Below are positions 1 to 64,000 of a stretch of DNA of 64,000 nucleotides, in pieces. The number at the start of each line of letters is the position of its first letter. Position 1 is the stretch's first letter. This stretch comes from Planobacterium oryzisoli (lineage in GTDB: Bacteria > Bacteroidota > Bacteroidia > Flavobacteriales > Weeksellaceae): the NCBI RefSeq assembly GCF_015354315.1, contig NZ_JADKYY010000003.1:124001-188000 (forward strand), given 5' to 3'. A program made the translations under genes and the position numbers. The notes under the pieces were generated by a model. That model made no database searches, was not told where the DNA came from, and saw nothing but the letters and a program-made list of their open reading frames with translations.

Positions 1-6
1 AATAAT

Positions 7-39
7 AAACTGCTCTCAAATGGATTTGGGAGCAGTTTT
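7..39. terminator. Bidirectional stem-loop terminator
   Basis: A 15-base stem (7-21 with 24-38, one G-T pair) closes on a two-base loop and is followed by four T. It could end pth transcription on the reverse strand or an unseen gene left of the window on the forward strand. The 90 bases between it and the pth stop hold no gene that I can see. Confidence 0.7.
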
Positions 40-132
40 GCTTCGTAAAGAAAGACTGGAAAGAATGCCAGCCTTATGCCTCACGTCTACGGTACAGAAT
101 CCTTTTCAGTTCAAAACAGAGCAGTATTTTAC

Positions 133-696
133 TTACTTTCCGTTAAAAGCACTCATGGTATTTGCAATCCCAGCAAATACAAAACTAAGTGAAGCCTTAG
201 CGGCCATTTCGATGCGCTCGCTAAGGCTTTCCTTCTCTTTATCATTCCATTCACCAAGTACATAATCCACCTGGGTACCTTCTGCAAAATCGGCTGATAT
301 TCCAAACCGAAGCCGCGGATAAAGTTGTGTCCCTAGCTCCTGCGCAATACTTTTAAGCCCGTTATGACCGGCATCACTACCTTTGGCCTTCATTCTAAGT
401 GTTCCAAAGGGAAGAGCGAGATCGTCGGTGAGTACAAGCACATTTGAAAGGGGGATTTTTTCTTTTTCCATCCAATATTTCACTGCTTTACCCGAGAGGT
501 TCATATAGGTATCGGGTTTAAGAATAAGGACTTTTCGACCCTTGTACTTTCCCTCTGCCATCCACCCAAAATTGGTGGATTTGAAAGGAGCTTCAAGAGA
601 GCTAGCCATTTGCTCGGCAATTTTAAATCCAATATTGTGGCGGGTTTGGGCATATTCATCCCCTTTATTTCCCAGTCCTATTATCAGGTATTTCAT
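133..696 (-). CDS. pth: Peptidyl-tRNA hydrolase
   Basis: Cleaves the ester bond of peptidyl-tRNAs released from stalled ribosomes, recycling tRNA in the cytoplasm. The 187-residue product has the normal family length. It opens with the family N-terminus (IIGLGN), carries the catalytic histidine in TRHNIGF (residues 19-25), the PDTYMNLSG loop near residue 61, the DDLALPFG strand and the GHNGLKSI substrate-binding loop. It starts 21 bases after the mfd stop on the same strand and has no clear promoter of its own, so it is probably co-transcribed with mfd. Confidence 0.96.
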   Translation of the reverse strand: MKYLIIGLGNKGDEYAQTRHNIGFKIAEQMASSLEAPFKSTNFGWMAEGKYKGRKVLILKPDTYMNLSGKAVKYWMEKEKIPLSNVLVLTDDLALPFGTLRMKAKGSDAGHNGLKSIAQELGTQLYPRLRFGISADFAEGTQVDYVLGEWNDKEKESLSERIEMAAKASLSFVFAGIANTMSAFNGK

Positions 697-717
697 AAAG
701 TATTTACTATGGCATTA

Positions 718-3700
718 TTAGTAGGATGCACGAATGTTCATCAGTAGTTGGGTAAGCTCTGCAACACTCTGCACATTATCCTTACGTATCAACAACTGGC
801 TTCCATCCTTGCTGTGCTTCTCTTTGAGTTTAGCCTCGGTAGGATTTGCGCTAAGATAATGTAACATCTTATGAAACTTATCACTTGCGTAGAAACGGTC
901 CTGTGGATTAGAAGGGAAGTACCCCAGGAATACCCCGGCTTTAAGTACGAGTTTATCAAAACCAACCTCTTGGGCAAGCCACTTTAACTCTACAGACTTA
1001 AGTAAGTCTTCCGCCTGCATAGGCATCCGTCCAAAACGGTCCTTTAGTTCTTCGGCAAAGCTTGCTAGCTCCCCCGGTCCTTTCAAGTCAGCCAGGCGCT
1101 GGTAAAGCACCAGTCGCTCTTCGGTACTTTGAACATAATCGTCCGGAAGCATCAGTTCCAGGTCCGTATCTATGTTTACATCGCGACGGGTTTGGATAAG
1201 TTTTTGTCTTTGTTCTTCGTTCTCAAATAAATTTTCGAATTCCTCCGTGTTCTGAAGTTCTTCAAGAGCTTCCTGCATTATTTTCTGATAGGTTTCAAAG
1301 CCCATTTCGTTAATAAAGCCACTTTGCTCGGCGCCAAGTAGATCGCCCGCTCCACGGATTTCCAAATCCTTCATCGCAATGTGAAAACCAGAACCTAAAT
1401 CGGAAAACTGCTCTATAGCCTCCAGACGTTTTCTGGCATCGCTGGAAATAAGTTCATAGGAAGGAGTAATTAGGTAACAAAAGGCTTTACGGTTAGAGCG
1501 ACCTACTCGTCCACGCATCTGATGCAGATCGGCCATACCGAAACGCTGCGCATCGTTTATGAATATGGTATTGGCGTTTGGAACATCTACACCACTTTCC
1601 ACAATAGTGGTAGAAACCAGAACATCGTATTTCCCTTCCATAAAATCCAACACATTAGTCTCAAGTTGCTTTCCTTCCATCTGTCCGTGACCGGTAACCA
1701 CACGAGCCTGGGGCACCAGCCTTTGGATCAGACCGGCTATTTCCTTGAGATTTTCAATGCGGTTATTAATAAAGTAAACCTGACCATCACGCTGTAGTTC
1801 GTAAGACACAGCATCGCGGATAAGTTCCTCATCAAAACCCACCACATGCGTTTCCACCGGCTGGCGATTAGGTGGTGGCGTCTTAATAACCGAAAGGTCT
1901 CTTGCGGCCATCAAAGAGAATTGCAACGTCCTAGGAATGGGCGTAGCTGTCAGAGTTAAGGTGTCAATATTGCTCTTTAAGGTCTTTAACTTGTCTTTTA
2001 CATTAACGCCAAATTTATGTTCCTCATCTATGATAAGTAATCCAAGGTCCTTAAAGACAATGTCCTTGCTTACTAATTGATGTGTTCCAATCACAATATC
2101 GATGGTCCCCTCTTTCAGGCCTTCCTTTGTTTGCGCCTTTTGCTTGGCGGAACGGAATCGGTTAAGGAAACTTACTGTAACGGGAAATTCTTTCAAACGT
2201 TCCGAGAAGCTACGATAGTGCTGGAATGCTAAGATGGTTGTAGGAACAAGTACTGCTACCTGCTTACCATCGGTAGCTGCTTTGAATGCTGCCCGAATGG
2301 CTACTTCGGTTTTACCAAATCCCACATCCCCACATACAAGGCGGTCCATAACCAGTGGGGATTCCATGTCTTTTTTCACATCGGCAGTTGCCGATTCCTG
2401 ATCCGGTGTATCCTCATAAAGGAAACTGGCCTCAAGCTCCTGCTGTAAGTAGGAATCCGGTGTAAAGGCAAACCCCTTAGCTGATTTTCGTTCTGCATAG
2501 AGCTTAATTAAATCAAAAGCCATTTGCTTGACCTTGGCCTTGGTCTTCTGTTTGAGGGATCTCCAGGCCGGAGACCCAAGTTTGCTTAGAACTATTTCCC
2601 TGCCTTCCGGACCGGTATATTTAGAAATCTTATGCAATGAATGCACACTAACATACAACAAGTCCTGGTTTTTATAGACCAGTTTGAAGCATTCCTGAAT
2701 GCGACCGTTATTGTTGATCTTGACCAGACCCATGAATTTACCTACGCCATGATCAATGTGCGTGATGAAATCACCGATCTTTAACGAAGTTAGATCCTTT
2801 AATGTAAGTTGCTCACTCTTGGCAAAGGAATTCTTTGCCTTGTAGCGCTGGTAGCGGTCAAAGATTTGATGGTCGGTGTATACCGAAACTTTTAGTTCAG
2901 TATCCACAAAGCCTTCATGTAGATCCGATTTAAAGCTGAAGAAATGGTCCCCTACCGCAATTTCCTTTAGAATTTCCTCCAGACGTTGCTTTTGCTTTTC
3001 AGAAGAAAAGGAAATCCAACACGAATAGCCTAGCGTATTTTTCTGTTGGAGATCCTGCGCAAGCATTTCAAAATTCTTGTGAAAGGAGGGCTGGGGAGTC
3101 TGGTGCAGCTGCAGATTGTAAAAATCCTTTAGAGGTGAAGCTGTGAAATCAACAATTTTAAAGTATTTCATCCCAGAAAGAAAAAGCTGGTGGTCCATAA
3201 AAAGATCCTCAGGCTTGGAGTGGGAAAGTTCCTTAGAAAGCTTCTGATAATTTTCCTGGGCACGATCGTAAAATTGCTCCATTTTGTGCAAACCCAGCAA
3301 CCCACTGGTACTGACCACTAATGTTCTCTCAGGCAAGAGATCCGTAAAGGGCACCTTCTGGGAAGTAGTTGCGGCGGTGATATTGGATACCAATGTGAAG
3401 GAATCCACCTTCTCATGCGAAAGCTGGCTTTCTATATCAAATGTACGGATGCTCTCAATCTCGCTACCAAAAAAACTGATGCGGTAGGGATGCTCATTCG
3501 AATAGGAAAATACGTCGATTATTCCTCCACGAACTGAAAATTCTCCAGGCTCGGAGACGAAATCCGTTTGTTTGAAATGGTAGTGCGTGAGAAGCTCGTC
3601 CACGAAGTCAAAGTCCAGACTTGCCCCCTGGGAGATAGTGTGTGAAATGGCGCCTAAATCTTCCTTCTTCAGAACCCTCTCACTCATTGCGATATACGGG

Positions 3701-4077
3701 GCTACCACCACTAAAGGTTCTTTTAGACTGCTTAAGCGGTTAAGGACTTCGGTACGCAGTACAATGTCTGCATTTTGAACGCTTTCTAGTTGGTAGGGAT
3801 CCAGGTGTGAGGATGGAAAATACAACACTTTGTCCTCTCCGAGCATTTGTTCTAATTCCGCAGTAGCGTAAAGCGCTTTCTCCTTGTCGTCGATTAGGTA
3901 AAGAACGGTGCTTTTCTCTATTAAAAAATATTCCGCTACCCATATGCTCGGAAAGGAACCGGCAGCTCCTCGTACCGCTACTAGGGACTGTGAATCCAAT
4001 GTACTAAAAATGGTCTTCCCCATCTGGTACTTTAGAAATTGGGGCAACAGACTTGTCTTTATTTCGGGTAATGGCAT
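718..4077 (-). CDS. mfd: Transcription-repair coupling factor Mfd
   Basis: ATP-driven translocase that removes RNA polymerase stalled at DNA lesions and recruits UvrA. The 1119-residue protein shows the UvrB-like N-terminal modules, a CarD-like RNA polymerase interaction domain around residues 432-520 (IGDFITHIDHGVG), then the RecG-type motor with Walker A GDVGFGKT near 583, Walker B DEEH near 684, TATPIPRT near 710 and MRGRVGRS, and a C-terminal TRCF domain. I chose the ATG at 4077 (MPLPEIK) over an upstream in-frame ATG at 4137, because the longer start would lie upstream of the transcript predicted from the -7 box at 4135-4142. The leader contains a perfect hairpin. Confidence 0.96.
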   Translation of the reverse strand: MPLPEIKTSLLPQFLKYQMGKTIFSTLDSQSLVAVRGAAGSFPSIWVAEYFLIEKSTVLYLIDDKEKALYATAELEQMLGEDKVLYFPSSHLDPYQLESVQNADIVLRTEVLNRLSSLKEPLVVVAPYIAMSERVLKKEDLGAISHTISQGASLDFDFVDELLTHYHFKQTDFVSEPGEFSVRGGIIDVFSYSNEHPYRISFFGSEIESIRTFDIESQLSHEKVDSFTLVSNITAATTSQKVPFTDLLPERTLVVSTSGLLGLHKMEQFYDRAQENYQKLSKELSHSKPEDLFMDHQLFLSGMKYFKIVDFTASPLKDFYNLQLHQTPQPSFHKNFEMLAQDLQQKNTLGYSCWISFSSEKQKQRLEEILKEIAVGDHFFSFKSDLHEGFVDTELKVSVYTDHQIFDRYQRYKAKNSFAKSEQLTLKDLTSLKIGDFITHIDHGVGKFMGLVKINNNGRIQECFKLVYKNQDLLYVSVHSLHKISKYTGPEGREIVLSKLGSPAWRSLKQKTKAKVKQMAFDLIKLYAERKSAKGFAFTPDSYLQQELEASFLYEDTPDQESATADVKKDMESPLVMDRLVCGDVGFGKTEVAIRAAFKAATDGKQVAVLVPTTILAFQHYRSFSERLKEFPVTVSFLNRFRSAKQKAQTKEGLKEGTIDIVIGTHQLVSKDIVFKDLGLLIIDEEHKFGVNVKDKLKTLKSNIDTLTLTATPIPRTLQFSLMAARDLSVIKTPPPNRQPVETHVVGFDEELIRDAVSYELQRDGQVYFINNRIENLKEIAGLIQRLVPQARVVTGHGQMEGKQLETNVLDFMEGKYDVLVSTTIVESGVDVPNANTIFINDAQRFGMADLHQMRGRVGRSNRKAFCYLITPSYELISSDARKRLEAIEQFSDLGSGFHIAMKDLEIRGAGDLLGAEQSGFINEMGFETYQKIMQEALEELQNTEEFENLFENEEQRQKLIQTRRDVNIDTDLELMLPDDYVQSTEERLVLYQRLADLKGPGELASFAEELKDRFGRMPMQAEDLLKSVELKWLAQEVGFDKLVLKAGVFLGYFPSNPQDRFYASDKFHKMLHYLSANPTEAKLKEKHSKDGSQLLIRKDNVQSVAELTQLLMNIRASY

Positions 4078-4098
4078 AGAAGTATATATAAATACCCG

Positions 4099-4127
4099 TA
4101 CGATTTCAGGAATTGCCTGAAATCGTA
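4099..4127. repeat. Perfect 12-bp inverted repeat in the mfd leader
   Basis: Bases 4099-4110 (TACGATTTCAGG) are exactly complementary to 4116-4127 across a five-base loop. The repeat sits between the predicted mfd -7 box and its start codon, so it would form a hairpin in the mRNA leader or serve as an operator. It has no T run on either side, so it is not a standard terminator. Confidence 0.75.
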
Positions 4128-4134
4128 AGGAATG

Positions 4135-4142
4135 CAAAGTTA
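4135..4142 (-). promoter_or_regulatory. -7 box of the mfd promoter
   Basis: TAACTTTG on the reverse strand matches the Bacteroidota -7 consensus TAnnTTTG. It predicts a leader of about 55 bases before the mfd ATG at 4077. Confidence 0.6.
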
Positions 4143-4181
4143 ATCAATTTGAAAAAAAACTAAGGAAGCAGTGAATTTTAT

Positions 4182-4189
4182 TAAATTTG
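4182..4189 (+). promoter_or_regulatory. -7 box directly before the GH3 gene
   Basis: TAAATTTG matches TAnnTTTG, and its final G is five bases before the A of the ATG at 4194. The transcript would begin at or within a base or two of the start codon (candidate leaderless mRNA). Confidence 0.6.
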
Positions 4190-4193
4190 CTTT

Positions 4194-5696
4194 ATGTTGA
4201 GATTTCTTAAAAAGCAGGCCGCGCTAGTATGGGCAAAGCTCCATGTCAAGGCTGCGCAAAAATACAAGGATAATGCACCGAAAGATCAGGAGAGGCTACT
4301 AAAGGAGTTAATTTCCAAAGCAGAGAAGACGCTTTTTGGAAGGACACACCAATTTGAACAGATCCGCAGTATTAAGGATTTTCAGAAGAGGGTACCCCTT
4401 TACGATTACGAAGCATTACGCCCCTACATCGAGAAAGTAAAACGGGGGCAGAGCCATATCCTGTGGCCCGGACAGCCCCAGTACTTTGCAAAAACCTCAG
4501 GAACTACCTCGGGGTCTAAATACATCCCAATTTCTCATGAAGCCATGCCCTATCAGTTGGGTGCAGCCCAAAGTGCAATATTTCACTATATCGCCAAAAA
4601 AGGCAATGCCGATTTTGTAAATGGAAAAATGATTTTCCTGCAAGGCAGCCCCCACCTTGACGAAGAGTACGGCATTCTGACCGGACGCCTTTCAGGAATT
4701 GTCGCACACCACATCCCCTCCTACCTTCAAAAAAACCGGCTTCCCAGTCTTGCTACCAACACCATTGAAGACTGGGAACAAAAAGTGGATGCCATAGTAG
4801 AGGAAACGGAGACCCAGGACATGACCCTTATCTCGGGAATCCCGCCGTGGCTGATCATGTATTTTGAAAAACTCACGGAAAAGCATGGAAAGAAAATCAC
4901 TCACCTCTTTCCTAATTTGCAGCTCCTTATTACAGGGGGCGTGAATTACGAACCCTACCGCGAAAAAATGGAAGAACTACTTGGAAAACCTGTAGACACG
5001 ATCCAAACGTTCCCCGCAAGTGAGGGTTTTTTCGCCTTTCAGGACGATTACACCAAACCAGGACTGCAGCTTCTTACCAACCATGGAATATTTTATGAAT
5101 TCATTCCTTTAGAAAGCTATGGGAAACCCGATGCTCCACGCCTAAGCCTAGCAGAGGTGGAACTGGAGAAAGATTACGCCCTTATTCTTTCCACCAATTC
5201 AGGACTGTGGGCATATTCAATCGGTGATGTGGTACGCTTTATTTCTTTGAGCCCCTACCGTATTGTGGTGTCCGGCCGTACCAAACACTACACTTCGGCC
5301 TTTGGAGAACATGTCATTGCCTACGAAGTGGAGGAGTCCATGAAAGCCACGGCAGAGAAATTTAATGCACAGATCAGTGAATACCACTTGGCACCTCAAG
5401 TAAGCCCCGCTGAAGGACTTCCGTACCATCAGTGGTTTGTAGAGTTTGAGCGGGAGCCCTCGGACTTGGATGCATTCTCTACGGAGCTCGACAAACAGCT
5501 TCGCAGTCGCAACAGTTACTACGATGACTTGGTAAAAGGGCATGTACTCAGACCTTTGGTACTCACGAGCCTCCAACGTAATGCTTTTATAGAGATGGCA
5601 AAATCGCAGGGCAAGCTGGGAGGACAGAATAAGCTCCCACGACTTTCCAATGATAGAAAAATTGCAGAGCAACTCGAACCCTACACAATTCCTTAG
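4194..5696 (+). CDS. GH3-family acyl-adenylate-forming protein
   Basis: Member of the GH3 branch of the ANL superfamily, whose plant members adenylate carboxylic acids such as auxin or jasmonate and join them to amino acids. The bacterial substrate is unknown. The 500-residue product is of family length. It has the ATP-binding loop TSGTTSG at residues 101-107 and a YSIGDVVRF motif near residue 342 that matches the conserved GH3 motif near the domain hinge. No signal peptide or membrane segment is seen. The start is fixed by an ATG just after a -7 box. The 3' end overlaps the stop of the convergent SMR gene by four bases. The catalytic class is well supported; the reaction is not known. Confidence 0.88.
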   Translation: MLRFLKKQAALVWAKLHVKAAQKYKDNAPKDQERLLKELISKAEKTLFGRTHQFEQIRSIKDFQKRVPLYDYEALRPYIEKVKRGQSHILWPGQPQYFAKTSGTTSGSKYIPISHEAMPYQLGAAQSAIFHYIAKKGNADFVNGKMIFLQGSPHLDEEYGILTGRLSGIVAHHIPSYLQKNRLPSLATNTIEDWEQKVDAIVEETETQDMTLISGIPPWLIMYFEKLTEKHGKKITHLFPNLQLLITGGVNYEPYREKMEELLGKPVDTIQTFPASEGFFAFQDDYTKPGLQLLTNHGIFYEFIPLESYGKPDAPRLSLAEVELEKDYALILSTNSGLWAYSIGDVVRFISLSPYRIVVSGRTKHYTSAFGEHVIAYEVEESMKATAEKFNAQISEYHLAPQVSPAEGLPYHQWFVEFEREPSDLDAFSTELDKQLRSRNSYYDDLVKGHVLRPLVLTSLQRNAFIEMAKSQGKLGGQNKLPRLSNDRKIAEQLEPYTIP

Positions 5697-6031
5697 TTAC
5701 TCACTATCTTAAGACCTACTACCGAGGCAATTAATGTGAAAACAAAGAACATCCTCCAAAAAGTGACCGTCTCGGAAAACACGAATATCCCTGCCAATAC
5801 ACCCCCAACAGCTCCGATTCCGGTCCACACTGCGTAAGCGGTTCCAATCGGGATGGGATGTGCGCCCCAGGAGATGGATTTGTACATTAAAAACATGGAG
5901 ATGAAGAGACTCACCACAAATCCACCCCACCAATAAAGGCTCTCCCTGCCAAAGGTTTCCTGTGCTTTGCCCAGACATGTGGCAAACGCAGTCTCAAAAA
6001 GACCTGCTACTATAAGAATAATCCAGTTCAT
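5693..6031 (-). CDS. SMR-family exporter, Gdx/SugE-like
   Basis: Small multidrug resistance protein of 112 residues with four predicted membrane helices. It carries the essential glutamate of the first helix (E13 in AGLFETAFA) and the PIGTAYAVWTGIGAVG motif of helix 3. That motif is closer to the guanidinium exporter Gdx (SugE) subtype than to EmrE. SMR proteins act as dual-topology dimers that exchange substrate for protons. I chose the ATG at 6031 over longer frames because the N-terminus aligns with the family and a -7 box lies five bases upstream. No riboswitch leader can fit there. Confidence 0.88.
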   Translation of the reverse strand: MNWIILIVAGLFETAFATCLGKAQETFGRESLYWWGGFVVSLFISMFLMYKSISWGAHPIPIGTAYAVWTGIGAVGGVLAGIFVFSETVTFWRMFFVFTLIASVVGLKIVSN

Positions 6032-6035
6032 TGGG

Positions 6036-6043
6036 CAAAAATA
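6036..6043 (-). promoter_or_regulatory. -7 box of the SMR exporter gene
   Basis: TATTTTTG on the reverse strand, with its G five bases before the ATG at 6031. The predicted mRNA has essentially no leader. Confidence 0.6.
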
Positions 6044-6068
6044 ATTAAAAATAGTTTCTTCCATCCGT

Positions 6069-7304
6069 ATGTCCTCCTCCCCCATTCTAACCTTACGCAT
6101 AAGCGAATTTCGCCACCTGATAACCGGTCGGTTTATACTCATACTTTCCTTTCGGATGCTTGCAACCGTTTTGGGCTGGTGGATCTACGATCTGACCGGC
6201 GATCCTTTTGCTATTGGTCTTATTGGCTTATCCGAAGTAGTTCCTGCAGTGAGTTCGGCCCTCTACGCAGGGCACATAATTGACCACCGGGAAAAAAAGA
6301 AACTTTTGCTGCTTTGCAACTACGCCTATGTACTGCTTATAGGGATCTTAACATACACCGCGCTTTTTGGCGGAAGCCGTCACGGCTTAAGCGCCACAGA
6401 GATCAGCTATGTACTTTATGGAATCGTATTCTTCACTGGATTTTGTAGGGCTTTCTTGGGACCGCTTCTTCCCGCCATGATACCGAAAATTGTAGGGGCA
6501 AAGCTTTTACCTGCTGCCATTACAGTAAACCAGGCAACTTTCCTTTCGGCATCCGTACTTGGTCATGCCTTGGGCGGATTTTGCATCCATTGGATGGGCG
6601 TAAGCGGTACACTGTGCCTGGTGGTAGCGCTCATGGTCTTGGCATCGCTTTTCTTCTGGACACTCGGCAGTCACCCGTCCAGCAACATTAAAGGCAGTTT
6701 AAAAATATCCCAAAGTATCCGTGAGGGACTTTCCTATATTTACCGCACCAAGGAAATTCTCGGCGCACTGCTTCTAGACATGTTCGCCGTCTTATTTGGA
6801 GGGGCCGTAGCATTGATCCCGGTTTTTGCACGCGACATATTAAAAGTAGGCCCAGAAGGATTCGGTATTCTCAATGCGGCAGCTGATTTGGGTGCCGCAG
6901 TTGTCATAATTACATTAAGTTTCATTCCGCTACGAAGAAATCAAGGTAAGATACTCCTTGTTGCAGTGGCCGGATTTGGCCTATGCATTATCGGATTCGG
7001 TCTCTCTAAATGGTATTGGCTTTCCTTTGCCTTACTGATGCTCAGTGGCATGTTTGATGGAATTTCCGTAGTGATACGCGGCACCATCGTGCAGCTTAAA
7101 ACCCCGGAGCACATTCGGGGCCGTGTCCTTAGCGTGAATTCCATCTTTATTATGTCTTCCAACGAATTAGGTCAATTTGAGAGTGGCCTTGCAGCTAGGT
7201 TACTAGGCGTAGTACACTCGGTGGTCGTCGGGGGTTCACTCACACTGCTTATTGCACTTACGGTCGGAAAAACCGTTCCGAAGCTAAGACGTCTAGAGTA
7301 TTAA
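6069..7304 (+). CDS. MFS transporter
   Basis: Major facilitator superfamily carrier of 411 residues. It shows about ten to twelve hydrophobic helices, the typical helix 2-3 loop motif (GHIIDHREKKK, near residues 68-78) and a second half starting near residue 230. It resembles the EntS/MFS_3 type of exporter. The substrate cannot be read from the sequence. It is divergent from the SMR exporter, with only 37 bases between the two starts. Downstream, a 118-base AT-rich gap leads to dnaB. Confidence 0.85.
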   Translation: MSSSPILTLRISEFRHLITGRFILILSFRMLATVLGWWIYDLTGDPFAIGLIGLSEVVPAVSSALYAGHIIDHREKKKLLLLCNYAYVLLIGILTYTALFGGSRHGLSATEISYVLYGIVFFTGFCRAFLGPLLPAMIPKIVGAKLLPAAITVNQATFLSASVLGHALGGFCIHWMGVSGTLCLVVALMVLASLFFWTLGSHPSSNIKGSLKISQSIREGLSYIYRTKEILGALLLDMFAVLFGGAVALIPVFARDILKVGPEGFGILNAAADLGAAVVIITLSFIPLRRNQGKILLVAVAGFGLCIIGFGLSKWYWLSFALLMLSGMFDGISVVIRGTIVQLKTPEHIRGRVLSVNSIFIMSSNELGQFESGLAARLLGVVHSVVVGGSLTLLIALTVGKTVPKLRRLEY

Positions 7305-7410
7305 CGCACACGGATATTTACCAACATACAAACAATCACATAATCAATTGCTTACAGGCAAAAAACCCACCATTGTGAATTAATTAATTTAAATCAAATG
7401 GCAAAAAAAC

Positions 7411-7418
7411 TATCTTTG
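7411..7418 (+). promoter_or_regulatory. -7 box directly before dnaB
   Basis: TATCTTTG, with its G five bases before the dnaB ATG at 7423; same arrangement as at 4182 and 6036. Confidence 0.6.
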
Positions 7419-7422
7419 TCCC

Positions 7423-9024
7423 ATGGCACAAAAGGAAACCCTATCTTCTTTAATTCACGGCAATTTTGCTAAAGAGCTTTCTATTTCCGAAGGCAAAATG
7501 CCTCCTAATGCAATTGAATTTGAAAAACTCGTCATAGGAACCTTTTTAATCGATAAGAAGGGGATGGACTATACGATAGACCTTCTTACGCCCGATGTGT
7601 TTTACGACCCCAGACACCAACTTATATTTATAGCAATCCTCAGGCTTTATGAGAACAACCACCCGGTCGATCTCATGACGGTAATTCAAGAACTAAAAAG
7701 AGAGGAAAAACTCTCTCAGGCAGGAGGAGACCACTATATCATAGAGCTCACTTTGGGAGTTAGCTCCTCGGCACATATTGAATACCATGTGCGGATCATA
7801 CTGGAGAAGTTCATACTGCGCAGTCTCATTAATGTCTCTGCTAATGTAATAGACCAGTCGTATAAAGAGTCCACGGATGTTTTCGAACTACTGGACAAGG
7901 CCGAACAGAGTTTTTTTGAAATTACCAACGGAACTATCAAGAAAGGGTTCGATACGGCTAACTCGCTCGTTAAACAGGCTGTGGAATCTATCAAATCCCT
8001 CCGCGATAAAGAAGGGCTCTCGGGGATACCCTCAGGATTCACAGCAATGGACAAGGAAACAGGAGGCTGGCAGAACTCTGACCTTATCATTATTGCAGCA
8101 AGACCTGCGATGGGTAAAACCGCATTCCTGCTCTCGATGGCCCGCAATATTGCAGTAGGGCACAAAATTCCACTGGCCCTATTCTCCTTGGAGATGGCCT
8201 CCGTACAGCTTATCACTAGAATGATCTCCTCGGAGACTGGAATTTCGTCTGAAAAACTTCGGAAAGGACAGATGAGTGATGAAGAATGGCAACGGCTCTT
8301 TAGAAACGTTTCGGAACTTGAAAACGCCCCGCTGTTCATCGATGAAACGCCTTCACTATCTGTCTTTGATTTTCGCGCTAAATGTAGAAGACTGGTAATG
8401 CAGCACGGTGTGAAAATCATCATGGTGGATTACCTACAACTTATGACGGCTAACAGCGGGGGGAAGCAAAATGGTAACCGTGAACAGGAAATTGCCATGA
8501 TTTCACGCTCCCTAAAAGCAATTGCCAAAGAATTAAATGTGCCGGTCATTGCACTATCCCAGCTCTCCCGTAGCGTGGAATCTCGCCCCAATAAAAGACC
8601 GCAACTTTCAGACCTCAGGGAATCGGGTGCCATTGAGCAGGATGCCGATATTGTTTCGTTCATTTTTCGTCCGGAATACTACAAGATTTCTACATGGGAC
8701 AACGATCCTGATGGAGAGGAAACCTCCACGGAAAACCAAGCTGAAATTATCATCGCCAAACACCGTAACGGTGCTACTGCAGATGTGCGCCTCTCCTTTA
8801 TTAAAAATTTAGGAAAATTCACGGACTTGGACCTTTTTGCAAGCCACGACCTGAGCACATACCCCGCAGCGGGCTTCTCTCAGCAGGATGCCCCTAGTGG
8901 TTTTCAGCGCCTCCAAGGGGAGACCGACCTAAATTCCGCTTTTGGTCCTCCAGTGATGCCTTCGGGCGTTACGGGCAGCTCTATGAACGATCTTGACGAT
9001 GACGATGAATCGATGCCCTTTTAA
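7423..9024 (+). CDS. dnaB: Replicative DNA helicase DnaB
   Basis: Hexameric 5'-3' helicase that unwinds DNA at the replication fork. The 533-residue product has the N-terminal DnaB domain (about 25-130), a linker helix, and a RecA-type ATPase with Walker A ARPAMGKT at 226-233, Walker B (IIMVDYLQLM) and the arginine/glutamine region SDLRESGAIEQDAD. No intein interrupts the motifs. The C-terminal tail is acidic (DDLDDDDES). rnhA follows nine bases after the stop, so the two are probably one transcript. Confidence 0.97.
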   Translation: MAQKETLSSLIHGNFAKELSISEGKMPPNAIEFEKLVIGTFLIDKKGMDYTIDLLTPDVFYDPRHQLIFIAILRLYENNHPVDLMTVIQELKREEKLSQAGGDHYIIELTLGVSSSAHIEYHVRIILEKFILRSLINVSANVIDQSYKESTDVFELLDKAEQSFFEITNGTIKKGFDTANSLVKQAVESIKSLRDKEGLSGIPSGFTAMDKETGGWQNSDLIIIAARPAMGKTAFLLSMARNIAVGHKIPLALFSLEMASVQLITRMISSETGISSEKLRKGQMSDEEWQRLFRNVSELENAPLFIDETPSLSVFDFRAKCRRLVMQHGVKIIMVDYLQLMTANSGGKQNGNREQEIAMISRSLKAIAKELNVPVIALSQLSRSVESRPNKRPQLSDLRESGAIEQDADIVSFIFRPEYYKISTWDNDPDGEETSTENQAEIIIAKHRNGATADVRLSFIKNLGKFTDLDLFASHDLSTYPAAGFSQQDAPSGFQRLQGETDLNSAFGPPVMPSGVTGSSMNDLDDDDESMPF

Positions 9025-9033
9025 TTTTTAGTT

Positions 9034-9510
9034 TTGCGGATTGACATCTATACAGACGGTGCGTGCAGCGGGAATCCAGGTAAAGGGGGTCTAGGGATTC
9101 TCATGCAGGTTAAGGAAAAAAACTATTCAAAACAGTTTTCCCAAGGATTTGCTCTAACTACCAATAACCGCATGGAACTTCTGGCCGTAATTACCGCCCT
9201 GGAACAGATTACCAGTACAGGACACGAAGTGCATATCCACACCGATAGTAAGTACGTCTCAGATGCAATCAATCAAAAATGGCTTCAAGGCTGGGTGAAA
9301 AGAGCTTTTAAGAATGTAAAGAACCCGGATTTATGGAAAAGACTCTTGCCGCTTTTAGAAAAACACAAGCCAAATTTTCACTGGATAAAGGGACATGCAG
9401 GACATAAAGAAAATGAAATTTGCGACAGGCTTGCAGTCCAGGCAGCCGCAAATCAGAATCTTGAGCGTGATATGTATTTCGAACAGATGCAGGGGCAAGG
9501 CCTTTTTTAG
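9034..9510 (+). CDS. rnhA: Ribonuclease HI
   Basis: Degrades the RNA strand of RNA-DNA hybrids. The DEDD catalytic set is visible: D8, E48, D71 and D131 in a 158-residue protein. The start is a TTG codon at 9034, chosen because the family N-terminus (MRIDIYTDGACSGNPG) begins there and no ATG precedes it. It lies nine bases after dnaB. A TAGTTTTG sequence that happens to match the -7 box overlaps the start codon and is probably coincidental. Confidence 0.95.
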   Translation: MRIDIYTDGACSGNPGKGGLGILMQVKEKNYSKQFSQGFALTTNNRMELLAVITALEQITSTGHEVHIHTDSKYVSDAINQKWLQGWVKRAFKNVKNPDLWKRLLPLLEKHKPNFHWIKGHAGHKENEICDRLAVQAAANQNLERDMYFEQMQGQGLF

Positions 9511-9538
9511 CAGTCTCTTAAATGCCTCAAGAATTATG

Positions 9539-9546
9539 TAACTTCG
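9539..9546 (+). promoter_or_regulatory. -7 box directly before the nitroreductase gene
   Basis: TAACTTCG matches TAnnTTTG with one change. Its G is five bases before the ATG at 9551, the fourth case of this exact spacing in the first 10 kb. Confidence 0.45.
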
Positions 9547-9550
9547 CTTC

Positions 9551-10186
9551 ATGGATTATATTCACGCCTTAAAAAAACGGTATTCCGTAAAAAAGTTTGG
9601 ACCAGAGTTGCTTGATGAGGAAAAAATAAATTCCATACTGGAAGCAGCAAGACTTTCTGCAAGCTCTATGGGGCTTCAACCCTACCGCATTTATCTGGCT
9701 AGTAAAGCCCGTACTCCTGAACTGCTCACAAAACTATCCGGAGCTTTCTATAACCCCTCACAGGTTCTAACCTGTTCCCATTTATTCATTCTCTGTGCAA
9801 AGAAGCAGGTGGAACCCCACTATATAGACGGGTACTTTAAACACATTGAGAGTGTGCGCAATGTAACGCCACAAAGCCTGGAGGGGTTCAGAAAAAACAT
9901 TGGGGACTTTAAAAACTCCTTCTCCGAGGAAGCGCTCTTTCACTGGACTCAAAAGCAGGCGTATATTGCCTTGGGGCATTTACTGGTAGCAGCAGCACTC
10001 GAAGGCATTGACTCCTGTCCCCTGGAAGGGTTTGATGGGGAAAAACTCAGCGCGCTGATGCCCGTAAACCCCAAGGCGGAATTCCCTTGTGTGGCGTTGG
10101 CTCTAGGTGTCCGCGCACAGGAAGACACCTTTCAAAATTTGAAGAAGGTTCGTAAACCATTGGAAAAGCTTGTAAAATACCTTTAG
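9551..10186 (+). CDS. Nitroreductase-family NAD(P)H-dependent oxidoreductase
   Basis: FMN-dependent oxidoreductase of 211 residues, close to the NfsB type. It has the N-terminal RYSVKKF motif (residues 10-16) that binds FMN phosphate, SSMGLQPYRIYL (38-49), and the C-terminal Gly-rich FMN loop region. It is followed 17 bases later by nadB and then nadC. Its own substrate is not evident. Confidence 0.88.
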   Translation: MDYIHALKKRYSVKKFGPELLDEEKINSILEAARLSASSMGLQPYRIYLASKARTPELLTKLSGAFYNPSQVLTCSHLFILCAKKQVEPHYIDGYFKHIESVRNVTPQSLEGFRKNIGDFKNSFSEEALFHWTQKQAYIALGHLLVAAALEGIDSCPLEGFDGEKLSALMPVNPKAEFPCVALALGVRAQEDTFQNLKKVRKPLEKLVKYL

Positions 10187-10203
10187 CGATAAACTGCAGG
10201 ATT

Positions 10204-11796
10204 ATGATAGAGACAGATGTACTAGTGATCGGTTCGGGAATTTCCGGACTATCCTATGCCATAAAAATTGCACAGGAACTTCCACAGACTAAAATAACTA
10301 TCGTCACCAAGGCGGACGAAGACGAAAGCAACACGAAATACGCCCAAGGTGGACTGGCAGTTGTCACCGATTTCGATCAAGACAATTTCGAAAAACACAT
10401 CGCCGACACCATGCGCGCTGGCGACGGCGAGAATAAAATGGAAATAGTGGAAATGGTGATAAGGGAAGGTCCCGCACGGTTTAAAGAACTAGTAGAATGG
10501 GGAACTCATTTTGACCGAAGCCAAACAGGAAACTATAAATTGGGTCGGGAAGGAGGCCACACAGAAAACCGAATCGTGCACCACAAAGATATTACCGGGT
10601 TTGAGATCGAACGTGCACTGCTAGAAACCGCCAACTCTCTACCCACAATTGAGATTTTGGACTACCATTACGTAGTGGACCTTATTACACAGCACCAAAT
10701 AAGCGGCCGCAAGTTAGACTTGGAACATATCACCTGCTACGGCGCCTATGTACTAGACCAAAAGACAAGCAAAATCAAGCGCATCCGCTCTAAAATTACC
10801 ATGGTAGCCACCGGGGGTGCGGGGCATGTCTATAAAAACACTACCAATCCTTCGATTGCTACAGGAGACGGAATTGCTTTTGTGCATAGGGCACGTGGGA
10901 AAGTCTCTAATATGCAGTACTACCAGTTCCACCCTACCGCACTTTATTCCAAACATGAAGGTATGCTATTTCTTATCTCGGAGGCCGTGCGAGGAGACGG
11001 AGCTAAACTGCGCACCAAGGATGGAAAACCTTTCATGCACAAATACGACCCGCGTGAAGAATTGGCATCTAGAGATATCGTTGCAAGGGCTATTGACAAT
11101 GAACTAATCACCTCCGGTGACAGTTACGTGGGACTCGATTGCCGGCATATGGACCGGCAGAAGTTCATAGAGCATTTCCCTAACATCTACCAAAAATGCC
11201 TAGACGAAGGCATCGATCCCTTCAAGCAATTGATCCCCGTCGTGCCTGCATGCCATTATCTGATGGGAGGAATTGATATTGATAAGAACGGACAAAGTTC
11301 CATTGAGCATCTTTTCGCGTGCGGGGAATGCACCAACTCCGGCTTGCATGGGGCCAACCGCCTTGCCTCCAATTCTCTCTTGGAAGGCTTGGTGTTCGGA
11401 CACAATGCGGCTATGCGTTCGGTAGAACTTCTCAAGGAAGATGCGTTCAACTATAAAGACCTGGAACTAATTCCGGAGTGGAATCAAGAAGGGATGAAGG
11501 TCATTGACGAAATGGTAATCATTAGTTACCTTAGAAAGCAACTTCAGGAACTTATGAGTGATTTTGTGTCTATCGTTAGAAGCAATGCGAGGCTCCAGCT
11601 GGCAAAAGAAAAGCAGCGGGACATATATCTTGCCGTTACCGAACTGTACAATTTCGCTATTTTATCCCCACAACTTTCCGAACTAAGAAACTTGGTCAAC
11701 GTTTCCTATCTTATTATAAAACACTCCCTGGAAATGACACAAAATAAAGGATCCTTCTACAATAAAGATCTGGCAAAAAAACCATTAATTCCTTAA
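10204..11796 (+). CDS. nadB: L-aspartate oxidase
   Basis: Oxidises L-aspartate to iminoaspartate, the first step of de novo NAD synthesis. The 530-residue flavoprotein has the FAD-binding motif VIGSGISGLSYA at residues 7-18, the active-site region GREGGHTENRIVHH near 117, and HGANRLASNSLLEG near 388. The C-terminal helical domain is present. nadC follows 14 bases after the stop. nadA (quinolinate synthase) is not in this window. Confidence 0.96.
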   Translation: MIETDVLVIGSGISGLSYAIKIAQELPQTKITIVTKADEDESNTKYAQGGLAVVTDFDQDNFEKHIADTMRAGDGENKMEIVEMVIREGPARFKELVEWGTHFDRSQTGNYKLGREGGHTENRIVHHKDITGFEIERALLETANSLPTIEILDYHYVVDLITQHQISGRKLDLEHITCYGAYVLDQKTSKIKRIRSKITMVATGGAGHVYKNTTNPSIATGDGIAFVHRARGKVSNMQYYQFHPTALYSKHEGMLFLISEAVRGDGAKLRTKDGKPFMHKYDPREELASRDIVARAIDNELITSGDSYVGLDCRHMDRQKFIEHFPNIYQKCLDEGIDPFKQLIPVVPACHYLMGGIDIDKNGQSSIEHLFACGECTNSGLHGANRLASNSLLEGLVFGHNAAMRSVELLKEDAFNYKDLELIPEWNQEGMKVIDEMVIISYLRKQLQELMSDFVSIVRSNARLQLAKEKQRDIYLAVTELYNFAILSPQLSELRNLVNVSYLIIKHSLEMTQNKGSFYNKDLAKKPLIP

Positions 11797-11810
11797 AAAC
11801 AAAAGACTAC

Positions 11811-12680
11811 ATGCAAAGACCTTCCTATATCACTGAAGAAAATCTTAATTTTTTCATTAAAACAGCTTTGGAGGAAGACCTTCAGGACGGAGACCACTCT
11901 ACGCTTTCTACTATTCCCAATAACCTACAGCAGTCGGCCCAATGCATAATAAAGCAGGACTGTATCCTGGCCGGAGTGGAACTTGCTCAAATTATATTTC
12001 AAATTTTTGATTCCACCTTAAGGGTAGAACTACTTAAAAAGGATGGAGACAGCGCAAAGAAAGGGGATATAGCATTTATAGTTCATGGCAGTGCCCGGTC
12101 CATTCTGCAAACCGAGCGCCTTGTTTTGAATTGCATGCAACGTATGTCGGGTATAGCCACCCTCACGCACGATTGGGATGCGCGCTTGGTAGGTACCAAG
12201 ACGAAACTTCTGGATACGAGAAAGACTACACCTAATTTTCGCCTTTGTGAAAAATGGGCCGTGGCAATAGGTGGAGGAACCAACCACCGCTTTGGACTAT
12301 ATGACATGATCATGCTTAAGGACAACCACATCGATTTCAATGGCAGTATCTCCAAGGCAGTAGCTATGGCCAGGAACTACTTAGAAGAGCAAAAGAAAAA
12401 CCTACTGATTGAAGTCGAAACCCGAAACCTGGACGAGGTGAAAGAGGCTCTAGAGGCCGGAGCAGACCGCATTATGCTCGACAACATGTCGCTGGAGCAA
12501 ATGCGCCAGGCAGTAACTCTCATTGGTGGAAAGACCCAGACAGAAGCCTCCGGAGGTATTACCCGGGCGATGCTCAAGGACGTGGCAGCCACAGGCGTCG
12601 ACTATATCTCTGCCGGAGCACTTACACATTCTGCGCAAAACATTGATATCAGCTTAAAAGCAATAAAAGCGAAATTGTGA
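11811..12680 (+). CDS. nadC: Nicotinate-nucleotide pyrophosphorylase (carboxylating)
   Basis: Converts quinolinate and PRPP to nicotinate mononucleotide, third step of NAD synthesis. The 289-residue protein has the family signature TRKTTPNFR near residue 137 and the substrate region GGGTNHRFGLYDMIMLKDNH. It is co-directional with nadB. The last codons lie in the left arm of its terminator stem. Confidence 0.96.
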   Translation: MQRPSYITEENLNFFIKTALEEDLQDGDHSTLSTIPNNLQQSAQCIIKQDCILAGVELAQIIFQIFDSTLRVELLKKDGDSAKKGDIAFIVHGSARSILQTERLVLNCMQRMSGIATLTHDWDARLVGTKTKLLDTRKTTPNFRLCEKWAVAIGGGTNHRFGLYDMIMLKDNHIDFNGSISKAVAMARNYLEEQKKNLLIEVETRNLDEVKEALEAGADRIMLDNMSLEQMRQAVTLIGGKTQTEASGGITRAMLKDVAATGVDYISAGALTHSAQNIDISLKAIKAKL

Positions 12681-12715
12681 GATAGATAAAATAAAGCCCC
12701 TTTTCGCTTTTTTTT
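12665..12715 (+). terminator. nadC terminator whose stem includes the end of the gene
   Basis: AAAAGCGAAA (12665-12674), inside the last nadC codons, is exactly complementary to TTTCGCTTTT (12702-12711), followed by more T. The stem is AT-rich and the loop is 27 bases. Translation to the stop codon would keep the left arm open. Confidence 0.5.
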
Positions 12716-12740
12716 GGTAATTGAAAAATTAAACACACTT

Positions 12741-12793
12741 AGCCAATATTAGTTATAATGAATTGCATACCAATTATTTAACAGCTAATATTA
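12741..12793. repeat. Direct repeats upstream of the TonB-receptor gene
   Basis: AGCCAATATTA (12741-12751) and AGCTAATATTA (12783-12793) are near-identical, spaced exactly 42 bases apart (about four helical turns), and each contains the palindromic core AATATT. They look like paired binding sites for a regulator. They lie upstream of the -7 box at 12846. Confidence 0.45.
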
Positions 12794-12807
12794 ACAAAAC
12801 ATTAAAT

Positions 12808-12824
12808 ATTAACACATTGTTAAT
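12808..12824. promoter_or_regulatory. Candidate operator of the TonB-receptor gene
   Basis: ATTAACA and TGTTAAT form a perfect 7-bp inverted repeat around CAT. It sits 22 bases upstream of the -7 box, overlapping the expected -33 region, so a bound protein would compete with RNA polymerase. Confidence 0.45.
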
Positions 12825-12845
12825 GTATGATATAATATTTAATAG

Positions 12846-12853
12846 TATTTTTG
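12846..12853 (+). promoter_or_regulatory. -7 box of the TonB-receptor gene
   Basis: TATTTTTG matches TAnnTTTG, 36 bases before the ATG at 12889, giving a leader of about 30 bases. Confidence 0.6.
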
Positions 12854-12888
12854 CAACGTGAAAAATTAATTTCTAATTAAAAACCATT

Positions 12889-15363
12889 ATGAATTTTAAT
12901 CCATTCAAGAAATCAATGCTTGCTACAGTAGTTACTTTTTCTACTGCGAGTTTTTATTTTGCTCAGACAACAGACACAGTGAGCAAAGAAAGAGACATTG
13001 AGCAAGTCGTACTAACAGGTGTTGCGGATATCGCTAGAGACCGTAAGACACCAGTAGCAGTTTCTACTATTAGAGAAGCTGTTATCGTTGAGAGACTTGG
13101 TAACCAAGAATTCCCAGAAATTCTTAACACGACTCCATCCGTTTATGCAACTAAATCCGGTGGAGGTTTTGGAGACTCAAGAATCAACGTAAGAGGGTTT
13201 GATCAAAGAAACACTGCGGTGATGATCAACGGTGTACCAGTGAACGACATGGAGAATGGAGCAGTATACTGGTCCAACTGGGCTGGTCTTTCTGATGTAA
13301 CATCTGCCATGCAGGTACAAAGAGGTCTTGGTTCGTCCAAGCTCGCTATTGCTTCTGTGGGAGGTACCATCAACGTACTAACTAGATCAGCTGACAAGAA
13401 AAAACAAGGAAATGTGATGGTAAGTGTTGGTAACGACGGATACCACAAAACACTATTTTCTTACAACACAGGTAAATACGAATCTGGATGGTCGTCTTCC
13501 TTCCTAATGAGTAGAACAGCAGGTTCTATGTATGCCGATGGAACAGAATTTGAAGGGTACAACTACTATTTTGCTCTAGGATACAACCCTAATCAGAAGC
13601 ACGATTTCCAGTTTACCATTACAGGAGCTCCACAGTGGCACCACCAGCGTGCATTCCAGTCACGCATTTCTGATCACATCAAATACGGCGGAACTGAAGA
13701 AGAACCGAACAGAAAATACAACCAGAACTGGGGGTATTTAAATGGTGAAGAGTACTCCATGGCGAGAAACTACTACCACAAACCGGTAATGTCCCTAAAT
13801 TGGGATTGGAAGTTCACCGACATGACCAAGTTAAGCACCGTAGCCTATGCTTCTTTTGGTAGAGGTGGTGGTTCTGGTGACGCAGGCCGTATCAACGGAA
13901 CTTTCTACAACAGACTACCAAGAACTGCAGACGGTTTAGTTCGTTACGACGACATCGTAAAATGGAACCAAGGTGGTATTGTAGCGGATTTCGGAGCAGT
14001 GAACGCCACTCCAGGCATCGCTTCTTCAAGCAACGGTATTATCAGAAGAGCTTCAATCAACTCACACAACTGGTTAGGTTTAATTACAAGCCTTAACCAC
14101 AAGTTCAATGACTATTTGAGCGCTTCAGTGGGTCTTGACGGTAGAACTTATACAGGTATGCACTACAGAGTAGTGTCTGACCTACTTGGAAACCAGTCTT
14201 ATACAGACACCTCCAATATAAACAACCGTCCAAACATTATTAAAAACACCTTCGATGCTAACCCAAGCTGGAATCCATTCGGTGGTAAGACCAACGATAT
14301 CAAAGATCAGATGGCGTATAGCAATGACGGAATCGTAAATTGGCTAGGTGCATTCGGACAGTTGGAATACAGCAAAGACGCGTTATCTGCTTTCGTTCAG
14401 GGATCCGTTTCCAACCAGGCATTCCAAAGAATTGACTACATGCTTTACGCTCCTGCAGAACAGGAAAGTGAAAAAGTAGACCTAGTAGGATTCAACGTGA
14501 AAGGGGGTGCAAACTACAACATTAACGAGAACCATAACGTATTTGCAAACGCAGGGTACTACGAAAGACAACCTTTCTTTGGTGCGGTATTCTTAAATAA
14601 CAGAAACGACGTAAATCCAGGTCTTACCAACGAGAAAATTACTTCTTATGAATTAGGATATGGATTCCGTTCTGCTATCTTCAATGCAAACGTGAACCTA
14701 TACAACACCGTTTGGGATGATATCTACAGAAGAATCACTTCCCGTGTGGACGGTCAGACTTTTGTAGCTAACGTACTTGGAATTAAAGAAGTACACCGCG
14801 GTGTGGAACTAGACTTCAACGTTAGACCAGCCACCTTCGTTACAGTTAACGGTATGCTATCTGTAGGAGACTGGTTCTACGAAGGAAGCCCAACAGCATC
14901 TTTCATCGATGACCAAACCAATGAAGTAGTCGCTACGCAAACGCTTTATCTTGACGGATTGAAAGTTGGGGATGCGGCACAATTAACTGCAGCACTAGGA
15001 GCAGACTTCAGAATCAACAAGTACTTCAACTTCGACGCTCAGTACAGATATGCGGACAACCTTTATTCTGCATTCGAGCCTCAGAACAGAACTACTAACG
15101 ACGGTGCGACAGCAGTAAAACTACCTTCTTACGGTCTAGTGGATCTTGGAGCTACACTAAAGTATGACTTTGCTAACAATCAGGGTCTTAAGTTCAGAGT
15201 AAACGTAAACAACTTGTTTGATACTACGTATATCGCTGAATCCAGAACGAATATTGCAGCAGATTCTAACCCGGCCAACAACTGGAACGGAGTAAACAAA
15301 AACAACGAAGTATTCTTTGGTTTCGGAAGAACCTGGAATGCCTCTGTGGCATACACTTTCTAA
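12889..15363 (+). CDS. TonB-dependent receptor
   Basis: Outer-membrane active transporter of 824 residues. A signal peptide ends near FYFAQ (about residue 25), followed by a TonB-box-like stretch (DIEQVVLTG), the plug domain with INVRGFDQRNTAVMINGVPV near residue 103, a 22-strand barrel region, and a C-terminal aromatic residue (VAYTF). There is no CarboxypepD-like N-terminal domain and no SusD partner nearby, so it is not an obvious glycan-uptake system. The ligand is unknown. By eye the codons are more uniform than in neighbours (AGA for arginine, AAC, TTC), as in highly expressed genes. Confidence 0.93.
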   Translation: MNFNPFKKSMLATVVTFSTASFYFAQTTDTVSKERDIEQVVLTGVADIARDRKTPVAVSTIREAVIVERLGNQEFPEILNTTPSVYATKSGGGFGDSRINVRGFDQRNTAVMINGVPVNDMENGAVYWSNWAGLSDVTSAMQVQRGLGSSKLAIASVGGTINVLTRSADKKKQGNVMVSVGNDGYHKTLFSYNTGKYESGWSSSFLMSRTAGSMYADGTEFEGYNYYFALGYNPNQKHDFQFTITGAPQWHHQRAFQSRISDHIKYGGTEEEPNRKYNQNWGYLNGEEYSMARNYYHKPVMSLNWDWKFTDMTKLSTVAYASFGRGGGSGDAGRINGTFYNRLPRTADGLVRYDDIVKWNQGGIVADFGAVNATPGIASSSNGIIRRASINSHNWLGLITSLNHKFNDYLSASVGLDGRTYTGMHYRVVSDLLGNQSYTDTSNINNRPNIIKNTFDANPSWNPFGGKTNDIKDQMAYSNDGIVNWLGAFGQLEYSKDALSAFVQGSVSNQAFQRIDYMLYAPAEQESEKVDLVGFNVKGGANYNINENHNVFANAGYYERQPFFGAVFLNNRNDVNPGLTNEKITSYELGYGFRSAIFNANVNLYNTVWDDIYRRITSRVDGQTFVANVLGIKEVHRGVELDFNVRPATFVTVNGMLSVGDWFYEGSPTASFIDDQTNEVVATQTLYLDGLKVGDAAQLTAALGADFRINKYFNFDAQYRYADNLYSAFEPQNRTTNDGATAVKLPSYGLVDLGATLKYDFANNQGLKFRVNVNNLFDTTYIAESRTNIAADSNPANNWNGVNKNNEVFFGFGRTWNASVAYTF

Positions 15364-15382
15364 TCGAAGTGCACACAATGGA

Positions 15383-15410
15383 AATCCCGGCTTTTAGTCG
15401 GGATTTTTTT
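15383..15410 (+). terminator. Terminator of the TonB-receptor gene
   Basis: AATCCCG (15383-15389) pairs with CGGGATT (15399-15405), then a T tract. The T tract runs straight into the -7 box of the next gene. Confidence 0.85.
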
Positions 15411-15418
15411 TATATTTG
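15411..15418 (+). promoter_or_regulatory. -7 box before the small membrane protein gene
   Basis: TATATTTG, immediately after the upstream terminator and 22 bases before the ATG at 15440. Confidence 0.65.
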
Positions 15419-15439
15419 CACCACACATAAAAACTACAC

Positions 15440-15877
15440 ATGGACACATTTTACATCATGCTTCAAGCCCACCGAGGTTTTGCTTATTTGTTACTTGTAT
15501 TAACAGCCGTATTTGTTGTTTCCCTTCTCATGGCCATGTTCGGCTACAGTGGAAACATTTCCAAACTCCTTAGAAAATCTACCCTTTTTACCATGATTTT
15601 CTTTCACCTTCAGGCTCTTGTAGGACTGGTAATGCTGTTCTTCTTCTCGCCTGGTTTCAAAGCAGCCCGGGAGCAAGGAACACTTATGAGTGATTCGGTA
15701 AGCCGTAACACCTATGTAGAGCATCCCTTTGCAATGATAGTAGCAGCAGTGCTGCTTACCATTTTAAATAAAAAATTAAAAACGAACGAGAAGCTATCCA
15801 TGGGTATGGTAGCCATGGGACTAATAGCCGTAGCACTTATGATGTGGGCGTTCCAATGGTCGCGTTTGTTTGCTTAA
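15440..15877 (+). CDS. Four-helix integral membrane protein, unknown function
   Basis: A 145-residue protein with four predicted membrane helices (about 14-34, 47-70, 94-110, 120-140). Histidines lie at or near helix ends (H11, H57, H94), which suggests possible haem or metal binding, but no CXXCH motif is present. Homologues are conserved in flavobacteria without a known role. It is followed 20 bases later by asd on the same strand, so the two may share a transcript. Confidence 0.75.
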   Translation: MDTFYIMLQAHRGFAYLLLVLTAVFVVSLLMAMFGYSGNISKLLRKSTLFTMIFFHLQALVGLVMLFFFSPGFKAAREQGTLMSDSVSRNTYVEHPFAMIVAAVLLTILNKKLKTNEKLSMGMVAMGLIAVALMMWAFQWSRLFA

Positions 15878-15897
15878 ATAAATAAAACTTAGTTGAG

Positions 15898-16890
15898 ATG
15901 AAAGTAGCAGTTGTTGGCGCTACCGGGATGGTGGGCCAGATAATGTTGAAGGTTCTTAGTGAAAGGAAATTTCCAATTAGCGAACTTATACCGGTTGCAT
16001 CCGAGAAATCGGTGGGAAAAGCGGTTACCTACGAAGGTGCCGCGTACCCTATCGTATCTATGAAGGATGCCATTGAGAAAAGGCCCCAACTTGCACTATT
16101 TTCCGCCGGAGGAGAGACCTCCCTGCAGTGGGCTCCACAGTTTGCAGAACACGGAACCTTTGTAGTGGATAATTCCTCTGCATGGCGTATGGATCCTTCC
16201 AAAAAACTAGTAGTACCGGAAATCAATGCGCAGGTCCTACAGTCCGAGGATAAGATTATCGCAAACCCCAACTGCTCCACTATACAGCTTGTAATGGTAC
16301 TGCACCCACTAAACCAGGTGTACAACATCAAACGTGTTGTAGTATCCACATACCAGTCTGTAACAGGCACCGGTAAGGCAGCTGTGGATCAACTAAACTC
16401 GGAAATTGCTGGCGATGCTTCCGCACAGAAGGTATACCCCTACGAAATATTCAAGAATGCACTTCCCCAATGCGATGTTTTTGATGAGATGGATTATACC
16501 AAAGAAGAGCTCAAGCTTATGCGCGAGCCCAAAAAAATTATGGGAGACAATACCTTTTCTCTCACAGCCACAGCGGTACGTGTTCCCGTACAGGGAGGAC
16601 ACTCCGAGAGCGTCAACATTGAATTTGAGAACGAATTTGATCTGAAAGATGTAGTGGATTTGTTGCGTAACACACCGGGGGTGGAAGTGATGGACGACGT
16701 GAAAAACAAGATTTACCCAATGCCTTTATACAGTGAAGGTAAAGACGAGGTATTTGTGGGAAGAATACGCAGGGATCCTTCTCAGCCCAATACTTTAAAT
16801 CTTTGGATTGTTGCTGATAACCTGCGAAAAGGTGCCGCTACCAACGCGGTGCAAATTGCCGAGTATCTTCTTTCCAAGAACCTAATTTAA
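15898..16890 (+). CDS. asd: Aspartate-semialdehyde dehydrogenase
   Basis: Reduces aspartyl phosphate to aspartate semialdehyde, the branch point to diaminopimelate/lysine, threonine and methionine. The 330-residue protein has the NADP motif GATGMVGQ (7-14), catalytic cysteine C126 in NPNCSTIQ and catalytic histidine H235 in GGHSESVN. lysC, the preceding step, is at 24703 in this window but not in the same operon. Confidence 0.96.
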   Translation: MKVAVVGATGMVGQIMLKVLSERKFPISELIPVASEKSVGKAVTYEGAAYPIVSMKDAIEKRPQLALFSAGGETSLQWAPQFAEHGTFVVDNSSAWRMDPSKKLVVPEINAQVLQSEDKIIANPNCSTIQLVMVLHPLNQVYNIKRVVVSTYQSVTGTGKAAVDQLNSEIAGDASAQKVYPYEIFKNALPQCDVFDEMDYTKEELKLMREPKKIMGDNTFSLTATAVRVPVQGGHSESVNIEFENEFDLKDVVDLLRNTPGVEVMDDVKNKIYPMPLYSEGKDEVFVGRIRRDPSQPNTLNLWIVADNLRKGAATNAVQIAEYLLSKNLI

Positions 16891-16893
16891 CAG

Positions 16894-16916
16894 ACCCGCC
16901 TCAAGGCGGGTTTTTT
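16894..16916 (+). terminator. asd terminator
   Basis: ACCCGCC pairs with GGCGGGT across a TCAA loop and is followed by six T. Confidence 0.93.
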
Positions 16917-16947
16917 GTTAGAAATATAAAACTGTTTAGTGTACATC

Positions 16948-17955
16948 ATGCAAACTTCCAATACAGCGACCCCTAGTAATTTCAATTTCCAGCGAAATGT
17001 GGCCTTAGCCGGAGTGTTGCTTTTTCTGGCAAAACTATTTGCTTGGCATACTACCGACTCCGATGCTATCTACTCCGACGCCATGGAAAGCATTGTTAAT
17101 ATTCTTGCTGCTTTTATGGGACTTTACTCGCTGTATCTTGCATCCAAGCCAAAAGACCACGACCATCCTTATGGGCACGGGAAAGTAGAGTTTATTACCT
17201 CGGGAATAGAAGGCGCCCTAATTATATTTGCTGGCATACTTATCATCCTCCAAGCCTCCGATTCGCTACTTCATGGAAACACACTGAAAAAATTGGATTG
17301 GGGGATTGCAATCATAGCAACCACGGCACTTCTCAACTATGTATTGGGATACCTTTCCATACAGAAAGGAAAACAGAGTCATTCCATGGTACTGGAGAGT
17401 TCGGGCAGACACTTGCAGACCGACACCCTATCGACCGTGGGCGTCGTTTTGAGCTTAATTTTGGTCAATCTTACAGGTTACTACTGGGTGGATGCGTTAA
17501 CTGCAATGGGGTTTGCACTCTTTATCATGTTTACTGGATACAAGATTGTGCGCAAATCTTTAAGTGGGATAATGGATGAAACCGACGTGGGCATGCTGGA
17601 AGAAATAGCGCAAATACTTTCCCAGTCCAGGCGCTCCCAGTGGGTGGACATTCATAATGTCCGTGTGCAGCAGCACGGCAGTGACATCCACGTGGACGGC
17701 CATATAACGCTCCCCTATTATTATACCCTACGCCACGCACACCAAGAAATGGAGGAGGTGATGCAGCTTTTGGAAGGACATACTACTCGGGCGATTGAAT
17801 TCAACCTTCACATGGACGATTGCAAAGAATTTTCCTGCAAGATATGCTCGTTAACTGAATGCCCACTCCGTACCCATCCTTTTGAAAAGCAGGTGGATTG
17901 GACGCTGGGCACAATCACCCAAAAGGACAAGCATACACTAGAGACTGCCTCATAA
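16948..17955 (+). CDS. Cation diffusion facilitator (metal efflux)
   Basis: Proton-driven exporter of divalent metals, 335 residues. It shows six membrane helices in the first 210 residues, the loop motif HDHPYGHGKVE, and the transport-site HxxxD motif (HLQTD) in helix 5, followed by the cytoplasmic ferredoxin-like domain. The C-terminus adds a cysteine-rich tail (CKEFSCKICSLTECP near residues 287-305) that could bind metal. I prefer the ATG at 16948 to a GTG at 16939. The metal (zinc, iron, manganese) cannot be assigned from sequence alone. Confidence 0.9.
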   Translation: MQTSNTATPSNFNFQRNVALAGVLLFLAKLFAWHTTDSDAIYSDAMESIVNILAAFMGLYSLYLASKPKDHDHPYGHGKVEFITSGIEGALIIFAGILIILQASDSLLHGNTLKKLDWGIAIIATTALLNYVLGYLSIQKGKQSHSMVLESSGRHLQTDTLSTVGVVLSLILVNLTGYYWVDALTAMGFALFIMFTGYKIVRKSLSGIMDETDVGMLEEIAQILSQSRRSQWVDIHNVRVQQHGSDIHVDGHITLPYYYTLRHAHQEMEEVMQLLEGHTTRAIEFNLHMDDCKEFSCKICSLTECPLRTHPFEKQVDWTLGTITQKDKHTLETAS

Positions 17956-18007
17956 CACTACAACGAACCTGCTGGAGGTCACCCATCGAAGAATCCCTAG
18001 TAATGTT

Positions 18008-18015
18008 TATATTTG
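18008..18015 (+). promoter_or_regulatory. -7 box before the AmgK-like kinase gene
   Basis: TATATTTG, with its G nine bases before the ATG at 18024. It supports that ATG over the in-frame ATG at 18003, which lies upstream of the box. Confidence 0.5.
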
Positions 18016-18023
18016 CATTCGCT

Positions 18024-19034
18024 ATGGCTACACCACAAACACGCATCACCAGTTTCTTTTATGGCTATTTTAATAAATACCCCGATGCGGTTGTGCCTCT
18101 CTCCCCAAGTGGATCGGCGAGAGAGAACTTCATCATACGTTCAGGAGAGGAAAAATTTGTAGCGACCTACAATGAGAACATTAAAGAGAACCATAGCTTC
18201 TTTTATTTCTGCAGCCTGTTTGAGACTCTGGAGCTTCCCGCTCCAAAGGTCTTTCACATAGATACCTCAGAGAAACTCTACCTACAATCTTATGTAGGAG
18301 ATGAAACGCTTTCCGATGTGATAGCTAAAGAAAAATCAAGTCCTCGCGTTCGCAATTTAGTACGCGTCTCCCTTGAAAATTTGGTAATGCTCCAGCAGCG
18401 AACGCTGGGTCAGGTAGACTACTCCAAAACCTTTGAATACACCTCCTACGATCGCCTCACCATCACCCACGATCTTTATTATTTCAAATTCTTTTTCGCA
18501 GATATCCTTGCAGTGCACTACCCAAAAGGGTTGCTTCTTAAAGAATTGGAGGCACTAAGTTCGCAGGTGTCGCAGCAAGGACCTAAAGTTCTGATGCTTC
18601 GTGATTTTCAGGCCAGGAACATTATGGTAGGCCCAACGAACAAGCCCTCCTTCATTGATTTTCAAGCCGCTATGGAAGGACCAGCGCTCTACGACGTAGT
18701 TTCGCTCCTTTATCAGGCCAAAGCCAATTTTTCTTCGGAGTTTCGGCAAGAAATGTTGGAGTATTTCATAGCACTTTATCCTAAAGGAGTTGAACAAGAA
18801 CAGCTACGTAGATCATTGGAACCACTGGTACTACTTCGCCAGTTGCAGGTTCTAGGAGCCTACGGCTTACGGGGCCTGATTGAGAGAAAGCCTCACTTTC
18901 TAGAAAGTATTCCGCAGGGAATTCGAAACGTAATACTTACTGCCAACCAATGGACTGGCATGAATAAGTACCCCACTCTGCTGGGAATTATAAACCAACT
19001 TGAAGCTATTTACCAAAAAAAATATGCACGATAA
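18024..19034 (+). CDS. AmgK-like sugar kinase (aminoglycoside phosphotransferase fold)
   Basis: A 336-residue kinase of the APH fold. The catalytic loop reads LRDFQARNIM (192-201; D194 catalytic, N199 magnesium) and the metal motif IDFQAAMEGPALYD (211-224). The IDFQ..GP..YD pattern is that of AmgK, the anomeric kinase that phosphorylates MurNAc/GlcNAc at C1 in peptidoglycan recycling. The usual histidine before RDF is replaced by leucine. The next two genes encode a RapZ C-terminal domain and a MurU-like uridylyltransferase, which strengthens the assignment. It overlaps the next gene by 11 bases. The substrate is inferred from motif and context, not shown. Confidence 0.82.
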   Translation: MATPQTRITSFFYGYFNKYPDAVVPLSPSGSARENFIIRSGEEKFVATYNENIKENHSFFYFCSLFETLELPAPKVFHIDTSEKLYLQSYVGDETLSDVIAKEKSSPRVRNLVRVSLENLVMLQQRTLGQVDYSKTFEYTSYDRLTITHDLYYFKFFFADILAVHYPKGLLLKELEALSSQVSQQGPKVLMLRDFQARNIMVGPTNKPSFIDFQAAMEGPALYDVVSLLYQAKANFSSEFRQEMLEYFIALYPKGVEQEQLRRSLEPLVLLRQLQVLGAYGLRGLIERKPHFLESIPQGIRNVILTANQWTGMNKYPTLLGIINQLEAIYQKKYAR

Positions 19035-19434
19035 ACTACACATTGAGATTCAGAGTTTTTCTTACAAGAAAGGCGGAATTCCTACCGACCAGACAGAGAA
19101 CGGAGGAGGGTTCGTATTCGACTGCCGCGGTATTTTAAACCCTGGAAGGATTGAGCGCTATAAAGAGCAGACGGGCAGGGATATTGAAGTTGCCCACTAT
19201 TTAGAGGAGAACACTCTGATGCCCCAATTCCTGCAACATATTACAGCCTTACTTTCAATTACCATTGATAATTATATCGCACGTGATTTTAAGAGCCTGA
19301 AAGTCAATTTCGGTTGTACCGGCGGGCAGCACCGCTCCGTTTATTGCGCGGACTATACTGCGAAATTTATTGAACAAAAATACCCCATGGTAGCGGTAAC
19401 AGTACGCCACAATGAACAACCTCAATTAATTTAA
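19024..19434 (+). CDS. Stand-alone RapZ C-terminal domain protein
   Basis: A 136-residue protein that matches only the C-terminal domain of RapZ: FDCRGILNPGR (32-42) and the signature GCTGGQHRSVY (97-107). In E. coli this domain binds glucosamine-6-phosphate and the small RNA GlmZ. The N-terminal P-loop ATPase domain of full RapZ is absent. I chose the ATG at 19024, since the longer TTG frame adds unrelated residues. The gene overlaps the kinase stop by 11 bases, implying coupled translation. It is likely an amino-sugar-phosphate sensor; RNA binding is uncertain. Confidence 0.85.
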   Translation: MHDKLHIEIQSFSYKKGGIPTDQTENGGGFVFDCRGILNPGRIERYKEQTGRDIEVAHYLEENTLMPQFLQHITALLSITIDNYIARDFKSLKVNFGCTGGQHRSVYCADYTAKFIEQKYPMVAVTVRHNEQPQLI

Positions 19435-19476
19435 GTATATTGCCTCTACAAAAATCCAGATAACTTACTTTAAAGA

Positions 19477-20187
19477 ATGAAAGCCATGATATTTGCGGCC
19501 GGAAAAGGCACTCGGCTGCAACCCTTTACGTTGCACCATCCCAAAGCCTTGGCGAAGGTCAATGGAGTCGCATTACTGGAGCGGAACATCCTTTATCTTA
19601 AGTCTTTTGGAATTGAAGAAATCATAATTAACATACACCATTTCGGAGAGCAAATTGAGGCATTTTTAGACGCGAACAAAGACTTCGGCTGTACCATTCA
19701 TCTCTCCGCCGAAAAAGAGCTCCTAGAAACCGGTGGCGGGATGATGCTTGCAAAACATTTCCTACAAGGAAGCGAAAGCTTTTTAGTTATGAATGCAGAT
19801 ATCCTTACAGACCTGGACCTTCGTCCGCTGATAGCACAGCACCAGGCAAGTGGAGACCTTGCCACTTTAGCTGTCTCTTCACGTACGAGCAGCCGCTCAC
19901 TTCTCTTTGACAAAAACAACCATTTGTGTGGATGGAAAAACACTGCCACTGCCGAAGAAATTCGCTCTGCCAGTAGAGCACCAGTAACTAGTTATGCATT
20001 TAGTGGTATACACTGTATACAACCTACACTTCTTACACTGCCACATCCCAAGGGCGCTTTCTCTATAATGAATTCGTATTTGGACTTAATGGACAAGTTT
20101 CCGATAGGTGCCTTTGTGCACCATTCCGTTTTGGTGGATGTGGGCAAAATAAGTTCCATTGCAGAGGCCGAAAAACATTTTAAATAA
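19477..20187 (+). CDS. MurU-like sugar-1-phosphate nucleotidyltransferase
   Basis: A 236-residue nucleotidyltransferase with the signature MIFAAGKGTRLQPFT (4-18), the PKAL motif and ETGGGMM near residue 86, as in MurU (MurNAc-1-phosphate uridylyltransferase). In the recycling route AmgK makes MurNAc-1-P and MurU turns it into UDP-MurNAc, bypassing MurA/MurB. A mannose-1-P guanylyltransferase-like activity is the alternative, but the short length without a C-terminal beta-helix and the neighbouring kinase favour the MurU reading. It sits 42 bases after the RapZ-domain gene, and its stop codon is followed at once by the next ATG. Confidence 0.85.
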   Translation: MKAMIFAAGKGTRLQPFTLHHPKALAKVNGVALLERNILYLKSFGIEEIIINIHHFGEQIEAFLDANKDFGCTIHLSAEKELLETGGGMMLAKHFLQGSESFLVMNADILTDLDLRPLIAQHQASGDLATLAVSSRTSSRSLLFDKNNHLCGWKNTATAEEIRSASRAPVTSYAFSGIHCIQPTLLTLPHPKGAFSIMNSYLDLMDKFPIGAFVHHSVLVDVGKISSIAEAEKHFK

Positions 20188-20946
20188 ATGAGTAAAATTA
20201 AAAGAGGTAAGGGTCTTACCAAAGTAATATCAGGACCTGAAACAGAAATAGACCAGCGTGTCCAATACCATTTTCAGGAAAAAACCTGGGATGAGACAAT
20301 CACTAAAGACAGTTGGATGGTCTTTAAAGTGATGGCAGAGTTTGTAGATGGCTACGAAAAAATGGCAAAGATTGGTCCTTGCGTTTCCATCTTCGGTTCT
20401 GCACGAGTAAAGGAAGGGGATCCGTCGTATGAAATGGCGGTGGAAATCGCTGAGAAAATTACCCGACTGGGATTTGGGATTATCACTGGTGGCGGCCCGG
20501 GTATAATGGAAGCCGGTAACAGGGGTGCCAGACAAGCGGGTGGAAAATCCATTGGCCTAAATATTGACCTTCCCTTTGAGCAACATTTCAATCCCTATAT
20601 AGACAAACACTACTCAATGGACTACAACTATTTCTTTGTCCGTAAAGTTATGTTTGTGAAATATTCCCAAGGATTTGTAGTAATGCCGGGTGGGTTTGGC
20701 ACCTTAGATGAGCTTTCCGAAGCCATCACCCTTATTCAGACGCTTAAGATTGCGCGTTTCCCCATTGTTCTGGTCGGCTCCAAATTCTGGAACGGACTCC
20801 TGGACTGGTTTAAAAATACTTTGCTGGAAGAAGGCATGATATCGGAAGAAGATCTTAAACTCTACCGCGTGGTGGATACCGCTGATGAGGCCGTTGCACA
20901 CATCAAGGCGTTCTATGATAAATACTCTATAAATGTAAATTTCTAG
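20188..20946 (+). CDS. LOG-family nucleotide 5'-monophosphate phosphoribohydrolase
   Basis: A 252-residue Rossmann-like protein of the LOG/TIGR00730 family, often misnamed lysine decarboxylase. It carries GGGPGIMEAGNRGA (101-114) and the active-site motif PGGFGTLDE (167-175). Family members release ribose-5-phosphate from purine nucleoside monophosphates; in bacteria this can be a nucleotide-salvage role rather than cytokinin synthesis. It starts on the base after the preceding stop, so it is the last gene of the kinase/RapZ/MurU cluster. Confidence 0.9.
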   Translation: MSKIKRGKGLTKVISGPETEIDQRVQYHFQEKTWDETITKDSWMVFKVMAEFVDGYEKMAKIGPCVSIFGSARVKEGDPSYEMAVEIAEKITRLGFGIITGGGPGIMEAGNRGARQAGGKSIGLNIDLPFEQHFNPYIDKHYSMDYNYFFVRKVMFVKYSQGFVVMPGGFGTLDELSEAITLIQTLKIARFPIVLVGSKFWNGLLDWFKNTLLEEGMISEEDLKLYRVVDTADEAVAHIKAFYDKYSINVNF

Positions 20947-21007
20947 AATTGGCATATTATTTGACCCTTTCGCTGTAAATTATGGCATAATAGTTTTTAC
21001 ACACAAA

Positions 21008-21478
21008 ATGAAATTAAAAATTTATATACTTTCTTTATTTTCCCTTCTTCTGCTTTCCAGCTTTACCCTGGCGGATTTCTTCTCCTCCATGACTAAAGTG
21101 GATTACGTGGAAGGAAATAAAACACTGAAATTCACCACCAAACTCAATACCGAGCATATTTCCAATGCAATAAAAATACGCCCCGAAACGGCAGGTTTTG
21201 AGGCCGAGGTAAAGAGATACGTCAATAAAAACTTTGATGTATTTGTCAATGGAGGGGCAAAGAACCTGACGTTTACAGGCTCCCAGGTTAACGGAGAGTC
21301 CGTTTGGGTCTATTTTGAAGCACCGGGCGTAGGAGATATAAATACTCTTCGAATCCGAAATGCTATCCTTCTAGAGACGTATCCACGCCAATTCAATGTG
21401 GTGAATGTGGCCTACAGAGGACAGCAAAAAACCATGAATTTCACGCGGGGCAGGGAAACCAGTCAGGTCGAATTCTAA
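21008..21478 (+). CDS. DUF6702-like exported protein
   Basis: A 156-residue protein with an N-terminal signal sequence (LSLFSLLLLSSFTLA) and a beta-rich body. It matches my memory of the flavobacterial DUF6702 family, which often lies near M1 peptidases; one is 1.2 kb downstream here. No catalytic residues are recognised and its function is unknown. tadA starts 18 bases after its stop, so the two may be co-transcribed. Confidence 0.7.
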   Translation: MKLKIYILSLFSLLLLSSFTLADFFSSMTKVDYVEGNKTLKFTTKLNTEHISNAIKIRPETAGFEAEVKRYVNKNFDVFVNGGAKNLTFTGSQVNGESVWVYFEAPGVGDINTLRIRNAILLETYPRQFNVVNVAYRGQQKTMNFTRGRETSQVEF

Positions 21479-21496
21479 AGAAAGGCGAGAGACACC

Positions 21497-21928
21497 ATGT
21501 TTGACGACGCGTACTATATGCGCCAGGCTTTGCAGGAAGCCCAAAAAGCAAAGGAGCAAGACGAAGTTCCCGTGGGCTGCGTAGTGGTATCCGACGGGCG
21601 CATTGTTGCCAAAAGCCACAATCTTACCCAAACCCTTAACGATGTGACTGCCCATGCAGAAATGCAGGCCATTACTGCTGCTGCAAACTATCTGGGTGGA
21701 AAATACTTACGGAACTGTACGATGTATATAACCCTTGAACCCTGTACGATGTGCGCGGGGGCTCTTTCGTGGTCTCAGATTACAAGAGTGGTTTACGGCG
21801 CCCAGGACCCTAGTCGTGGCTACCAGAATTTTGGACTGTCCTTACATCCAAAAACAACCGTACAGGGGGGCGTTCTCCAGGAGGAGTGCAGCGAACTGCT
21901 TCTGGATTTTTTTCGTTCTAAACGCTAA
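21497..21928 (+). CDS. tadA: tRNA adenosine(34) deaminase
   Basis: Converts the wobble adenosine of tRNA-Arg(ACG) to inosine. The 143-residue protein has the zinc/catalytic motifs HAEMQAI (H53, E55) and EPCTMCAGAL (C83, C86). It converges with coaX, and the two stop codons are adjacent. Confidence 0.94.
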   Translation: MFDDAYYMRQALQEAQKAKEQDEVPVGCVVVSDGRIVAKSHNLTQTLNDVTAHAEMQAITAAANYLGGKYLRNCTMYITLEPCTMCAGALSWSQITRVVYGAQDPSRGYQNFGLSLHPKTTVQGGVLQEECSELLLDFFRSKR

Positions 21929-22693
21929 CTATCTGCTGCCCAGGTAATAAAGACCTTTAAGGGTATGAAGCCGGTCGGCCACGTGAATTTTTTCCGTCAG
22001 CGGCTTATAGACGTGCGATACCCCACCGGTGGCAATTACATGACACTCCTGGCCCACATGTGCATTGATTCGGTCCACAAACCCCTCGACCATTCCAAGG
22101 AACCCGTACACCATACCACTCTGCATACAGCTTACTGTATCGAGTCCTAGGATAGACTCGGGTAGTACTAGCTCAATTTCGGGGAGCTGCGCTGTCTCAT
22201 CGACCAGTGATTTAAGCGATGTGATGATGCCCGGAGCGATAATTACTCCTAAAGTATCCGCATCCTGATTAATACAGCTCACCGTCAGAGCCGTTCCAAA
22301 ATCCATGACAATCTTTGTTTTCCCAGGATATAAATGGTGGGCAGCCACCAGATTCGCGTAGATGTCCGTACCCATCTGGCGCGATTTAGGGGCCACTGCC
22401 GAGGGGGTATTGCGATCGACCAGAACCGCCGAAATTCCTTGGGACTGATGGATTTTTTCCAGTGCGCGCACGATATCGTGGGTGAGCTGCGGCACCACAG
22501 ATCCCACAATAATCCGCTCCACTTTTTCAATCTCTATCTTATAGCTTTGGTAAAGCATAAGAAACTGTACGAAAAGCTCGTCGCGGGTACGGTATGGTTT
22601 GGTATTGATGATCCAGGAGGTCTCGCATAGGTCCTCCTTGAAAAGGCCAAAGCGGATATTGGAATTACCGATATTTACTACCAGGGTGTGCAT
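21929..22693 (-). CDS. coaX: Type III pantothenate kinase
   Basis: Phosphorylates pantothenate, the first step of coenzyme A synthesis. The product (254 residues from the ATG at 22693) has the ASKHA phosphate motif NIGNSNIRFGL at its N-terminus, TDIYANLVAAHHLYPG and the DFGTALTVSC motif. A TTG codon eight residues upstream is open but unlikely. The start lies 24 bases after the M1 peptidase stop on the same strand. Confidence 0.94.
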   Translation of the reverse strand: MHTLVVNIGNSNIRFGLFKEDLCETSWIINTKPYRTRDELFVQFLMLYQSYKIEIEKVERIIVGSVVPQLTHDIVRALEKIHQSQGISAVLVDRNTPSAVAPKSRQMGTDIYANLVAAHHLYPGKTKIVMDFGTALTVSCINQDADTLGVIIAPGIITSLKSLVDETAQLPEIELVLPESILGLDTVSCMQSGMVYGFLGMVEGFVDRINAHVGQECHVIATGGVSHVYKPLTEKIHVADRLHTLKGLYYLGSR

Positions 22694-22717
22694 ACAAGTG
22701 GTTTTTTGCTCAAACAA

Positions 22718-24562
22718 CTACTTTACTTCTACCGTATTGTCCTCAAGGTTAATATCGGCCAGTCTCTGCGAGAAGTCAATTCCCAGGGCTGCTATCTGCT
22801 CTTTTGTAAAAGGCACCGTAAATGTATATTCATTTTGCGTCCACGGCCAGTACGGTAGGGTAGCGAACGAGCCGTAAATATCATTCTTCTTCCACTCCCT
22901 AGTCATATTCATAGGAATATGGTAATTGATCACGGTATTGTCCCGGGTAAGGATGCTAAAATCAATCGGCATAGGGACCTGCCCTTTATTCTGCAGTGTA
23001 ATGGTGGTGGAAGAGACATCGTACTGCACATTCTTTACAGCATAGTCAATGGTTTTGGTCGTATTTATCCAGTAGTGGTAAAACCATTTCAGATCCATCC
23101 CCGAGAGTTTTTGCGCAATGTGCATAAAATCCCTGCCGGTAGAGTGCTTCATTTTCCACTGGTTGAAATATTCTTTCATTATCAGTTTAAGAGTGGGCTC
23201 TCCCACGATATAGCCCAGTTGGACAAGGAACGTTTCCCCTTTCACATAACTTGCAATGCTGTACGCCCGTCCGTCGTCGTGGTGGTCCGCTAAATACACT
23301 GCCGGTTCTTCCTTTCCTGTTTTGGTAAAGTTCGCATACCCGCGAAGAGAACCTACAAAAGGGTTGGGTTGCGGTTCTTTGGGTGGGAATAACTGGCTCA
23401 TCACCAGGGTTTCTGCATAACTGGTGAATCCCTCATCCATCCACGGGCTCATACTTTCATTGGTAGCCAGCATATGCTGAAACCACATATGCGCTCCTTC
23501 ATGCACCATAAGACCTACCAGACTCTCCAGGCTTCTGTGTTCCCCCAGTATCATCGTGGTCATCCCGTATTCCATTCCACCGTCTCCCCCCTGTACAAAG
23601 GAGTAGGTAGGATACTGGTACGGACCGAAAGTAGCATTCATAATTTGGAAAAACTTCGTAATGTGGGGTTTGCTCTGCTCCCAAAATGCAGTCTTTTCTG
23701 ATTTCTGGTATACATAGGTAACCTCCGGTCCTCCCAGAACCGTGAACTGCTCTACCGTGTAATCACGGTCTGCGGCCCATGCAAAATCCAGAAGGTTTTT
23801 AGCGCTCCACTTCCAAGTGGCTTTTCCATCTGCTGAGGACTTAACATTCGCACCAGGTACATATCCCTTAACTTCTCCGGGGTTCAGTAGCGTGCCTCCG
23901 GCGCCAATGACATAATCTTTGTCTATTTTGATCTGCACATCGAAATCGGAAAACGGGGCATGGAACTCTCTTCCAATATAGTCAAACGTGGCCCAGCCGT
24001 CGTAATCGTATTCAGCAATTTTTGGAAACCACTGGGTCATGGTCATATCAATTCCTTCCCTGTTATTGCGTCCCGAGCGGCGAATCTGCATAGGGATTAC
24101 AGCATCCCATTCCATAGTGAATTGCGTAGTGGCACCGGGCTTTATAGGATCGGCCAAAACCACCTTCATAATCGTTTCCTGCACTTCAAACTTGAGTGAT
24201 TTACCCCCTTGTTTGATCCAGTGTATATTTTGCGCCCCTGCCTGCTCCTCAGGAATACCGGCCAGGCGTGAAACTCCGTTTTGCTGCAGTCTGCTGTCCC
24301 CATTGGGAATCTGGTTCTGTACTCTTTGGTCCATCATCGATCCCGCCCTAAAGGCATTCCAGTACAAATGAAAATAAACTACTTTGAGTTCGTCCGGAGA
24401 ATTATTGGTATAGGAAAGAGACTGCTTGCCCTTGTAGGTGAAATTGGCAGCGTCTACATCAATCTCCATCTTATACTTTGCCTGCTGCTGGTAGTAAGGA
24501 CCTTGTTGGCCATATAGGGCGGCGGTAAGTAAAATGAGAAATACAGAAAGAATTCGATTCAT
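22718..24562 (-). CDS. M1-family metallopeptidase, exported
   Basis: Zinc aminopeptidase-like protein of 614 residues with a signal peptide (about 1-19). The catalytic site is complete: HEGAH at 354-358 and the third zinc ligand E377 in WMDEGF. GGMEY at 328-332 replaces the usual GAMEN exopeptidase motif, so the mode of N-terminal recognition may differ. It probably acts in the periplasm or at the cell surface on peptides. coaX follows on the same strand. Confidence 0.92.
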   Translation of the reverse strand: MNRILSVFLILLTAALYGQQGPYYQQQAKYKMEIDVDAANFTYKGKQSLSYTNNSPDELKVVYFHLYWNAFRAGSMMDQRVQNQIPNGDSRLQQNGVSRLAGIPEEQAGAQNIHWIKQGGKSLKFEVQETIMKVVLADPIKPGATTQFTMEWDAVIPMQIRRSGRNNREGIDMTMTQWFPKIAEYDYDGWATFDYIGREFHAPFSDFDVQIKIDKDYVIGAGGTLLNPGEVKGYVPGANVKSSADGKATWKWSAKNLLDFAWAADRDYTVEQFTVLGGPEVTYVYQKSEKTAFWEQSKPHITKFFQIMNATFGPYQYPTYSFVQGGDGGMEYGMTTMILGEHRSLESLVGLMVHEGAHMWFQHMLATNESMSPWMDEGFTSYAETLVMSQLFPPKEPQPNPFVGSLRGYANFTKTGKEEPAVYLADHHDDGRAYSIASYVKGETFLVQLGYIVGEPTLKLIMKEYFNQWKMKHSTGRDFMHIAQKLSGMDLKWFYHYWINTTKTIDYAVKNVQYDVSSTTITLQNKGQVPMPIDFSILTRDNTVINYHIPMNMTREWKKNDIYGSFATLPYWPWTQNEYTFTVPFTKEQIAALGIDFSQRLADINLEDNTVEVK

Positions 24563-24674
24563 CAGGATTTAATTTTGAGTGGGAAGATACACAATTTTTG
24601 AAAAATTCTTTTCCCTACACTTGGGTTTCCTGTAGCTCCGGGGGCGTTTGATGCCTACTATCCAAAATAGTTTG

Positions 24675-24682
24675 TAATTTTG
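24675..24682 (+). promoter_or_regulatory. -7 box of lysC
   Basis: TAATTTTG, 21 bases before the ATG at 24703. A TTTG at 24647-24650 is a possible, somewhat distant -33 element. Confidence 0.55.
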
Positions 24683-24702
24683 CACGCGCAATCCCATCCC
24701 AT

Positions 24703-26097
24703 ATGTTAACAGTAGAGAAAATAGGCGGCACCTCCATGAGTCAGTTTGACCAGGTGCTGGAAAATATCATCCAGATCAATAGTCCCCAAATACCGAAAAA
24801 CAACCGCATTTTTGTAGTATCGGCCTACAGTGGGGTGACCAACTGGCTACTGGAACATAAGAAAACGGGGGAACCGGGCGTGTATAACTATTTTCTCCGT
24901 GGCGAGGATTTTTCCGCGCCGCTTTTCGCCCTCTTGCAGCGCCTTCTGGAAATAAACACTACCCTGGTGCCTCTGGGTCTTGATCTTGCAGCGGCCAATG
25001 CGTTTATCACAGAGCGAATTAAACAGGCAGAGACCATGCTCAAGAGCCTTAGTCAGGTACTGGCCTCGGGTTACGTACTGGAAAAAGACATCCACCTGGC
25101 CGCGCGTGAAATCCTGGCCTCTATTGGTGAGGCGCATTCGGCGTTTAATTCCACGAGCATCCTTACGAACCACAACATACCGGCGCGCATGGTGGATTTG
25201 TGTGGATTTGAAGACAATCATGCCTATACCATTGACGAGCGTATTCACTACGGATTGCAAGGAATTGATTTTACCCAAGGGATCTGCATTGCCACCGGCT
25301 ACACGAAAGGTACCGAGGGCATCATGCGCGCTTTTGACCGCGGCTACTCCGAGGTCACTTTCAGTAAGATCGCCGTAGAAGTGCAGGCCGATGAGGCAAT
25401 TATACATAAAGAATACCACCTCTCCAGCGCAGACCCGGGAATTGTTGGGGTGGAAAACTGCGTCCCGGTAGGTCTAACCAATTTCATTGTAGCCGACCAG
25501 CTGGCCGACATCGGTATGGAAGCCATTCACCCCAAAGCGGCTAAGCCCCTGGAACTAGCCGGAATCAACATCCGTATCAAAAACACCTTTGAGCCCCTCC
25601 ACGACGGCACCCTAATCTCCAAGGACTACCAGTCGCCGACTCCCAAAGTGGAAATTGTTTCGGGATCCAACCAAATGCTGGCCGTAGAAATCCACGATCC
25701 GTTAATGGTAAGCGAAGTGGGCTACGATGCGCGCATAATGGAGTATTTTATGCGCTACGGCATCAGCTACGTGCTCAAATCCACCAACGCCAACTCTATC
25801 ACAATGGTCGTTTGGGACACTCCGGTGGCACGGGAAATGATCGAAGTACTTAAAGAAAATTTCTATCAGGTAAACTTCATCGAGGCCGCCATGGTCTGCG
25901 CTATGGGCACCAACCTCTCCGGTCCGGGTTTTCTGTACCGGGCCACCAAAGCCCTGTACGAAAACGGAATCAACATCGAGTGCTACGGACAGTCCTTGAT
26001 GCAGGTGAATCTCCAGTTTGTGCTTTTACGTGCGAGCTACAACGATGCCATCCGCGCCCTGAACGCTAGTCTATGCACCCCAGGTGCCAACAAGTAA
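24703..26097 (+). CDS. lysC: Aspartate kinase
   Basis: Phosphorylates aspartate, the first step toward lysine, threonine and methionine. The 464-residue monofunctional enzyme has an N-terminal amino-acid kinase domain beginning EKIGGTSM (a variant of KFGGTS), a catalytic core to about residue 300, and C-terminal ACT domains (from about 315) that usually give feedback inhibition. It ends at a hairpin shared with the convergent DUF6909 gene. Confidence 0.9.
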   Translation: MLTVEKIGGTSMSQFDQVLENIIQINSPQIPKNNRIFVVSAYSGVTNWLLEHKKTGEPGVYNYFLRGEDFSAPLFALLQRLLEINTTLVPLGLDLAAANAFITERIKQAETMLKSLSQVLASGYVLEKDIHLAAREILASIGEAHSAFNSTSILTNHNIPARMVDLCGFEDNHAYTIDERIHYGLQGIDFTQGICIATGYTKGTEGIMRAFDRGYSEVTFSKIAVEVQADEAIIHKEYHLSSADPGIVGVENCVPVGLTNFIVADQLADIGMEAIHPKAAKPLELAGINIRIKNTFEPLHDGTLISKDYQSPTPKVEIVSGSNQMLAVEIHDPLMVSEVGYDARIMEYFMRYGISYVLKSTNANSITMVVWDTPVAREMIEVLKENFYQVNFIEAAMVCAMGTNLSGPGFLYRATKALYENGINIECYGQSLMQVNLQFVLLRASYNDAIRALNASLCTPGANK

Positions 26098-26100
26098 AAA

Positions 26101-26120
26101 GGGCTGCGCAAAGGCAGCCC
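26101..26120 (-). terminator. Terminator between lysC and the DUF6909 gene
   Basis: GGGCTGC and GCAGCCC form a 7-bp stem. The T run (five A on the forward strand) lies on the reverse-strand side, so it mainly ends the DUF6909 gene, with weaker action for lysC. Confidence 0.75.
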
Positions 26121-26128
26121 TGTAGCAT

Positions 26129-27817
26129 TTAGTTCTCGGGGGACCCCACGGAGGAGCCCAGAATTTTCTCTAGAATCTTAAGGGTAATAAGGTAGGTGGG
26201 TTTTACGCCCGTCAGGCCAAGCCCGCCGGAAGAAAGCGTGCTTCCTGTCTCCAGGGGATTATCTGAGGCATAATAGGCATAGCACACAAAGAGATCGGGA
26301 GAAATATGGTGCCGTATTTTGGAGGCCACCTGAATCGCCTTGTGGTAATGTGCACCTTCCATTTCCAGTCCCACCGCCTTCCACGTAGTATTCATAAAAT
26401 AGGAAAGGATGTCTTTATTCTGCAGGGACGTTCCCAGAACCGTGATCATCGAGCCTTCAAACGCTTTGATTTCTTCGTCTTTGAAATCTTCGAGTTTGAG
26501 CGCGTTTTCAAATACGTAATTATCCGCTGTCCCCTCGAAGATATGGGAAGTAGGTATCATGATGTCCCCTTTGGAACCGGTAAGAATCCCGGCCTTACCC
26601 ATGATGGATATGGACTTTACTTTCATAGTGTAAACCTCTCCATTATGTTCGTAGGGTCTAAGCAGTTCGTCCATTACTTCGTAGGCCTGCTCCCCGAAGG
26701 CATAATCAAAAACCAACACCACATCCTCGCCCTGAAAATTGCAGTGGGCAAAAGGCGTCTTAGAGAGGTCCGTTTTCTGTAGATCGATGATCTGTACATC
26801 AATGTTACTGCCGCTCTGGTCGTCGATATAGATAAGTCCCTGCTTTTGGGAATAGTCCAGGATTTTCTCCTGCAGAGAGCGGGTATTGGAAATCTGTTCG
26901 TACAGGGAATAGTCTACCTGGCCCTGAAAGGGTTTACCAAGCGAGTTGTTGGCATAGAGCATATTTTTTACCGAGTGCATATTGGCCGAAATTATATGCA
27001 GTGGCCGCATATGCAGCTTGTTTTCGGCCAGAACCTGCTTGATGCTGTTGGCCCACCGTTCTCCGAAAAGGTGGTGCCCGACGCGCTCTCTTAAAATAGC
27101 ACTGAAAAATACCTCCCGCTCTCTGATGCCTTTCAGATCGTCCAGGCTGGCCTTTCCCAAGTAGTATATGATTTTAAACAAGCGGTCCGGATTCTCATCG
27201 TCACCAAAGTTATTGTAGGCTGCAAGCACTTCATCGAAGGTTCTGCCCAATAGTGAGGAGAGGTGTATGAGTGCTACTTCCTTCTCTTTCCGGCTCATTT
27301 TGGCCTCGCCGGTGGCCACCTGCTCAATGATTTTCCAGGCGCGGCTCGGTTTGTAGTCTTCGTCCTTTCTAAAGCCCAGCTCGCGGATCTTGTCCGCCTC
27401 TATATAGAGAAAGGTCAGGTGGGTGAGTATATCGTAGATTTCAGAGCGCCCCAAGAGCACCTCTATATTCATCTGGTGCTGGTCAATGCGGTAGCAGTTC
27501 CGTCTTCTTTTCTTGGGTACAATTACCTCAAAACTTCCTTTCTCAAAACCTTCATCGGAGGTGAGATGTACAAAGGCCGTTTCTTCGATTCCTTCCGGCA
27601 GACGGTCCAGGACATAGAGAAGACCATCGAGCTCCACTTTATTGGAAATGCTCATGGAACCATAAATCTCAGGAGAAATAATCATTAGTAGATTTCGGAT
27701 GGTATCACCCGATACGCCGCCTGGCTTGAAGAATCCGCGGTAGAACAAGTGACGCATAGTCACATATAACCTTTCAATCGCTTCGGTTGTTTCGCGGGCC
27801 CGTAAGTTTGTTGCCAT
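26129..27817 (-). CDS. DUF6909-like protein with a nucleoside-phosphorylase-like C-terminus
   Basis: A 562-residue cytoplasmic protein that I recognise as a conserved Bacteroidota family (DUF6909), with no known function. The N-terminal 300 residues are mainly helical. The C-terminal 200 show a pattern like purine nucleoside phosphorylase/MTA nucleosidases: MGKAGIL (406-412), GDIMIP (417-422), GLEMEGAHY (483-491) and ASDNP (517-521), the last two resembling the purine-binding Met-Glu and base-contacting Asp. This fold match is my own reading and needs a profile search. A single gene with its own promoter; it follows the FAD oxidoreductase by 90 bases. Confidence 0.7.
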   Translation of the reverse strand: MATNLRARETTEAIERLYVTMRHLFYRGFFKPGGVSGDTIRNLLMIISPEIYGSMSISNKVELDGLLYVLDRLPEGIEETAFVHLTSDEGFEKGSFEVIVPKKRRRNCYRIDQHQMNIEVLLGRSEIYDILTHLTFLYIEADKIRELGFRKDEDYKPSRAWKIIEQVATGEAKMSRKEKEVALIHLSSLLGRTFDEVLAAYNNFGDDENPDRLFKIIYYLGKASLDDLKGIREREVFFSAILRERVGHHLFGERWANSIKQVLAENKLHMRPLHIISANMHSVKNMLYANNSLGKPFQGQVDYSLYEQISNTRSLQEKILDYSQKQGLIYIDDQSGSNIDVQIIDLQKTDLSKTPFAHCNFQGEDVVLVFDYAFGEQAYEVMDELLRPYEHNGEVYTMKVKSISIMGKAGILTGSKGDIMIPTSHIFEGTADNYVFENALKLEDFKDEEIKAFEGSMITVLGTSLQNKDILSYFMNTTWKAVGLEMEGAHYHKAIQVASKIRHHISPDLFVCYAYYASDNPLETGSTLSSGGLGLTGVKPTYLITLKILEKILGSSVGSPEN

Positions 27818-27858
27818 AAATTATATATCTTGTTTTTTAGTTTATAATAGATGACGCA

Positions 27859-27866
27859 CAAAGTTA
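27859..27866 (-). promoter_or_regulatory. -7 box of the DUF6909 gene
   Basis: TAACTTTG on the reverse strand, 42 bases before the ATG at 27817. A weak hairpin (CCACC/GGTGG, 27887-27903) just upstream may end the preceding oxidoreductase gene. Confidence 0.55.
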
Positions 27867-27907
27867 CTACATTTCTTCCTTACAACCACCATAGAAAGGT
27901 GGCCGCA

Positions 27908-29110
27908 TTAGCGACGAAATCGAAAGTACTTAGCCAATGGATGCTCCTTACCCTTCAGATGCGTACTTACTAAATCCATTCCTATCACCGAGAAGGTAAT
28001 ACCGTTGCCTCCGAATCCCAAAACAAAGTAGGCGCCGGGAAAATTGGGGTGCTCTCCTATATAAGGAAGACCGTCCTTAGTCTCCCCAAACGTTCCCGCC
28101 CAGGAAAAATCAATACGCAGGGGCGTTTTGGGAAGATGTTTGGAAAGGGTCTTTGCCAGTTTTTCACTCTTCTTGGATAGCAGCTCATCGCGTTTCTTGG
28201 CGTCTGTAAAATCCTCGTCCTCCCCGCCGATAAGAATTCTATTATCGTCGGTGGTACGCATATAAAGATAGGGATCGGCTGTATTCCAGACAAGTAGCGC
28301 TTCCAGGGCGGATTGTTCGCTCTGGCGTTCCCCCACTACCGCATAGGTGGAAAGAAGCTGCACGAAATTGTCCTTTATAAGCTCCGTACTTTCAAACCCG
28401 GTGCAGTAGATGATCTTCTTTGCCTTGATCGTGTTTCCGTACTGGGTCACTACACGCACGCCTGTTTTCTTATAGGTAACCTCTTCTATTTCGGTCTTGT
28501 CGTAAATATCAAGGCCTTTATTGTGGTTGTATTTAAGGATGTCATGGGCAAGCTGGAAGGCATCGATACTGCCGCCCTGGTCGGAGAGAATCCCCCCGTG
28601 GGTACTGGCGATCCCGTAGCGCTCCTCTATCTCTTCCGGTTCTAGCCACTCCACAGGAAAACCCGCTTTGCGACGGGCCTTGAACTCCTTCTTTAGCCAC
28701 GGCACGTCCTTTTTGTACGATGCGAAGTACAACGATTTCTTTTTCTTGAAGCCGCACTCAGAGCCCACCTCCCTGCAGATATCGCCCAGAGTGTCTATCG
28801 AATCGTAGCAGGCCCAATAACTCTTTTCCGCGCCGGTTTCCCCGATCATCTCCTTTAGCTCGTGCAAAGCCACGTCAATTTCGTACTGCAGCATGGAGGT
28901 GGTGGCGGATGTACTTCCGTTACACACCTCGCGGCGGTCCAGTACCGCCGTGCGGTATCCGTCCTTAATGGCTTGGTGGGCAATCAGGCTACCGGTGATG
29001 CCGGCCCCTACGATGAGCACATCTACTTCCAGTTCTCTATCAAGCGAAGGATAACTCTCCAGAATACCGTTCTTTACCAACCAAAAAGGCTCCGATGTTT
29101 TGAGTTTCAT
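27908..29110 (-). CDS. FAD-dependent oxidoreductase (DAO family)
   Basis: A 400-residue flavoprotein of the D-amino-acid oxidase/glycine oxidase superfamily. It has the dinucleotide-binding motif VLIVGAGITGSLIA (residues 31-44), a substrate domain, and a C-terminal GFGGNGITFSVIG motif that completes the FAD site. No signal peptide is seen. The substrate is probably a small amine or amino acid, but it cannot be fixed. It is divergent from glnN, with 212 bases between the starts. Confidence 0.85.
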   Translation of the reverse strand: MKLKTSEPFWLVKNGILESYPSLDRELEVDVLIVGAGITGSLIAHQAIKDGYRTAVLDRREVCNGSTSATTSMLQYEIDVALHELKEMIGETGAEKSYWACYDSIDTLGDICREVGSECGFKKKKSLYFASYKKDVPWLKKEFKARRKAGFPVEWLEPEEIEERYGIASTHGGILSDQGGSIDAFQLAHDILKYNHNKGLDIYDKTEIEEVTYKKTGVRVVTQYGNTIKAKKIIYCTGFESTELIKDNFVQLLSTYAVVGERQSEQSALEALLVWNTADPYLYMRTTDDNRILIGGEDEDFTDAKKRDELLSKKSEKLAKTLSKHLPKTPLRIDFSWAGTFGETKDGLPYIGEHPNFPGAYFVLGFGGNGITFSVIGMDLVSTHLKGKEHPLAKYFRFRR

Positions 29111-29119
29111 GTTTTATTT

Positions 29120-29127
29120 CAAAAATA
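29120..29127 (-). promoter_or_regulatory. -7 box of the FAD oxidoreductase gene
   Basis: TATTTTTG on the reverse strand, with its G ten bases before the ATG at 29110; the leader is only a few bases long. Confidence 0.5.
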
Positions 29128-29245
29128 CTAGGCGCCTCCGGTGTGCTGCTTACAGTATTTGTCTATTATATTACAAAGTATGTTATAGAAACTGGATATG
29201 CTCCAAAAACCACAAACCGCACTAAAAAATCAAAAAATTTTAGAT

Positions 29246-29268
29246 TACCCCCTAAAAACATAGGGGTA
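29246..29268. promoter_or_regulatory. Imperfect palindrome upstream of glnN
   Basis: TACCCCCTA and TAGGGGTA face each other across AAAACA, with one extra C in the left arm. It lies 27 bases upstream of the glnN -7 box, where an activator or repressor could bind. Confidence 0.4.
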
Positions 29269-29294
29269 TTCATTTTTTTTATTGGTTTTTTATC

Positions 29295-29302
29295 TACATT
29301 TG
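29295..29302 (+). promoter_or_regulatory. -7 box of glnN
   Basis: TACATTTG, 21 bases before the ATG at 29323. It rules out the upstream in-frame codons as starts. Confidence 0.6.
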
Positions 29303-29322
29303 CATCATTAAACAACCGTTAT

Positions 29323-31524
29323 ATGTCCACACTACGTTTCAAAGCTTTAGCGCAACTCCCTTTTATTGATTTCAGAAAAGACAATGCCGTGGAAGTTCCC
29401 AAGAAACTCTCAGAGCTCTTCTGTGAGAATGTGTTCTCCGAGGAAACCATGCGTAATTACCTTACTAAAGAGGCCTTTACCTCTATTCAGGATGCGATCA
29501 AACGCGGGACCAAAACCCCGCGCCATATTGCCGACCAGATTGCCGTCGCCATGAAGGACTGGGCGCTTTCCAAGGGTGCCACCCATTACACCCACTGGTT
29601 CCAGCCCCTTACCGGCTCTACGGCGGAAAAACACGACAGCTTTTTTACTCCATTTGAGAGCGACCGTGCCATTGAGCGCTTTAACGGTAGTATGCTCATT
29701 CAGCAGGAACCCGACGCCTCTTCCTTTCCCAATGGAGGCATACGCAACACCTTCGAAGCCCGCGGTTATACCGCCTGGGACCCAACTTCCCCGGCTTTTA
29801 TCATAGGAACCACCCTATGTATTCCCTCCATCTTCATATCCTATACCGGAGAGACGCTGGACTACAAGACGCCCCTGCTTCGCGCCCTCTCGGCCGTGGA
29901 CGATGCGGCTACCGACGTATGCAGGACCTACTTTGATAAGAACGTCACGAAAGTAACGGCTACCCTGGGCTGGGAGCAGGAATATTTCCTTATCGATACG
30001 GCGCTCTACCAATCCAGACCGGATTTGATTCTCACGGGCCGCACCCTGCTGGGCCACTCCCCTGCAAAAGGCCAGCAGCTGGACGACCACTACTTTGGAT
30101 CCATTCCTACCCGGGTGATGAATTTCATGAAGGAACTCGAGATCGAGTGCATGAAACTCGGCATTCCTGTAACTACAAGACATAATGAAGTCGCTCCGAA
30201 TCAGTTTGAGCTGGCCCCGATGTTTGAAGAGACCAATGTGGCAGTGGACCACAACTCCCTGTTGATGGATATAATGGCACGTGTGGCACACAAACACCAT
30301 TTCCATATCCTATTTCACGAAAAACCGTTTAAAGGTGTGAACGGCAGTGGCAAGCACAACAACTGGTCCCTTGCTACCGATACGGGAGAAAATCTACTGA
30401 GTCCTGGGAAGAACCCCAAGAAGAATCTTCAGTTTCTGACCTTTTTTGTAAACTCGCTAAAGGCCGTGCAGGAGTATTCGGATCTACTGCGCTGCAGTAT
30501 TGCCTCGGCAAGCAACGACCACCGCCTCGGAGCCAACGAAGCGCCTCCAGCGATCATCTCGGCGTTCATCGGGTCGCAGCTCTATTCCGTTCTTGAAGAA
30601 CTCGAAAAGGTTACCAATGGAAAACTAAGCCCGGAAGAAAAAACCGAGTTGAAACTTAACGTTGTAGGTAAGATTCCGGAAATACTCCTGGACAATACCG
30701 ACCGGAACCGAACCTCCCCTTTTGCCTTTACCGGGAACAAATTCGAATTCCGCGCTGTGGGCTCTTCGGCAAACTGTGCAGAACCCATGACCGTGCTTAA
30801 TGCGATCGTGGCCAAGCAGCTACGTACCTTTAAAAACCAGGTGGAAGAACTTATTGCAGGCAGCAAGTTAAAGAAAGACGAGGCCATCTTCAACGTCTTA
30901 AGGGAATACATTAAGGAATGCAAGAACATTATGTTTGAGGGGGATGGGTACTCGGATGATTGGGCCAGCGAAGCGGAAAAGCGTGGTCTTAGCAATTTGA
31001 AAACCACGCCGGAGGCTCTTAAGATGGAACTAAATGAAAAATTTGTTTCCCTGTACGAAGAGCTGGGCATTTACAACCACAGAGAATTTGAAGCCCGTAA
31101 CGAGATCAAACTGGAAAAGTACGCCGCAGAAATCGATATCGAGGCCAAGGTCTTAAGCGATATCGCGCGAAACCACATCATTCCTGCAGCCCTATACTAC
31201 CAGAACCGACTGATCGACAATGTAAAAGGTCTGAAAGAGATTTTCTCAGAGAGTGAATACGGCGACCTTGCAAAAGACCAAATGGATATTATCCGAAGTA
31301 TCTCCTACCATGTATCTGAGATCAAGGTGGGTGTGGATGAACTTCTCCAGGCAAAGGAAGATGCGAATAGTACGCACAATGCACAGGAAAAAGCCGAACG
31401 CTTCTGTAACGAAGTAAAGCCGCGCTTTGATAAAATAAGAGAAGCAAGCGATGCGCTGGAAATGCTCGTAGACGATGAGCTTTGGCCTATGACCAAATAC
31501 CGAGAACTGCTTTTCACGCGTTAA
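29323..31524 (+). CDS. glnN: Glutamine synthetase type III
   Basis: Makes glutamine from glutamate, ammonia and ATP. The 733 residues fit the long type III family. Catalytic motifs visible are GWEQEYFLID (metal-binding glutamate), NQFELAPMFEETNVAVDHN, and ASNDHRLGANEAPPA. The ATG at 29323 agrees with the family N-terminus and lies 21 bases after the -7 box; a longer open frame upstream is not used. Type III enzymes are dodecamers without adenylylation control, so regulation is expected at transcription. A terminator follows. Confidence 0.95.
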   Translation: MSTLRFKALAQLPFIDFRKDNAVEVPKKLSELFCENVFSEETMRNYLTKEAFTSIQDAIKRGTKTPRHIADQIAVAMKDWALSKGATHYTHWFQPLTGSTAEKHDSFFTPFESDRAIERFNGSMLIQQEPDASSFPNGGIRNTFEARGYTAWDPTSPAFIIGTTLCIPSIFISYTGETLDYKTPLLRALSAVDDAATDVCRTYFDKNVTKVTATLGWEQEYFLIDTALYQSRPDLILTGRTLLGHSPAKGQQLDDHYFGSIPTRVMNFMKELEIECMKLGIPVTTRHNEVAPNQFELAPMFEETNVAVDHNSLLMDIMARVAHKHHFHILFHEKPFKGVNGSGKHNNWSLATDTGENLLSPGKNPKKNLQFLTFFVNSLKAVQEYSDLLRCSIASASNDHRLGANEAPPAIISAFIGSQLYSVLEELEKVTNGKLSPEEKTELKLNVVGKIPEILLDNTDRNRTSPFAFTGNKFEFRAVGSSANCAEPMTVLNAIVAKQLRTFKNQVEELIAGSKLKKDEAIFNVLREYIKECKNIMFEGDGYSDDWASEAEKRGLSNLKTTPEALKMELNEKFVSLYEELGIYNHREFEARNEIKLEKYAAEIDIEAKVLSDIARNHIIPAALYYQNRLIDNVKGLKEIFSESEYGDLAKDQMDIIRSISYHVSEIKVGVDELLQAKEDANSTHNAQEKAERFCNEVKPRFDKIREASDALEMLVDDELWPMTKYRELLFTR

Positions 31525-31547
31525 GAAAACGTTCCTTCTTAAGTAGC

Positions 31548-31577
31548 AACCCTCAGGAAATTTTCCTGGGGGTTTTT
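31548..31577 (+). terminator. glnN terminator
   Basis: AACCCTCAGGAAA pairs with TTCCTGGGGGTT (one G-T pair) and is followed by T residues. Confidence 0.88.
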
Positions 31578-31813
31578 CTATATTTTTCTTCTAGGGCACA
31601 ATACCCCGAAATAGCGTGATTCTATACCTTTTATAGGACGAAAACACACTTATAACAGCATAACAAATGTATAATGTCCTCGCAAATAGCACATTACACA
31701 ATTATAGGCAGAGCTTATATAATTAATAGAAATTGACTATGAAATGTTAAAAACTCTTAATAAAAAAAATGGCCGCAGCACCTAAACAAAGGGACTACGG
31801 CCGGTTTTTTTTT
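31578..31813 (+). ncRNA. Possible small RNA in the gap after glnN
   Basis: The 430 bases between glnN and the next gene hold no coding frame that I can support. Within them lie a near-consensus -7 box (TATTTTTC, 31581-31588), a nested stem (AGGAC pairing with GTCCT, TTATA with TATAA, about 31633-31678), and a long imperfect stem ending in nine T (31771-31813). That layout would give a transcript of about 220 bases. No known RNA family was recognised, so this is only a candidate. Confidence 0.3.
31771..31813 (+). terminator. Orphan terminator-like hairpin
   Basis: GGCCG (31771-31775) pairs with CGGCC (31798-31802), with partial pairing inside (CCT with AGG), then a run of nine T. It is about 190 bases past the glnN terminator, with no gene in between. 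Confidence 0.6.
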
Positions 31814-31836
31814 AACATACCAAAATAATATGTTAA
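31812..31836. repeat. Inverted repeat TTAACATA / TATGTTAA
   Basis: A perfect 8-bp inverted repeat around a nine-base spacer, followed by a second TGTTAAAA copy (31841-31848). It lies 60 bases upstream of the -7 box of the C40 peptidase gene and may be a regulator site. Confidence 0.35.
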
Positions 31837-31895
31837 AATGTGTTAAAAGCAGCTTGGCAAAAAAGCAAAAAACAGCTTGTTTTTGAGCTATTATC

Positions 31896-31903
31896 TACAT
31901 TTG
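31896..31903 (+). promoter_or_regulatory. -7 box of the C40 peptidase gene
   Basis: TACATTTG, with a TTG at 31877-31879 as a possible -33 element. It predicts a leader of about 50 bases. Confidence 0.55.
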
Positions 31904-31955
31904 TCTTGTCAAAAATCAAAGTAAATAACTTTTTAACACAGATAATCAAATATAT

Positions 31956-32624
31956 ATGAAGAAAAGAGTTCTATTTTATCTGACTGTAATTACTTCAGTA
32001 TTTTCATTACAATCTTGCGTTTCCAACTACGTTGTATCACAACCAACTACATACAAATCAGATGCCAAACTACAGCCCGTTTCACTTAATGCTGTAGCAC
32101 TTGAGAAAAAAGAATTATCTCCGTCCAAGCAAATCGATATGGCGCTTGCATCCATTGAGAAAGTGAACAGGAATGCAGAAATCCACAAGACAATACTTTT
32201 CGAAAAAAAGATGGACGATCTTCTTGCAGAGGCAGAGTCCTATCTGGGCGTTCCGTACCGTTACGGGGGGACCACTCGCAGTGGAATTGACTGCTCTGCA
32301 TTCGTATTGTCTGTATTTGAAGACACCATGGGAATGGATCTGCCGCGCGTAGCAGCAGCACAGGCCCAACAAGGAGAACGCGTTTCTAAGGAAGACATGA
32401 AAAAAGGAGACCTGGTCTTTTTCTCCCGCGGAGGACGCATTTCCCATGTGGGTATTGTCCATGATGTAGATGCAAGCGGTGAGGTGTATTTTATCCATGC
32501 AGCTACTTCCAGAGGCGTGATGATTTCTCCATTAAGTGACCGCTACTGGGGTCCTAAGTTCCGATTTGCAAAAAGGGTGATTACCGACAATTCGATCGAC
32601 TATTCTCAACTAGCTCAGAATTAA
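31956..32624 (+). CDS. NlpC/P60 (C40) peptidase lipoprotein
   Basis: Peptidoglycan endopeptidase-like protein of 222 residues. A lipoprotein signal ends in LQSC, with C21 as the lipidated residue. The papain-like domain has the catalytic triad C113 (GIDCSAFV), H164 (ISHVG) and H181 (FIHAA). It probably cleaves stem peptides between D-Glu and the diamino acid from the periplasmic face of a membrane. It is monocistronic, with its own promoter and a strong terminator. Confidence 0.93.
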   Translation: MKKRVLFYLTVITSVFSLQSCVSNYVVSQPTTYKSDAKLQPVSLNAVALEKKELSPSKQIDMALASIEKVNRNAEIHKTILFEKKMDDLLAEAESYLGVPYRYGGTTRSGIDCSAFVLSVFEDTMGMDLPRVAAAQAQQGERVSKEDMKKGDLVFFSRGGRISHVGIVHDVDASGEVYFIHAATSRGVMISPLSDRYWGPKFRFAKRVITDNSIDYSQLAQN

Positions 32625-32650
32625 TCATAATAAATAATTGATAGATTAAG

Positions 32651-32680
32651 CCACCGCCTTTGCGGTGGTTTGTTTTTTTT
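32651..32680 (+). terminator. Terminator of the C40 peptidase gene
   Basis: CCACCGC pairs with GCGGTGG across CTTT, followed by TTTG and eight T. Confidence 0.92.
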
Positions 32681-33084
32681 GTAAATTTGGCCACACCACC
32701 GTAAAGCAAATACTACACATAGTACTTTTACTTGCCACCGGCATTATGCTTTTAATGCCTGGGAGCATGCTTGCGAATTATTCTCAGAATCCAATGTCCT
32801 GCTGCGAAAAAGAGCAGCCCGTAGAGACAGAAAGCTGCCACGCTAAAAAAGATACCTCTTCTGAGAAAGGCTGTGGCGACCACCAGGATTCGGACTGCAA
32901 TTCACAGTGCTGCTTAAGCTGTATCAGATGCCATAGCGTACACACGCTTTTAAGCGTGGTAAAAGTGCTTTCTTGGCAGACTATGGCAGCAACGGCTGAG
33001 AATACCTCTAATTTCTCGTACGTGCATCCGGCGCTTTCCAGTACAGGTCCGGAGATATGGCAACCCCCTAAAATCTTTAGTTAA
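32665..33084 (+). CDS. Cysteine-rich small exported protein, start codon unresolved
   Basis: A protein with two CC pairs, CX2C spacing and many His/Cys residues (SCCEKEQ, GCGDHQDSDC, CCLSCIRCH), ending QPPKIFS. It resembles the small cysteine-rich proteins often found upstream of heavy-metal TonB receptors in Bacteroidota, and such a receptor follows. The start given is a GTG inside the upstream terminator, but a -7 box at 32682-32689 argues for a later start. The natural N-terminus, VKQILHIVLLLATG, begins at GTA (32701), which is not a normal start codon. The first ATG is at 32746 and would remove most of the hydrophobic signal. Coordinates give the longest frame. Confidence 0.6.
   Translation: MVCFFCKFGHTTVKQILHIVLLLATGIMLLMPGSMLANYSQNPMSCCEKEQPVETESCHAKKDTSSEKGCGDHQDSDCNSQCCLSCIRCHSVHTLLSVVKVLSWQTMAATAENTSNFSYVHPALSSTGPEIWQPPKIFS
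32682..32689 (+). promoter_or_regulatory. -7 box of the cysteine-rich protein gene
   Basis: TAAATTTG, directly after the upstream terminator's T run. It places transcription start near 32695. Confidence 0.5.
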
Positions 33085-33233
33085 TTACCCGCTGCACTCC
33101 CTTTGGGAACGTGTACCGGATACTTTATGCCTTGGGATTTCTTGTGCTTTGCACACGATTCTACTCCCATGCTATCAAGCGAGCCCTTCCAGGGCCGGCT
33201 TCAGCCAATCCAATTAACTAAAAATTTAATGAC

Positions 33234-35879
33234 ATGTCGTTTTTTATTAAAAAAACCACCCTTTTAATGGTCCTCTTACTTTCTGCTTTAAGCTTTGCTC
33301 AGCAGCTTACTACATTGCAATTCGAAGTAAAAGGAAACTGCAGTATGTGTAAAGAGCGTATTGAGACTACAGCCAAGACTTTAGGTGCCCATTCTGCACA
33401 GTGGTCCGCTTCTTCACAAAAACTAACCATAGAACTGGACTCTTTAAAGACCAATCCAGAAAAAATCCTGCAGGGCATTGCTCGTGCAGGCCACGATAAT
33501 GAACTCTTTACTGCGCCCGACGATGTATACAGCGCGCTACCCAGCTGCTGCCTCTATGAGCGTGAAACCACCTCCCAATCCACACAGCTTAGCCAAGAGC
33601 AGTTTTTTGTGAAAGGAAACTGTGATATGTGTAAAGCGCGTATTGAAAATGCTGCGCTAAGTGCAGGCGCCAAAGCCGCCACCTGGGAAGCACACAACCA
33701 AACCCTTGTACTCTCCCTGGACGGTAGCATCTCTGCCGACACGATACTAAAGGCCATCGCACAGAGCGGGCATGATAATCAGCTCCATACAGCCCCTGAC
33801 GAAGTCTACAAAGCGCTTCCTTCCTGTTGCCTGTACGATAGAAAGGCCCCGTTAGGTAAAGTAACCCACCTGGTGCATTCCGACAGAAAACCTCAGGTAC
33901 AGGACCACGTTGACCATTCGGACCACGTTGATAAATCCATCGAAGGGGTAAGCATCACCAAAGCACAGGCCGCGACGAGCCTAAGTAACAAGAGCGCCGG
34001 TCTGGTTTTCAATATCTCTGAAAAGGAACTTTTAAAAGCGGCCTGCTGCAACCTGGCGGAAAGCTTCGAGACCAATGCGACCGTAGATGTAGCATTCAGC
34101 AATGCGGTGACTGGAACCAAACAGCTTAGAATGCTGGGCCTGGATCAAAAATACACCTCCCTTACTAAAGAGCTTCTTCCCGAAATCAGAGGTCTTGCCA
34201 GTGCGTACGGCCTTAATTTTATCCCGGGGCGGTGGATCCAAGGGATTCAACTCACCAAAGGAGGCAGTACTGTAACGGCAGGGTACGAAAGCATCACCGG
34301 CCAGATCAATACCGAACTTTTGAAATACGGCAGCGAACCGGAGACCGCACTTAACCTCTTTAGTGATATTAACGGAAGAAACGAGCTAAATATTACCAAT
34401 ACTTCTCCGCTCAGCACCAAATGGAACCAAAGTATCCTTCTCCATGCCAATGCGACGGTAGGAAAAATGGACTACAACGACGATGGTTTTCTGGACCAGC
34501 CTACAGGATCGCAGCTCAATATGACCTACCTGTTAAATTATAACGACCTGGAAAAAACCGGATGGGGTTCGCATTTTGGAATTAATGTTCTCAGCGACCA
34601 GCGCTACGGGGGACAAACGGACTTTGAGAGAAATGTACCGCAGAGTGAGCAGACCCCCTATGGAGTCGGAATTAAGATTGATCGGGCACAGTTATGGAAC
34701 AAAACTGGGTATATTTTCAAAGGAAAACCCTACCAGAGCATTGGGCTAATGAACCAGTTCACCTTCCATGAGCAAAACAGTTTCTATGGACCAAGAACCT
34801 ACCAAGGAAAACAAAACACTTTCTTTTCCAATTTGATTTTTGAAAGCATACTTGGGAATACCAACCATAAGTATAAGGCAGGGGCCAGCTTTCTGTACGA
34901 TAAGTACGACGAAACCTACCTGCAAAACCCCTACATGCGGAGCGAATCGGTACCTGGTCTATTCTTTGAGTACACCCTTACGGGCCTGAAATACACCCTA
35001 GTGGCAGGCGCCCGAACGGATTTTCATAATCTGGCAGGTACACAGTTCACCCCGCGGGTAAATTTCAAGTACGATATTACCCCCCAGCATATACTGCGCC
35101 TTTCCGCAGGCAAGGGATTTAGAACCGCCAATGTGTTTGCAGAAAGCCAGGCGTATTTCGCCTCCAACCGGGAAATCGTCATAACGCCCAGTGGCGGATC
35201 CATATACGGTTTAAAGCCTGAAATTGCATGGAACTACGGCGCCAGCCTTCAAAACCAGTTTAAGCTCTTTGGAAGAACCGCCTCACTGGTGACCGATTTC
35301 TTCCGTACCGATTTTACCGATCAGGTAGTCCTGGACCTGGACCAGTCGACCCGACAGATCCATTTTTACAATCTGGACGGAAGTTCCTTTGCCAACAGTC
35401 TGCAGACGCAGCTCGATCTAATTCCTTTACGCAACCTGGAACTGCGCCTTGCCTATAAGTACTACGATGTACAGACGGACTTTGCCAATGGCCGCAACAG
35501 CATTCCCTTTATTGCCAAGCACCGTGGTTTTGTAAATGCGGCGTACGCAACCCCGAAAAACAGCAAAGGAGGTTTCTGGAGTTTTGATACCACGCTTAAT
35601 TTGGTTGGAAAACAACGTCTGGCGGATACTTCTATGAACCCAGTGGCGTTTCAGCTTCCTGAGTACAGCGACCCGTATTCCACGCTCAACGCACAGATTG
35701 CGCGTAATTTCACCGAAAAATTTCGCCTCTATGCCGGTGCGGAGAACCTGACGGGAACCATGCAGGACAATCCGATTATAGATGCCGCCAATCCATTTGG
35801 CAATTACTTTGATGCCTCTATGGTCTATGCCCCGATTATGCCAGCAAACGTGTATGTAGGTGTAGATATTGCCTTTTAG
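33234..35879 (+). CDS. TonB-dependent receptor with two N-terminal heavy-metal (HMA) domains
   Basis: An 881-residue outer-membrane receptor. After a signal peptide (about 1-22) come two HMA-like repeats, residues 27-100 and 123-200. Each has GNC(S/D)MCK (C36/C39 and C130/C133), a matching GHDN stretch, and a terminal LPSCCLY pair. A histidine-rich linker follows (213-231, HSDHVDHSDH type), then the plug domain and barrel, with a third CC at 271-272 at the head of the plug. It probably imports or senses copper or another soft metal. The tandem domains are a clear internal duplication. The region 33085-33233 upstream contains three short hairpins but no promoter box that I could identify. Confidence 0.9.
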   Translation: MSFFIKKTTLLMVLLLSALSFAQQLTTLQFEVKGNCSMCKERIETTAKTLGAHSAQWSASSQKLTIELDSLKTNPEKILQGIARAGHDNELFTAPDDVYSALPSCCLYERETTSQSTQLSQEQFFVKGNCDMCKARIENAALSAGAKAATWEAHNQTLVLSLDGSISADTILKAIAQSGHDNQLHTAPDEVYKALPSCCLYDRKAPLGKVTHLVHSDRKPQVQDHVDHSDHVDKSIEGVSITKAQAATSLSNKSAGLVFNISEKELLKAACCNLAESFETNATVDVAFSNAVTGTKQLRMLGLDQKYTSLTKELLPEIRGLASAYGLNFIPGRWIQGIQLTKGGSTVTAGYESITGQINTELLKYGSEPETALNLFSDINGRNELNITNTSPLSTKWNQSILLHANATVGKMDYNDDGFLDQPTGSQLNMTYLLNYNDLEKTGWGSHFGINVLSDQRYGGQTDFERNVPQSEQTPYGVGIKIDRAQLWNKTGYIFKGKPYQSIGLMNQFTFHEQNSFYGPRTYQGKQNTFFSNLIFESILGNTNHKYKAGASFLYDKYDETYLQNPYMRSESVPGLFFEYTLTGLKYTLVAGARTDFHNLAGTQFTPRVNFKYDITPQHILRLSAGKGFRTANVFAESQAYFASNREIVITPSGGSIYGLKPEIAWNYGASLQNQFKLFGRTASLVTDFFRTDFTDQVVLDLDQSTRQIHFYNLDGSSFANSLQTQLDLIPLRNLELRLAYKYYDVQTDFANGRNSIPFIAKHRGFVNAAYATPKNSKGGFWSFDTTLNLVGKQRLADTSMNPVAFQLPEYSDPYSTLNAQIARNFTEKFRLYAGAENLTGTMQDNPIIDAANPFGNYFDASMVYAPIMPANVYVGVDIAF

Positions 35880-35902
35880 ACCTACCCTACCTTTCTAAAG
35901 CA

Positions 35903-35942
35903 AACTGCCCCCTAAAAGTGTAGATACTTTATGGGGGCAGTT
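35903..35942. terminator. Bidirectional terminator between the HMA-receptor gene and msrB
   Basis: AACTGCCCCC and GGGGGCAGTT form a 10-bp GC-rich stem, extended by further pairs inside. T residues follow on the forward side. Confidence 0.88.
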
Positions 35943-35977
35943 CGTTTTTAAGGGAGGGCTCTTTTTTAAACCGCCAC

Positions 35978-36520
35978 TTACGGTTGGTCCGGTTCAAAAT
36001 TTAAACTCACGGAGTTCATACAATAGCGCACGCCCGTGGGCGGTGGACCGTCATTGAAGACATGCCCTAAATGAGAATCGCACTTATTGCATACCACTTC
36101 AATGCGCTCCATACCGTGCGAGCTGTCTCGTAAGTACCGCACACCCCCCTTAATAGATTCGTAAAAGCTGGGCCACCCACAGGTGGATGCAAATTTCTGG
36201 TCGCTACGAAACAGATGATGACCGCACGCTGCACAGTAGTAGTTCCCTTTTTGGTCAAACTCATTGTACTTACCGGTAAAGGGTCTTTCGGTCCCCTTCT
36301 CACGAGCAATATAATACAGCTCGGGATTTAGCACTTTTTGCCACTCTGCATCGGAGAGCGTGACTTTTGCGGTATCGCCTTTTCTGTAGTATGGATTGCT
36401 TTTTGTATTTTCTTCCATCGAATTACTTTTTTGTGGTTGGTGTGGGCTACCGCATGCGACCAGTATCAGAAGCACGGAAGCCAGGATTGTATTATTCTTT
36501 ATCAGATCTTTCACTACCAA
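35978..36520 (-). CDS. msrB: Peptide-methionine (R)-S-oxide reductase, lipoprotein
   Basis: Repairs oxidised methionine in proteins. The zinc cysteines (C96/C99 in CAAC, C144/C147 in CNKC) and the catalytic cysteine C167 (RYCMNS) are all present. Unlike the common cytoplasmic form, it begins with a signal ending in LVAC (C23), so it is likely an exported lipoprotein acting in the periplasm. The start is not certain: the frame opens with TTG at 36520, with GTG at 36514 as an alternative. A TAATTTTG box lies just upstream on this strand. Confidence 0.9.
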   Translation of the reverse strand: MVVKDLIKNNTILASVLLILVACGSPHQPQKSNSMEENTKSNPYYRKGDTAKVTLSDAEWQKVLNPELYYIAREKGTERPFTGKYNEFDQKGNYYCAACGHHLFRSDQKFASTCGWPSFYESIKGGVRYLRDSSHGMERIEVVCNKCDSHLGHVFNDGPPPTGVRYCMNSVSLNFEPDQP

Positions 36521-36543
36521 ACAAAATTATTAAATTTAAGTGC

Positions 36544-37797
36544 ATGAAAACCATTAGCAACAACGAAAAAAAATATCTGCTTAATAGATATAAAGCATTA
36601 GCCACGGGACTGTTCCTGCTGATGGCCGTTGTGTTTGTGCTTAGCTCCTACCTGATAAGCGCGCATAGCATGCGGTGGCTTAGCTACGTTCGCGCATTCT
36701 CGGAGGCCGCCATGGTAGGGGCACTGGCAGACTGGTTTGCCGTCACGGCCCTCTTCCACTATCCTTTAGGACTAAAGATCCCGCACACCAATTTAATACA
36801 GAACAAGAAAGACCAGATAGGAGGCAATCTGGGGGATTTTGTTGTGAGTAATTTTCTGGCAACGGAGAATATTAGGCCGTACATAGCCCAGCTAAAAGTT
36901 TCCAACTATATGGCAAAATGGCTCTCTTCAGAGAGTAACCAGAAACTTCTGGTGAATGAAATAGCAGGGCACGTGGCGGGTATTTTAAACGAAATTGACC
37001 AGGATAAGGCAAAAGAATGGATAGCCTTACAGGGAAGGGAAATGCTGGACCTGGTGGATTTTGGAGAAATTCTGGGCTCGGGAATGCAGTACCTGCTGGA
37101 AGAGAATCTTCACCAATCCGCAGTAACGCAACTGAGCAGTAAAATCCGGGGGTTTATCTTGGAAAACCACGATCTTATCCGGACAAGGGTACAACAGCAA
37201 AGCTCCGCATTCATCCCGCGATTTATTGATAATTCCATAGCGGAAAAAATTACTTTAGGACTTGCCGAATATTTTCAGGAAGTAGAGGGGGATTCCGCAC
37301 ATCCCTTACGCGGTGAAATAGATGTGCAGCTGCAAAGGTATGCGCAAAACATGCGCAGCGATGAATCGTTAGAGAGGCATATTGAGTCCCTAAAACAGGG
37401 CATTTTGTCTAGCGACCGCTTGGATTCCTACAGCGGAGCGGTATTTTCTAAAGTAAAATCCACCCTAACCGATGAACTGACGCGTCAAGACTCCACACTG
37501 CTAAAATACCTTCGCGATAAAAGCGCAGATCTTGCCTATTCGCTGGAAAACGATCCGGTTCTGCAAAATAAGATAGACCGCTGGATACGTCTTACACTCT
37601 ACCGCACCTTTTTAAGAAAAAAGCACTTGGCTTCGGCCCTGATAAGCCGCACCGTAGAAGGTTGGGAAGGAAAGGAACTGAGCGAAAAACTGGAACTGGA
37701 AGTAGGTAAAGACCTTCAGTTCATACGTATTAACGGCACACTAGTGGGTGGACTGGTAGGTCTTATAATTTATTCCCTTTCGCAGCTTTTCAGCTAG
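36544..37797 (+). CDS. DUF445-family membrane protein
   Basis: A 417-residue protein with N-terminal membrane helices (about 20-50), a long helical middle and a C-terminal membrane segment ([17 protein letters not shown]). The length and the [19 protein letters not shown] segment are typical of DUF445 (YjiN-like), which has no known biochemical role. I chose the ATG at 36544; longer open frames overlap msrB. Its 3' end overlaps the stop of the convergent pyrD by four bases. Confidence 0.82.
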
Positions 37798-38804
37798 CTA
37801 ACCTCCTTTAACAGCGCCTGATTGATCTCCCGAATCAGCTCGGGCCCCCGGTAGATAAACCCGGTATAGAGCTGTACAAGACTGGCCCCTGCCTGAAGTT
37901 TTTCCAGAGCATCCTGAGCACTTAAAATTCCTCCCACCCCTATTATTGGGAATGCACCGTTACTTTTTTCATGTAAGAACCGGATGACCTCTGTGGAGCG
38001 GTTTTTAAGCGGTGCGCCGGAAAGTCCCCCGGTCTCACTCTTTAAATGGGACTTAATTCCTGTGCGTCCGATGGTCGTGTTGGTGGCAATCACGCCGGCG
38101 ATTTGGGTCTTATCCACGATATCAATAATATCCAGTAGCTGCCCATCGGTTAGATCGGGCGCGATCTTCAGCAGAATGGGTTTTGCTTTACTTTGCAATG
38201 CGTTGTGCGTCTGTAGCGAAGACAATAATTCCATAAGCGGCTCTTTCTCCTGTAGCTCCCTGAGGTTGGGAGTGTTGGGGGAAGAAACGTTCACTACGAA
38301 ATAATCCACCACGGGATACAGTTGGTCATAACAGTACAGGTAATCCTCCACGGCCTTTTCGTTCGGGGTATCTTTATTTTTACCGATGTTTCCTCCAATA
38401 ACCACGCCCGCATTCTTCTTTAAACGCCGCACGGCATCCTCTACTCCGTTATTATTGAACCCCATCCGGTTTATTATGGCCTCATCCTCCACCAGGCGAA
38501 ACAAGCGCCGTGGTGGGTTTCCAGGCTGCGGCCGGGGCGTAAGGGTACCTATTTCAATGAATCCAAACCCCAATGCATCCAGCTCTTTAAAAGCGATCGC
38601 ATCCTTATCCATTCCCGCAGCCAGACCTACAGGGTTCTTAAAGGTTATTCCAAAGACAGTGCGCTCCAGTCGCTTATCGGTAAGTGGTTTTGGAAGCAGC
38701 CAGGAAATGAGCCAGGAAAAGCGGCGCAAAAGTGCAAAGGTTACGTGGTGGGCTTTCTCCGGATCGAGAAGAAAAAGCAAGGGCTTGAGAACGCGGCTGT
38801 ACAT
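37794..38804 (-). CDS. pyrD: Dihydroorotate dehydrogenase (quinone), class 2
   Basis: Oxidises dihydroorotate to orotate in pyrimidine synthesis, passing electrons to quinone. The 336-residue protein has the N-terminal membrane-associating helices of class 2 enzymes ([15 protein letters not shown]), the FMN region [13 protein letters not shown], the catalytic-serine region [14 protein letters not shown], and the C-terminal GVGGI motif. It is a single gene with its own promoter, divergent from glyS. Confidence 0.95.
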
Positions 38805-38820
38805 AATTGAAAAGTATAGA

Positions 38821-38828
38821 CAAATTTA
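38821..38828 (-). promoter_or_regulatory. -7 box of pyrD
   Basis: TAAATTTG on the reverse strand, 17 bases before the ATG at 38804. Confidence 0.6.
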
Positions 38829-38939
38829 AGGAAAAACCATGGACAATCCTTTTTTTACAGGACTTTACTTAACCCCAGCCTGCCCGATGGGCTACAGCAA
38901 GTTGGGGCGTTTGCCAAAGGCTTTTGAGAAAAATTTGCG

Positions 38940-38947
38940 TAATTTCG
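38940..38947 (+). promoter_or_regulatory. -7 box of glyS
   Basis: TAATTTCG, one change from TAnnTTTG, 20 bases before the ATG at 38967. Confidence 0.45.
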
Positions 38948-38966
38948 CACGAACAAATTATTTACA

Positions 38967-40508
38967 ATGGCAAAACAGGAAGACGCATTTAAGAAGGTGG
39001 TATCCCATGCGAAGGAATACGGGTTTATTTTCCCCAGCTCAGAGATCTATGACGGACTCTCAGCAGTATACGATTACGGTCAAAACGGCGTTGAACTGAA
39101 AAATAATATTAAGCAGTACTGGTGGAAAGCCATGGTACAGCTCAACGATAACATAGTGGGAATCGATTCGGCGATCCTGATGCATCCCACCGTATGGAAA
39201 GCATCCGGTCACGTGGATGCGTTCAACGACCCTTTAATTGACAATAAAGACTCCAAGAAGCGATTCCGGGCGGACGTACTAATAGAAGATTACTGCGCCA
39301 AGCTGGAAGATAAAGCAACTAAAGAGATAGAGAAAGCGCAAAAACGCTTTGGAGAAAGCTTTGATAAAGCCCAGTTTGAATCCACTAATGAGCGCGTGCT
39401 GCAGTACCGAGCAAAACAGCAGCAGATCCTCCAGCGCATGGCACGCTCCCTGGAAGCAAACGATTTGGCAGACGTGAAAAGTCTCATCGAAGAACTGGAA
39501 ATAGCAGATCCGGATACCGGCTCTAAAAACTGGACCGACGTGCGGCAGTTCAATCTAATGTTCGGAACCAAGCTGGGCGCCTCGGCCGATTCTGCAATGG
39601 ACCTTTATTTACGGCCCGAAACGGCGCAGGGAATTTTTGTCAATTTCCAGAACGTGCAAAAAACTTCCCGCCACAAGCTTCCCTTTGGAATTGCGCAGAT
39701 TGGTAAAGCCTTTAGAAACGAAATTGTAGCCCGGCAGTTTATATTTAGGATGCGGGAGTTCGAACAGATGGAAATGCAGTTTTTTGTACAGCCGGGAACC
39801 GAACTAGCGCAGTACGAGGCGTGGAAGCAAAAGAGACTTAACTGGCACCTTGCGCTGGGTCTGGGCCAGGAAAACTACCGTTTCCACGACCATGAGAAGC
39901 TGGCGCACTATGCCAATGCGGCGGCAGATATAGAGTTCAAGTTCCCGTTTGGATTTAAAGAACTTGAAGGAATCCATTCCCGCACCGATTTTGATCTGAA
40001 AGCACATGAGGAGTTCTCCGGGCGTAAATTGCAGTACTTTGACCCGGAACGTAACGAAAACTACGTACCGTATGTTGTGGAAACCTCCATCGGGTTGGAC
40101 CGGATGTTCCTTGCGCTTCTTTCCCACTGTTTAAAAGAGGAGACGCTTGTAGACGGCTCCGAGCGTACGGTGCTTTCCCTACCGCCTGCCCTGGCGCCCG
40201 TAAAAGCGGCCATTCTCCCACTAATGAAAAAAGACGGCCTGGGAGAGTATGCACAGAACATCTTTAACGATTTGAAATACGACTTTAACCTCATTTATGA
40301 AGAAAAGGACAGTATTGGCAAGAGGTACCGCAGAAACGACGCTTTAGGAACCCCTTACTGTATTACCGTAGACCACGACTCCTTAACAGATCATACCGTG
40401 ACCTTGAGAGACCGCGATACTATGGAGCAGACCCGTGTACCGGTCGCAGGACTTAGAAGCATCATTGAGGAAAAAACCAGTTTTAAAACGCTGCTCTCCC
40501 AAATCTAA
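38967..40508 (+). CDS. glyS: Glycine-tRNA ligase (dimeric type)
   Basis: Charges tRNA-Gly with glycine. The 513-residue single-chain enzyme is the alpha-2 (eukaryote-like) type, not the alpha2-beta2 form. It shows class II motifs including YLRPETAQGIFVNF near residue 212, the RNEI(V)ARQFIFRMREFEQME region and the C-terminal anticodon-binding domain. A tRNA-Gly(GCC) gene lies in this window at 46376. Confidence 0.96.
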   Translation: MAKQEDAFKKVVSHAKEYGFIFPSSEIYDGLSAVYDYGQNGVELKNNIKQYWWKAMVQLNDNIVGIDSAILMHPTVWKASGHVDAFNDPLIDNKDSKKRFRADVLIEDYCAKLEDKATKEIEKAQKRFGESFDKAQFESTNERVLQYRAKQQQILQRMARSLEANDLADVKSLIEELEIADPDTGSKNWTDVRQFNLMFGTKLGASADSAMDLYLRPETAQGIFVNFQNVQKTSRHKLPFGIAQIGKAFRNEIVARQFIFRMREFEQMEMQFFVQPGTELAQYEAWKQKRLNWHLALGLGQENYRFHDHEKLAHYANAAADIEFKFPFGFKELEGIHSRTDFDLKAHEEFSGRKLQYFDPERNENYVPYVVETSIGLDRMFLALLSHCLKEETLVDGSERTVLSLPPALAPVKAAILPLMKKDGLGEYAQNIFNDLKYDFNLIYEEKDSIGKRYRRNDALGTPYCITVDHDSLTDHTVTLRDRDTMEQTRVPVAGLRSIIEEKTSFKTLLSQI

Positions 40509-40588
40509 ATTTGTCTTTTGGACGTGGGGTCGCGTAGTACCTGCTGCGTTTTGCAAAAGGAATGCAGTGCTAACCGAATAAAAAAGTT

Positions 40589-41809
40589 ATGTTAAATATA
40601 GAATCCATCCGCGCGCAGTTTCCCATCCTTTCTGAGAAAATCAATGGGAAGCCGTTGGTATACCTGGACAATGCCGCCACATCGCAGAAGCCCTTACGTG
40701 TACTTAGCGCCTGGGAGAACTACTACCGCTCGTATAATGCGAACGTCCACCGTGGCATTCATACCTTAAGCCAAATCGCCACGGAGGAAATGGAAAATGC
40801 ACGGAAAAAAGTGCAGCGGTTTATAAATGCAGAGTTTGACCATGAAATTATATTTACCCGGGGCACCACCGAAGGACTGAATTTACTGGCCTATGCATTT
40901 ACCTCAAAACTGCGCCCAGGAGACGAGATTCTGATTTCCCATCTGGAACACCACTCCAATATAGTCCCTTGGCAAATGCTTTGCGAGCGAACCGGCGCAA
41001 AACTACAGGTGATTCCAATGAACGATTCGGGAGAGCTAGACCTCTTAGCCGTGGATGCACTTATTACAGAGAAAACGAAAATCGTCTCCATAAACCATAT
41101 TTCCAATGCACTGGGGGTAGTCAATCCCATCGAGTACATCATAAAAAGAGCGCGCGCACATTCCAGTGCCTACATAGTAATTGACGGCGCGCAGTCCGCG
41201 CCGCATCTAAAGATCGATGTGCAGGCAATGGACTGTGATTTCTTCGTGTTCTCCGGGCATAAGATGTATGCTCCGATGGGAGTAGGTGCCCTGTACGGTA
41301 AGGAAAAACACCTCCTGGACTTACCACCATTCCATGGCGGTGGAGAGATGATCGCAGAATGCACCTTTGAAAAGACAACCTATGCGGCTCTTCCCTTCAA
41401 GTTTGAAGCGGGCACGCCCAATGTAGGAGGAAATATTGCACTGGGGGCAGCCGTAGATTTCATAGAAGAAATCGGTCAGCAGCATATCGCTAAGCATGAG
41501 AACACATTACTGCACTACGCGCAGCAGCAATTGCTTTCTTTGGGCGGTGTAAAAATTTACGGACAGGATGCCTTGCGCGCGGGTGTGGTCTCCTTTACGC
41601 TCGAGGGCGCAGGTATTGCTTCCGATGCGGGAATGATTCTCGATAAACTAGGAATCGCTGTGCGCACCGGACACCATTGCACCCAACCCATTATGAATTT
41701 CTACGGTATAGCAGGTACCATCCGGGCGAGTTTTGCAGTATACAACACCCTAGAGGAAGTTGACCTGCTGGTAGAAGGGGTGAAGAAAGCCAAAAAAATG
41801 CTTCTCTAG
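40589..41809 (+). CDS. sufS: Cysteine desulfurase, SufS type
   Basis: PLP enzyme that takes sulfur from cysteine for iron-sulfur cluster assembly. The 406-residue protein has the PLP lysine K225 in FSGHKMYAPMG, the histidine in HHSNIVPW (near 121), and the sulfur-accepting cysteine C364 in GHHCTQP. No sufB, sufC, sufD or sufE lies nearby, so the rest of the system must be elsewhere. The 80 bases upstream carry no clear -7 box. Confidence 0.93.
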   Translation: MLNIESIRAQFPILSEKINGKPLVYLDNAATSQKPLRVLSAWENYYRSYNANVHRGIHTLSQIATEEMENARKKVQRFINAEFDHEIIFTRGTTEGLNLLAYAFTSKLRPGDEILISHLEHHSNIVPWQMLCERTGAKLQVIPMNDSGELDLLAVDALITEKTKIVSINHISNALGVVNPIEYIIKRARAHSSAYIVIDGAQSAPHLKIDVQAMDCDFFVFSGHKMYAPMGVGALYGKEKHLLDLPPFHGGGEMIAECTFEKTTYAALPFKFEAGTPNVGGNIALGAAVDFIEEIGQQHIAKHENTLLHYAQQQLLSLGGVKIYGQDALRAGVVSFTLEGAGIASDAGMILDKLGIAVRTGHHCTQPIMNFYGIAGTIRASFAVYNTLEEVDLLVEGVKKAKKMLL

Positions 41810-42222
41810 CGGACCTCTGCTCCACTGAGGGCGCGCAGGCGCAGTCCATACTTCCACTGAACAAAAGCAAATACCTGGTACAGCCTGTATTCAAATTCAA
41901 GTCCGTAGTTTTCATTGGGATCGTACTCTATAGCGGATTCTATGACATTACGATACCTCCCTGCATAGTAGTAGCTGTTCCACTCACTAACTAGTGCCTG
42001 GTTGCGTGCTTTCAGCACCTGTTCATTGTACATAGACTGAGGCTTAGCAATGGCATTGAGAAAGTAGTCGTACTGCGTGTCAAATACCAGGATTTCCCAC
42101 TCCCCTTCCTGGTTCTTTTCCGGTTTTATTACTGCAGAGGAATCGGAAGAAGCACGCTGCGTAGCGCAAGAATTTATCACAAATACACTAAATAACAAGT
42201 AAAAGATATAATGTGCTTTCAT
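41806..42222 (-). CDS. DUF6146-like lipoprotein
   Basis: A 138-residue lipoprotein with a signal ending in INSC (C19), followed by a low-complexity linker and a compact, aromatic-rich domain (WNSYYYAGRYRNVIESAIEYDP). I recognise it as a Bacteroidota family (DUF6146) without known function. It probably faces the periplasm or surface. It overlaps the sufS stop by four bases in convergent orientation and is divergent from the next receptor gene. Confidence 0.75.
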   Translation of the reverse strand: MKAHYIFYLLFSVFVINSCATQRASSDSSAVIKPEKNQEGEWEILVFDTQYDYFLNAIAKPQSMYNEQVLKARNQALVSEWNSYYYAGRYRNVIESAIEYDPNENYGLEFEYRLYQVFAFVQWKYGLRLRALSGAEVR

Positions 42223-42384
42223 AGCATTGGGATTTACCCTTTTAGATGCATAAATTAGGCCGCTGTTAAATTTACGGGAATGGGGTCGGAAAACATCCTG
42301 CGGATATTAGGTTTAATGGTATCATTATTGCAGAAAATGGGTAACACTATTACAATACAGTTTAAAGTCTTTGATATTCCTTCT

Positions 42385-45030
42385 ATGAGGTGTACTGTAC
42401 TCACTCTACTATTGGCAGCCATCGGTGGACTTCCTTTAATGAGCGCACAAACGACCGTATTTGCCTACCTTAAGGATCAGGAAGGAAAGCCTGTCGAAAG
42501 AGCTACCGTAGATTTAATCCGCTCGGACAACGATCTGATTGCCGATAAAATAGGCTATTTTCAGTTTGTTAATTTGGAGCCGGGGCTCTACAAAATGCGC
42601 ATCTCGAAAACGGGTCTGATGAGTCGTGAGATTGAGTTTGAGGTAAACCCTTCCCTAAAAAGACAGGATTTGGGTGTTATCAGCATGCTTCCCTCCAGCA
42701 AAGAGCATGCAGTGGCAGCTGCGGCAGTAAGTGAGAATCTTTCCTCAGATAATATGAGTTTGGAGCCTTCAATAGCCCTACTAACCAATCAAGGGTCGCT
42801 CTATACAAGACTTGTTTCCAGCGACATGCGCTGGTACGGCTACAAACCCCGCGCAATCGATAATTCCCAGCACAGCATTCTGGTAAATGGCACCCCTACC
42901 CTCAGCACAAAAGCCCCACAAGGGGATTTACTCTACATTCCGATTTCGGCTTTTGCCAGCTTGCCCATTGAATTCACCGAATCCTACCAGCCGCATGCCG
43001 CGCGCATAAATCCGGGCGCCATTGTGGAATTTACTACGCGGCCATCCCAAATACCGAAAACAACGAAACTGGGATATAGCTTCAGTACGGCTGTACTTGC
43101 TAACCGGCTGGAGCTATTCCATGCTTCGGGAGAATCCACCACCGGCTGGTCCATAGCGTTTGGACTAAGTCCGGAGTGGGGCGCCGACAAGAAGATAGCG
43201 GGAATCGACGGCAGCCGCCTGGGCTACTTTGCCTCTGTGGAACGCGCAATAAACCCCAAGTCGAGTATTTATTTTACCACCTATGCACAAAGCGACCGGA
43301 CCGGCCTTAGAAGTGCCCTGGACCCCGATAGCGGATCAGAAAACCATTTGGACAATGGCTACTGGGGCGTGGACGGGAACCAAATTCGTAATGCAAGGAC
43401 CCGAAATTACTTTTTACCGGTGTACCAATTAGGCTTTACTTACCTTCCTACCAAATCTTCGCAGTGGGAGACGCTGGTATCCCTACAAGAGGGAAGCATT
43501 AGAGAAAGCCGCTTGGAATGGGATAAGAGCGATGTGCCGTACGGACTTCATCCTACCCTCGCCAATTTTGACAGCGACCTAGGGCCTGTACGCTGGCAAA
43601 GTATGCGGGAAGAAAACGTTTTAGCCGACGGGAAAGCCAGTTTCTTTATGGCCGAGGATGTGGAGCAGATCCGAACTATTTCCGCATTAAGCACCTATTC
43701 TCTTCGTCTAAATCCGCATTTCACTGTAAAGTCCCACGTACAGGTGCGCTCCAAAGAATCCAAATACTACCGGGAAGTAAGCGATCTTTTGGGCGCATCT
43801 TATGTTCTGAATCGCAGTCCCTTTACTAATCTTGATTACAATACACTGGAGAGTTCGATCCAAAAAACCGAAGGTGAGCGTCTGGGATATGACTACTCTA
43901 TAGAAGAAAACGCCTTGCAGTGGGGCATTTTTGGAGCCTATAAAAAGAACAGATGGAACGCGCAGGCCTCGGCCTTTGTGCGGGTACATAATTCACGGCG
44001 CTTAGGAAATATGTTAGGAGAAAATGCAGAAGAAAGCGATTGGGGCCCATCGCCCACCCGACGCGGCGTAGATTCGGGCATCAACACCAAAGTGGACTTT
44101 ATGATTAACTCCAAAAATACGCTAAGTGCCTCCGGGTTCTACCATGCAGTTAATCCTGGAATACGTCCCTTGTTAAGACAGCCTCTTTCTTCGAATGCCA
44201 TACACAACCAGAGAAATCCTATAAAGAAAATGGGCACGGAACTCTCCTACCGCCTCTCCTTAGAGAAGCTGCAGCTATCCGCCTCTGCCTACTACCAAAG
44301 AGCACAAAACGACCTGCAGCACTGGAACTATTTTACAGACCAAAACTATGCGGGACCTTTGGACTACATGGGTAATACCTTTATAAATGAATCGTGGATC
44401 GGACTTGACCGGGAAAGCCGCGGTCTGGAACTGGGCGTGGAATGGAATTTTACCAAGAATTTTACCTGGTTCACTGCGGCGGGACTTAATAATTCTTCGG
44501 TTAAGAATAACCCTCTAGTGCACTACGTTTCCAGTCAAGTTTTGCACTCCGACGTGCAGGCACCTCTTTCGGGCGAGCGTCTCTCAGGTTCTGCGCAGAA
44601 CAACATTGTTGCAGGACTCCGTTACGACAATCCCAAACTCTTCTGGGCACGCATCTCCGGGATTTACCTCGATGCACTGTACCCCGAATTTTCTGCCCTT
44701 TCCAGAACAGAACTCTCGGAAGAAGCCTTGCCTTCCGGAATTTTGCCTGCATATCCTCATGGACTACCGCCGCAAAAGGAGCTGCCAAGTTATTTTTTAA
44801 TGAATCTTACGGCGGGAAAAACCTTTTCTATCGGTAGGTACGAGCTGGGGCTGAACCTTGAGGTGATAAACCTCTTGAACAATACCGAGTATACTCCGGC
44901 CTCCCGCGAAAGCCTGGGTCTTTTAAAGTTTGATTCTCAGGTGCAAAGGCCCTACGTACATTCATCGCATAACCAATACTACTACGACCGGGGAAGACGG
45001 ATATTTGCAGGTCTGTACTTTAAATTCTAG
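42385..45030 (+). CDS. TonB-dependent receptor with CarboxypepD-like N-terminal domain
   Basis: An 881-residue outer-membrane protein. A signal peptide (MRCTVLTLLLAAIGGLPLMSA) is followed by a carboxypeptidase-regulatory-like domain (about 22-105, KPVERATVDLI..), a short diverged plug region and a barrel. The plug lacks the usual RGF/NG motifs seen in the receptor at 12889 and reads ILVNGTPTLSTKAP instead. No SusD-like partner is present. An in-frame ATG at 42280 sits six bases after a TAAATTTA box; if used, it would add 35 residues before the signal peptide, so I prefer 42385. The ligand is unknown. Confidence 0.85.
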   Translation: MRCTVLTLLLAAIGGLPLMSAQTTVFAYLKDQEGKPVERATVDLIRSDNDLIADKIGYFQFVNLEPGLYKMRISKTGLMSREIEFEVNPSLKRQDLGVISMLPSSKEHAVAAAAVSENLSSDNMSLEPSIALLTNQGSLYTRLVSSDMRWYGYKPRAIDNSQHSILVNGTPTLSTKAPQGDLLYIPISAFASLPIEFTESYQPHAARINPGAIVEFTTRPSQIPKTTKLGYSFSTAVLANRLELFHASGESTTGWSIAFGLSPEWGADKKIAGIDGSRLGYFASVERAINPKSSIYFTTYAQSDRTGLRSALDPDSGSENHLDNGYWGVDGNQIRNARTRNYFLPVYQLGFTYLPTKSSQWETLVSLQEGSIRESRLEWDKSDVPYGLHPTLANFDSDLGPVRWQSMREENVLADGKASFFMAEDVEQIRTISALSTYSLRLNPHFTVKSHVQVRSKESKYYREVSDLLGASYVLNRSPFTNLDYNTLESSIQKTEGERLGYDYSIEENALQWGIFGAYKKNRWNAQASAFVRVHNSRRLGNMLGENAEESDWGPSPTRRGVDSGINTKVDFMINSKNTLSASGFYHAVNPGIRPLLRQPLSSNAIHNQRNPIKKMGTELSYRLSLEKLQLSASAYYQRAQNDLQHWNYFTDQNYAGPLDYMGNTFINESWIGLDRESRGLELGVEWNFTKNFTWFTAAGLNNSSVKNNPLVHYVSSQVLHSDVQAPLSGERLSGSAQNNIVAGLRYDNPKLFWARISGIYLDALYPEFSALSRTELSEEALPSGILPAYPHGLPPQKELPSYFLMNLTAGKTFSIGRYELGLNLEVINLLNNTEYTPASRESLGLLKFDSQVQRPYVHSSHNQYYYDRGRRIFAGLYFKF

Positions 45031-45655
45031 CAGGAAGGGTACGGAGAAAGTCCTCCTTGCTGATCATTTCGGCGCCCAGCTGCTCCAAATGCGCGGAATG
45101 CACCTGGCAGTCTATTAACTCGATATCCTGCTTGTGTTTGTCTACAAAAGAAATTAGGCCCGCTTTAGAGGCGTTGGATACCAGACTGAACATACTTTCG
45201 CCACAAAACACCTTTCCTACCAACAGACCGTATAAGCCACCTACCAGCCTGCCCTCCTGCCAAACTTCGTAGCTTAAAGCCTTTCCTTCACGGTGAAGGA
45301 CTTCCAGCGAGTCAATAAGTTCCATCGACATCCAGGTTCCGTCTTGGCCTTCGCGGGGCGTATGCATGCACTGTTCCAGCACCTCTCTAAACGCTTGGTT
45401 TTCTGTAAACTTAAAGACACCCCGGTCCATTATCTTGCGCATACTTTTGCTGATCCTGAGCTTCTGTGGAAAAAGCACAAAGCGGGGGTCCGGACACCAC
45501 CAAAGAATATCTTCCCCAGGATTGTACCAGGGAAATATCCCCTGACTGTAGGCAGTCCATAGGGTGTCCGGACTCAGGTCCCCACCGTAGGCTATAAGAC
45601 CTCCATGGGGGTATTCTTGGTACGGGTCCGGAAAGGAAATGTAACGCTCTTCCAT
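45020..45655 (-). CDS. aat: Leucyl/phenylalanyl-tRNA-protein transferase
   Basis: Adds leucine or phenylalanine to proteins with N-terminal Arg or Lys, marking them for ClpAP degradation (N-degron pathway). The 211-residue protein carries the family motifs GIFPWY and WWCPDPRFVLFP, plus CGESMFSLVSNASK. The start could be the ATG at 45655 or one three codons earlier (45664). Its 3' end overlaps the receptor gene by 11 bases in convergent orientation. Confidence 0.93.
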   Translation of the reverse strand: MEERYISFPDPYQEYPHGGLIAYGGDLSPDTLWTAYSQGIFPWYNPGEDILWWCPDPRFVLFPQKLRISKSMRKIMDRGVFKFTENQAFREVLEQCMHTPREGQDGTWMSMELIDSLEVLHREGKALSYEVWQEGRLVGGLYGLLVGKVFCGESMFSLVSNASKAGLISFVDKHKQDIELIDCQVHSAHLEQLGAEMISKEDFLRTLPARI

Positions 45656-45668
45656 AGTATGCATAAAA

Positions 45669-45692
45669 AAATCCTACTTGAAAGCAGGATTT
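45669..45692 (-). terminator. Terminator of the DUF3127 gene
   Basis: On the reverse strand AAATCCTGC pairs with G(T)AGGATTT and is followed by a T run. It lies just upstream of aat. Confidence 0.8.
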
Positions 45693-45707
45693 GAATTTTG
45701 TTCGCTG

Positions 45708-46085
45708 TTAAAAAGGCAAATCGTCGTCTTCGTCTTCGAAAGGATCGGAAGATGCTGCAGGAGCTGCTCCCCCTGCCGCTGGTGCTACTACAGGATCGCT
45801 GAATCCGCCGCCGCTTAATTTTTCGACTCTCCAACCGGTAATAGAATTAAAGTATTTTACTTCCCCCTGCGGGCTGGTCCATTCCCTACCGCGGATATTG
45901 ATTCCTACTTTTACATCATCCCCCTCGGAAATAGTATCCAGTAGTCCTATCTTATCGGATAAAAATTCAATGTTTATTGGTTGTGGATACTGCTCTTGCG
46001 TCAGTAGAACCATTTCTCTTTTTTGAAAACCACTTGCAAAAGTCTGGGTTTCAAATATTTTCTTTACCGTTCCTTGTAATTCCAT
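45708..46085 (-). CDS. DUF3127 domain protein (OB-fold-like)
   Basis: A 125-residue protein of the Bacteroidota DUF3127 family. The N-terminal 85 residues look like an OB fold (GTVKKIFETQTFASGFQKRE.. and FNSITGWRVE). The tail is Gly/Ala-rich and ends in an acidic DPFEDEDDDLPF, like the C-terminal tip of single-stranded DNA-binding proteins. This suggests nucleic-acid binding with a protein-docking tail, but no function is established. Confidence 0.82.
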   Translation of the reverse strand: MELQGTVKKIFETQTFASGFQKREMVLLTQEQYPQPINIEFLSDKIGLLDTISEGDDVKVGINIRGREWTSPQGEVKYFNSITGWRVEKLSGGGFSDPVVAPAAGGAAPAASSDPFEDEDDDLPF

Positions 46086-46113
46086 GTTCAGATTTCTTAA
46101 GTGTGTAAAAATA

Positions 46114-46121
46114 CAAAAGTA
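46114..46121 (-). promoter_or_regulatory. -7 box of the DUF3127 gene
   Basis: TACTTTTG on the reverse strand, 29 bases before the ATG at 46085. Confidence 0.55.
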
Positions 46122-46179
46122 ATTTAATTTTAAAGTCTGCTAAGCGTTTAAATTTTATTCAAAAAAAATATTTAAAAAA

Positions 46180-46212
46180 TTTGCTTTTGAAATACTAAAT
46201 CGTTTATATTTG
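46180..46212 (+). promoter_or_regulatory. Promoter of the tRNA cluster
   Basis: TTTG (46180-46183) and TATATTTG (46205-46212), 21 bases apart, form the most complete Bacteroidota -33/-7 promoter in the window. It lies 37 bases upstream of the first tRNA. Confidence 0.75.
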
Positions 46213-46248
46213 CACTCACAAAAAAAGAACAGAAGGTCTTAAATTAAT

Positions 46249-46330
46249 GCGGATGTGGTGTAATTGGTAGCCACGCCAGACTTAGGATCTGGTGCCGTGA
46301 GGCGTGGGGGTTCGAGTCCCTTCATCCGCA
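46249..46330 (+). tRNA. tRNA-Leu (anticodon TAG)
   Basis: 82 bases. Acceptor stem GCGGATG/CATCCGC with discriminator A, anticodon stem CCAGA/TCTGG around loop CTTAGGA, a long variable arm and GGTTCGAGTCC in the T arm. CCA is not encoded. Confidence 0.96.
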
Positions 46331-46375
46331 CTTTTATAAAAAAATTTCTAAACTTGTTTTAGAAATTTTTTGTTT

Positions 46376-46448
46376 GCGAAAATAGCTCAGCTGGTAGAGC
46401 ACAACCTTGCCAAGGTTGGGGTCGCGGGTTCGAGTCCCGTTTTTCGCT
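46376..46448 (+). tRNA. tRNA-Gly (anticodon GCC)
   Basis: 73 bases. Acceptor GCGAAAA/TTTTCGC with discriminator T, anticodon stem CAACC/GGTTG around TTGCCAA, and a standard T arm. CCA is not encoded. Confidence 0.96.
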
Positions 46449-46461
46449 CATTTTCTACCTT

Positions 46462-46545
46462 GCCCTGGTGGTGGAATTGGTAGACACGCAGGACTTAAAA
46501 TCCTGTGTCCGCAAGGACGTACGGGTTCAAGTCCCGTCTGGGGTA
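46462..46545 (+). tRNA. tRNA-Leu (anticodon TAA)
   Basis: 84 bases. Acceptor GCCCTGG/CTGGGGT with discriminator A, anticodon loop CTTAAAA, a class II variable arm (GTGTCCGCAAGGACGT) and GGTTCAAGTCC. Third and last tRNA of the cluster. Confidence 0.96.
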
Positions 46546-46548
46546 CTT

Positions 46549-46586
46549 AAAAGCATTGTTAATCGTTCGATTTTCAATGCTTTTTG
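46549..46586 (+). terminator. Terminator of the tRNA cluster
   Basis: AAAAGCATTG pairs exactly with CAATGCTTTT; inside it AATCG/CGATT forms a second stem. T residues follow. Confidence 0.8.
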
Positions 46587-47018
46587 CTTTTAGAGGGTTG
46601 CTAAAAGGGTGGCTAAATTAAAAATTGTCCGGAATTCTTTTCATCTCTCCAGTAGACTATAGTTCAACAGACAAAAAAATATCTTCTTCTTTAGATGTTG
46701 AAATTTATGGAGGTTTTTCCATAAAAGGTATTATTAATATATAATGCGAGATTTTGCGATAATCTCGCATTACTTACTTTTCTCACCTTCTTGTGAATCA
46801 CATTTAAGGAAAAATGATAGTCAAATAGATTGCTTGTAAAGCATCAGGAGGCACTTGTTTTGTGCTCCTATTTGGGTCTGTATCCGCTTGAGAGTTTTTT
46901 GGCTCAAGATGGCAAGGGCGAATATCCAACATTTATTACAAGGCCTCTCGTTTGGGCAAACTAAAAGTTCTAGCGTGTTTGGTAGCATATTTGCTCCAAA
47001 ATTGCATACCCATTTTTT
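46587..47018. other. Gene-poor stretch downstream of the tRNA cluster
   Basis: No intact gene is supported. A forward frame of 40 codons (46622-46744) reads like the end of a protein (DVEIYGGFSIKGIINI) and stops at a hairpin, so it may be a gene remnant. A reverse frame of 42 codons (46804-46932) has an ATG but no recognisable content. Near 46987 a CATATTTG sequence could be the -7 box of the next gene. No repeat of the tRNA-Leu 3' end was seen that would mark an attachment site. Confidence 0.5.
46742..46772 (+). terminator. Hairpin at the end of the possible gene remnant
   Basis: TAATGCGAGATT pairs perfectly with AATCTCGCATTA around TTGCGAT. The left arm begins with the stop codon of the 40-codon frame. 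The following CTTACTTTT is only a weak T tract. Confidence 0.55.
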
Positions 47019-48446
47019 ATGAAAATTCTTCTGACAGGGGCTACCGGATACATCGGCAAACGTCTACTAATCCAACTACTCTCTCAGGGGCACACTGTGG
47101 TTTGCTCCGTGCGTGACTCCATGCGCTTTAACAGCGCTAAATACAAGGATGCTCCTGGAGAAATAGAAGTGATCGAAAATGATTTCCTAGACCCGGAATC
47201 TCTTTCTTCTATACCCGCAGATATTGATGCCGCCTATTATCTGATACATTCCATGTCCAGTAGTGCGGGTGACTTCTCGCAAATGGAGCTCGACTCGGCC
47301 ACCAATTTTAGAAAAGCAATCGAACAAACCTCCTGCAAGCAGGTTATTTTCCTTACTGGCATTGCTAATAATCCAAAGCTCTCCAAACACCTCTCTTCAC
47401 GTCTAGCTGTGGAGCATGCTTTGGAAAGCAGCAAATACGGCCTGACTTCCCTGCGTGCTGCCATTATCGTAGGATCCGGCAGCGCTTCCTTTGAGATTAT
47501 ACGAGATTTAGTGGAGAAATTACCTGTTATGGTAGCTCCTAAATGGTTGAAGACAAAATGCCAGCCCATCGGAATACGAAATGTTATGGAATTTTTGGTC
47601 GGGGTACTCGGAAAAGAATTTACCTACAATAAAAGCTATGACATAGGAGGAAAGGACATTCTAACCTACAAAGAAATGCTGCTGCAGTATGCCGAGGTTC
47701 GGGGGCTGAAACGAAGCATATTTACGGTTCCTGTGATGACGCCAAAGCTCTCCTCCTATTGGCTCTACTTTATAACCAGTACCACCTATCCCCTGGCTAA
47801 AAATCTTGTGGACAGTATGAAGATTGATGTAGTGGCCACGCCCAATGAGCTAGCTTCACAGCTGAACATCTCCCTGTACAGCTATAAAGAAAGTATTACC
47901 CACGCTTTTGATAAAATCAAGCAAAACGATGTGCTTTCAAGCTGGTACGATTCGTTCTCCAATCCTTTTCATAAGAAGAATGTATGGCAATATTTGGAGG
48001 TCCCTTCAAAGGGCTGCTATAAGGATGTGCGGCGCCGCAAGGTGCACGATACCGAAACGACACTGGACAGAATATTTGGCATTGGAGGAAGAAACGGGTG
48101 GTACTACGCCAATATTCTTTGGAAAATCAGAGGGCATTTAGACCGGCTCTTTGGAGGTGTGGGTCTGAGGCGGGGACGCAGGGACCAGCGCAGCGTGGAA
48201 CCGGGCGACAGTATTGATTTTTGGCGGGTGCTCTACAGCAACCGGGAAGAAAAACGCCTTTTACTCTTTGCAGAAATGAAAGTGCCGGGCGAGGCGTGGC
48301 TGGAATTTAGAATCGAGGGCGATACCCTGATACAAGAAGCCACCTTTAGACCACTGGGACTTGCAGGAAGGCTCTATTGGTATGCGGTTCTGCCTTTCCA
48401 CGGTCTTATCTTTAACGGAATGATTACTAAACTAACCGACAAATAA
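47019..48446 (+). CDS. SDR-family NAD(P)-binding protein with DUF2867 domain
   Basis: A 475-residue protein. The N-terminal 280 residues form an atypical short-chain dehydrogenase (GATGYIGKR at 7-15, with NmrA-like features: no YxxxK catalytic pair is obvious). The C-terminal part (about 310-475) matches DUF2867, often fused to such domains. A role as an NAD(P)-dependent reductase or sensor is likely; the substrate is unknown. It is followed by mutL with its own promoter. Confidence 0.85.
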   Translation: MKILLTGATGYIGKRLLIQLLSQGHTVVCSVRDSMRFNSAKYKDAPGEIEVIENDFLDPESLSSIPADIDAAYYLIHSMSSSAGDFSQMELDSATNFRKAIEQTSCKQVIFLTGIANNPKLSKHLSSRLAVEHALESSKYGLTSLRAAIIVGSGSASFEIIRDLVEKLPVMVAPKWLKTKCQPIGIRNVMEFLVGVLGKEFTYNKSYDIGGKDILTYKEMLLQYAEVRGLKRSIFTVPVMTPKLSSYWLYFITSTTYPLAKNLVDSMKIDVVATPNELASQLNISLYSYKESITHAFDKIKQNDVLSSWYDSFSNPFHKKNVWQYLEVPSKGCYKDVRRRKVHDTETTLDRIFGIGGRNGWYYANILWKIRGHLDRLFGGVGLRRGRRDQRSVEPGDSIDFWRVLYSNREEKRLLLFAEMKVPGEAWLEFRIEGDTLIQEATFRPLGLAGRLYWYAVLPFHGLIFNGMITKLTDK

Positions 48447-48515
48447 ACTGTCTTTCGTCTCCGTAATGTCGTGGAGATTTAAGTTACACAATCTGCAATT
48501 CACAGAAGTTATTGC

Positions 48516-48523
48516 TATTTTTG
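48516..48523 (+). promoter_or_regulatory. -7 box of mutL
   Basis: TATTTTTG, 16 bases before the ATG at 48539. Confidence 0.6.
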
Positions 48524-48538
48524 TCCTAAATACCTTTT

Positions 48539-50308
48539 ATGTCCGATATCATCCAGCTGTTGCCTGACCATGTTGCCAACCAGATTGCTGCCGGAGAAGT
48601 GGTTCAGCGCCCTTCTTCAGTGGTAAAGGAGCTCATGGAAAATGCTATTGACGCGCAGGCAACCAAGGTGGAGCTGATTATTCGGGAGGCGGGTAAAAAT
48701 CTAGTACAGGTTGTTGACAACGGCATGGGAATGTCGGACGCCGACGCACTGCTTGCCTTTCAGCGGCACGCTACTTCGAAAATCAAAACCACTGAGGATA
48801 TTTTTAAGATTGCTTCCAAAGGATTTCGGGGTGAGGCTCTGGCTTCTATTGCGGCCGTAGCCCAGGTGGAGCTCAGAACCAAGCAGTCGGGAGCAAGTGC
48901 GGGAACCAATATCTATATAGAAGGCGGAGGACTGCAGTTTCAGGAACCTACACAGACGCACGAAGGCTCGAGTTTTTCCGTTAAAAACCTGTTTTACAAT
49001 ATCCCGGCAAGAAGAAAATTTTTAAAAAACAACAATGTTGAACTCCGCCACGTCATCGACGAGTTTCAAAGAATTGCCCTGGCACACAATGACGTCGAAT
49101 TTGATTTCTTTCATAACGACGAGCCGGTTTTTAGGCTGCGCAAGGGAACGGCTCTGCACCGCATCGTGGAAATCTTTGGCAGAAGGCTCCAGCCACTTTT
49201 ACTTCCCATAGCAGAAGATATGGACTGGATTAAACTCTCTGGCTATGTAGCCAAGCCCGAGGGATCCAAGAAAACACGTGGGGAACAGTTCTTCTTCGTC
49301 AATAAAAGATTCTTTAAAAGCCCCTACCTTAACAAAGCGGTCCAGGAAGCATTTGAAGGGCTGCTCCAACCGGGCTACATCCCCTCTTTTTTTCTGTTCT
49401 TGGAAATTGATCCAGAGAAAATTGATGTGAACATCCACCCTCAGAAGACAGAAATAAAGTTTGAAGATGAAAACCTGATATTTGCGCTCATTCGCTCTAC
49501 CATAAAAAAAGCGTTGGGAATATATAACGTCGCTCCCAGTCTGGATTTTGATCGTGATCCTAAAATGGATGCTTTCTTCTCCAGCGCCAAGTCTTCCCAG
49601 AGCTCTATGAATACGCCCGGCAGATCCTTTGCCGTGGACCGGGACTTCAATCCCTTTAAATCCGAACAGTATCCCCAGTCCCAGCAAATAGCAGCAGAAA
49701 CACTGTATCAGGAACCACTGCATTCCGCACCGTCGAAAATCAACCTGTTTGAAGAGGAAGATTTTCAGGAAGATTTACTCCGCCTTCCCAATGGGTACTG
49801 GATTTACAACAAAGGCTCTGAAACCCTTATACTGGATCCGGGAAGAATGCACCGTTTACTGCAGCAGAACCAGAAAGCACCTAAATTTTCTTCCTCTGTG
49901 GCGCAGTCCTTACTTTTCTCTCTGGAATACCATATGAATGAAATTGAGAAAGTCAAGTACAAATCCATAAAAAAGTACCTTCCAGAGCTGGGATTTGACA
50001 TGAAGCTTGCTCAGGAGAACGTACTGAGGATCGATGCGGTCCCGCAAGGCCTGAAGGAATCGCAGGTCACCACCTTTCTGGAACGGATATTCGAGATTTT
50101 GGAATACCGAACTGAAGAAGATTTTATGAGCTATTTTTCCCACCAATGGAACCGGCTGCATTCCAAATCACGCTTCGACTTTATTTACAAGCACGAAATG
50201 GAAGACCTTATCAGACGCTACCAAAAAATAGGTTTTCCCCGGTACGATCCCAGGGGCAAACAATGCTATACCGAACTCTCCCTCGAGGACATAAATTCCA
50301 AATTTTAA
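48539..50308 (+). CDS. mutL: DNA mismatch repair protein MutL
   Basis: GHKL ATPase that links MutS mismatch recognition to downstream repair. The 589-residue protein has motif I ENAIDA near residue 35, motif II DNGMGMS near 61, motif III GFRGEAL near 96, and a C-terminal dimerisation domain. I did not see the DQHAAxER endonuclease motif, so strand cutting may need another factor, but a divergent form cannot be excluded. The next gene begins three bases after the stop. Confidence 0.94.
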   Translation: MSDIIQLLPDHVANQIAAGEVVQRPSSVVKELMENAIDAQATKVELIIREAGKNLVQVVDNGMGMSDADALLAFQRHATSKIKTTEDIFKIASKGFRGEALASIAAVAQVELRTKQSGASAGTNIYIEGGGLQFQEPTQTHEGSSFSVKNLFYNIPARRKFLKNNNVELRHVIDEFQRIALAHNDVEFDFFHNDEPVFRLRKGTALHRIVEIFGRRLQPLLLPIAEDMDWIKLSGYVAKPEGSKKTRGEQFFFVNKRFFKSPYLNKAVQEAFEGLLQPGYIPSFFLFLEIDPEKIDVNIHPQKTEIKFEDENLIFALIRSTIKKALGIYNVAPSLDFDRDPKMDAFFSSAKSSQSSMNTPGRSFAVDRDFNPFKSEQYPQSQQIAAETLYQEPLHSAPSKINLFEEEDFQEDLLRLPNGYWIYNKGSETLILDPGRMHRLLQQNQKAPKFSSSVAQSLLFSLEYHMNEIEKVKYKSIKKYLPELGFDMKLAQENVLRIDAVPQGLKESQVTTFLERIFEILEYRTEEDFMSYFSHQWNRLHSKSRFDFIYKHEMEDLIRRYQKIGFPRYDPRGKQCYTELSLEDINSKF

Positions 50309-50311
50309 TCT

Positions 50312-51058
50312 ATGTTTAGAAATATACCCCCTGTTACCAAAAATATCATCATTTTAAATGTCGTGGTATATTTGGTGTCCAATCTACTTTTTTCCGGACA
50401 TCTCTATAATATACTCTCGGCATACTATCCCTTCTCCCCCAACTTCAGAAGCTGGCAAATACTGACCCACATGTTTATGCACGCTCCAATGGGTCAGGGC
50501 ATGGGCCTTACGCATATTCTCTTTAATATGTTTACGCTTTGGAGCTTTGGCCCCGTACTAGAACAGGTCCTGGGTGCAAAAAAGTTCTTACTGCTATATT
50601 TTGTTAGCGGGCTGGGCGCATTTCTTTTATTTAATGTGTGGAACGTCTACGAGGTCAATCAGATAATTTCCGCTTTGGACCAACAGGGAATCGATGTGGC
50701 CGAGGTCTTTAGAAAGTCCAGTCAGACCTATACTGGAGATCTAAGTGTGTTTAAAAATCCCGACGCTCTGCTGCTGGGACAAATGCTAAACAGCAAAATG
50801 CTGGGCGCATCTGGAGCCATTTTTGGTGTGGTTGCCGCATTCTCCACCATGTTTCCCGACGCCAAATTGGTGTTTCTTTTCATTCCGTTTCCGATCAAAG
50901 CCAAGTACCTATTTCCCATTATCATCGTTGTATCGCTTTATTTAGGAATTAGCGACAGTATGGGAGGAATCGCGCACTTTGCCCATATCGGTGGTGCAGT
51001 AGTAGGATTTCTTATGGCCCTGTATTTCCGCAAAAAGCATATTCAAAGATGGCATTAG
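50312..51058 (+). CDS. Rhomboid-family intramembrane serine protease
   Basis: A 248-residue membrane protein with six or more helices. The catalytic serine is S167 in GASGAIFG and the histidine is H225 in AHFAHIGG. It cleaves membrane proteins within or next to the bilayer; the substrate is unknown. An extended segment (about 110-160) between helices is larger than in minimal rhomboids. It follows mutL by three bases and overlaps the next gene by ten. Confidence 0.92.
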   Translation: MFRNIPPVTKNIIILNVVVYLVSNLLFSGHLYNILSAYYPFSPNFRSWQILTHMFMHAPMGQGMGLTHILFNMFTLWSFGPVLEQVLGAKKFLLLYFVSGLGAFLLFNVWNVYEVNQIISALDQQGIDVAEVFRKSSQTYTGDLSVFKNPDALLLGQMLNSKMLGASGAIFGVVAAFSTMFPDAKLVFLFIPFPIKAKYLFPIIIVVSLYLGISDSMGGIAHFAHIGGAVVGFLMALYFRKKHIQRWH

Positions 51059-52032
51059 TACGCACTGTGCTCTTGCTTGTACATTTGGGGGTCCTTCTGC
51101 TAGCTGGGGCCACCGTGCTTAATGCCTATATAGCACCCTCCACTTGGGCACTGCTTAACCTGTTGTCCCTTGCTTTTCCGGTACTGCTGCTGCTTCACAT
51201 TTTTCTTACGCTTTTATGGGTGCTAATGCTTAGAAAGCGCACAGTGGTTTTTGCTCTATCCACAGTACTTCTAATTAACCCTATTCAAAGAATTGTCAAC
51301 TGGAACAGTACTTCCGACCAGGTGGAATCGCAACTGAAGGTACTCACCTACAATGCCAAGAACGGTGCCTATGCAGAGGATTCTACGGGCGAAAACTTGG
51401 AGAACTACCTGGCGGCGCAGAATGCGGACATCGTATTCTTACAAGAGACCCGATTGGACGAAGAAAAATTATACCAGCACCAGCACGAGGTCCTTGCAAT
51501 CCGAAGCAAATACCCCCTGGAAAACATACGCTCCCTGATTACCGACGGCTCTAATTCTTACGCTGTATCGGCGGATATCTCGGTAAAAGGAACCAAGATC
51601 CGTCTGATCAATATTTACCTGGAACCTTTCCAACTGAAAAAGACCATGGTACGACCCACCCGAGATGTGGACACCAATAAGATAAAGGCCAAGCGGCTTA
51701 TTGCTCGGATGCTGCCTGTATTTAGAAGCCACCAGGAGCAGGTAGCTATGATTCAAAATGCTATTGAATCCTCCCCCTATCCGGTACTTCTGGGTGGCGA
51801 CTTTAACGCCGTGCCAAATTCCTACGAATACTACCACTTATCGCAGTCTCTGGTCGATCCCTTTGTACAGGTCGGAAGGGGGCTTTCCACCAGTTTTCAC
51901 GACTACAAGTTCCCGATACGCATCGATTATCTGCTGACCTCACAGAGTATTACACCCCGTAGCTACCAAGTGGACAGAAGCATTGGAATCTCCGATCATT
52001 TTCCCGTCATTGGGTATTTTTCCCTACCCTAA
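51049..52032 (+). CDS. Endonuclease/exonuclease/phosphatase-family membrane protein
   Basis: A 327-residue protein with two to three N-terminal membrane helices (to about 85) and an EEP-fold domain (LKVLTYNAKNGAY, DIVFLQE, LLGGDFNAVPNS, ISDHFPVIG). The metal/catalytic residues of the fold (N, E, D, H) are present. Members act on nucleic acids, phospholipids or sugar phosphates, so the substrate is open. It overlaps the rhomboid gene by ten bases, suggesting translational coupling. Confidence 0.88.
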   Translation: MALVRTVLLLVHLGVLLLAGATVLNAYIAPSTWALLNLLSLAFPVLLLLHIFLTLLWVLMLRKRTVVFALSTVLLINPIQRIVNWNSTSDQVESQLKVLTYNAKNGAYAEDSTGENLENYLAAQNADIVFLQETRLDEEKLYQHQHEVLAIRSKYPLENIRSLITDGSNSYAVSADISVKGTKIRLINIYLEPFQLKKTMVRPTRDVDTNKIKAKRLIARMLPVFRSHQEQVAMIQNAIESSPYPVLLGGDFNAVPNSYEYYHLSQSLVDPFVQVGRGLSTSFHDYKFPIRIDYLLTSQSITPRSYQVDRSIGISDHFPVIGYFSLP

Positions 52033-52040
52033 AAACATAA

Positions 52041-52069
52041 ATGGCAGCACCTTAAGCGGGCGCTGCCAT
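52041..52069. terminator. Terminator between the EEP gene and hemE
   Basis: ATGGCAGC pairs with GCTGCCAT across a 13-base loop, lying between convergent genes. A/T-rich stretches flank both sides. Confidence 0.75.
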
Positions 52070-52089
52070 ATACTAAAAAAAATAAGGTC

Positions 52090-53121
52090 TTAATTTTCGG
52101 GGGTCCACTCTACTACCGCGCGAATGAATGCTTCTGCATTTTCCACCGGAATATTAGGCAGAATGCCATGGCCTAAATTTGCTATATACCGTTCTTTTCC
52201 GAACCGGTTGATCATTTGGTGCACCATTTTGCGAATTACCTCTGGGGAAGAATGCAGACGGGCAGGATCAAAATTACCTTGCAGCACCATTTGGTCTCCT
52301 ACCAGGCTTCTGGCCAGTTCCGGTTTTATTGTCCAGTCCACGCCTAAGGCAGCCGCCTTGGATTTACTCATTTCCTCCAAAGCAAACCAGCAGCCCTTAC
52401 CAAAGACAACGGCCGGAGCAAAAGGGCTTAACGCATTAACAATCTGTTCAATATAAGGCCAGGAAAACTCCTGGTAGTCTTCCGGGGAAAGCATTCCTCC
52501 CCACGAATCGAAGATCTGAACAGCCGAAACGCCGCTCTCCACCTTTCTTTTAAGGTAGGCAATGGTAGTGTCCGTAATTTTCTGCAGAAGCAGATGTGCC
52601 GCCTCGGGCTGGGTGAAGCAGAACGACTTTGCAATATCAAAGCTTTTGCTTCCTCTTCCCTCCACGCAGTAGCAGAGAATCGTCCACGGAGAGCCTGCAA
52701 ATCCAATAAGGGGAACCGAAGAATCCAGCTTATCAAGCGTCATGGAAATAGCCTCAAACACGTATCCCAATGCGTGGTTTACGTCCGGAACTTCAATTGC
52801 TTCAACCTGCCCGACTGTACGAATGGGCGTATCCAGCCAAGGACCCACCGACTCCTTCATTTTGAAATCAATGCCCATCGCCTGCGGAACTACTAAAATG
52901 TCGGAAAACAGAATTGCCGCATCCAATGGGAAACGTCTCAAAGGCTGTACCGTGATCTCCGAGGCCAGTTCCGGAGTCTGGCAACGCGTAAAAAAGTCGT
53001 ACTTTTCGCGCAGTGCAATGAATTCCGGAAGGTATCTTCCGGCCTGTCGCATCATCCAGACCGGTGGTCTTTCCACAGTCTCACCCCGTAGGGCTCTTAG
53101 GTATAAATCGTTCTTAATCAT
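52090..53121 (-). CDS. hemE: Uroporphyrinogen decarboxylase
   Basis: Removes four carboxyl groups from uroporphyrinogen III to give coproporphyrinogen III. The 343-residue protein carries the substrate-binding signature [15 protein letters not shown] (21-35), and [12 protein letters not shown] near 139. It is the last gene of the haem operon, overlapping hemD by four bases. Confidence 0.96.
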
Positions 53122-53834
53122 AATCTTTTAATAGGGTTAGCTTCAAGGTCCTTAGCGATAATCCCGAGCAGATCTTCGGTACTGTTCTCTGGGCTCCAAA
53201 TGCCGTTGGAAATTCCCAGGCGCAAAAGTTCTTTACCTGTGGTCTCACCAATGGCATAGACCCGTTTGGAAGAAACGCTGTTGTTTTTAAGAAAACTTCG
53301 AGCGCCACTGGGAGAGAAAAAAACCACGGCATCAAATCCGGAAGTATAGTGGGGATAAAGAAGTTCGGTGTGGTACACCACTATTTTCTTATAGTAAATA
53401 TTCTGCAAAACATGTCCTGCAGTTAAAACGTCCAGGGAAATATTGCCACAGAAATGCAGGAAACGCTCCGAGGGAGACTCCACTGTTATAAACTCGCGGA
53501 GCTGCTGGGCATTGCGCATAGTCTTGTAGGTTCCGTACCCAAATTTTCTCAGGGCATTCTTTGTTTTCTGGCCCACGCAGTAGATCCGGTTGTAGTTGCG
53601 GTCCGTAAAACGCTCATTGGGCTTAAATCCATTTGCAAAGAAAGCCTCTACTCCGTTTACACTCGTAAAAATAAGGGAATAATCGTGCAATGGAAACGCT
53701 TGCACCGGATCCTGTTTTATCTTGATTACATCTACAAAATCATAGGTGGACAGAGTATCCAAGTAACGCGATATTATTTTTTTGTCAATGCTTCTCTTCG
53801 TAAAGAGAAGATTGGGAAGTCCTGCAGTATCCAT
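53118..53834 (-). CDS. hemD: Uroporphyrinogen-III synthase
   Basis: Cyclises hydroxymethylbilane to uroporphyrinogen III. The 238-residue protein is poorly conserved, as usual for this family, but keeps the two-domain pattern with [11 protein letters not shown] and the C-terminal [11 protein letters not shown] and [10 protein letters not shown] segments. It lies between hemC (14 bases away) and hemE. Confidence 0.9.
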
Positions 53835-53848
53835 AGCATCTGGAAATT

Positions 53849-54760
53849 CTAACCGGTTTGTCCCTTTATCTGTTGCATCAGCGCACGACCCCCATTCTCC
53901 AGCATTTTTTCGGCCAGCTCCACGCCGTGGTCTTTCATTTTATCGTAGGCAAAGACTTCTTCCATTTCCAGAAGGTCTGCCCCATCCAGGGAACAGATAC
54001 GTCCCTGGAAACGAATATCGGAGCCCACGAGCTCTGCATACGCTCCTATGGGGGCCGTACATCCGCCCTCTAGAGTCCTTAGAAAGTCCCGTTCTATCTC
54101 GACGCAAATCTGCGTCTTAAAATCGTTGATATCGCGTAAAATGGTGTTTATTTCCTGATTGTCCGTACGTCCCGTTACCGCTACCACCCCTTGGGAAGGA
54201 GCGCATAGTAATTGGGGAATCTCTTCGTATGCTACCGGCAACTCAAGCCTCTCAAGACCTGCCTTGGAAAACATGGTGGCATCGGCCACCCCGGATTCCA
54301 GCTTGTCCAGCCGGGTTTGCACATTGCCGCGAATGTCCACAAACTCGGCATGAGGGAAATGGTTTTTCCAAAAGGCGCGTCTTCTTAAGGAACTCGTAGC
54401 GATCAGTAGCTCACTGAGTTTCTTATCTTTAGCCGCGGAGGAGCGCACCAGAACGTCCTGCGGAAAATCACGCTCTAAATAGGCGATTATCTCAAGTCCC
54501 TCCGGAAGAAGGGTGGGTATATCCTTCAGGGAATGTACCGCTACGTCAATCTCTCCGGAAAGAAGCGCAGCATCAAGATCACGCGTGAATACCCCGGTGA
54601 TGCCCATTGCGTAGAGCGGCTCGGTGAGATTCTTATCACCGGTCGAGACAATTGGGGTAATATCGGTAGTGTAATTGAGGTTCTGAAGGTGCCTTGCCAC
54701 CTCCCTTGCCTGCCACAATGCCAAAGGGGAATTACGTGTTCCAATCTTAATGCTTTTCAT
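53849..54760 (-). CDS. hemC: Hydroxymethylbilane synthase (porphobilinogen deaminase)
   Basis: Joins four porphobilinogens into hydroxymethylbilane. The 303-residue protein begins with IGTRNSPLALWQA and has the cofactor-attachment region with cysteine in LEGGCTAPIGAYA near residue 236. It overlaps the hemA stop by 14 bases, so translation is probably coupled. hemB is not in the window. Confidence 0.96.
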   Translation of the reverse strand: MKSIKIGTRNSPLALWQAREVARHLQNLNYTTDITPIVSTGDKNLTEPLYAMGITGVFTRDLDAALLSGEIDVAVHSLKDIPTLLPEGLEIIAYLERDFPQDVLVRSSAAKDKKLSELLIATSSLRRRAFWKNHFPHAEFVDIRGNVQTRLDKLESGVADATMFSKAGLERLELPVAYEEIPQLLCAPSQGVVAVTGRTDNQEINTILRDINDFKTQICVEIERDFLRTLEGGCTAPIGAYAELVGSDIRFQGRICSLDGADLLEMEEVFAYDKMKDHGVELAEKMLENGGRALMQQIKGQTG

Positions 54761-56021
54761 TGAATTCTTTATTAGGTTGTTCCACTAAAATCTCATGCAT
54801 GAGCTGGGTAAGCTCGTCCGCTTTCCAGGGATGCTCTATAATGTATTTGGCAAAGCGATTGGTTATCTTCTGTATCAGCTTGTCGGAGAGTTCCATATCG
54901 TCAATCCCCACATACCGGTGCTTCTTATGAATATTGTGCATTTCATTGCGCTCCATATTCTTCAGGATTGCTTTGAAATGGTGGATATTGGGCGCCATTT
55001 TTCGTTTTTTCTCCCAGTCCAAAAACTCCTGTGTCATGTCTTTTATAATCATCTCGGCCTTAGGCACTTCCTTTTTCCGCTGTTCCATCGTTTCCTGGAT
55101 ATGATTGGAGAGTACGTCCACATCCACCAGTTCAATCCCGGGAAGCTCCGAGACCTGTGGGTCCACATTGTTTGGGATGGAAAGGTCAATTACCAGCATT
55201 TGGTCAACGCCTTGGAAATGTTCCTTTCGCACGATGGGCCGTGACGCGCCCGTGGCTACAATCAGGATATCGGTCTGCTTGAGTTCTGCGGTAAAATGCT
55301 CAAACTCAATATGGGGTATATTGTACTTGCTACCGATTTTTTCGGCAAGCTCCGTAGTACGGTTTGCAATTTTGACCTTCGGCTGGTAGATATGCTTTAC
55401 CAGGTTTTCCACCGTATTCTGACCTATTTCCCCCACGCCCAGAAGCAGAATGTTTTTGTCGGAAAGCTGCCGCTCCGCATTTAAGATATAGTGCACCGCC
55501 GCATACGAAACCGAGGCGGCTCCATTGGAAATACCCGTCTCGTTCTTGATGCGTTTTGAAATCTGGATCGCGGAATTGATTGCCCGTTCTAAATACGGGT
55601 TGGATTTGGATTTTTCTTTCTTAAAACGGTTGTAGGCATTTTTGATCTGCCCTATAATTTCAAAATCGCCCAGAATCTGGCTTTCCAGTCCTGCAGCAAC
55701 CCTAAATAGATGCGTGAGCGCTTCTTCGCGCTTGAGAATCTCCGCATACTTCATAAAATCCATCAGGTCTACGTCCACGGCTTTGCAGTACTGCTCGGCT
55801 ATGAGCAGGTAGTTGGGAGTCGTGGTATAGATTTCTGTGCGGTTGCAAGTCGAAACAACAAATGCATCCCCCAGATTCTCACTGTGGACGCGGTTCACAA
55901 ACGACTTGACATGTTCATCAAAAAAGGCAAATTTCCCGCGTGTCTCGGCATCCGCTTTCTCAAAGCTGACGCTTAGTACAGCAAAATTGGAAGTCTGATG
56001 TATGTTCGAATTTTGTGGCAT
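54747..56021 (-). CDS. hemA: Glutamyl-tRNA reductase
   Basis: Reduces glutamyl-tRNA to glutamate-1-semialdehyde, the committed step of haem synthesis. The 424-residue protein has the nucleophilic cysteine in STCNRTEIY and the NADPH-binding motif LLGVGEIGQN. I use the ATG at 56021 (MPQNSN); an upstream codon at 56087 lies beyond the -7 box. First gene of the hemA-hemC-hemD-hemE operon. Confidence 0.95.
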   Translation of the reverse strand: MPQNSNIHQTSNFAVLSVSFEKADAETRGKFAFFDEHVKSFVNRVHSENLGDAFVVSTCNRTEIYTTTPNYLLIAEQYCKAVDVDLMDFMKYAEILKREEALTHLFRVAAGLESQILGDFEIIGQIKNAYNRFKKEKSKSNPYLERAINSAIQISKRIKNETGISNGAASVSYAAVHYILNAERQLSDKNILLLGVGEIGQNTVENLVKHIYQPKVKIANRTTELAEKIGSKYNIPHIEFEHFTAELKQTDILIVATGASRPIVRKEHFQGVDQMLVIDLSIPNNVDPQVSELPGIELVDVDVLSNHIQETMEQRKKEVPKAEMIIKDMTQEFLDWEKKRKMAPNIHHFKAILKNMERNEMHNIHKKHRYVGIDDMELSDKLIQKITNRFAKYIIEHPWKADELTQLMHEILVEQPNKEFNEKH

Positions 56022-56033
56022 AATAAACGATCG

Positions 56034-56041
56034 CAAATTTA
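56034..56041 (-). promoter_or_regulatory. -7 box of the hem operon
   Basis: TAAATTTG on the reverse strand, 13 bases before the hemA ATG. Confidence 0.6.
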
Positions 56042-56187
56042 CGCTTTTTAAAATAAATCGCAGTAGCTGTTTATGGGGCAATTCCACGAAAATTAGCGCC
56101 TGATTTTAAGGTATTTTACCTTCCAAATTTTAATAAAACTTTAACCAAATAAAGGGGAGGCCCTCTTTTAGAATGCGTCTAAATGTA

Positions 56188-56195
56188 TATCTTTG
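56188..56195 (+). promoter_or_regulatory. -7 box of the mre operon
   Basis: TATCTTTG, 26 bases after the end of a small hairpin (about 56152-56169) and 26 bases before the mreB ATG at 56221. It excludes the upstream in-frame ATG at 56173. Confidence 0.6.
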
Positions 56196-56220
56196 TACAC
56201 TTAATAGTTTAGAAGAAAAA

Positions 56221-57246
56221 ATGGGATTATTTGATATGTTTACGCAAGAGATTGCGATCGACTTGGGAACAGCCAATACGCTGATCATTCACAACAATAA
56301 AATTGTAATCGACCAGCCGTCGATTGTAGCCATTGAGAGACAGTCCGGCAAACCCATTGCCGTGGGGGAACAAGCCAAACATATGCAGGGTAAAACCCAT
56401 GAAGATATTCGTACCATCCGCCCACTTAAAGACGGGGTTATTGCAGATTTCCATGCTTCCGAGCATATGATCAAAGAATTCATCAAGCAAATTCCGGGAA
56501 TCAAAGGCAAGCTTATCCAACCGGCATTAAAGATTGTAATCTGTATTCCCTCCGGCATCACGGAGGTGGAAAAAAGAGCCGTACGGGATTCCGCTCAGAA
56601 GGTGAATGCAAAGGAAGTACGTCTTATCTACGAACCAATGGCGGCCGCTATCGGGGTGGGTATTGACGTGCAGAAACCGGAAGGGAACATGATCATCGAC
56701 ATAGGCGGTGGAACAACAGAGATTGCCGTTGTAGCCCTTGGAGGTATTGTGTGTGATAAGTCGGTTAAGATCGCAGGAGATGTGTTCACAAGCGACATTG
56801 CCTACTACCTTCGCACCCACCACAACCTATACATCGGAGAGCGCACCGCAGAGAGAGTGAAAATTGAGGTAGGTTCTGCCGTGGAAGAATTGGATGTTGA
56901 CATCGAAGACATCCCGGTTCAGGGACGTGACCTTATAACCGGTAAGCCTAAGGAGATTATGGTTGGATATAAAGAAATCGCCCGCGCCCTGGACAAGTCC
57001 ATTATCCGTATTGAGGATGCGGTTATGGAAACCCTTTCCCTAACCCCTCCGGAACTTGCAGCCGACATCTACAAAACCGGTATTTATCTCGCAGGAGGTG
57101 GCGCGCTTCTTAGAGGCCTTGCCGACAGACTGCACCGCAAAACGGGCCTTCCGGTATTTGTAGCCGAAGATCCGCTTAGAGCCGTAGTAAGAGGAACAGG
57201 TATTGCCCTAAAAAACATGGATAAATTTAATTTCCTGATCCGTTAA
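56221..57246 (+). CDS. mreB: Rod shape-determining protein MreB
   Basis: Bacterial actin that guides cell-wall elongation under the inner membrane. The 341-residue protein has the actin-fold motifs IAIDLGTANT (phosphate 1), MIIDIGGGTTEIAV (phosphate 2) and the adenosine motif AGGGALLRGLADRL. It starts the operon mreB-mreC-mreD-mrdA-rodA, whose genes are spaced by 21 bases or overlap, implying a single transcript. Confidence 0.97.
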   Translation: MGLFDMFTQEIAIDLGTANTLIIHNNKIVIDQPSIVAIERQSGKPIAVGEQAKHMQGKTHEDIRTIRPLKDGVIADFHASEHMIKEFIKQIPGIKGKLIQPALKIVICIPSGITEVEKRAVRDSAQKVNAKEVRLIYEPMAAAIGVGIDVQKPEGNMIIDIGGGTTEIAVVALGGIVCDKSVKIAGDVFTSDIAYYLRTHHNLYIGERTAERVKIEVGSAVEELDVDIEDIPVQGRDLITGKPKEIMVGYKEIARALDKSIIRIEDAVMETLSLTPPELAADIYKTGIYLAGGGALLRGLADRLHRKTGLPVFVAEDPLRAVVRGTGIALKNMDKFNFLIR

Positions 57247-57267
57247 TTCATAACTAATTTTTCCTGA

Positions 57268-58119
57268 ATGGGCTTTTTGCTGCGTTTGTTTTCACGAAAT
57301 GGACTGTTTGTCTTTTTTCTTTTCCTGCAAATAATCGCTCTTATCCTTATTTTCACCCGTAATTCCATGCAAAGAAGCTGGATTGCGGGAAGAACGGCTG
57401 CTGTGAATTCCACAATCTCCGGGTATATCGATGAGGGGACGTCCTATTTGCGGTTAAAGCAGATCAATGAAGAGCTTGTGGCCCAGAACAAGGACCTCAT
57501 GCAGAAACTCTATGGAACTTCGAGCGATTCGGTGGCAAAAATCACGCGCGTTGACGATGTAGCCAGCAACCAGCAGATCTATACGGTGCTGGACGGGGAA
57601 ATTATACACAACAGCATAAACCGCAGCGATAATTATTTCACCATAAACCGGGGAGAGCGCCATGGGGTACAGCCCCAAATGGGGGTGATTGGCCCGAGAG
57701 GAATCGCAGGAATTGTAATCAATACCACGGGGCAGTATTCTCTGGCGCAGTCTATCTTAAGTACAAACAAAATACGGATCAATGCGGCCCTGAAGAATTC
57801 AGGCTACTTCGGTACCCTAACCTGGAAAGGAGAAGATTCAAGGCTGATGCATCTCTCCGATGTGCCCAAATACGTGCCTCTTAAAGTGGGCGACACAGTG
57901 GTTACCGACGGTAAGTCGGCCATCTTTCCGGAAGGGGTAATGGTAGGTAGAGTAGCAGGCTACCATGTAGATACCAAGACCGGCTTTTGGGATATAAGCG
58001 TGGAGCTGAGTGAGCAAATGGGGAACCTTAAGAAAGTCTATATAGTAAAACACCTTCAAAAGAAAGAGATTAGTATGATACAGGATTCTTTAAAGGCAGC
58101 AATGGATAAAGATGATTAG
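57268..58119 (+). CDS. mreC: Rod shape-determining protein MreC
   Basis: Periplasmic scaffold of the elongasome that activates PBP2. The 283-residue protein has an N-terminal membrane anchor (about 10-30), a coiled coil (about 60-85) and the two-barrel MreC domain (GERHGVQPQMGVIG, then a second barrel). It ends inside the start of mreD with an 8-base overlap. Confidence 0.93.
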   Translation: MGFLLRLFSRNGLFVFFLFLQIIALILIFTRNSMQRSWIAGRTAAVNSTISGYIDEGTSYLRLKQINEELVAQNKDLMQKLYGTSSDSVAKITRVDDVASNQQIYTVLDGEIIHNSINRSDNYFTINRGERHGVQPQMGVIGPRGIAGIVINTTGQYSLAQSILSTNKIRINAALKNSGYFGTLTWKGEDSRLMHLSDVPKYVPLKVGDTVVTDGKSAIFPEGVMVGRVAGYHVDTKTGFWDISVELSEQMGNLKKVYIVKHLQKKEISMIQDSLKAAMDKDD

Positions 58120-58618
58120 CAGAAGTATATTAAGTGATGTGTTTTGGATTGCGCTTTTGGTAGCGCTTCAGATCTTTGTACTCAACCGCATGGTGCTGCT
58201 TGACCGTTATACCCCTGTGCTTTATCCGGCCTTTGTACTTTTTTATCCGTTTTTTAGAAACAAGTACCTTTTCCTTTTTCAGAGCTTTCTTTTGGGTCTG
58301 CTTATAGATGCTTTCCTTGGAACCTGGGGAATCAATGCCCTGGCCACCACCTTTGTTGCGTATTTCCGGACCCTTATTTTCCGGACCTCCACGGAGACCT
58401 CCACCGACTTTTTCTCGTTTCAGTCCCTGCAATGGAACCAGTTCCTGTTCTTCCTCTTTGCCAGCATCTTTATACACCAGTTTTTTGTGCAGAGTTTTGA
58501 ATTTTTCAAATTCAGCCGTATTTTAGAGATATTTTTGAATATTTTAGCCACAAGCTTCATCTCATTTATTTTTATTCTAATCTTTGCTCTGGCATTCCGG
58601 GTTAAACAAAAGGTGTGA
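58112..58618 (+). CDS. mreD: Rod shape-determining protein MreD
   Basis: Integral membrane subunit of the elongasome, 168 residues with five to six predicted helices (the second segment reads KYLFLFQSFLLGLLIDAF). Sequence similarity within this family is weak; position between mreC and mrdA is the main support. The stop codon overlaps the mrdA start. Confidence 0.88.
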   Translation: MISRSILSDVFWIALLVALQIFVLNRMVLLDRYTPVLYPAFVLFYPFFRNKYLFLFQSFLLGLLIDAFLGTWGINALATTFVAYFRTLIFRTSTETSTDFFSFQSLQWNQFLFFLFASIFIHQFFVQSFEFFKFSRILEIFLNILATSFISFIFILIFALAFRVKQKV

Positions 58619-60648
58619 AATCGCAGTACTTTAAAATCACTTTTACTCTTTTCTTTCTTGCAGTTATCTTCATTGCAAGGCTGGCCTATTTACAGCTTTT
58701 CACCGACCGGTACGCGCTCAATGCGGCAAACACGTCCATAAAGACCGAATATATAATTCCCCAGCGCGGAATCATCTTCGACCGTAACGGTAAAATCTTG
58801 GTAGGAAATCAGCCGGCCTACGAGATTACCTTCACCCAAGCCCTCCTTAAACCGGATTTTGACACGCTTGGATTCTGTAATTTACTGCAGATAAGTAAAA
58901 GCGATTTTGAAAACCGCATCGCGCAATTAAAAAAGGAAAAGTACTATTCCCGGGTAACGCCCATGACGTTTTTAAAAAACCTGGACCGCGAAGACATAGC
59001 GCGCATTCAGGAGATCATCTTTAAATATCCGGCGTTCAGTATCCTGCAAAGACCCGAGCGCAAGTACGAGGTAGAGACCTCCGGGAACCTGCTGGGTTAC
59101 ACCAATGAGGTAAACAGCAACGACATCAAGAAAGATTCCCTCTACTACCTTCCGGGGGATTTGATCGGAAAATCCGGAATAGAGAAAGCGTATGAAAAAG
59201 TACTGCGCGGAACGAAAGGAGTACAGTATATTCAGAAAGACATCAAACTCCGAAGTATCGGTCCCTATAAGAACGGAGAGCTTGACAAAGATGTGGTGAC
59301 CGGAAGCGACCTTACCCTAACCATTGACTACGACTTGCAGCGCATTGCTCAGGAAATGCTCGTAAACAAGCGGGGCGCCATCGTAGCGCTGGATCCCACC
59401 ACAGGAGAAATACTGGTGCTTGCCACCGGGCCAGACATCGATCCGAATCTATTCACAGGACCTGAGAAATCCAAGCAGATTAACAGCCTTTTGAGCGATG
59501 AATTTAATATGCCTTTCTTTGACCGCTCCACCCAATCGGCCCATATGCCGGGATCCACATTTAAAATGTTCACGGCACTGGCCGCCATGCAGATGGGGGT
59601 AATGGACGAGAACACCATATTTCCCTGCGGCGGTGGGTTCAACTACCGAGGCCTGCGCATCAAAGGGCACGGGGGTGCCGACCCGTTAATCCCGGCCATT
59701 CAGGTGTCCTCCAACTGCCATTTCTCCTACGCCTACCTGGCTATTATCAATAAGTACCCCGGAAATCCCTCCAAAGGAATTGATGAGTGGAAGCGCATTA
59801 TGGAGAGCTTTGGCTTTGGAAAGTATCTGAACAACGATTTGGCCACGGGAGTGAAAGGCCGGATTCCAAGCGGCGAATTCTACGAAAGACGCATGGCTTC
59901 CATTTACAAAGCCAGCGGCAGTAAGAAAAATCCCAAGCAATGGGATCCCCTGGCCACCGGGGCCGTTTTCAACGGAATGGGTCAGGGCGATGTGATGCTC
60001 ACGCCGCTTCAGCTGGCCAACGGTGTGGCCGCCATTGCCAATAAGGGCTGGTACTATACCCCACATATTGTTAAGTCCATCGACGGAAAGCCCAATCCGG
60101 ATCCTCGGTTTAGGAAAAAACACAAAACCCTGGTGGATCCTAAGCACTATATCCCCATACTCAAAGGAATGGAACAGGTAGTGCTCAACGGAACCGGCCG
60201 GGGGCTTCAGTCCAAGGATTTCACGCAGCTTGCAAAAACCGGAACGGCGCAGGTTCCCCAGGGCAAGGACAATTCCGTTTATGTAATGATTGCCCCTAAA
60301 GAGAACCCCAAAATCGTTGTAGTGGCCTTGATGGAGCATGCGGGATTTGGCGCCACCTGGGCAGGTCCTGCCAGTACCATCATTGCTGAAAAATACCTTA
60401 CCGGGACCATCAAGCGGCCGCATCTCTACGACCGGATGATTAACGCCAGCTTCATGCCTGAATACCGAAGACAGTGGATCGAGGATTTAAAACGGAAAGG
60501 GAAAGACCATCCCATTAACCAGGATTCGCTACGGCTGGAAGCGGTAAAGGATTCGCTGCGTATGGTACCCCGTGGGCCTAAACGAAACCAGCTGCAGCGC
60601 ACGCAGGATTCCCTGCAGCTACTGCTAAAGAAAAGAAAAACACCCTAA
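58615..60648 (+). CDS. mrdA: Penicillin-binding protein 2 (elongasome transpeptidase)
   Basis: Cross-links peptidoglycan during elongation. The 677-residue protein has an N-terminal membrane anchor, a dimerisation domain, and a transpeptidase domain with the SxxK motif (S in PGSTFKMF), SxN (SSN in QVSSNCHF) and KTGTAQ. The start is GTG at 58615, within the mreD stop. rodA follows nine bases after the stop. Confidence 0.96.
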   Translation: MKSQYFKITFTLFFLAVIFIARLAYLQLFTDRYALNAANTSIKTEYIIPQRGIIFDRNGKILVGNQPAYEITFTQALLKPDFDTLGFCNLLQISKSDFENRIAQLKKEKYYSRVTPMTFLKNLDREDIARIQEIIFKYPAFSILQRPERKYEVETSGNLLGYTNEVNSNDIKKDSLYYLPGDLIGKSGIEKAYEKVLRGTKGVQYIQKDIKLRSIGPYKNGELDKDVVTGSDLTLTIDYDLQRIAQEMLVNKRGAIVALDPTTGEILVLATGPDIDPNLFTGPEKSKQINSLLSDEFNMPFFDRSTQSAHMPGSTFKMFTALAAMQMGVMDENTIFPCGGGFNYRGLRIKGHGGADPLIPAIQVSSNCHFSYAYLAIINKYPGNPSKGIDEWKRIMESFGFGKYLNNDLATGVKGRIPSGEFYERRMASIYKASGSKKNPKQWDPLATGAVFNGMGQGDVMLTPLQLANGVAAIANKGWYYTPHIVKSIDGKPNPDPRFRKKHKTLVDPKHYIPILKGMEQVVLNGTGRGLQSKDFTQLAKTGTAQVPQGKDNSVYVMIAPKENPKIVVVALMEHAGFGATWAGPASTIIAEKYLTGTIKRPHLYDRMINASFMPEYRRQWIEDLKRKGKDHPINQDSLRLEAVKDSLRMVPRGPKRNQLQRTQDSLQLLLKKRKTP

Positions 60649-60657
60649 GCTCGAGCT

Positions 60658-61887
60658 ATGAAATGGACCCAAGGACTTGACCGCACGGGAATCGGACTTT
60701 ACTTTGTGATATGCCTGTTTGCTATTGCCAATATCTACAGTGTGGATCCCTCGCTGGGAATCAAGCAGATGGTATTCTTTGGCATCTCCCTGGTGGTAGG
60801 CATAGGAATCTTTCTCAGCCGCTCGAATTTCTTTGAGAATCTCTCCAGTATTTTCTATATCCTCGGGGTGCTTCTGCTGATAGGACTCTTCCCCTTCGGT
60901 ACGGAGATTCTCGGACAGAAGAACTGGTATAAATTCGGCAGCATTACCATGCAACCGGTAGAATTTGCCAAAATAGGCACGGCCCTGATGCTTGCAAACT
61001 ACGTATCCGGACCGGATTTTAATATAAAGGACAAAAGATCCTTACGGGGGGCACTTATTATCGTCTTAATTCCGGCAATAGTAGTGCTTGCCATTCCCGA
61101 TGTGGGGTCTTTACTGGTCTTCGGCGCTTTTTTCATCGCGCTGTACCGCGAGGGATTAAGCGGCTGGTTTTTTGGGGTGATCGGTATTGTGGCGGCCGTA
61201 TTCTTAACCGCCATCGCCGTACCTGCCCAGTACGTGGCCCTGGGCATTTTGCTCATTGCGCTGATCGTATGGCTTCTCAACCGGCGCCATATTCACTGGA
61301 ATATTGTAAGTATAGGTCTTACCATACTGGCTCTGGGAAGCTTGATTGCACTGGCCTTTGCCACGCCCGTGGTACTGGAAAAACTGCCCAAACACCAAAG
61401 GGAGCGTATCGAAGTGCTCTATAAAGGGGAAAAAGCCTTTCGGGATACATCGGGCTACAACCTTTTGTATTCCAAGACCGCAATCGGTTCGGGAGGACTG
61501 ACCGGAAAAGGCTACCAGCAGGGATCGGTCACCCAAGGTAAATTTGTACCAGAGCAGGAAACCGACTACATTTTCTGTACCGTGGGGGAGGAATGGGGTT
61601 TTTTAGGGAGCAGTGTTTTGGTACTACTCTACGCTTTTTATATTGCCCGGATTTACTTTCTCTCCGAGAATCTTAAAACCTCCTTCGGACGTATCTTCGG
61701 CTATTGTTTTGCATCCATACTGCTGATCCACTTCGGAATCAATATCGGTATGGTGATGGGACTGTTTCCCACAGTAGGTATTCCCCTGCCCTACTTCAGC
61801 TATGGGGGAAGCTCCCTCTTGGCGTTTTCCATCATGACGGCCATTTTCTTCAAGCTGAACTACAGCGATAAAAACAGCTTGGTCTAG
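60658..61887 (+). CDS. rodA: Rod shape-determining protein RodA (SEDS glycosyltransferase)
   Basis: Polymerises glycan strands with PBP2 as partner. The 409-residue protein has ten or so membrane helices and the SEDS signatures KNWYKFGSITMQPVEFAK near residue 92 and GIPLPYFSYGGSSLL near 378. It is the last gene of the mre operon, with a terminator after its stop. Confidence 0.95.
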   Translation: MKWTQGLDRTGIGLYFVICLFAIANIYSVDPSLGIKQMVFFGISLVVGIGIFLSRSNFFENLSSIFYILGVLLLIGLFPFGTEILGQKNWYKFGSITMQPVEFAKIGTALMLANYVSGPDFNIKDKRSLRGALIIVLIPAIVVLAIPDVGSLLVFGAFFIALYREGLSGWFFGVIGIVAAVFLTAIAVPAQYVALGILLIALIVWLLNRRHIHWNIVSIGLTILALGSLIALAFATPVVLEKLPKHQRERIEVLYKGEKAFRDTSGYNLLYSKTAIGSGGLTGKGYQQGSVTQGKFVPEQETDYIFCTVGEEWGFLGSSVLVLLYAFYIARIYFLSENLKTSFGRIFGYCFASILLIHFGINIGMVMGLFPTVGIPLPYFSYGGSSLLAFSIMTAIFFKLNYSDKNSLV

Positions 61888-61906
61888 GCGCTGGAGAACA
61901 ACAAAA

Positions 61907-61933
61907 ATCCCTGAAAGCTGAACGTTCAGGGAT
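61907..61933. terminator. Bidirectional terminator between rodA and the response regulator
   Basis: ATCCCTGAA pairs exactly with TTCAGGGAT. The T run is on the reverse side (five A before the stem), so it is strongest for the response-regulator gene. Confidence 0.85.
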
Positions 61934-61958
61934 GGATTATTGTGGGAAAAATTCCCGA

Positions 61959-62645
61959 TTAATTCTTCACAAGGAGTCTAAAGCCCTCGCCATGGACATT
62001 GATAATTTCCAGTCCGTCGTCTTCTTTTAGAAGTTTGCGCAGCTTTGCAATGTATACGTCCATACTGCGGGCGGTAAAGTAATTCTCTTTCTTCCAGATC
62101 TTGCGCAGTGCCAAATCCCGCGGCATAAAATCATTGCGGTGAATGCACAGAAGCTTAAGCAGTTCATTCTCCTTAGGCGAAAGCTTGTACTCGGTCTCTC
62201 CCACTTTAAGCTGCCGCAGCATGGAATCGAAATAAATGTTGCTGATCTTAAATTGCTCCTGTTCCTCGCTCTCCAGGCTCGTGCTTCGCTGCAAAATAGC
62301 TTTGATCTTGTACAATAGCAGTTCCGTATCAAAAGGCTTGGTGATGTAATCGTCTGCACCGATCTGGTAGCCCTTTAAGATGTCCTCGCGCATATTGCGG
62401 GCCGTTAAGAAAATAATTGGTGTATTCTTGTCAATTTTCTTCACATCCTCCGCCAGGGAAAATCCGTCTTTCTTGGGCATCATGACATCGAAAATACAGA
62501 TGTCGAATTCGTTCTCAGTAAATTCCTTCAGTCCCTGTTCCCCATCGGTGGCCAGGGTTACTTCGAAATTGTTAATGGTCAGATAGTCTTTCAGTACCGC
62601 TCCGAAACTCTGATCGTCCTCTACTAGTAATATTCTGTTGCTCAT
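61959..62645 (-). CDS. Response regulator, OmpR/RprY type
   Basis: A 228-residue two-component regulator with an N-terminal receiver domain (acidic pair E9/D10/D11, phosphoacceptor D53 in FDVMMPK, lysine in TKPF) and a C-terminal winged-helix DNA-binding domain. It pairs with the kinase gene immediately upstream on the same strand (26 bases between). Similar Bacteroidota pairs are named RprXY. The signal and target genes are unknown. Confidence 0.94.
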   Translation of the reverse strand: MSNRILLVEDDQSFGAVLKDYLTINNFEVTLATDGEQGLKEFTENEFDICIFDVMMPKKDGFSLAEDVKKIDKNTPIIFLTARNMREDILKGYQIGADDYITKPFDTELLLYKIKAILQRSTSLESEEQEQFKISNIYFDSMLRQLKVGETEYKLSPKENELLKLLCIHRNDFMPRDLALRKIWKKENYFTARSMDVYIAKLRKLLKEDDGLEIINVHGEGFRLLVKN

Positions 62646-62671
62646 ATGTGGTGTTTTTTAATTATTAGGTG

Positions 62672-64000
62672 TTACGATAAGGGCAGCTTTATGGTAAAGG
62701 TAGAGCCCTTACCTTTTACAGAATCTACACTGATTTGCCCTTTGTGCAGTTCTACAATTTTCTTCACGTAGGAGAGACCCAGTCCCTGCCCCTTGACATT
62801 GTGGATGTTGCCGGTTTCCTCCCGGAAGAATTTCTCGAATATCTTGTTCTTGTTAAGGTTTTCCAGTCCCATACCCTTATCGGAAATCTCAACGACATAC
62901 CAGTTGCCCTCGTTACTGGTACGCACCTTTATCTCCGGCGTATCGGGTGAGTATTTATTAGCGTTGTCCAATAGGTTAACCAGCATATTGGAAATATGGA
63001 ACTCATCCACCTTCAGGTGGTATTTCTCGGCTGTGAATTCCTTAATTAACTGGCCGTTTCTTTCCCCCACAATCAGTTGGAAGGATTTGGTTATCTCCAT
63101 GATGAGTTCGCGCATGTTCGTTTCCCGTAAAAACAGCTGCACTTCATTACGCTCGAGTTTGGACATGTTCAGCACGTTTTCCACCTGCTTTTTCATGCGC
63201 AGGTTTTCCTGCTTGATAAGCTGCGAGTAGTATTTCACCTTCTCGGGATTGGTAGCTATCTTATCGTTTGCCAGGGAATCCGTGGCAACCGATATGGTGG
63301 CCAAAGGCGTTTTAAACTCATGCGACATATTGTTTATAAAGTCGGTCTTTACGTCGGCGATCTTTTTCTGGCGCATCATATAGTTAATGGAGGTAATATA
63401 AATACCCAAAATGGTCAAAAGCGATAAAAACGTACCGAGCAGCATCGGAAGATTATTCTTTATAAGGGAAAAGTTTTTCCTTGGGAAAACCAGAGCAAGC
63501 GTATAGAGGGTTTTATCCTCGGCATCCCGGAATAGTACTTTCTTATAGGTGGAGCTTTGTTCCGAAAGTTTATAATCCTTATCGGTAATGGAGGTCAGGC
63601 GGTTGTTTCGGTCGTAGATCCCGTAGCCAAAATCACTGCTTATCCCCTGCTTCTTTAGCTCCCTGGAAACCACAGAATCCAGTGTTTTATGGTCTACCCG
63701 GTTTTCAATCGGGCGATTATTGCCCACGATCCGCGTGAATTCCTTAAGGTTATACTCTCCGGAGGTGATCGAGGAGTTCAGTGCCGCGGTAAGCGGTTCG
63801 GGCTGGGTAGTGTCTTTCTTTATGCGTACCAGCACCTCATCGGTCCACATCTTGATCCGGTTCAGACTGTCTCCGGAATTATCGATCGGCAAATTCTCCC
63901 GCTCGATGATGTTCTGCTGGTAGGTGATGGTTCTTCTCGAAGCGGAATCCTCGGTCTGCTGGATGATCGTAGAGCTGGGCTGCTGGCTGTTGGCAATTAC
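62672..64000 (-). CDS. Sensor histidine kinase, cut by the window edge
   Basis: Partner of the response regulator downstream. At least 442 residues fall in the window, and the reading frame stays open to base 64000, so the true start lies to the right; a TTG at 63892 should not be taken as the start. Visible are an extracytoplasmic region, a membrane helix (NNLPMLLGTFLSLLTILGIYITS), the phospho-histidine box (MSHEFKTPLATI), and the N, G1 and G2 ATP-binding boxes (NLLDNANKYS, DKGMGLENL, GQGLGLSYVKKI). The first membrane segment is probably outside the window. Confidence 0.93.
   Translation of the reverse strand, partial: VIANSQQPSSTIIQQTEDSASRRTITYQQNIIERENLPIDNSGDSLNRIKMWTDEVLVRIKKDTTQPEPLTAALNSSITSGEYNLKEFTRIVGNNRPIENRVDHKTLDSVVSRELKKQGISSDFGYGIYDRNNRLTSITDKDYKLSEQSSTYKKVLFRDAEDKTLYTLALVFPRKNFSLIKNNLPMLLGTFLSLLTILGIYITSINYMMRQKKIADVKTDFINNMSHEFKTPLATISVATDSLANDKIATNPEKVKYYSQLIKQENLRMKKQVENVLNMSKLERNEVQLFLRETNMRELIMEITKSFQLIVGERNGQLIKEFTAEKYHLKVDEFHISNMLVNLLDNANKYSPDTPEIKVRTSNEGNWYVVEISDKGMGLENLNKNKIFEKFFREETGNIHNVKGQGLGLSYVKKIVELHKGQISVDSVKGKGSTFTIKLPLS

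Follow-up and report, generated by a model that had tools for sequence, protein, structure and literature searches.

A stand-alone RapZ C-terminal domain (RapZ_C) encoded between an AmgK-like kinase and a MurU-like uridylyltransferase raises the question of what such a domain does in that company. In the window, by which we mean the whole 64-kb stretch of DNA analysed here, the three genes were confirmed at the positions given for them in a preliminary description (Table 1). The kinase ORF ends at 19034 and may start at an ATG at 18024 or 18003, while its longest reading begins with a TTG at 17898.

The same description took the 11-base overlap between the kinase and RapZ_C genes as a sign of stoichiometric expression. 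The overlap is present (19024-19034) but is not conserved in two relatives, where the genes are separated by gaps of 42 bases (L019) and 66 bases (L020). Fusions of the two genes in other lineages are far stronger evidence for their linkage than the overlap.

Table 1. Features of the kinase, RapZ_C and MurU-like genes, in positions of the window
Feature	Position	Strand	Basis
AmgK-like anomeric sugar kinase, APH fold	18024..19034	+	Pfam APH 2.4e-16
Kinase loop RDFQARN	18600..18620	+	R, D, F, R, N invariant in 46 aligned homologues
Kinase segment FIDFQ	18651..18665	+	D and Q invariant in 46 aligned homologues
Overlap of kinase stop and RapZ_C start, 11 bases	19024..19034	+	ORF coordinates
Stand-alone RapZ C-terminal domain (RapZ_C), 136 aa	19024..19434	+	PF22740 4e-31
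Gly41, aligned with His190 of E. coli RapZ	19144..19146	+	Alignment with E. coli RapZ
C(X)5R-S loop CTGGQHRS (C98 to S105), phosphate pocket of the cysteine-phosphatase type	19315..19338	+	Motif, model
MurU-like N-acetylmuramate-1-phosphate uridylyltransferase	19477..20187	+	NF045761 146 bits; PDB MurU 8hhd 9.4e-28

Conservation and fusion of the three genes

RapZ_C was found in 20 of the 148 sampled Bacteroidota genomes. In every one of these 20 it adjoins the kinase or is fused to it (16 fused), and every one carries a MurU homologue, in 15 next to these genes and in 5 at another site in the genome. At locus L094 the kinase, RapZ_C and MurU form one fused protein, and at L081, in a record titled Tannerella sp., a kinase-RapZ_C fusion is followed by MurU 11 bases downstream. 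MurU was fused or lay no more than 1.5 kb downstream in 55 of 80 further loci. The grouping of the kinase with RapZ_C is beyond chance, and the survey of Bacteroidota neighbourhoods, which the preliminary description had put forward as a check, found the trio conserved and often fused.

Within the window's own family, 79 of 80 genomes contain RapZ_C. In 77 of these 79 it stands as a protein of its own; the exceptions are G220, where the protein has fused length, and G282, where it is partial. When ORFs of at least 90 aa within 6 kb were compared at 80 loci, no cluster of neighbours other than MurU appeared in more than nine loci, with two exceptions. Nearly all members of these two clusters (58 and 22 loci) are encoded on the opposite strand, and they lie near the same genes.

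The kinase and the transferase

The top two NCBIfam matches of the kinase are AmgK models (NF045759, 59.5 bits; NF045698, 48.5 bits), whose curated cut-offs of 550 and 500 bits, respectively, it does not reach. Its best PDB sequence match is 3csv (1.2e-11). The kinase has the catalytic Asp/Asn and the metal Asp that go with an APH fold, the fold being taken from the model of the L008 homologue. By APH-family precedent, RDFQARN is the catalytic loop and FIDFQ, at the start of the stretch that reads FIDFQAAMEGPALYD from 18651, the metal-binding segment. The alignment of 46 homologues left out the window's own kinase.

For the transferase, the best NCBIfam model is MurU NF045761 (146.1 bits, under its cut-off of 250 bits) and the second match is another MurU model (86.4 bits). 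The best PDB chain, 8hhd, is annotated as an N-acetylmuramate alpha-1-phosphate uridylyltransferase (9.4e-28). The nucleotidyltransferase signature GxGTR..P, PK, NxD and DxG is invariant in 15 aligned sequences including that of the window. As a separate observation, the MurU gene of G161 has an open frame over 233 aa and scores 311.8 bits, with a TAG at its very end.

The two enzymes might use another sugar, such as an LPS or capsule sugar, rather than MurNAc: both score far under the curated AmgK and MurU cut-offs, and the kinase fold is common also to N-acetylhexosamine 1-kinase and glucosamine kinase. However, AmgK and MurU are the closest named families, MurU alone recurs widely as a neighbour, and joint loss of MurA and MurB occurs in the sampled genomes only where RapZ_C is present. 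Because the absence of MurA and MurB tracks RapZ_C, we keep other sugars only as a rival explanation, and a very improbable one.

Probable salvage to UDP-MurNAc

Neither MurA nor MurB is present in nine of the sampled genomes, each of which is RapZ_C-positive. Six of them, those examined at the locus, have a fused kinase-RapZ_C and MurU side by side. The module is therefore probably the route to UDP-MurNAc in the nine genomes. Their lack of MurA and MurB lends indirect support to the predicted anomeric phosphorylation of MurNAc/GlcNAc by the kinase. Several genera with the module are predicted to be unable to make MurNAc themselves and to live on salvage, as is held for Tannerella forsythia, a member of Bacteroidota that lacks MurA and MurB and is described as dependent on AmgK and MurU in the available text of PMC7670621, PMC5790795 and PMC13041923.

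The trio is very probably a module that rebuilds UDP-MurNAc from recycled sugar. The kinase and transferase, whose substrates we infer, most plausibly form a pair for UDP-MurNAc salvage. The preliminary description had named an AmgK/MurU recycling pair, and the conserved trio, the presence of MurU in 20 of 20 RapZ_C genomes and the RapZ_C-positive status of every sampled MurA/MurB-less genome agree with it. In chemical terms its statement that the pair works without MurA is correct, but both MurA and MurB are retained in the window's genome, so the module there would be a recycling shortcut.

RapZ_C was present in seven of seven genomes with AnmK but no MurQ, the window's genome among them, compared with 8 of 97 genomes that have both; these are raw counts without phylogeny correction. 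Among the RapZ_C-positive genomes of the phylum sample, five lack both AnmK and MurQ and eight have MurQ. Genomes with AnmK but no MurQ need a MurNAc-6P phosphatase.

RapZ_C and its phosphate pocket

The RapZ_C ORF is a near-complete PF22740 domain (positions 2-119 of 121, E 4e-31, 108.2 bits versus a cut-off of 27), which is its sole Pfam match, and it matches the sequence of the E. coli RapZ C-terminal domain at 8.8e-12. Its predicted structure (pLDDT 92.7) has the RapZ fold, not the HAD fold of MupP, and superposes on E. coli RapZ with Z 19.9 and an rmsd of 1.8 over 125 residues. A whole-genome search gave no match to the RapZ N-terminal domain PF03668.

RapZ_C carries GCTGGQHRSVY, and in the model a strand ends at C98 and a helix starts at R104, giving a strand-loop-helix layout. 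CTGG[QR]HRSV is kept in 49 of 49 loci that were found by Pfam profile, not chosen by motif, and this was the only set used for motif conservation. Conservation in the 80 loci was discounted because the search patterns for those loci included GCTGGQHR. Among the invariant blocks of RapZ_C the pocket loop is one of the longest, in a sequence set to which a search with the motif itself contributed some members. At the position of E. coli His190, 47 of the 49 loci have Gly and 2 have Tyr, and the C-terminus of the window's RapZ_C reads RHNEQPQLI, so that the basic RNA-binding tail of E. coli RapZ is absent.

Whole-fold comparison matched RapZ_C to DUSP10, DUSP18 and DUSP1 with Z 4.9 over 87-92 residues (rmsd 3.4-3.7). 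Phosphofructokinase ranked above them with Z about 7, a value that is itself within the tool's range of 'possibly a common arrangement'. Kinship of the whole fold with PTPs, considered as a candidate, was not significant.

RapZ_C could be mainly a structural or dimerisation domain of the kinase, with the phosphate pocket left over. Its tie to the kinase is stable over many loci, and the E. coli RapZ C-terminal domain, which forms swapped dimers, dimerises alone (available portions of PMC7073468 and PMC7199280). Yet a left-over pocket does not sit well with so long an invariant block, kept in every motif-independent locus, nor a kinase-bound scaffold with a domain encoded separately almost throughout the window's family. 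We regard this explanation as unlikely.

Possible catalysis or sensing in the pocket

In our preferred reading, which we hold tentatively and give a little less than an even chance, RapZ_C is a cysteine-dependent MurNAc-6P phosphatase within a salvage trio. AnmK would convert anhydro-MurNAc to MurNAc-6-phosphate, and RapZ_C, as an amino-sugar-6-phosphate phosphatase, would release MurNAc. The APH-fold kinase would then form MurNAc-1-phosphate, and the MurU-like enzyme UDP-MurNAc. RapZ_C would thereby take the role of the unrelated HAD phosphatase MupP of Pseudomonas, and fusion or tight gene packing would hold consecutive steps together. Because the pocket has a complete cysteine-phosphatase-type loop and the phosphatase step lacks an assigned enzyme here, catalysis is no poorer an account of RapZ_C than sensing.

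Work on E. coli RapZ bears on this reading in both directions. The parts of PMC5737377 available describe sulphate or malonate bound in the pocket through H190, T248, G249, H252 and R253. According to excerpts of PMC9841335, C247A and C247S each abolish activity, and a crystal of the C-terminal domain with GlcN6P likely holds a 'chemically transformed product'. The C247 mutants also lose RNA binding in the same source, so their lost activity need not mean catalysis. That the loop is homologous to the PTP loop, and that GlcN6P may be hydrolysed, had already been stated in the accessible text of PMC7199280, and no report of RapZ phosphatase activity was found in the portions of the RapZ literature examined. 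The loss of the RNA-binding tail and of His190, as read from the alignment, would count in favour of a phosphatase. In contrast, the weak DUSP match and the missed AmgK and MurU cut-offs count against this best explanation, as do the five RapZ_C genomes without AnmK and the eight with MurQ. HAD-2 phosphatases occur in 20 of 20 RapZ_C genomes, with best scores per genome of 44-154 bits (86.6 in the window's own genome) to TIGR01449, the one broad HAD model used in the MupP search, and none exceeded its cut-off of 180 bits. Any of them could be the MurNAc-6P phosphatase, which counts against RapZ_C in that role.

The preliminary description had instead proposed a dedicated amino-sugar sensor that may gate the kinase or the transferase; this role is one candidate, and the phosphatase-type pocket suits catalysis no less. 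In its allosteric form, pocket-bound GlcN6P or MurNAc-6P would tune the kinase and match salvage to de novo supply. E. coli RapZ acts as a sensor, and the KD of 10 nM for GlcN6P given for its C-terminal domain in the available part of PMC7073468 suits sensing and counts against a phosphatase. Fusion to the kinase suits allostery. In line with sensing, the window's genome also encodes GlmS, which makes GlcN6P; GlmS passes its cut-off in 17 of the 20 genomes examined for it, and its loss is thus of little use as a test of sensing. However, it is not obvious why a pure sensor would keep an invariant Cys at the nucleophile position of C(X)5R-S, the E. coli pocket's His190 is missing, and genomes with AnmK but no MurQ would still be left needing a MurNAc-6P phosphatase. 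In addition, RapZ_C is kept without MurA and MurB, where there is no de novo MurNAc to balance against. We consider a sensor a real possibility, but one that we would not favour.

Independence from the RNAs GlmY and GlmZ, also claimed in the preliminary description, is supported in part: the RNA-binding tail and His190 are gone, and Rfam matched neither RNA within the window, where it found three tRNAs only. RNA-based regulation of the trio was set aside on that Rfam result.

A broader and still more doubtful proposal is that RapZ C-terminal domains were ancestrally cysteine-dependent amino-sugar-6-phosphate phosphatases, and that E. coli RapZ is a later re-use. In Bacteroidota, and in some other phyla too if the record titles of MAGs are trustworthy, the enzyme would then act next to AmgK or fused to it in a three-step assembly line from MurNAc-6P to UDP-MurNAc, and derivation of the E. 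coli sRNA regulator from a metabolic enzyme would explain its catalytic-looking Cys247. If true, a MurNAc-6P phosphatase would be named for Bacteroidota cell-wall recycling, the RapZ C-terminal domain would gain a chemistry, and an origin of the E. coli riboregulator would be suggested. The naturally fused proteins make the role of the RapZ pocket testable by a simple enzyme assay.

Comparison with known systems

No paper treating RapZ together with AmgK was found in the open-licence literature searched. E. coli cells given the AmgK/MurU pair can have their walls labelled with MurNAc probes, as described in the T. forsythia sources cited above (available text). The Pseudomonas salvage pathway consists of AnmK, MupP, AmgK and MurU, with MupP a HAD phosphatase (PMC5371407, as far as its available text goes). 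The trio resembles it in combining an APH-fold anomeric kinase with a MurU-type uridylyltransferase, and in the presence of AnmK and absence of MurQ in the window's genome. Unlike the Pseudomonas pathway, it places the non-HAD RapZ_C between both enzymes, often fused, and its kinase and transferase score under the AmgK and MurU cut-offs. With cysteine-dependent protein tyrosine and dual-specificity phosphatases RapZ_C shares a C(X)5R-S phosphate loop that joins a strand to a helix, whereas its whole-fold likeness to them is weak and its phosphatase activity putative. With the C-terminal domain of E. coli RapZ it shares PF22740, the pocket residues T248, G249, H252 and R253, and C247. In contrast to E. 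coli RapZ, the window's RapZ_C is free of the N-terminal domain and the basic tail, has Gly for His190 and an extra NGGG-type segment, and is tied to a sugar kinase.

Adjoining kinase, RapZ_C and MurU-like genes

The window was initially described as carrying three adjoining genes for an APH-fold kinase, a RapZ C-terminal domain (RapZ_C) and a MurU-like nucleotidyltransferase, and this observation stands. They follow one another in that order, with an 11-base overlap between the kinase and RapZ_C genes. Although none of the three proteins reached its curated NCBIfam cut-off, AmgK, RapZ and MurU were still the top-named families (59.5, 95.6 and 146.1 bits; cut-offs 550, 244 and 250, respectively). 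A profile search for the RapZ N-terminal domain gave no hit anywhere in the window's genome, a 99.98% complete assembly of 2.1 Mb in 20 contigs.

Among 23 own-family loci with short flanks, the cation-efflux gene immediately upstream of the kinase was present only at the window's own locus. The LOG-type gene begins right after the MurU stop codon; its homologue was found in 11 of these 23 and nowhere among the remaining loci searched. At gathering thresholds, the window's only matches to Rfam were the tRNA genes.

Features of the window, with supporting profile matches
Feature	Position	Strand	Match
Cation-efflux family gene	16939-17955	+	
APH-fold kinase gene	start ATG 18024 or 18003, stop 19032-19034	+	Pfam APH 2.4e-16
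RapZ_C-only gene, 136 aa	19024-19434	+	Pfam PapZ_C (RapZ C-terminal domain) 4e-31
MurU-like nucleotidyltransferase gene	19477-20187	+	Pfam NTP_transferase 2e-17
'Possible lysine decarboxylase' (LOG-type) gene	20188-20946	+	
Three clustered tRNA genes	46249-46545	+	Rfam

Conservation and fusion of the grouping

A Pfam search of a 148-genome phylum sample detected RapZ_C in 20 genomes, the window's among them. A homologue of the window's kinase adjoined RapZ_C in all 20; the two shared one frame of 475-513 aa in 16, and RapZ_C was a separate gene in four (loci L007, L019, L020 and the window's own, L018). MurU homologues lay inside the 3.4-kb locus in 15/20 and at another genome position in the remaining five (G013, G034, G131, G128 and G017; 259-342 bits). 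In the window's family, RapZ_C was found in 79/80 genomes and 33/33 genera, in frames of stand-alone size except in G220 (487 aa) and G282 (partial match). The G220 frame (C26:57049-57426) was the sole fused-length one in this sample. Of 20 own-family loci fetched, 19 contained the kinase and 16 MurU; among the four lacking MurU, L128 and L136 stop early at a contig end.

When one genome per species (GTDB 220) was scanned with the fused alignment, at least 587 of the 592 pattern matches listed were confirmed, and the best 80 of these loci were analysed. Their record titles were mostly Bacteroidota; the others (Acidobacteriaceae, Elusimicrobia, Candidatus Delongbacteria, Ignavibacteria and Calditrichia) were all MAGs, and such titles should be taken with caution. 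L045 and L051, titled Ignavibacteria(les), look like mislabelled MAGs: at 100040 and 10446 bases, they equal in length contigs G173:C42 and G161:C151, from the family of sampled genome G132. In 55 of the best 80 loci, a MurU homologue was either fused or encoded on the same strand no more than 1.5 kb downstream, and no other same-strand neighbour was widely common to them. Three of the 25 loci without such a MurU (L046, L079, L085) end within 0.5 kb; L061 and L098 have MurU close by on the opposite strand. In a MAG titled Bacteroidaceae RGIG7470, a single 760-aa frame (L094:9986-12268, +) encodes first the kinase, then RapZ_C and finally MurU.

A model of the fused homologue from L008 (pLDDT 91.8) gave 3csv as its best structural match (Z 28.8, 310 residues). 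Further APH-fold kinases were matched as well, including N-acetylhexosamine 1-kinase and glucosamine kinase (both Z about 20). These modelled similarities are consistent with a sugar kinase and leave its substrate unfixed. The active-site residues of the L008 protein were invariant across 46 homologues and are the same in the window's kinase. Transferase signature residues were likewise invariant (15 sequences).

RapZ_C as a putative phosphatase or putative sensor

The AlphaFold2 model of the window's RapZ_C (53 sequences, pLDDT 92.7) matched E. coli RapZ with Z 19.9 and rmsd 1.8 over 125 residues. Its strand up to C98, loop 99-103 and helix from R104 carry CTGGQHRS, a C(X)5R-S arrangement, and CTGG[QR]HRSV was present in 49/49 loci of a Pfam-profile set not selected by motif. 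The equivalent E. coli residues are reported to form a sulphate/malonate pocket (PMC5737377); an earlier paper already states that this pocket is homologous to the phosphatase loop of PTPs and proposes hydrolysis of GlcN6P (PMC7199280). What is new within the literature searched is the attachment of the pocket domain to AmgK and MurU, where a MurNAc-6P phosphatase is needed.

AnmK produces MurNAc-6P, and in Pseudomonas MupP is described as removing the phosphate before AmgK acts (PMC5371407). A phosphatase is therefore expected in genomes with AnmK and without MurQ. AnmK was present in 104/148 genomes and MurQ, counted at a best match E below 1e-20, in 105 (99 above the curated cut-off); the other 43 had only weak MurQ matches (E 5e-12 to 1e-4). 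RapZ_C occurred in 7/7 genomes with AnmK only, 8/97 with both, 5/36 with neither and 0/8 with MurQ only. The window's genome has AnmK (C1:171616), MurA, MurB and GlmS, and lacks MurQ, its weak match falling inside GlmS (C15:146849-148696).

This pathway gap, the strict nucleophile-type loop and the fusion with the next pathway step make RapZ_C a putative phosphatase, a role that we place just short of probable. Hints also come from E. coli RapZ: C247A and C247S reportedly abolished activity, the authors considered the SH group possibly catalytic, and the GlcN6P observed in a crystal appeared to have been altered chemically (PMC9841335). Because every tested pocket variant in that report failed GlmZ pull-down as well, pocket mutants alone do not prove catalysis. 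Further points against hydrolysis are that HAD-2 phosphatases occur in 20/20 RapZ_C genomes, that whole-fold likeness of the model to PTPs is weak, that the published text consulted yielded no RapZ phosphatase activity, and that five RapZ_C carriers (G019, G031, G116, G124, G140) have neither AnmK nor MurQ.

The preliminary description took RapZ_C to be an amino-sugar sensor. GlcN6P binding by E. coli RapZ, reported at 10 nM (PMC7073468), and the family's regulatory history speak for this role, which we regard as plausible but somewhat doubtful; it is hypothetical, and the same sequence suggests a strong competing explanation. A mixed role, with slow hydrolysis plus tuning of the kinase, is possible. 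RapZ_C is unlikely to act on RNA in the way that E. coli RapZ does, because His190, required in E. coli for GlmZ handling, is replaced (Gly in 47/49 loci, Tyr in 2/49) and the basic tail is missing.

Genomes without MurA and MurB

MurA (TIGR01072) scored above cut-off in 145/148 phylum-sample genomes and was split in two pieces in G104. G115 and G132, both RapZ_C-positive, were the sole genomes with only weak matches. In the family of G132 (61 genomes, 22 with RapZ_C), a MurA-level match was absent from 14, and RapZ_C was present in 11/14 of these versus 11/47 others (Fisher p 3e-4, ignoring phylogeny). MurB was searched for in a selected set of 20 genomes, which included 15 without MurA, and was not found in G115, G132, G151, G161, G170, G172, G182, G191 and G201. 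These nine genomes without MurA and MurB, from six genera and two families, were all RapZ_C-positive. As caveats, several of the assemblies are MAGs in fragments, contamination amounts to 8% in G182, and completeness is 82% in G151. In the family of G132 the double absences were RapZ_C-positive in 8/8 genomes (p 1e-4) and 5/5 genera (p 0.002). The loci of G115, G132, G151, G161, G170 and G182 have a fused kinase-RapZ_C with MurU alongside (cut by the contig end in G170), and for G172, G191 and G201 only a RapZ_C frame of fused length was recorded. The MurA-less, RapZ_C-negative G164, G157 and G185 (93, 81 and 78% complete) retain MurB; incomplete assembly may be all that lies behind their missing MurA. 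G153, G158 and G178 are RapZ_C-positive and MurA-less, with MurB retained whole or in part.

Together with the conserved and often fused trio, the nine double absences lend good support to the AmgK/MurU recycling pathway proposed initially. Read most simply, the module produces UDP-MurNAc and can be its sole source. The nine genomes are thus predicted to depend on salvaged MurNAc, perhaps like Tannerella forsythia. That organism is reported to lack murA, murB, glmS and glmU (PMC5790795) and is said to convert MurNAc to UDP-MurNAc via AmgK and MurU (PMC7670621); its AmgK/MurU expressed in E. coli are described as a positive control for MurNAc-probe labelling (PMC13041923). T. forsythia thus offers, in these accounts, a published precedent for a Bacteroidota organism without murA and murB that relies on AmgK and MurU.
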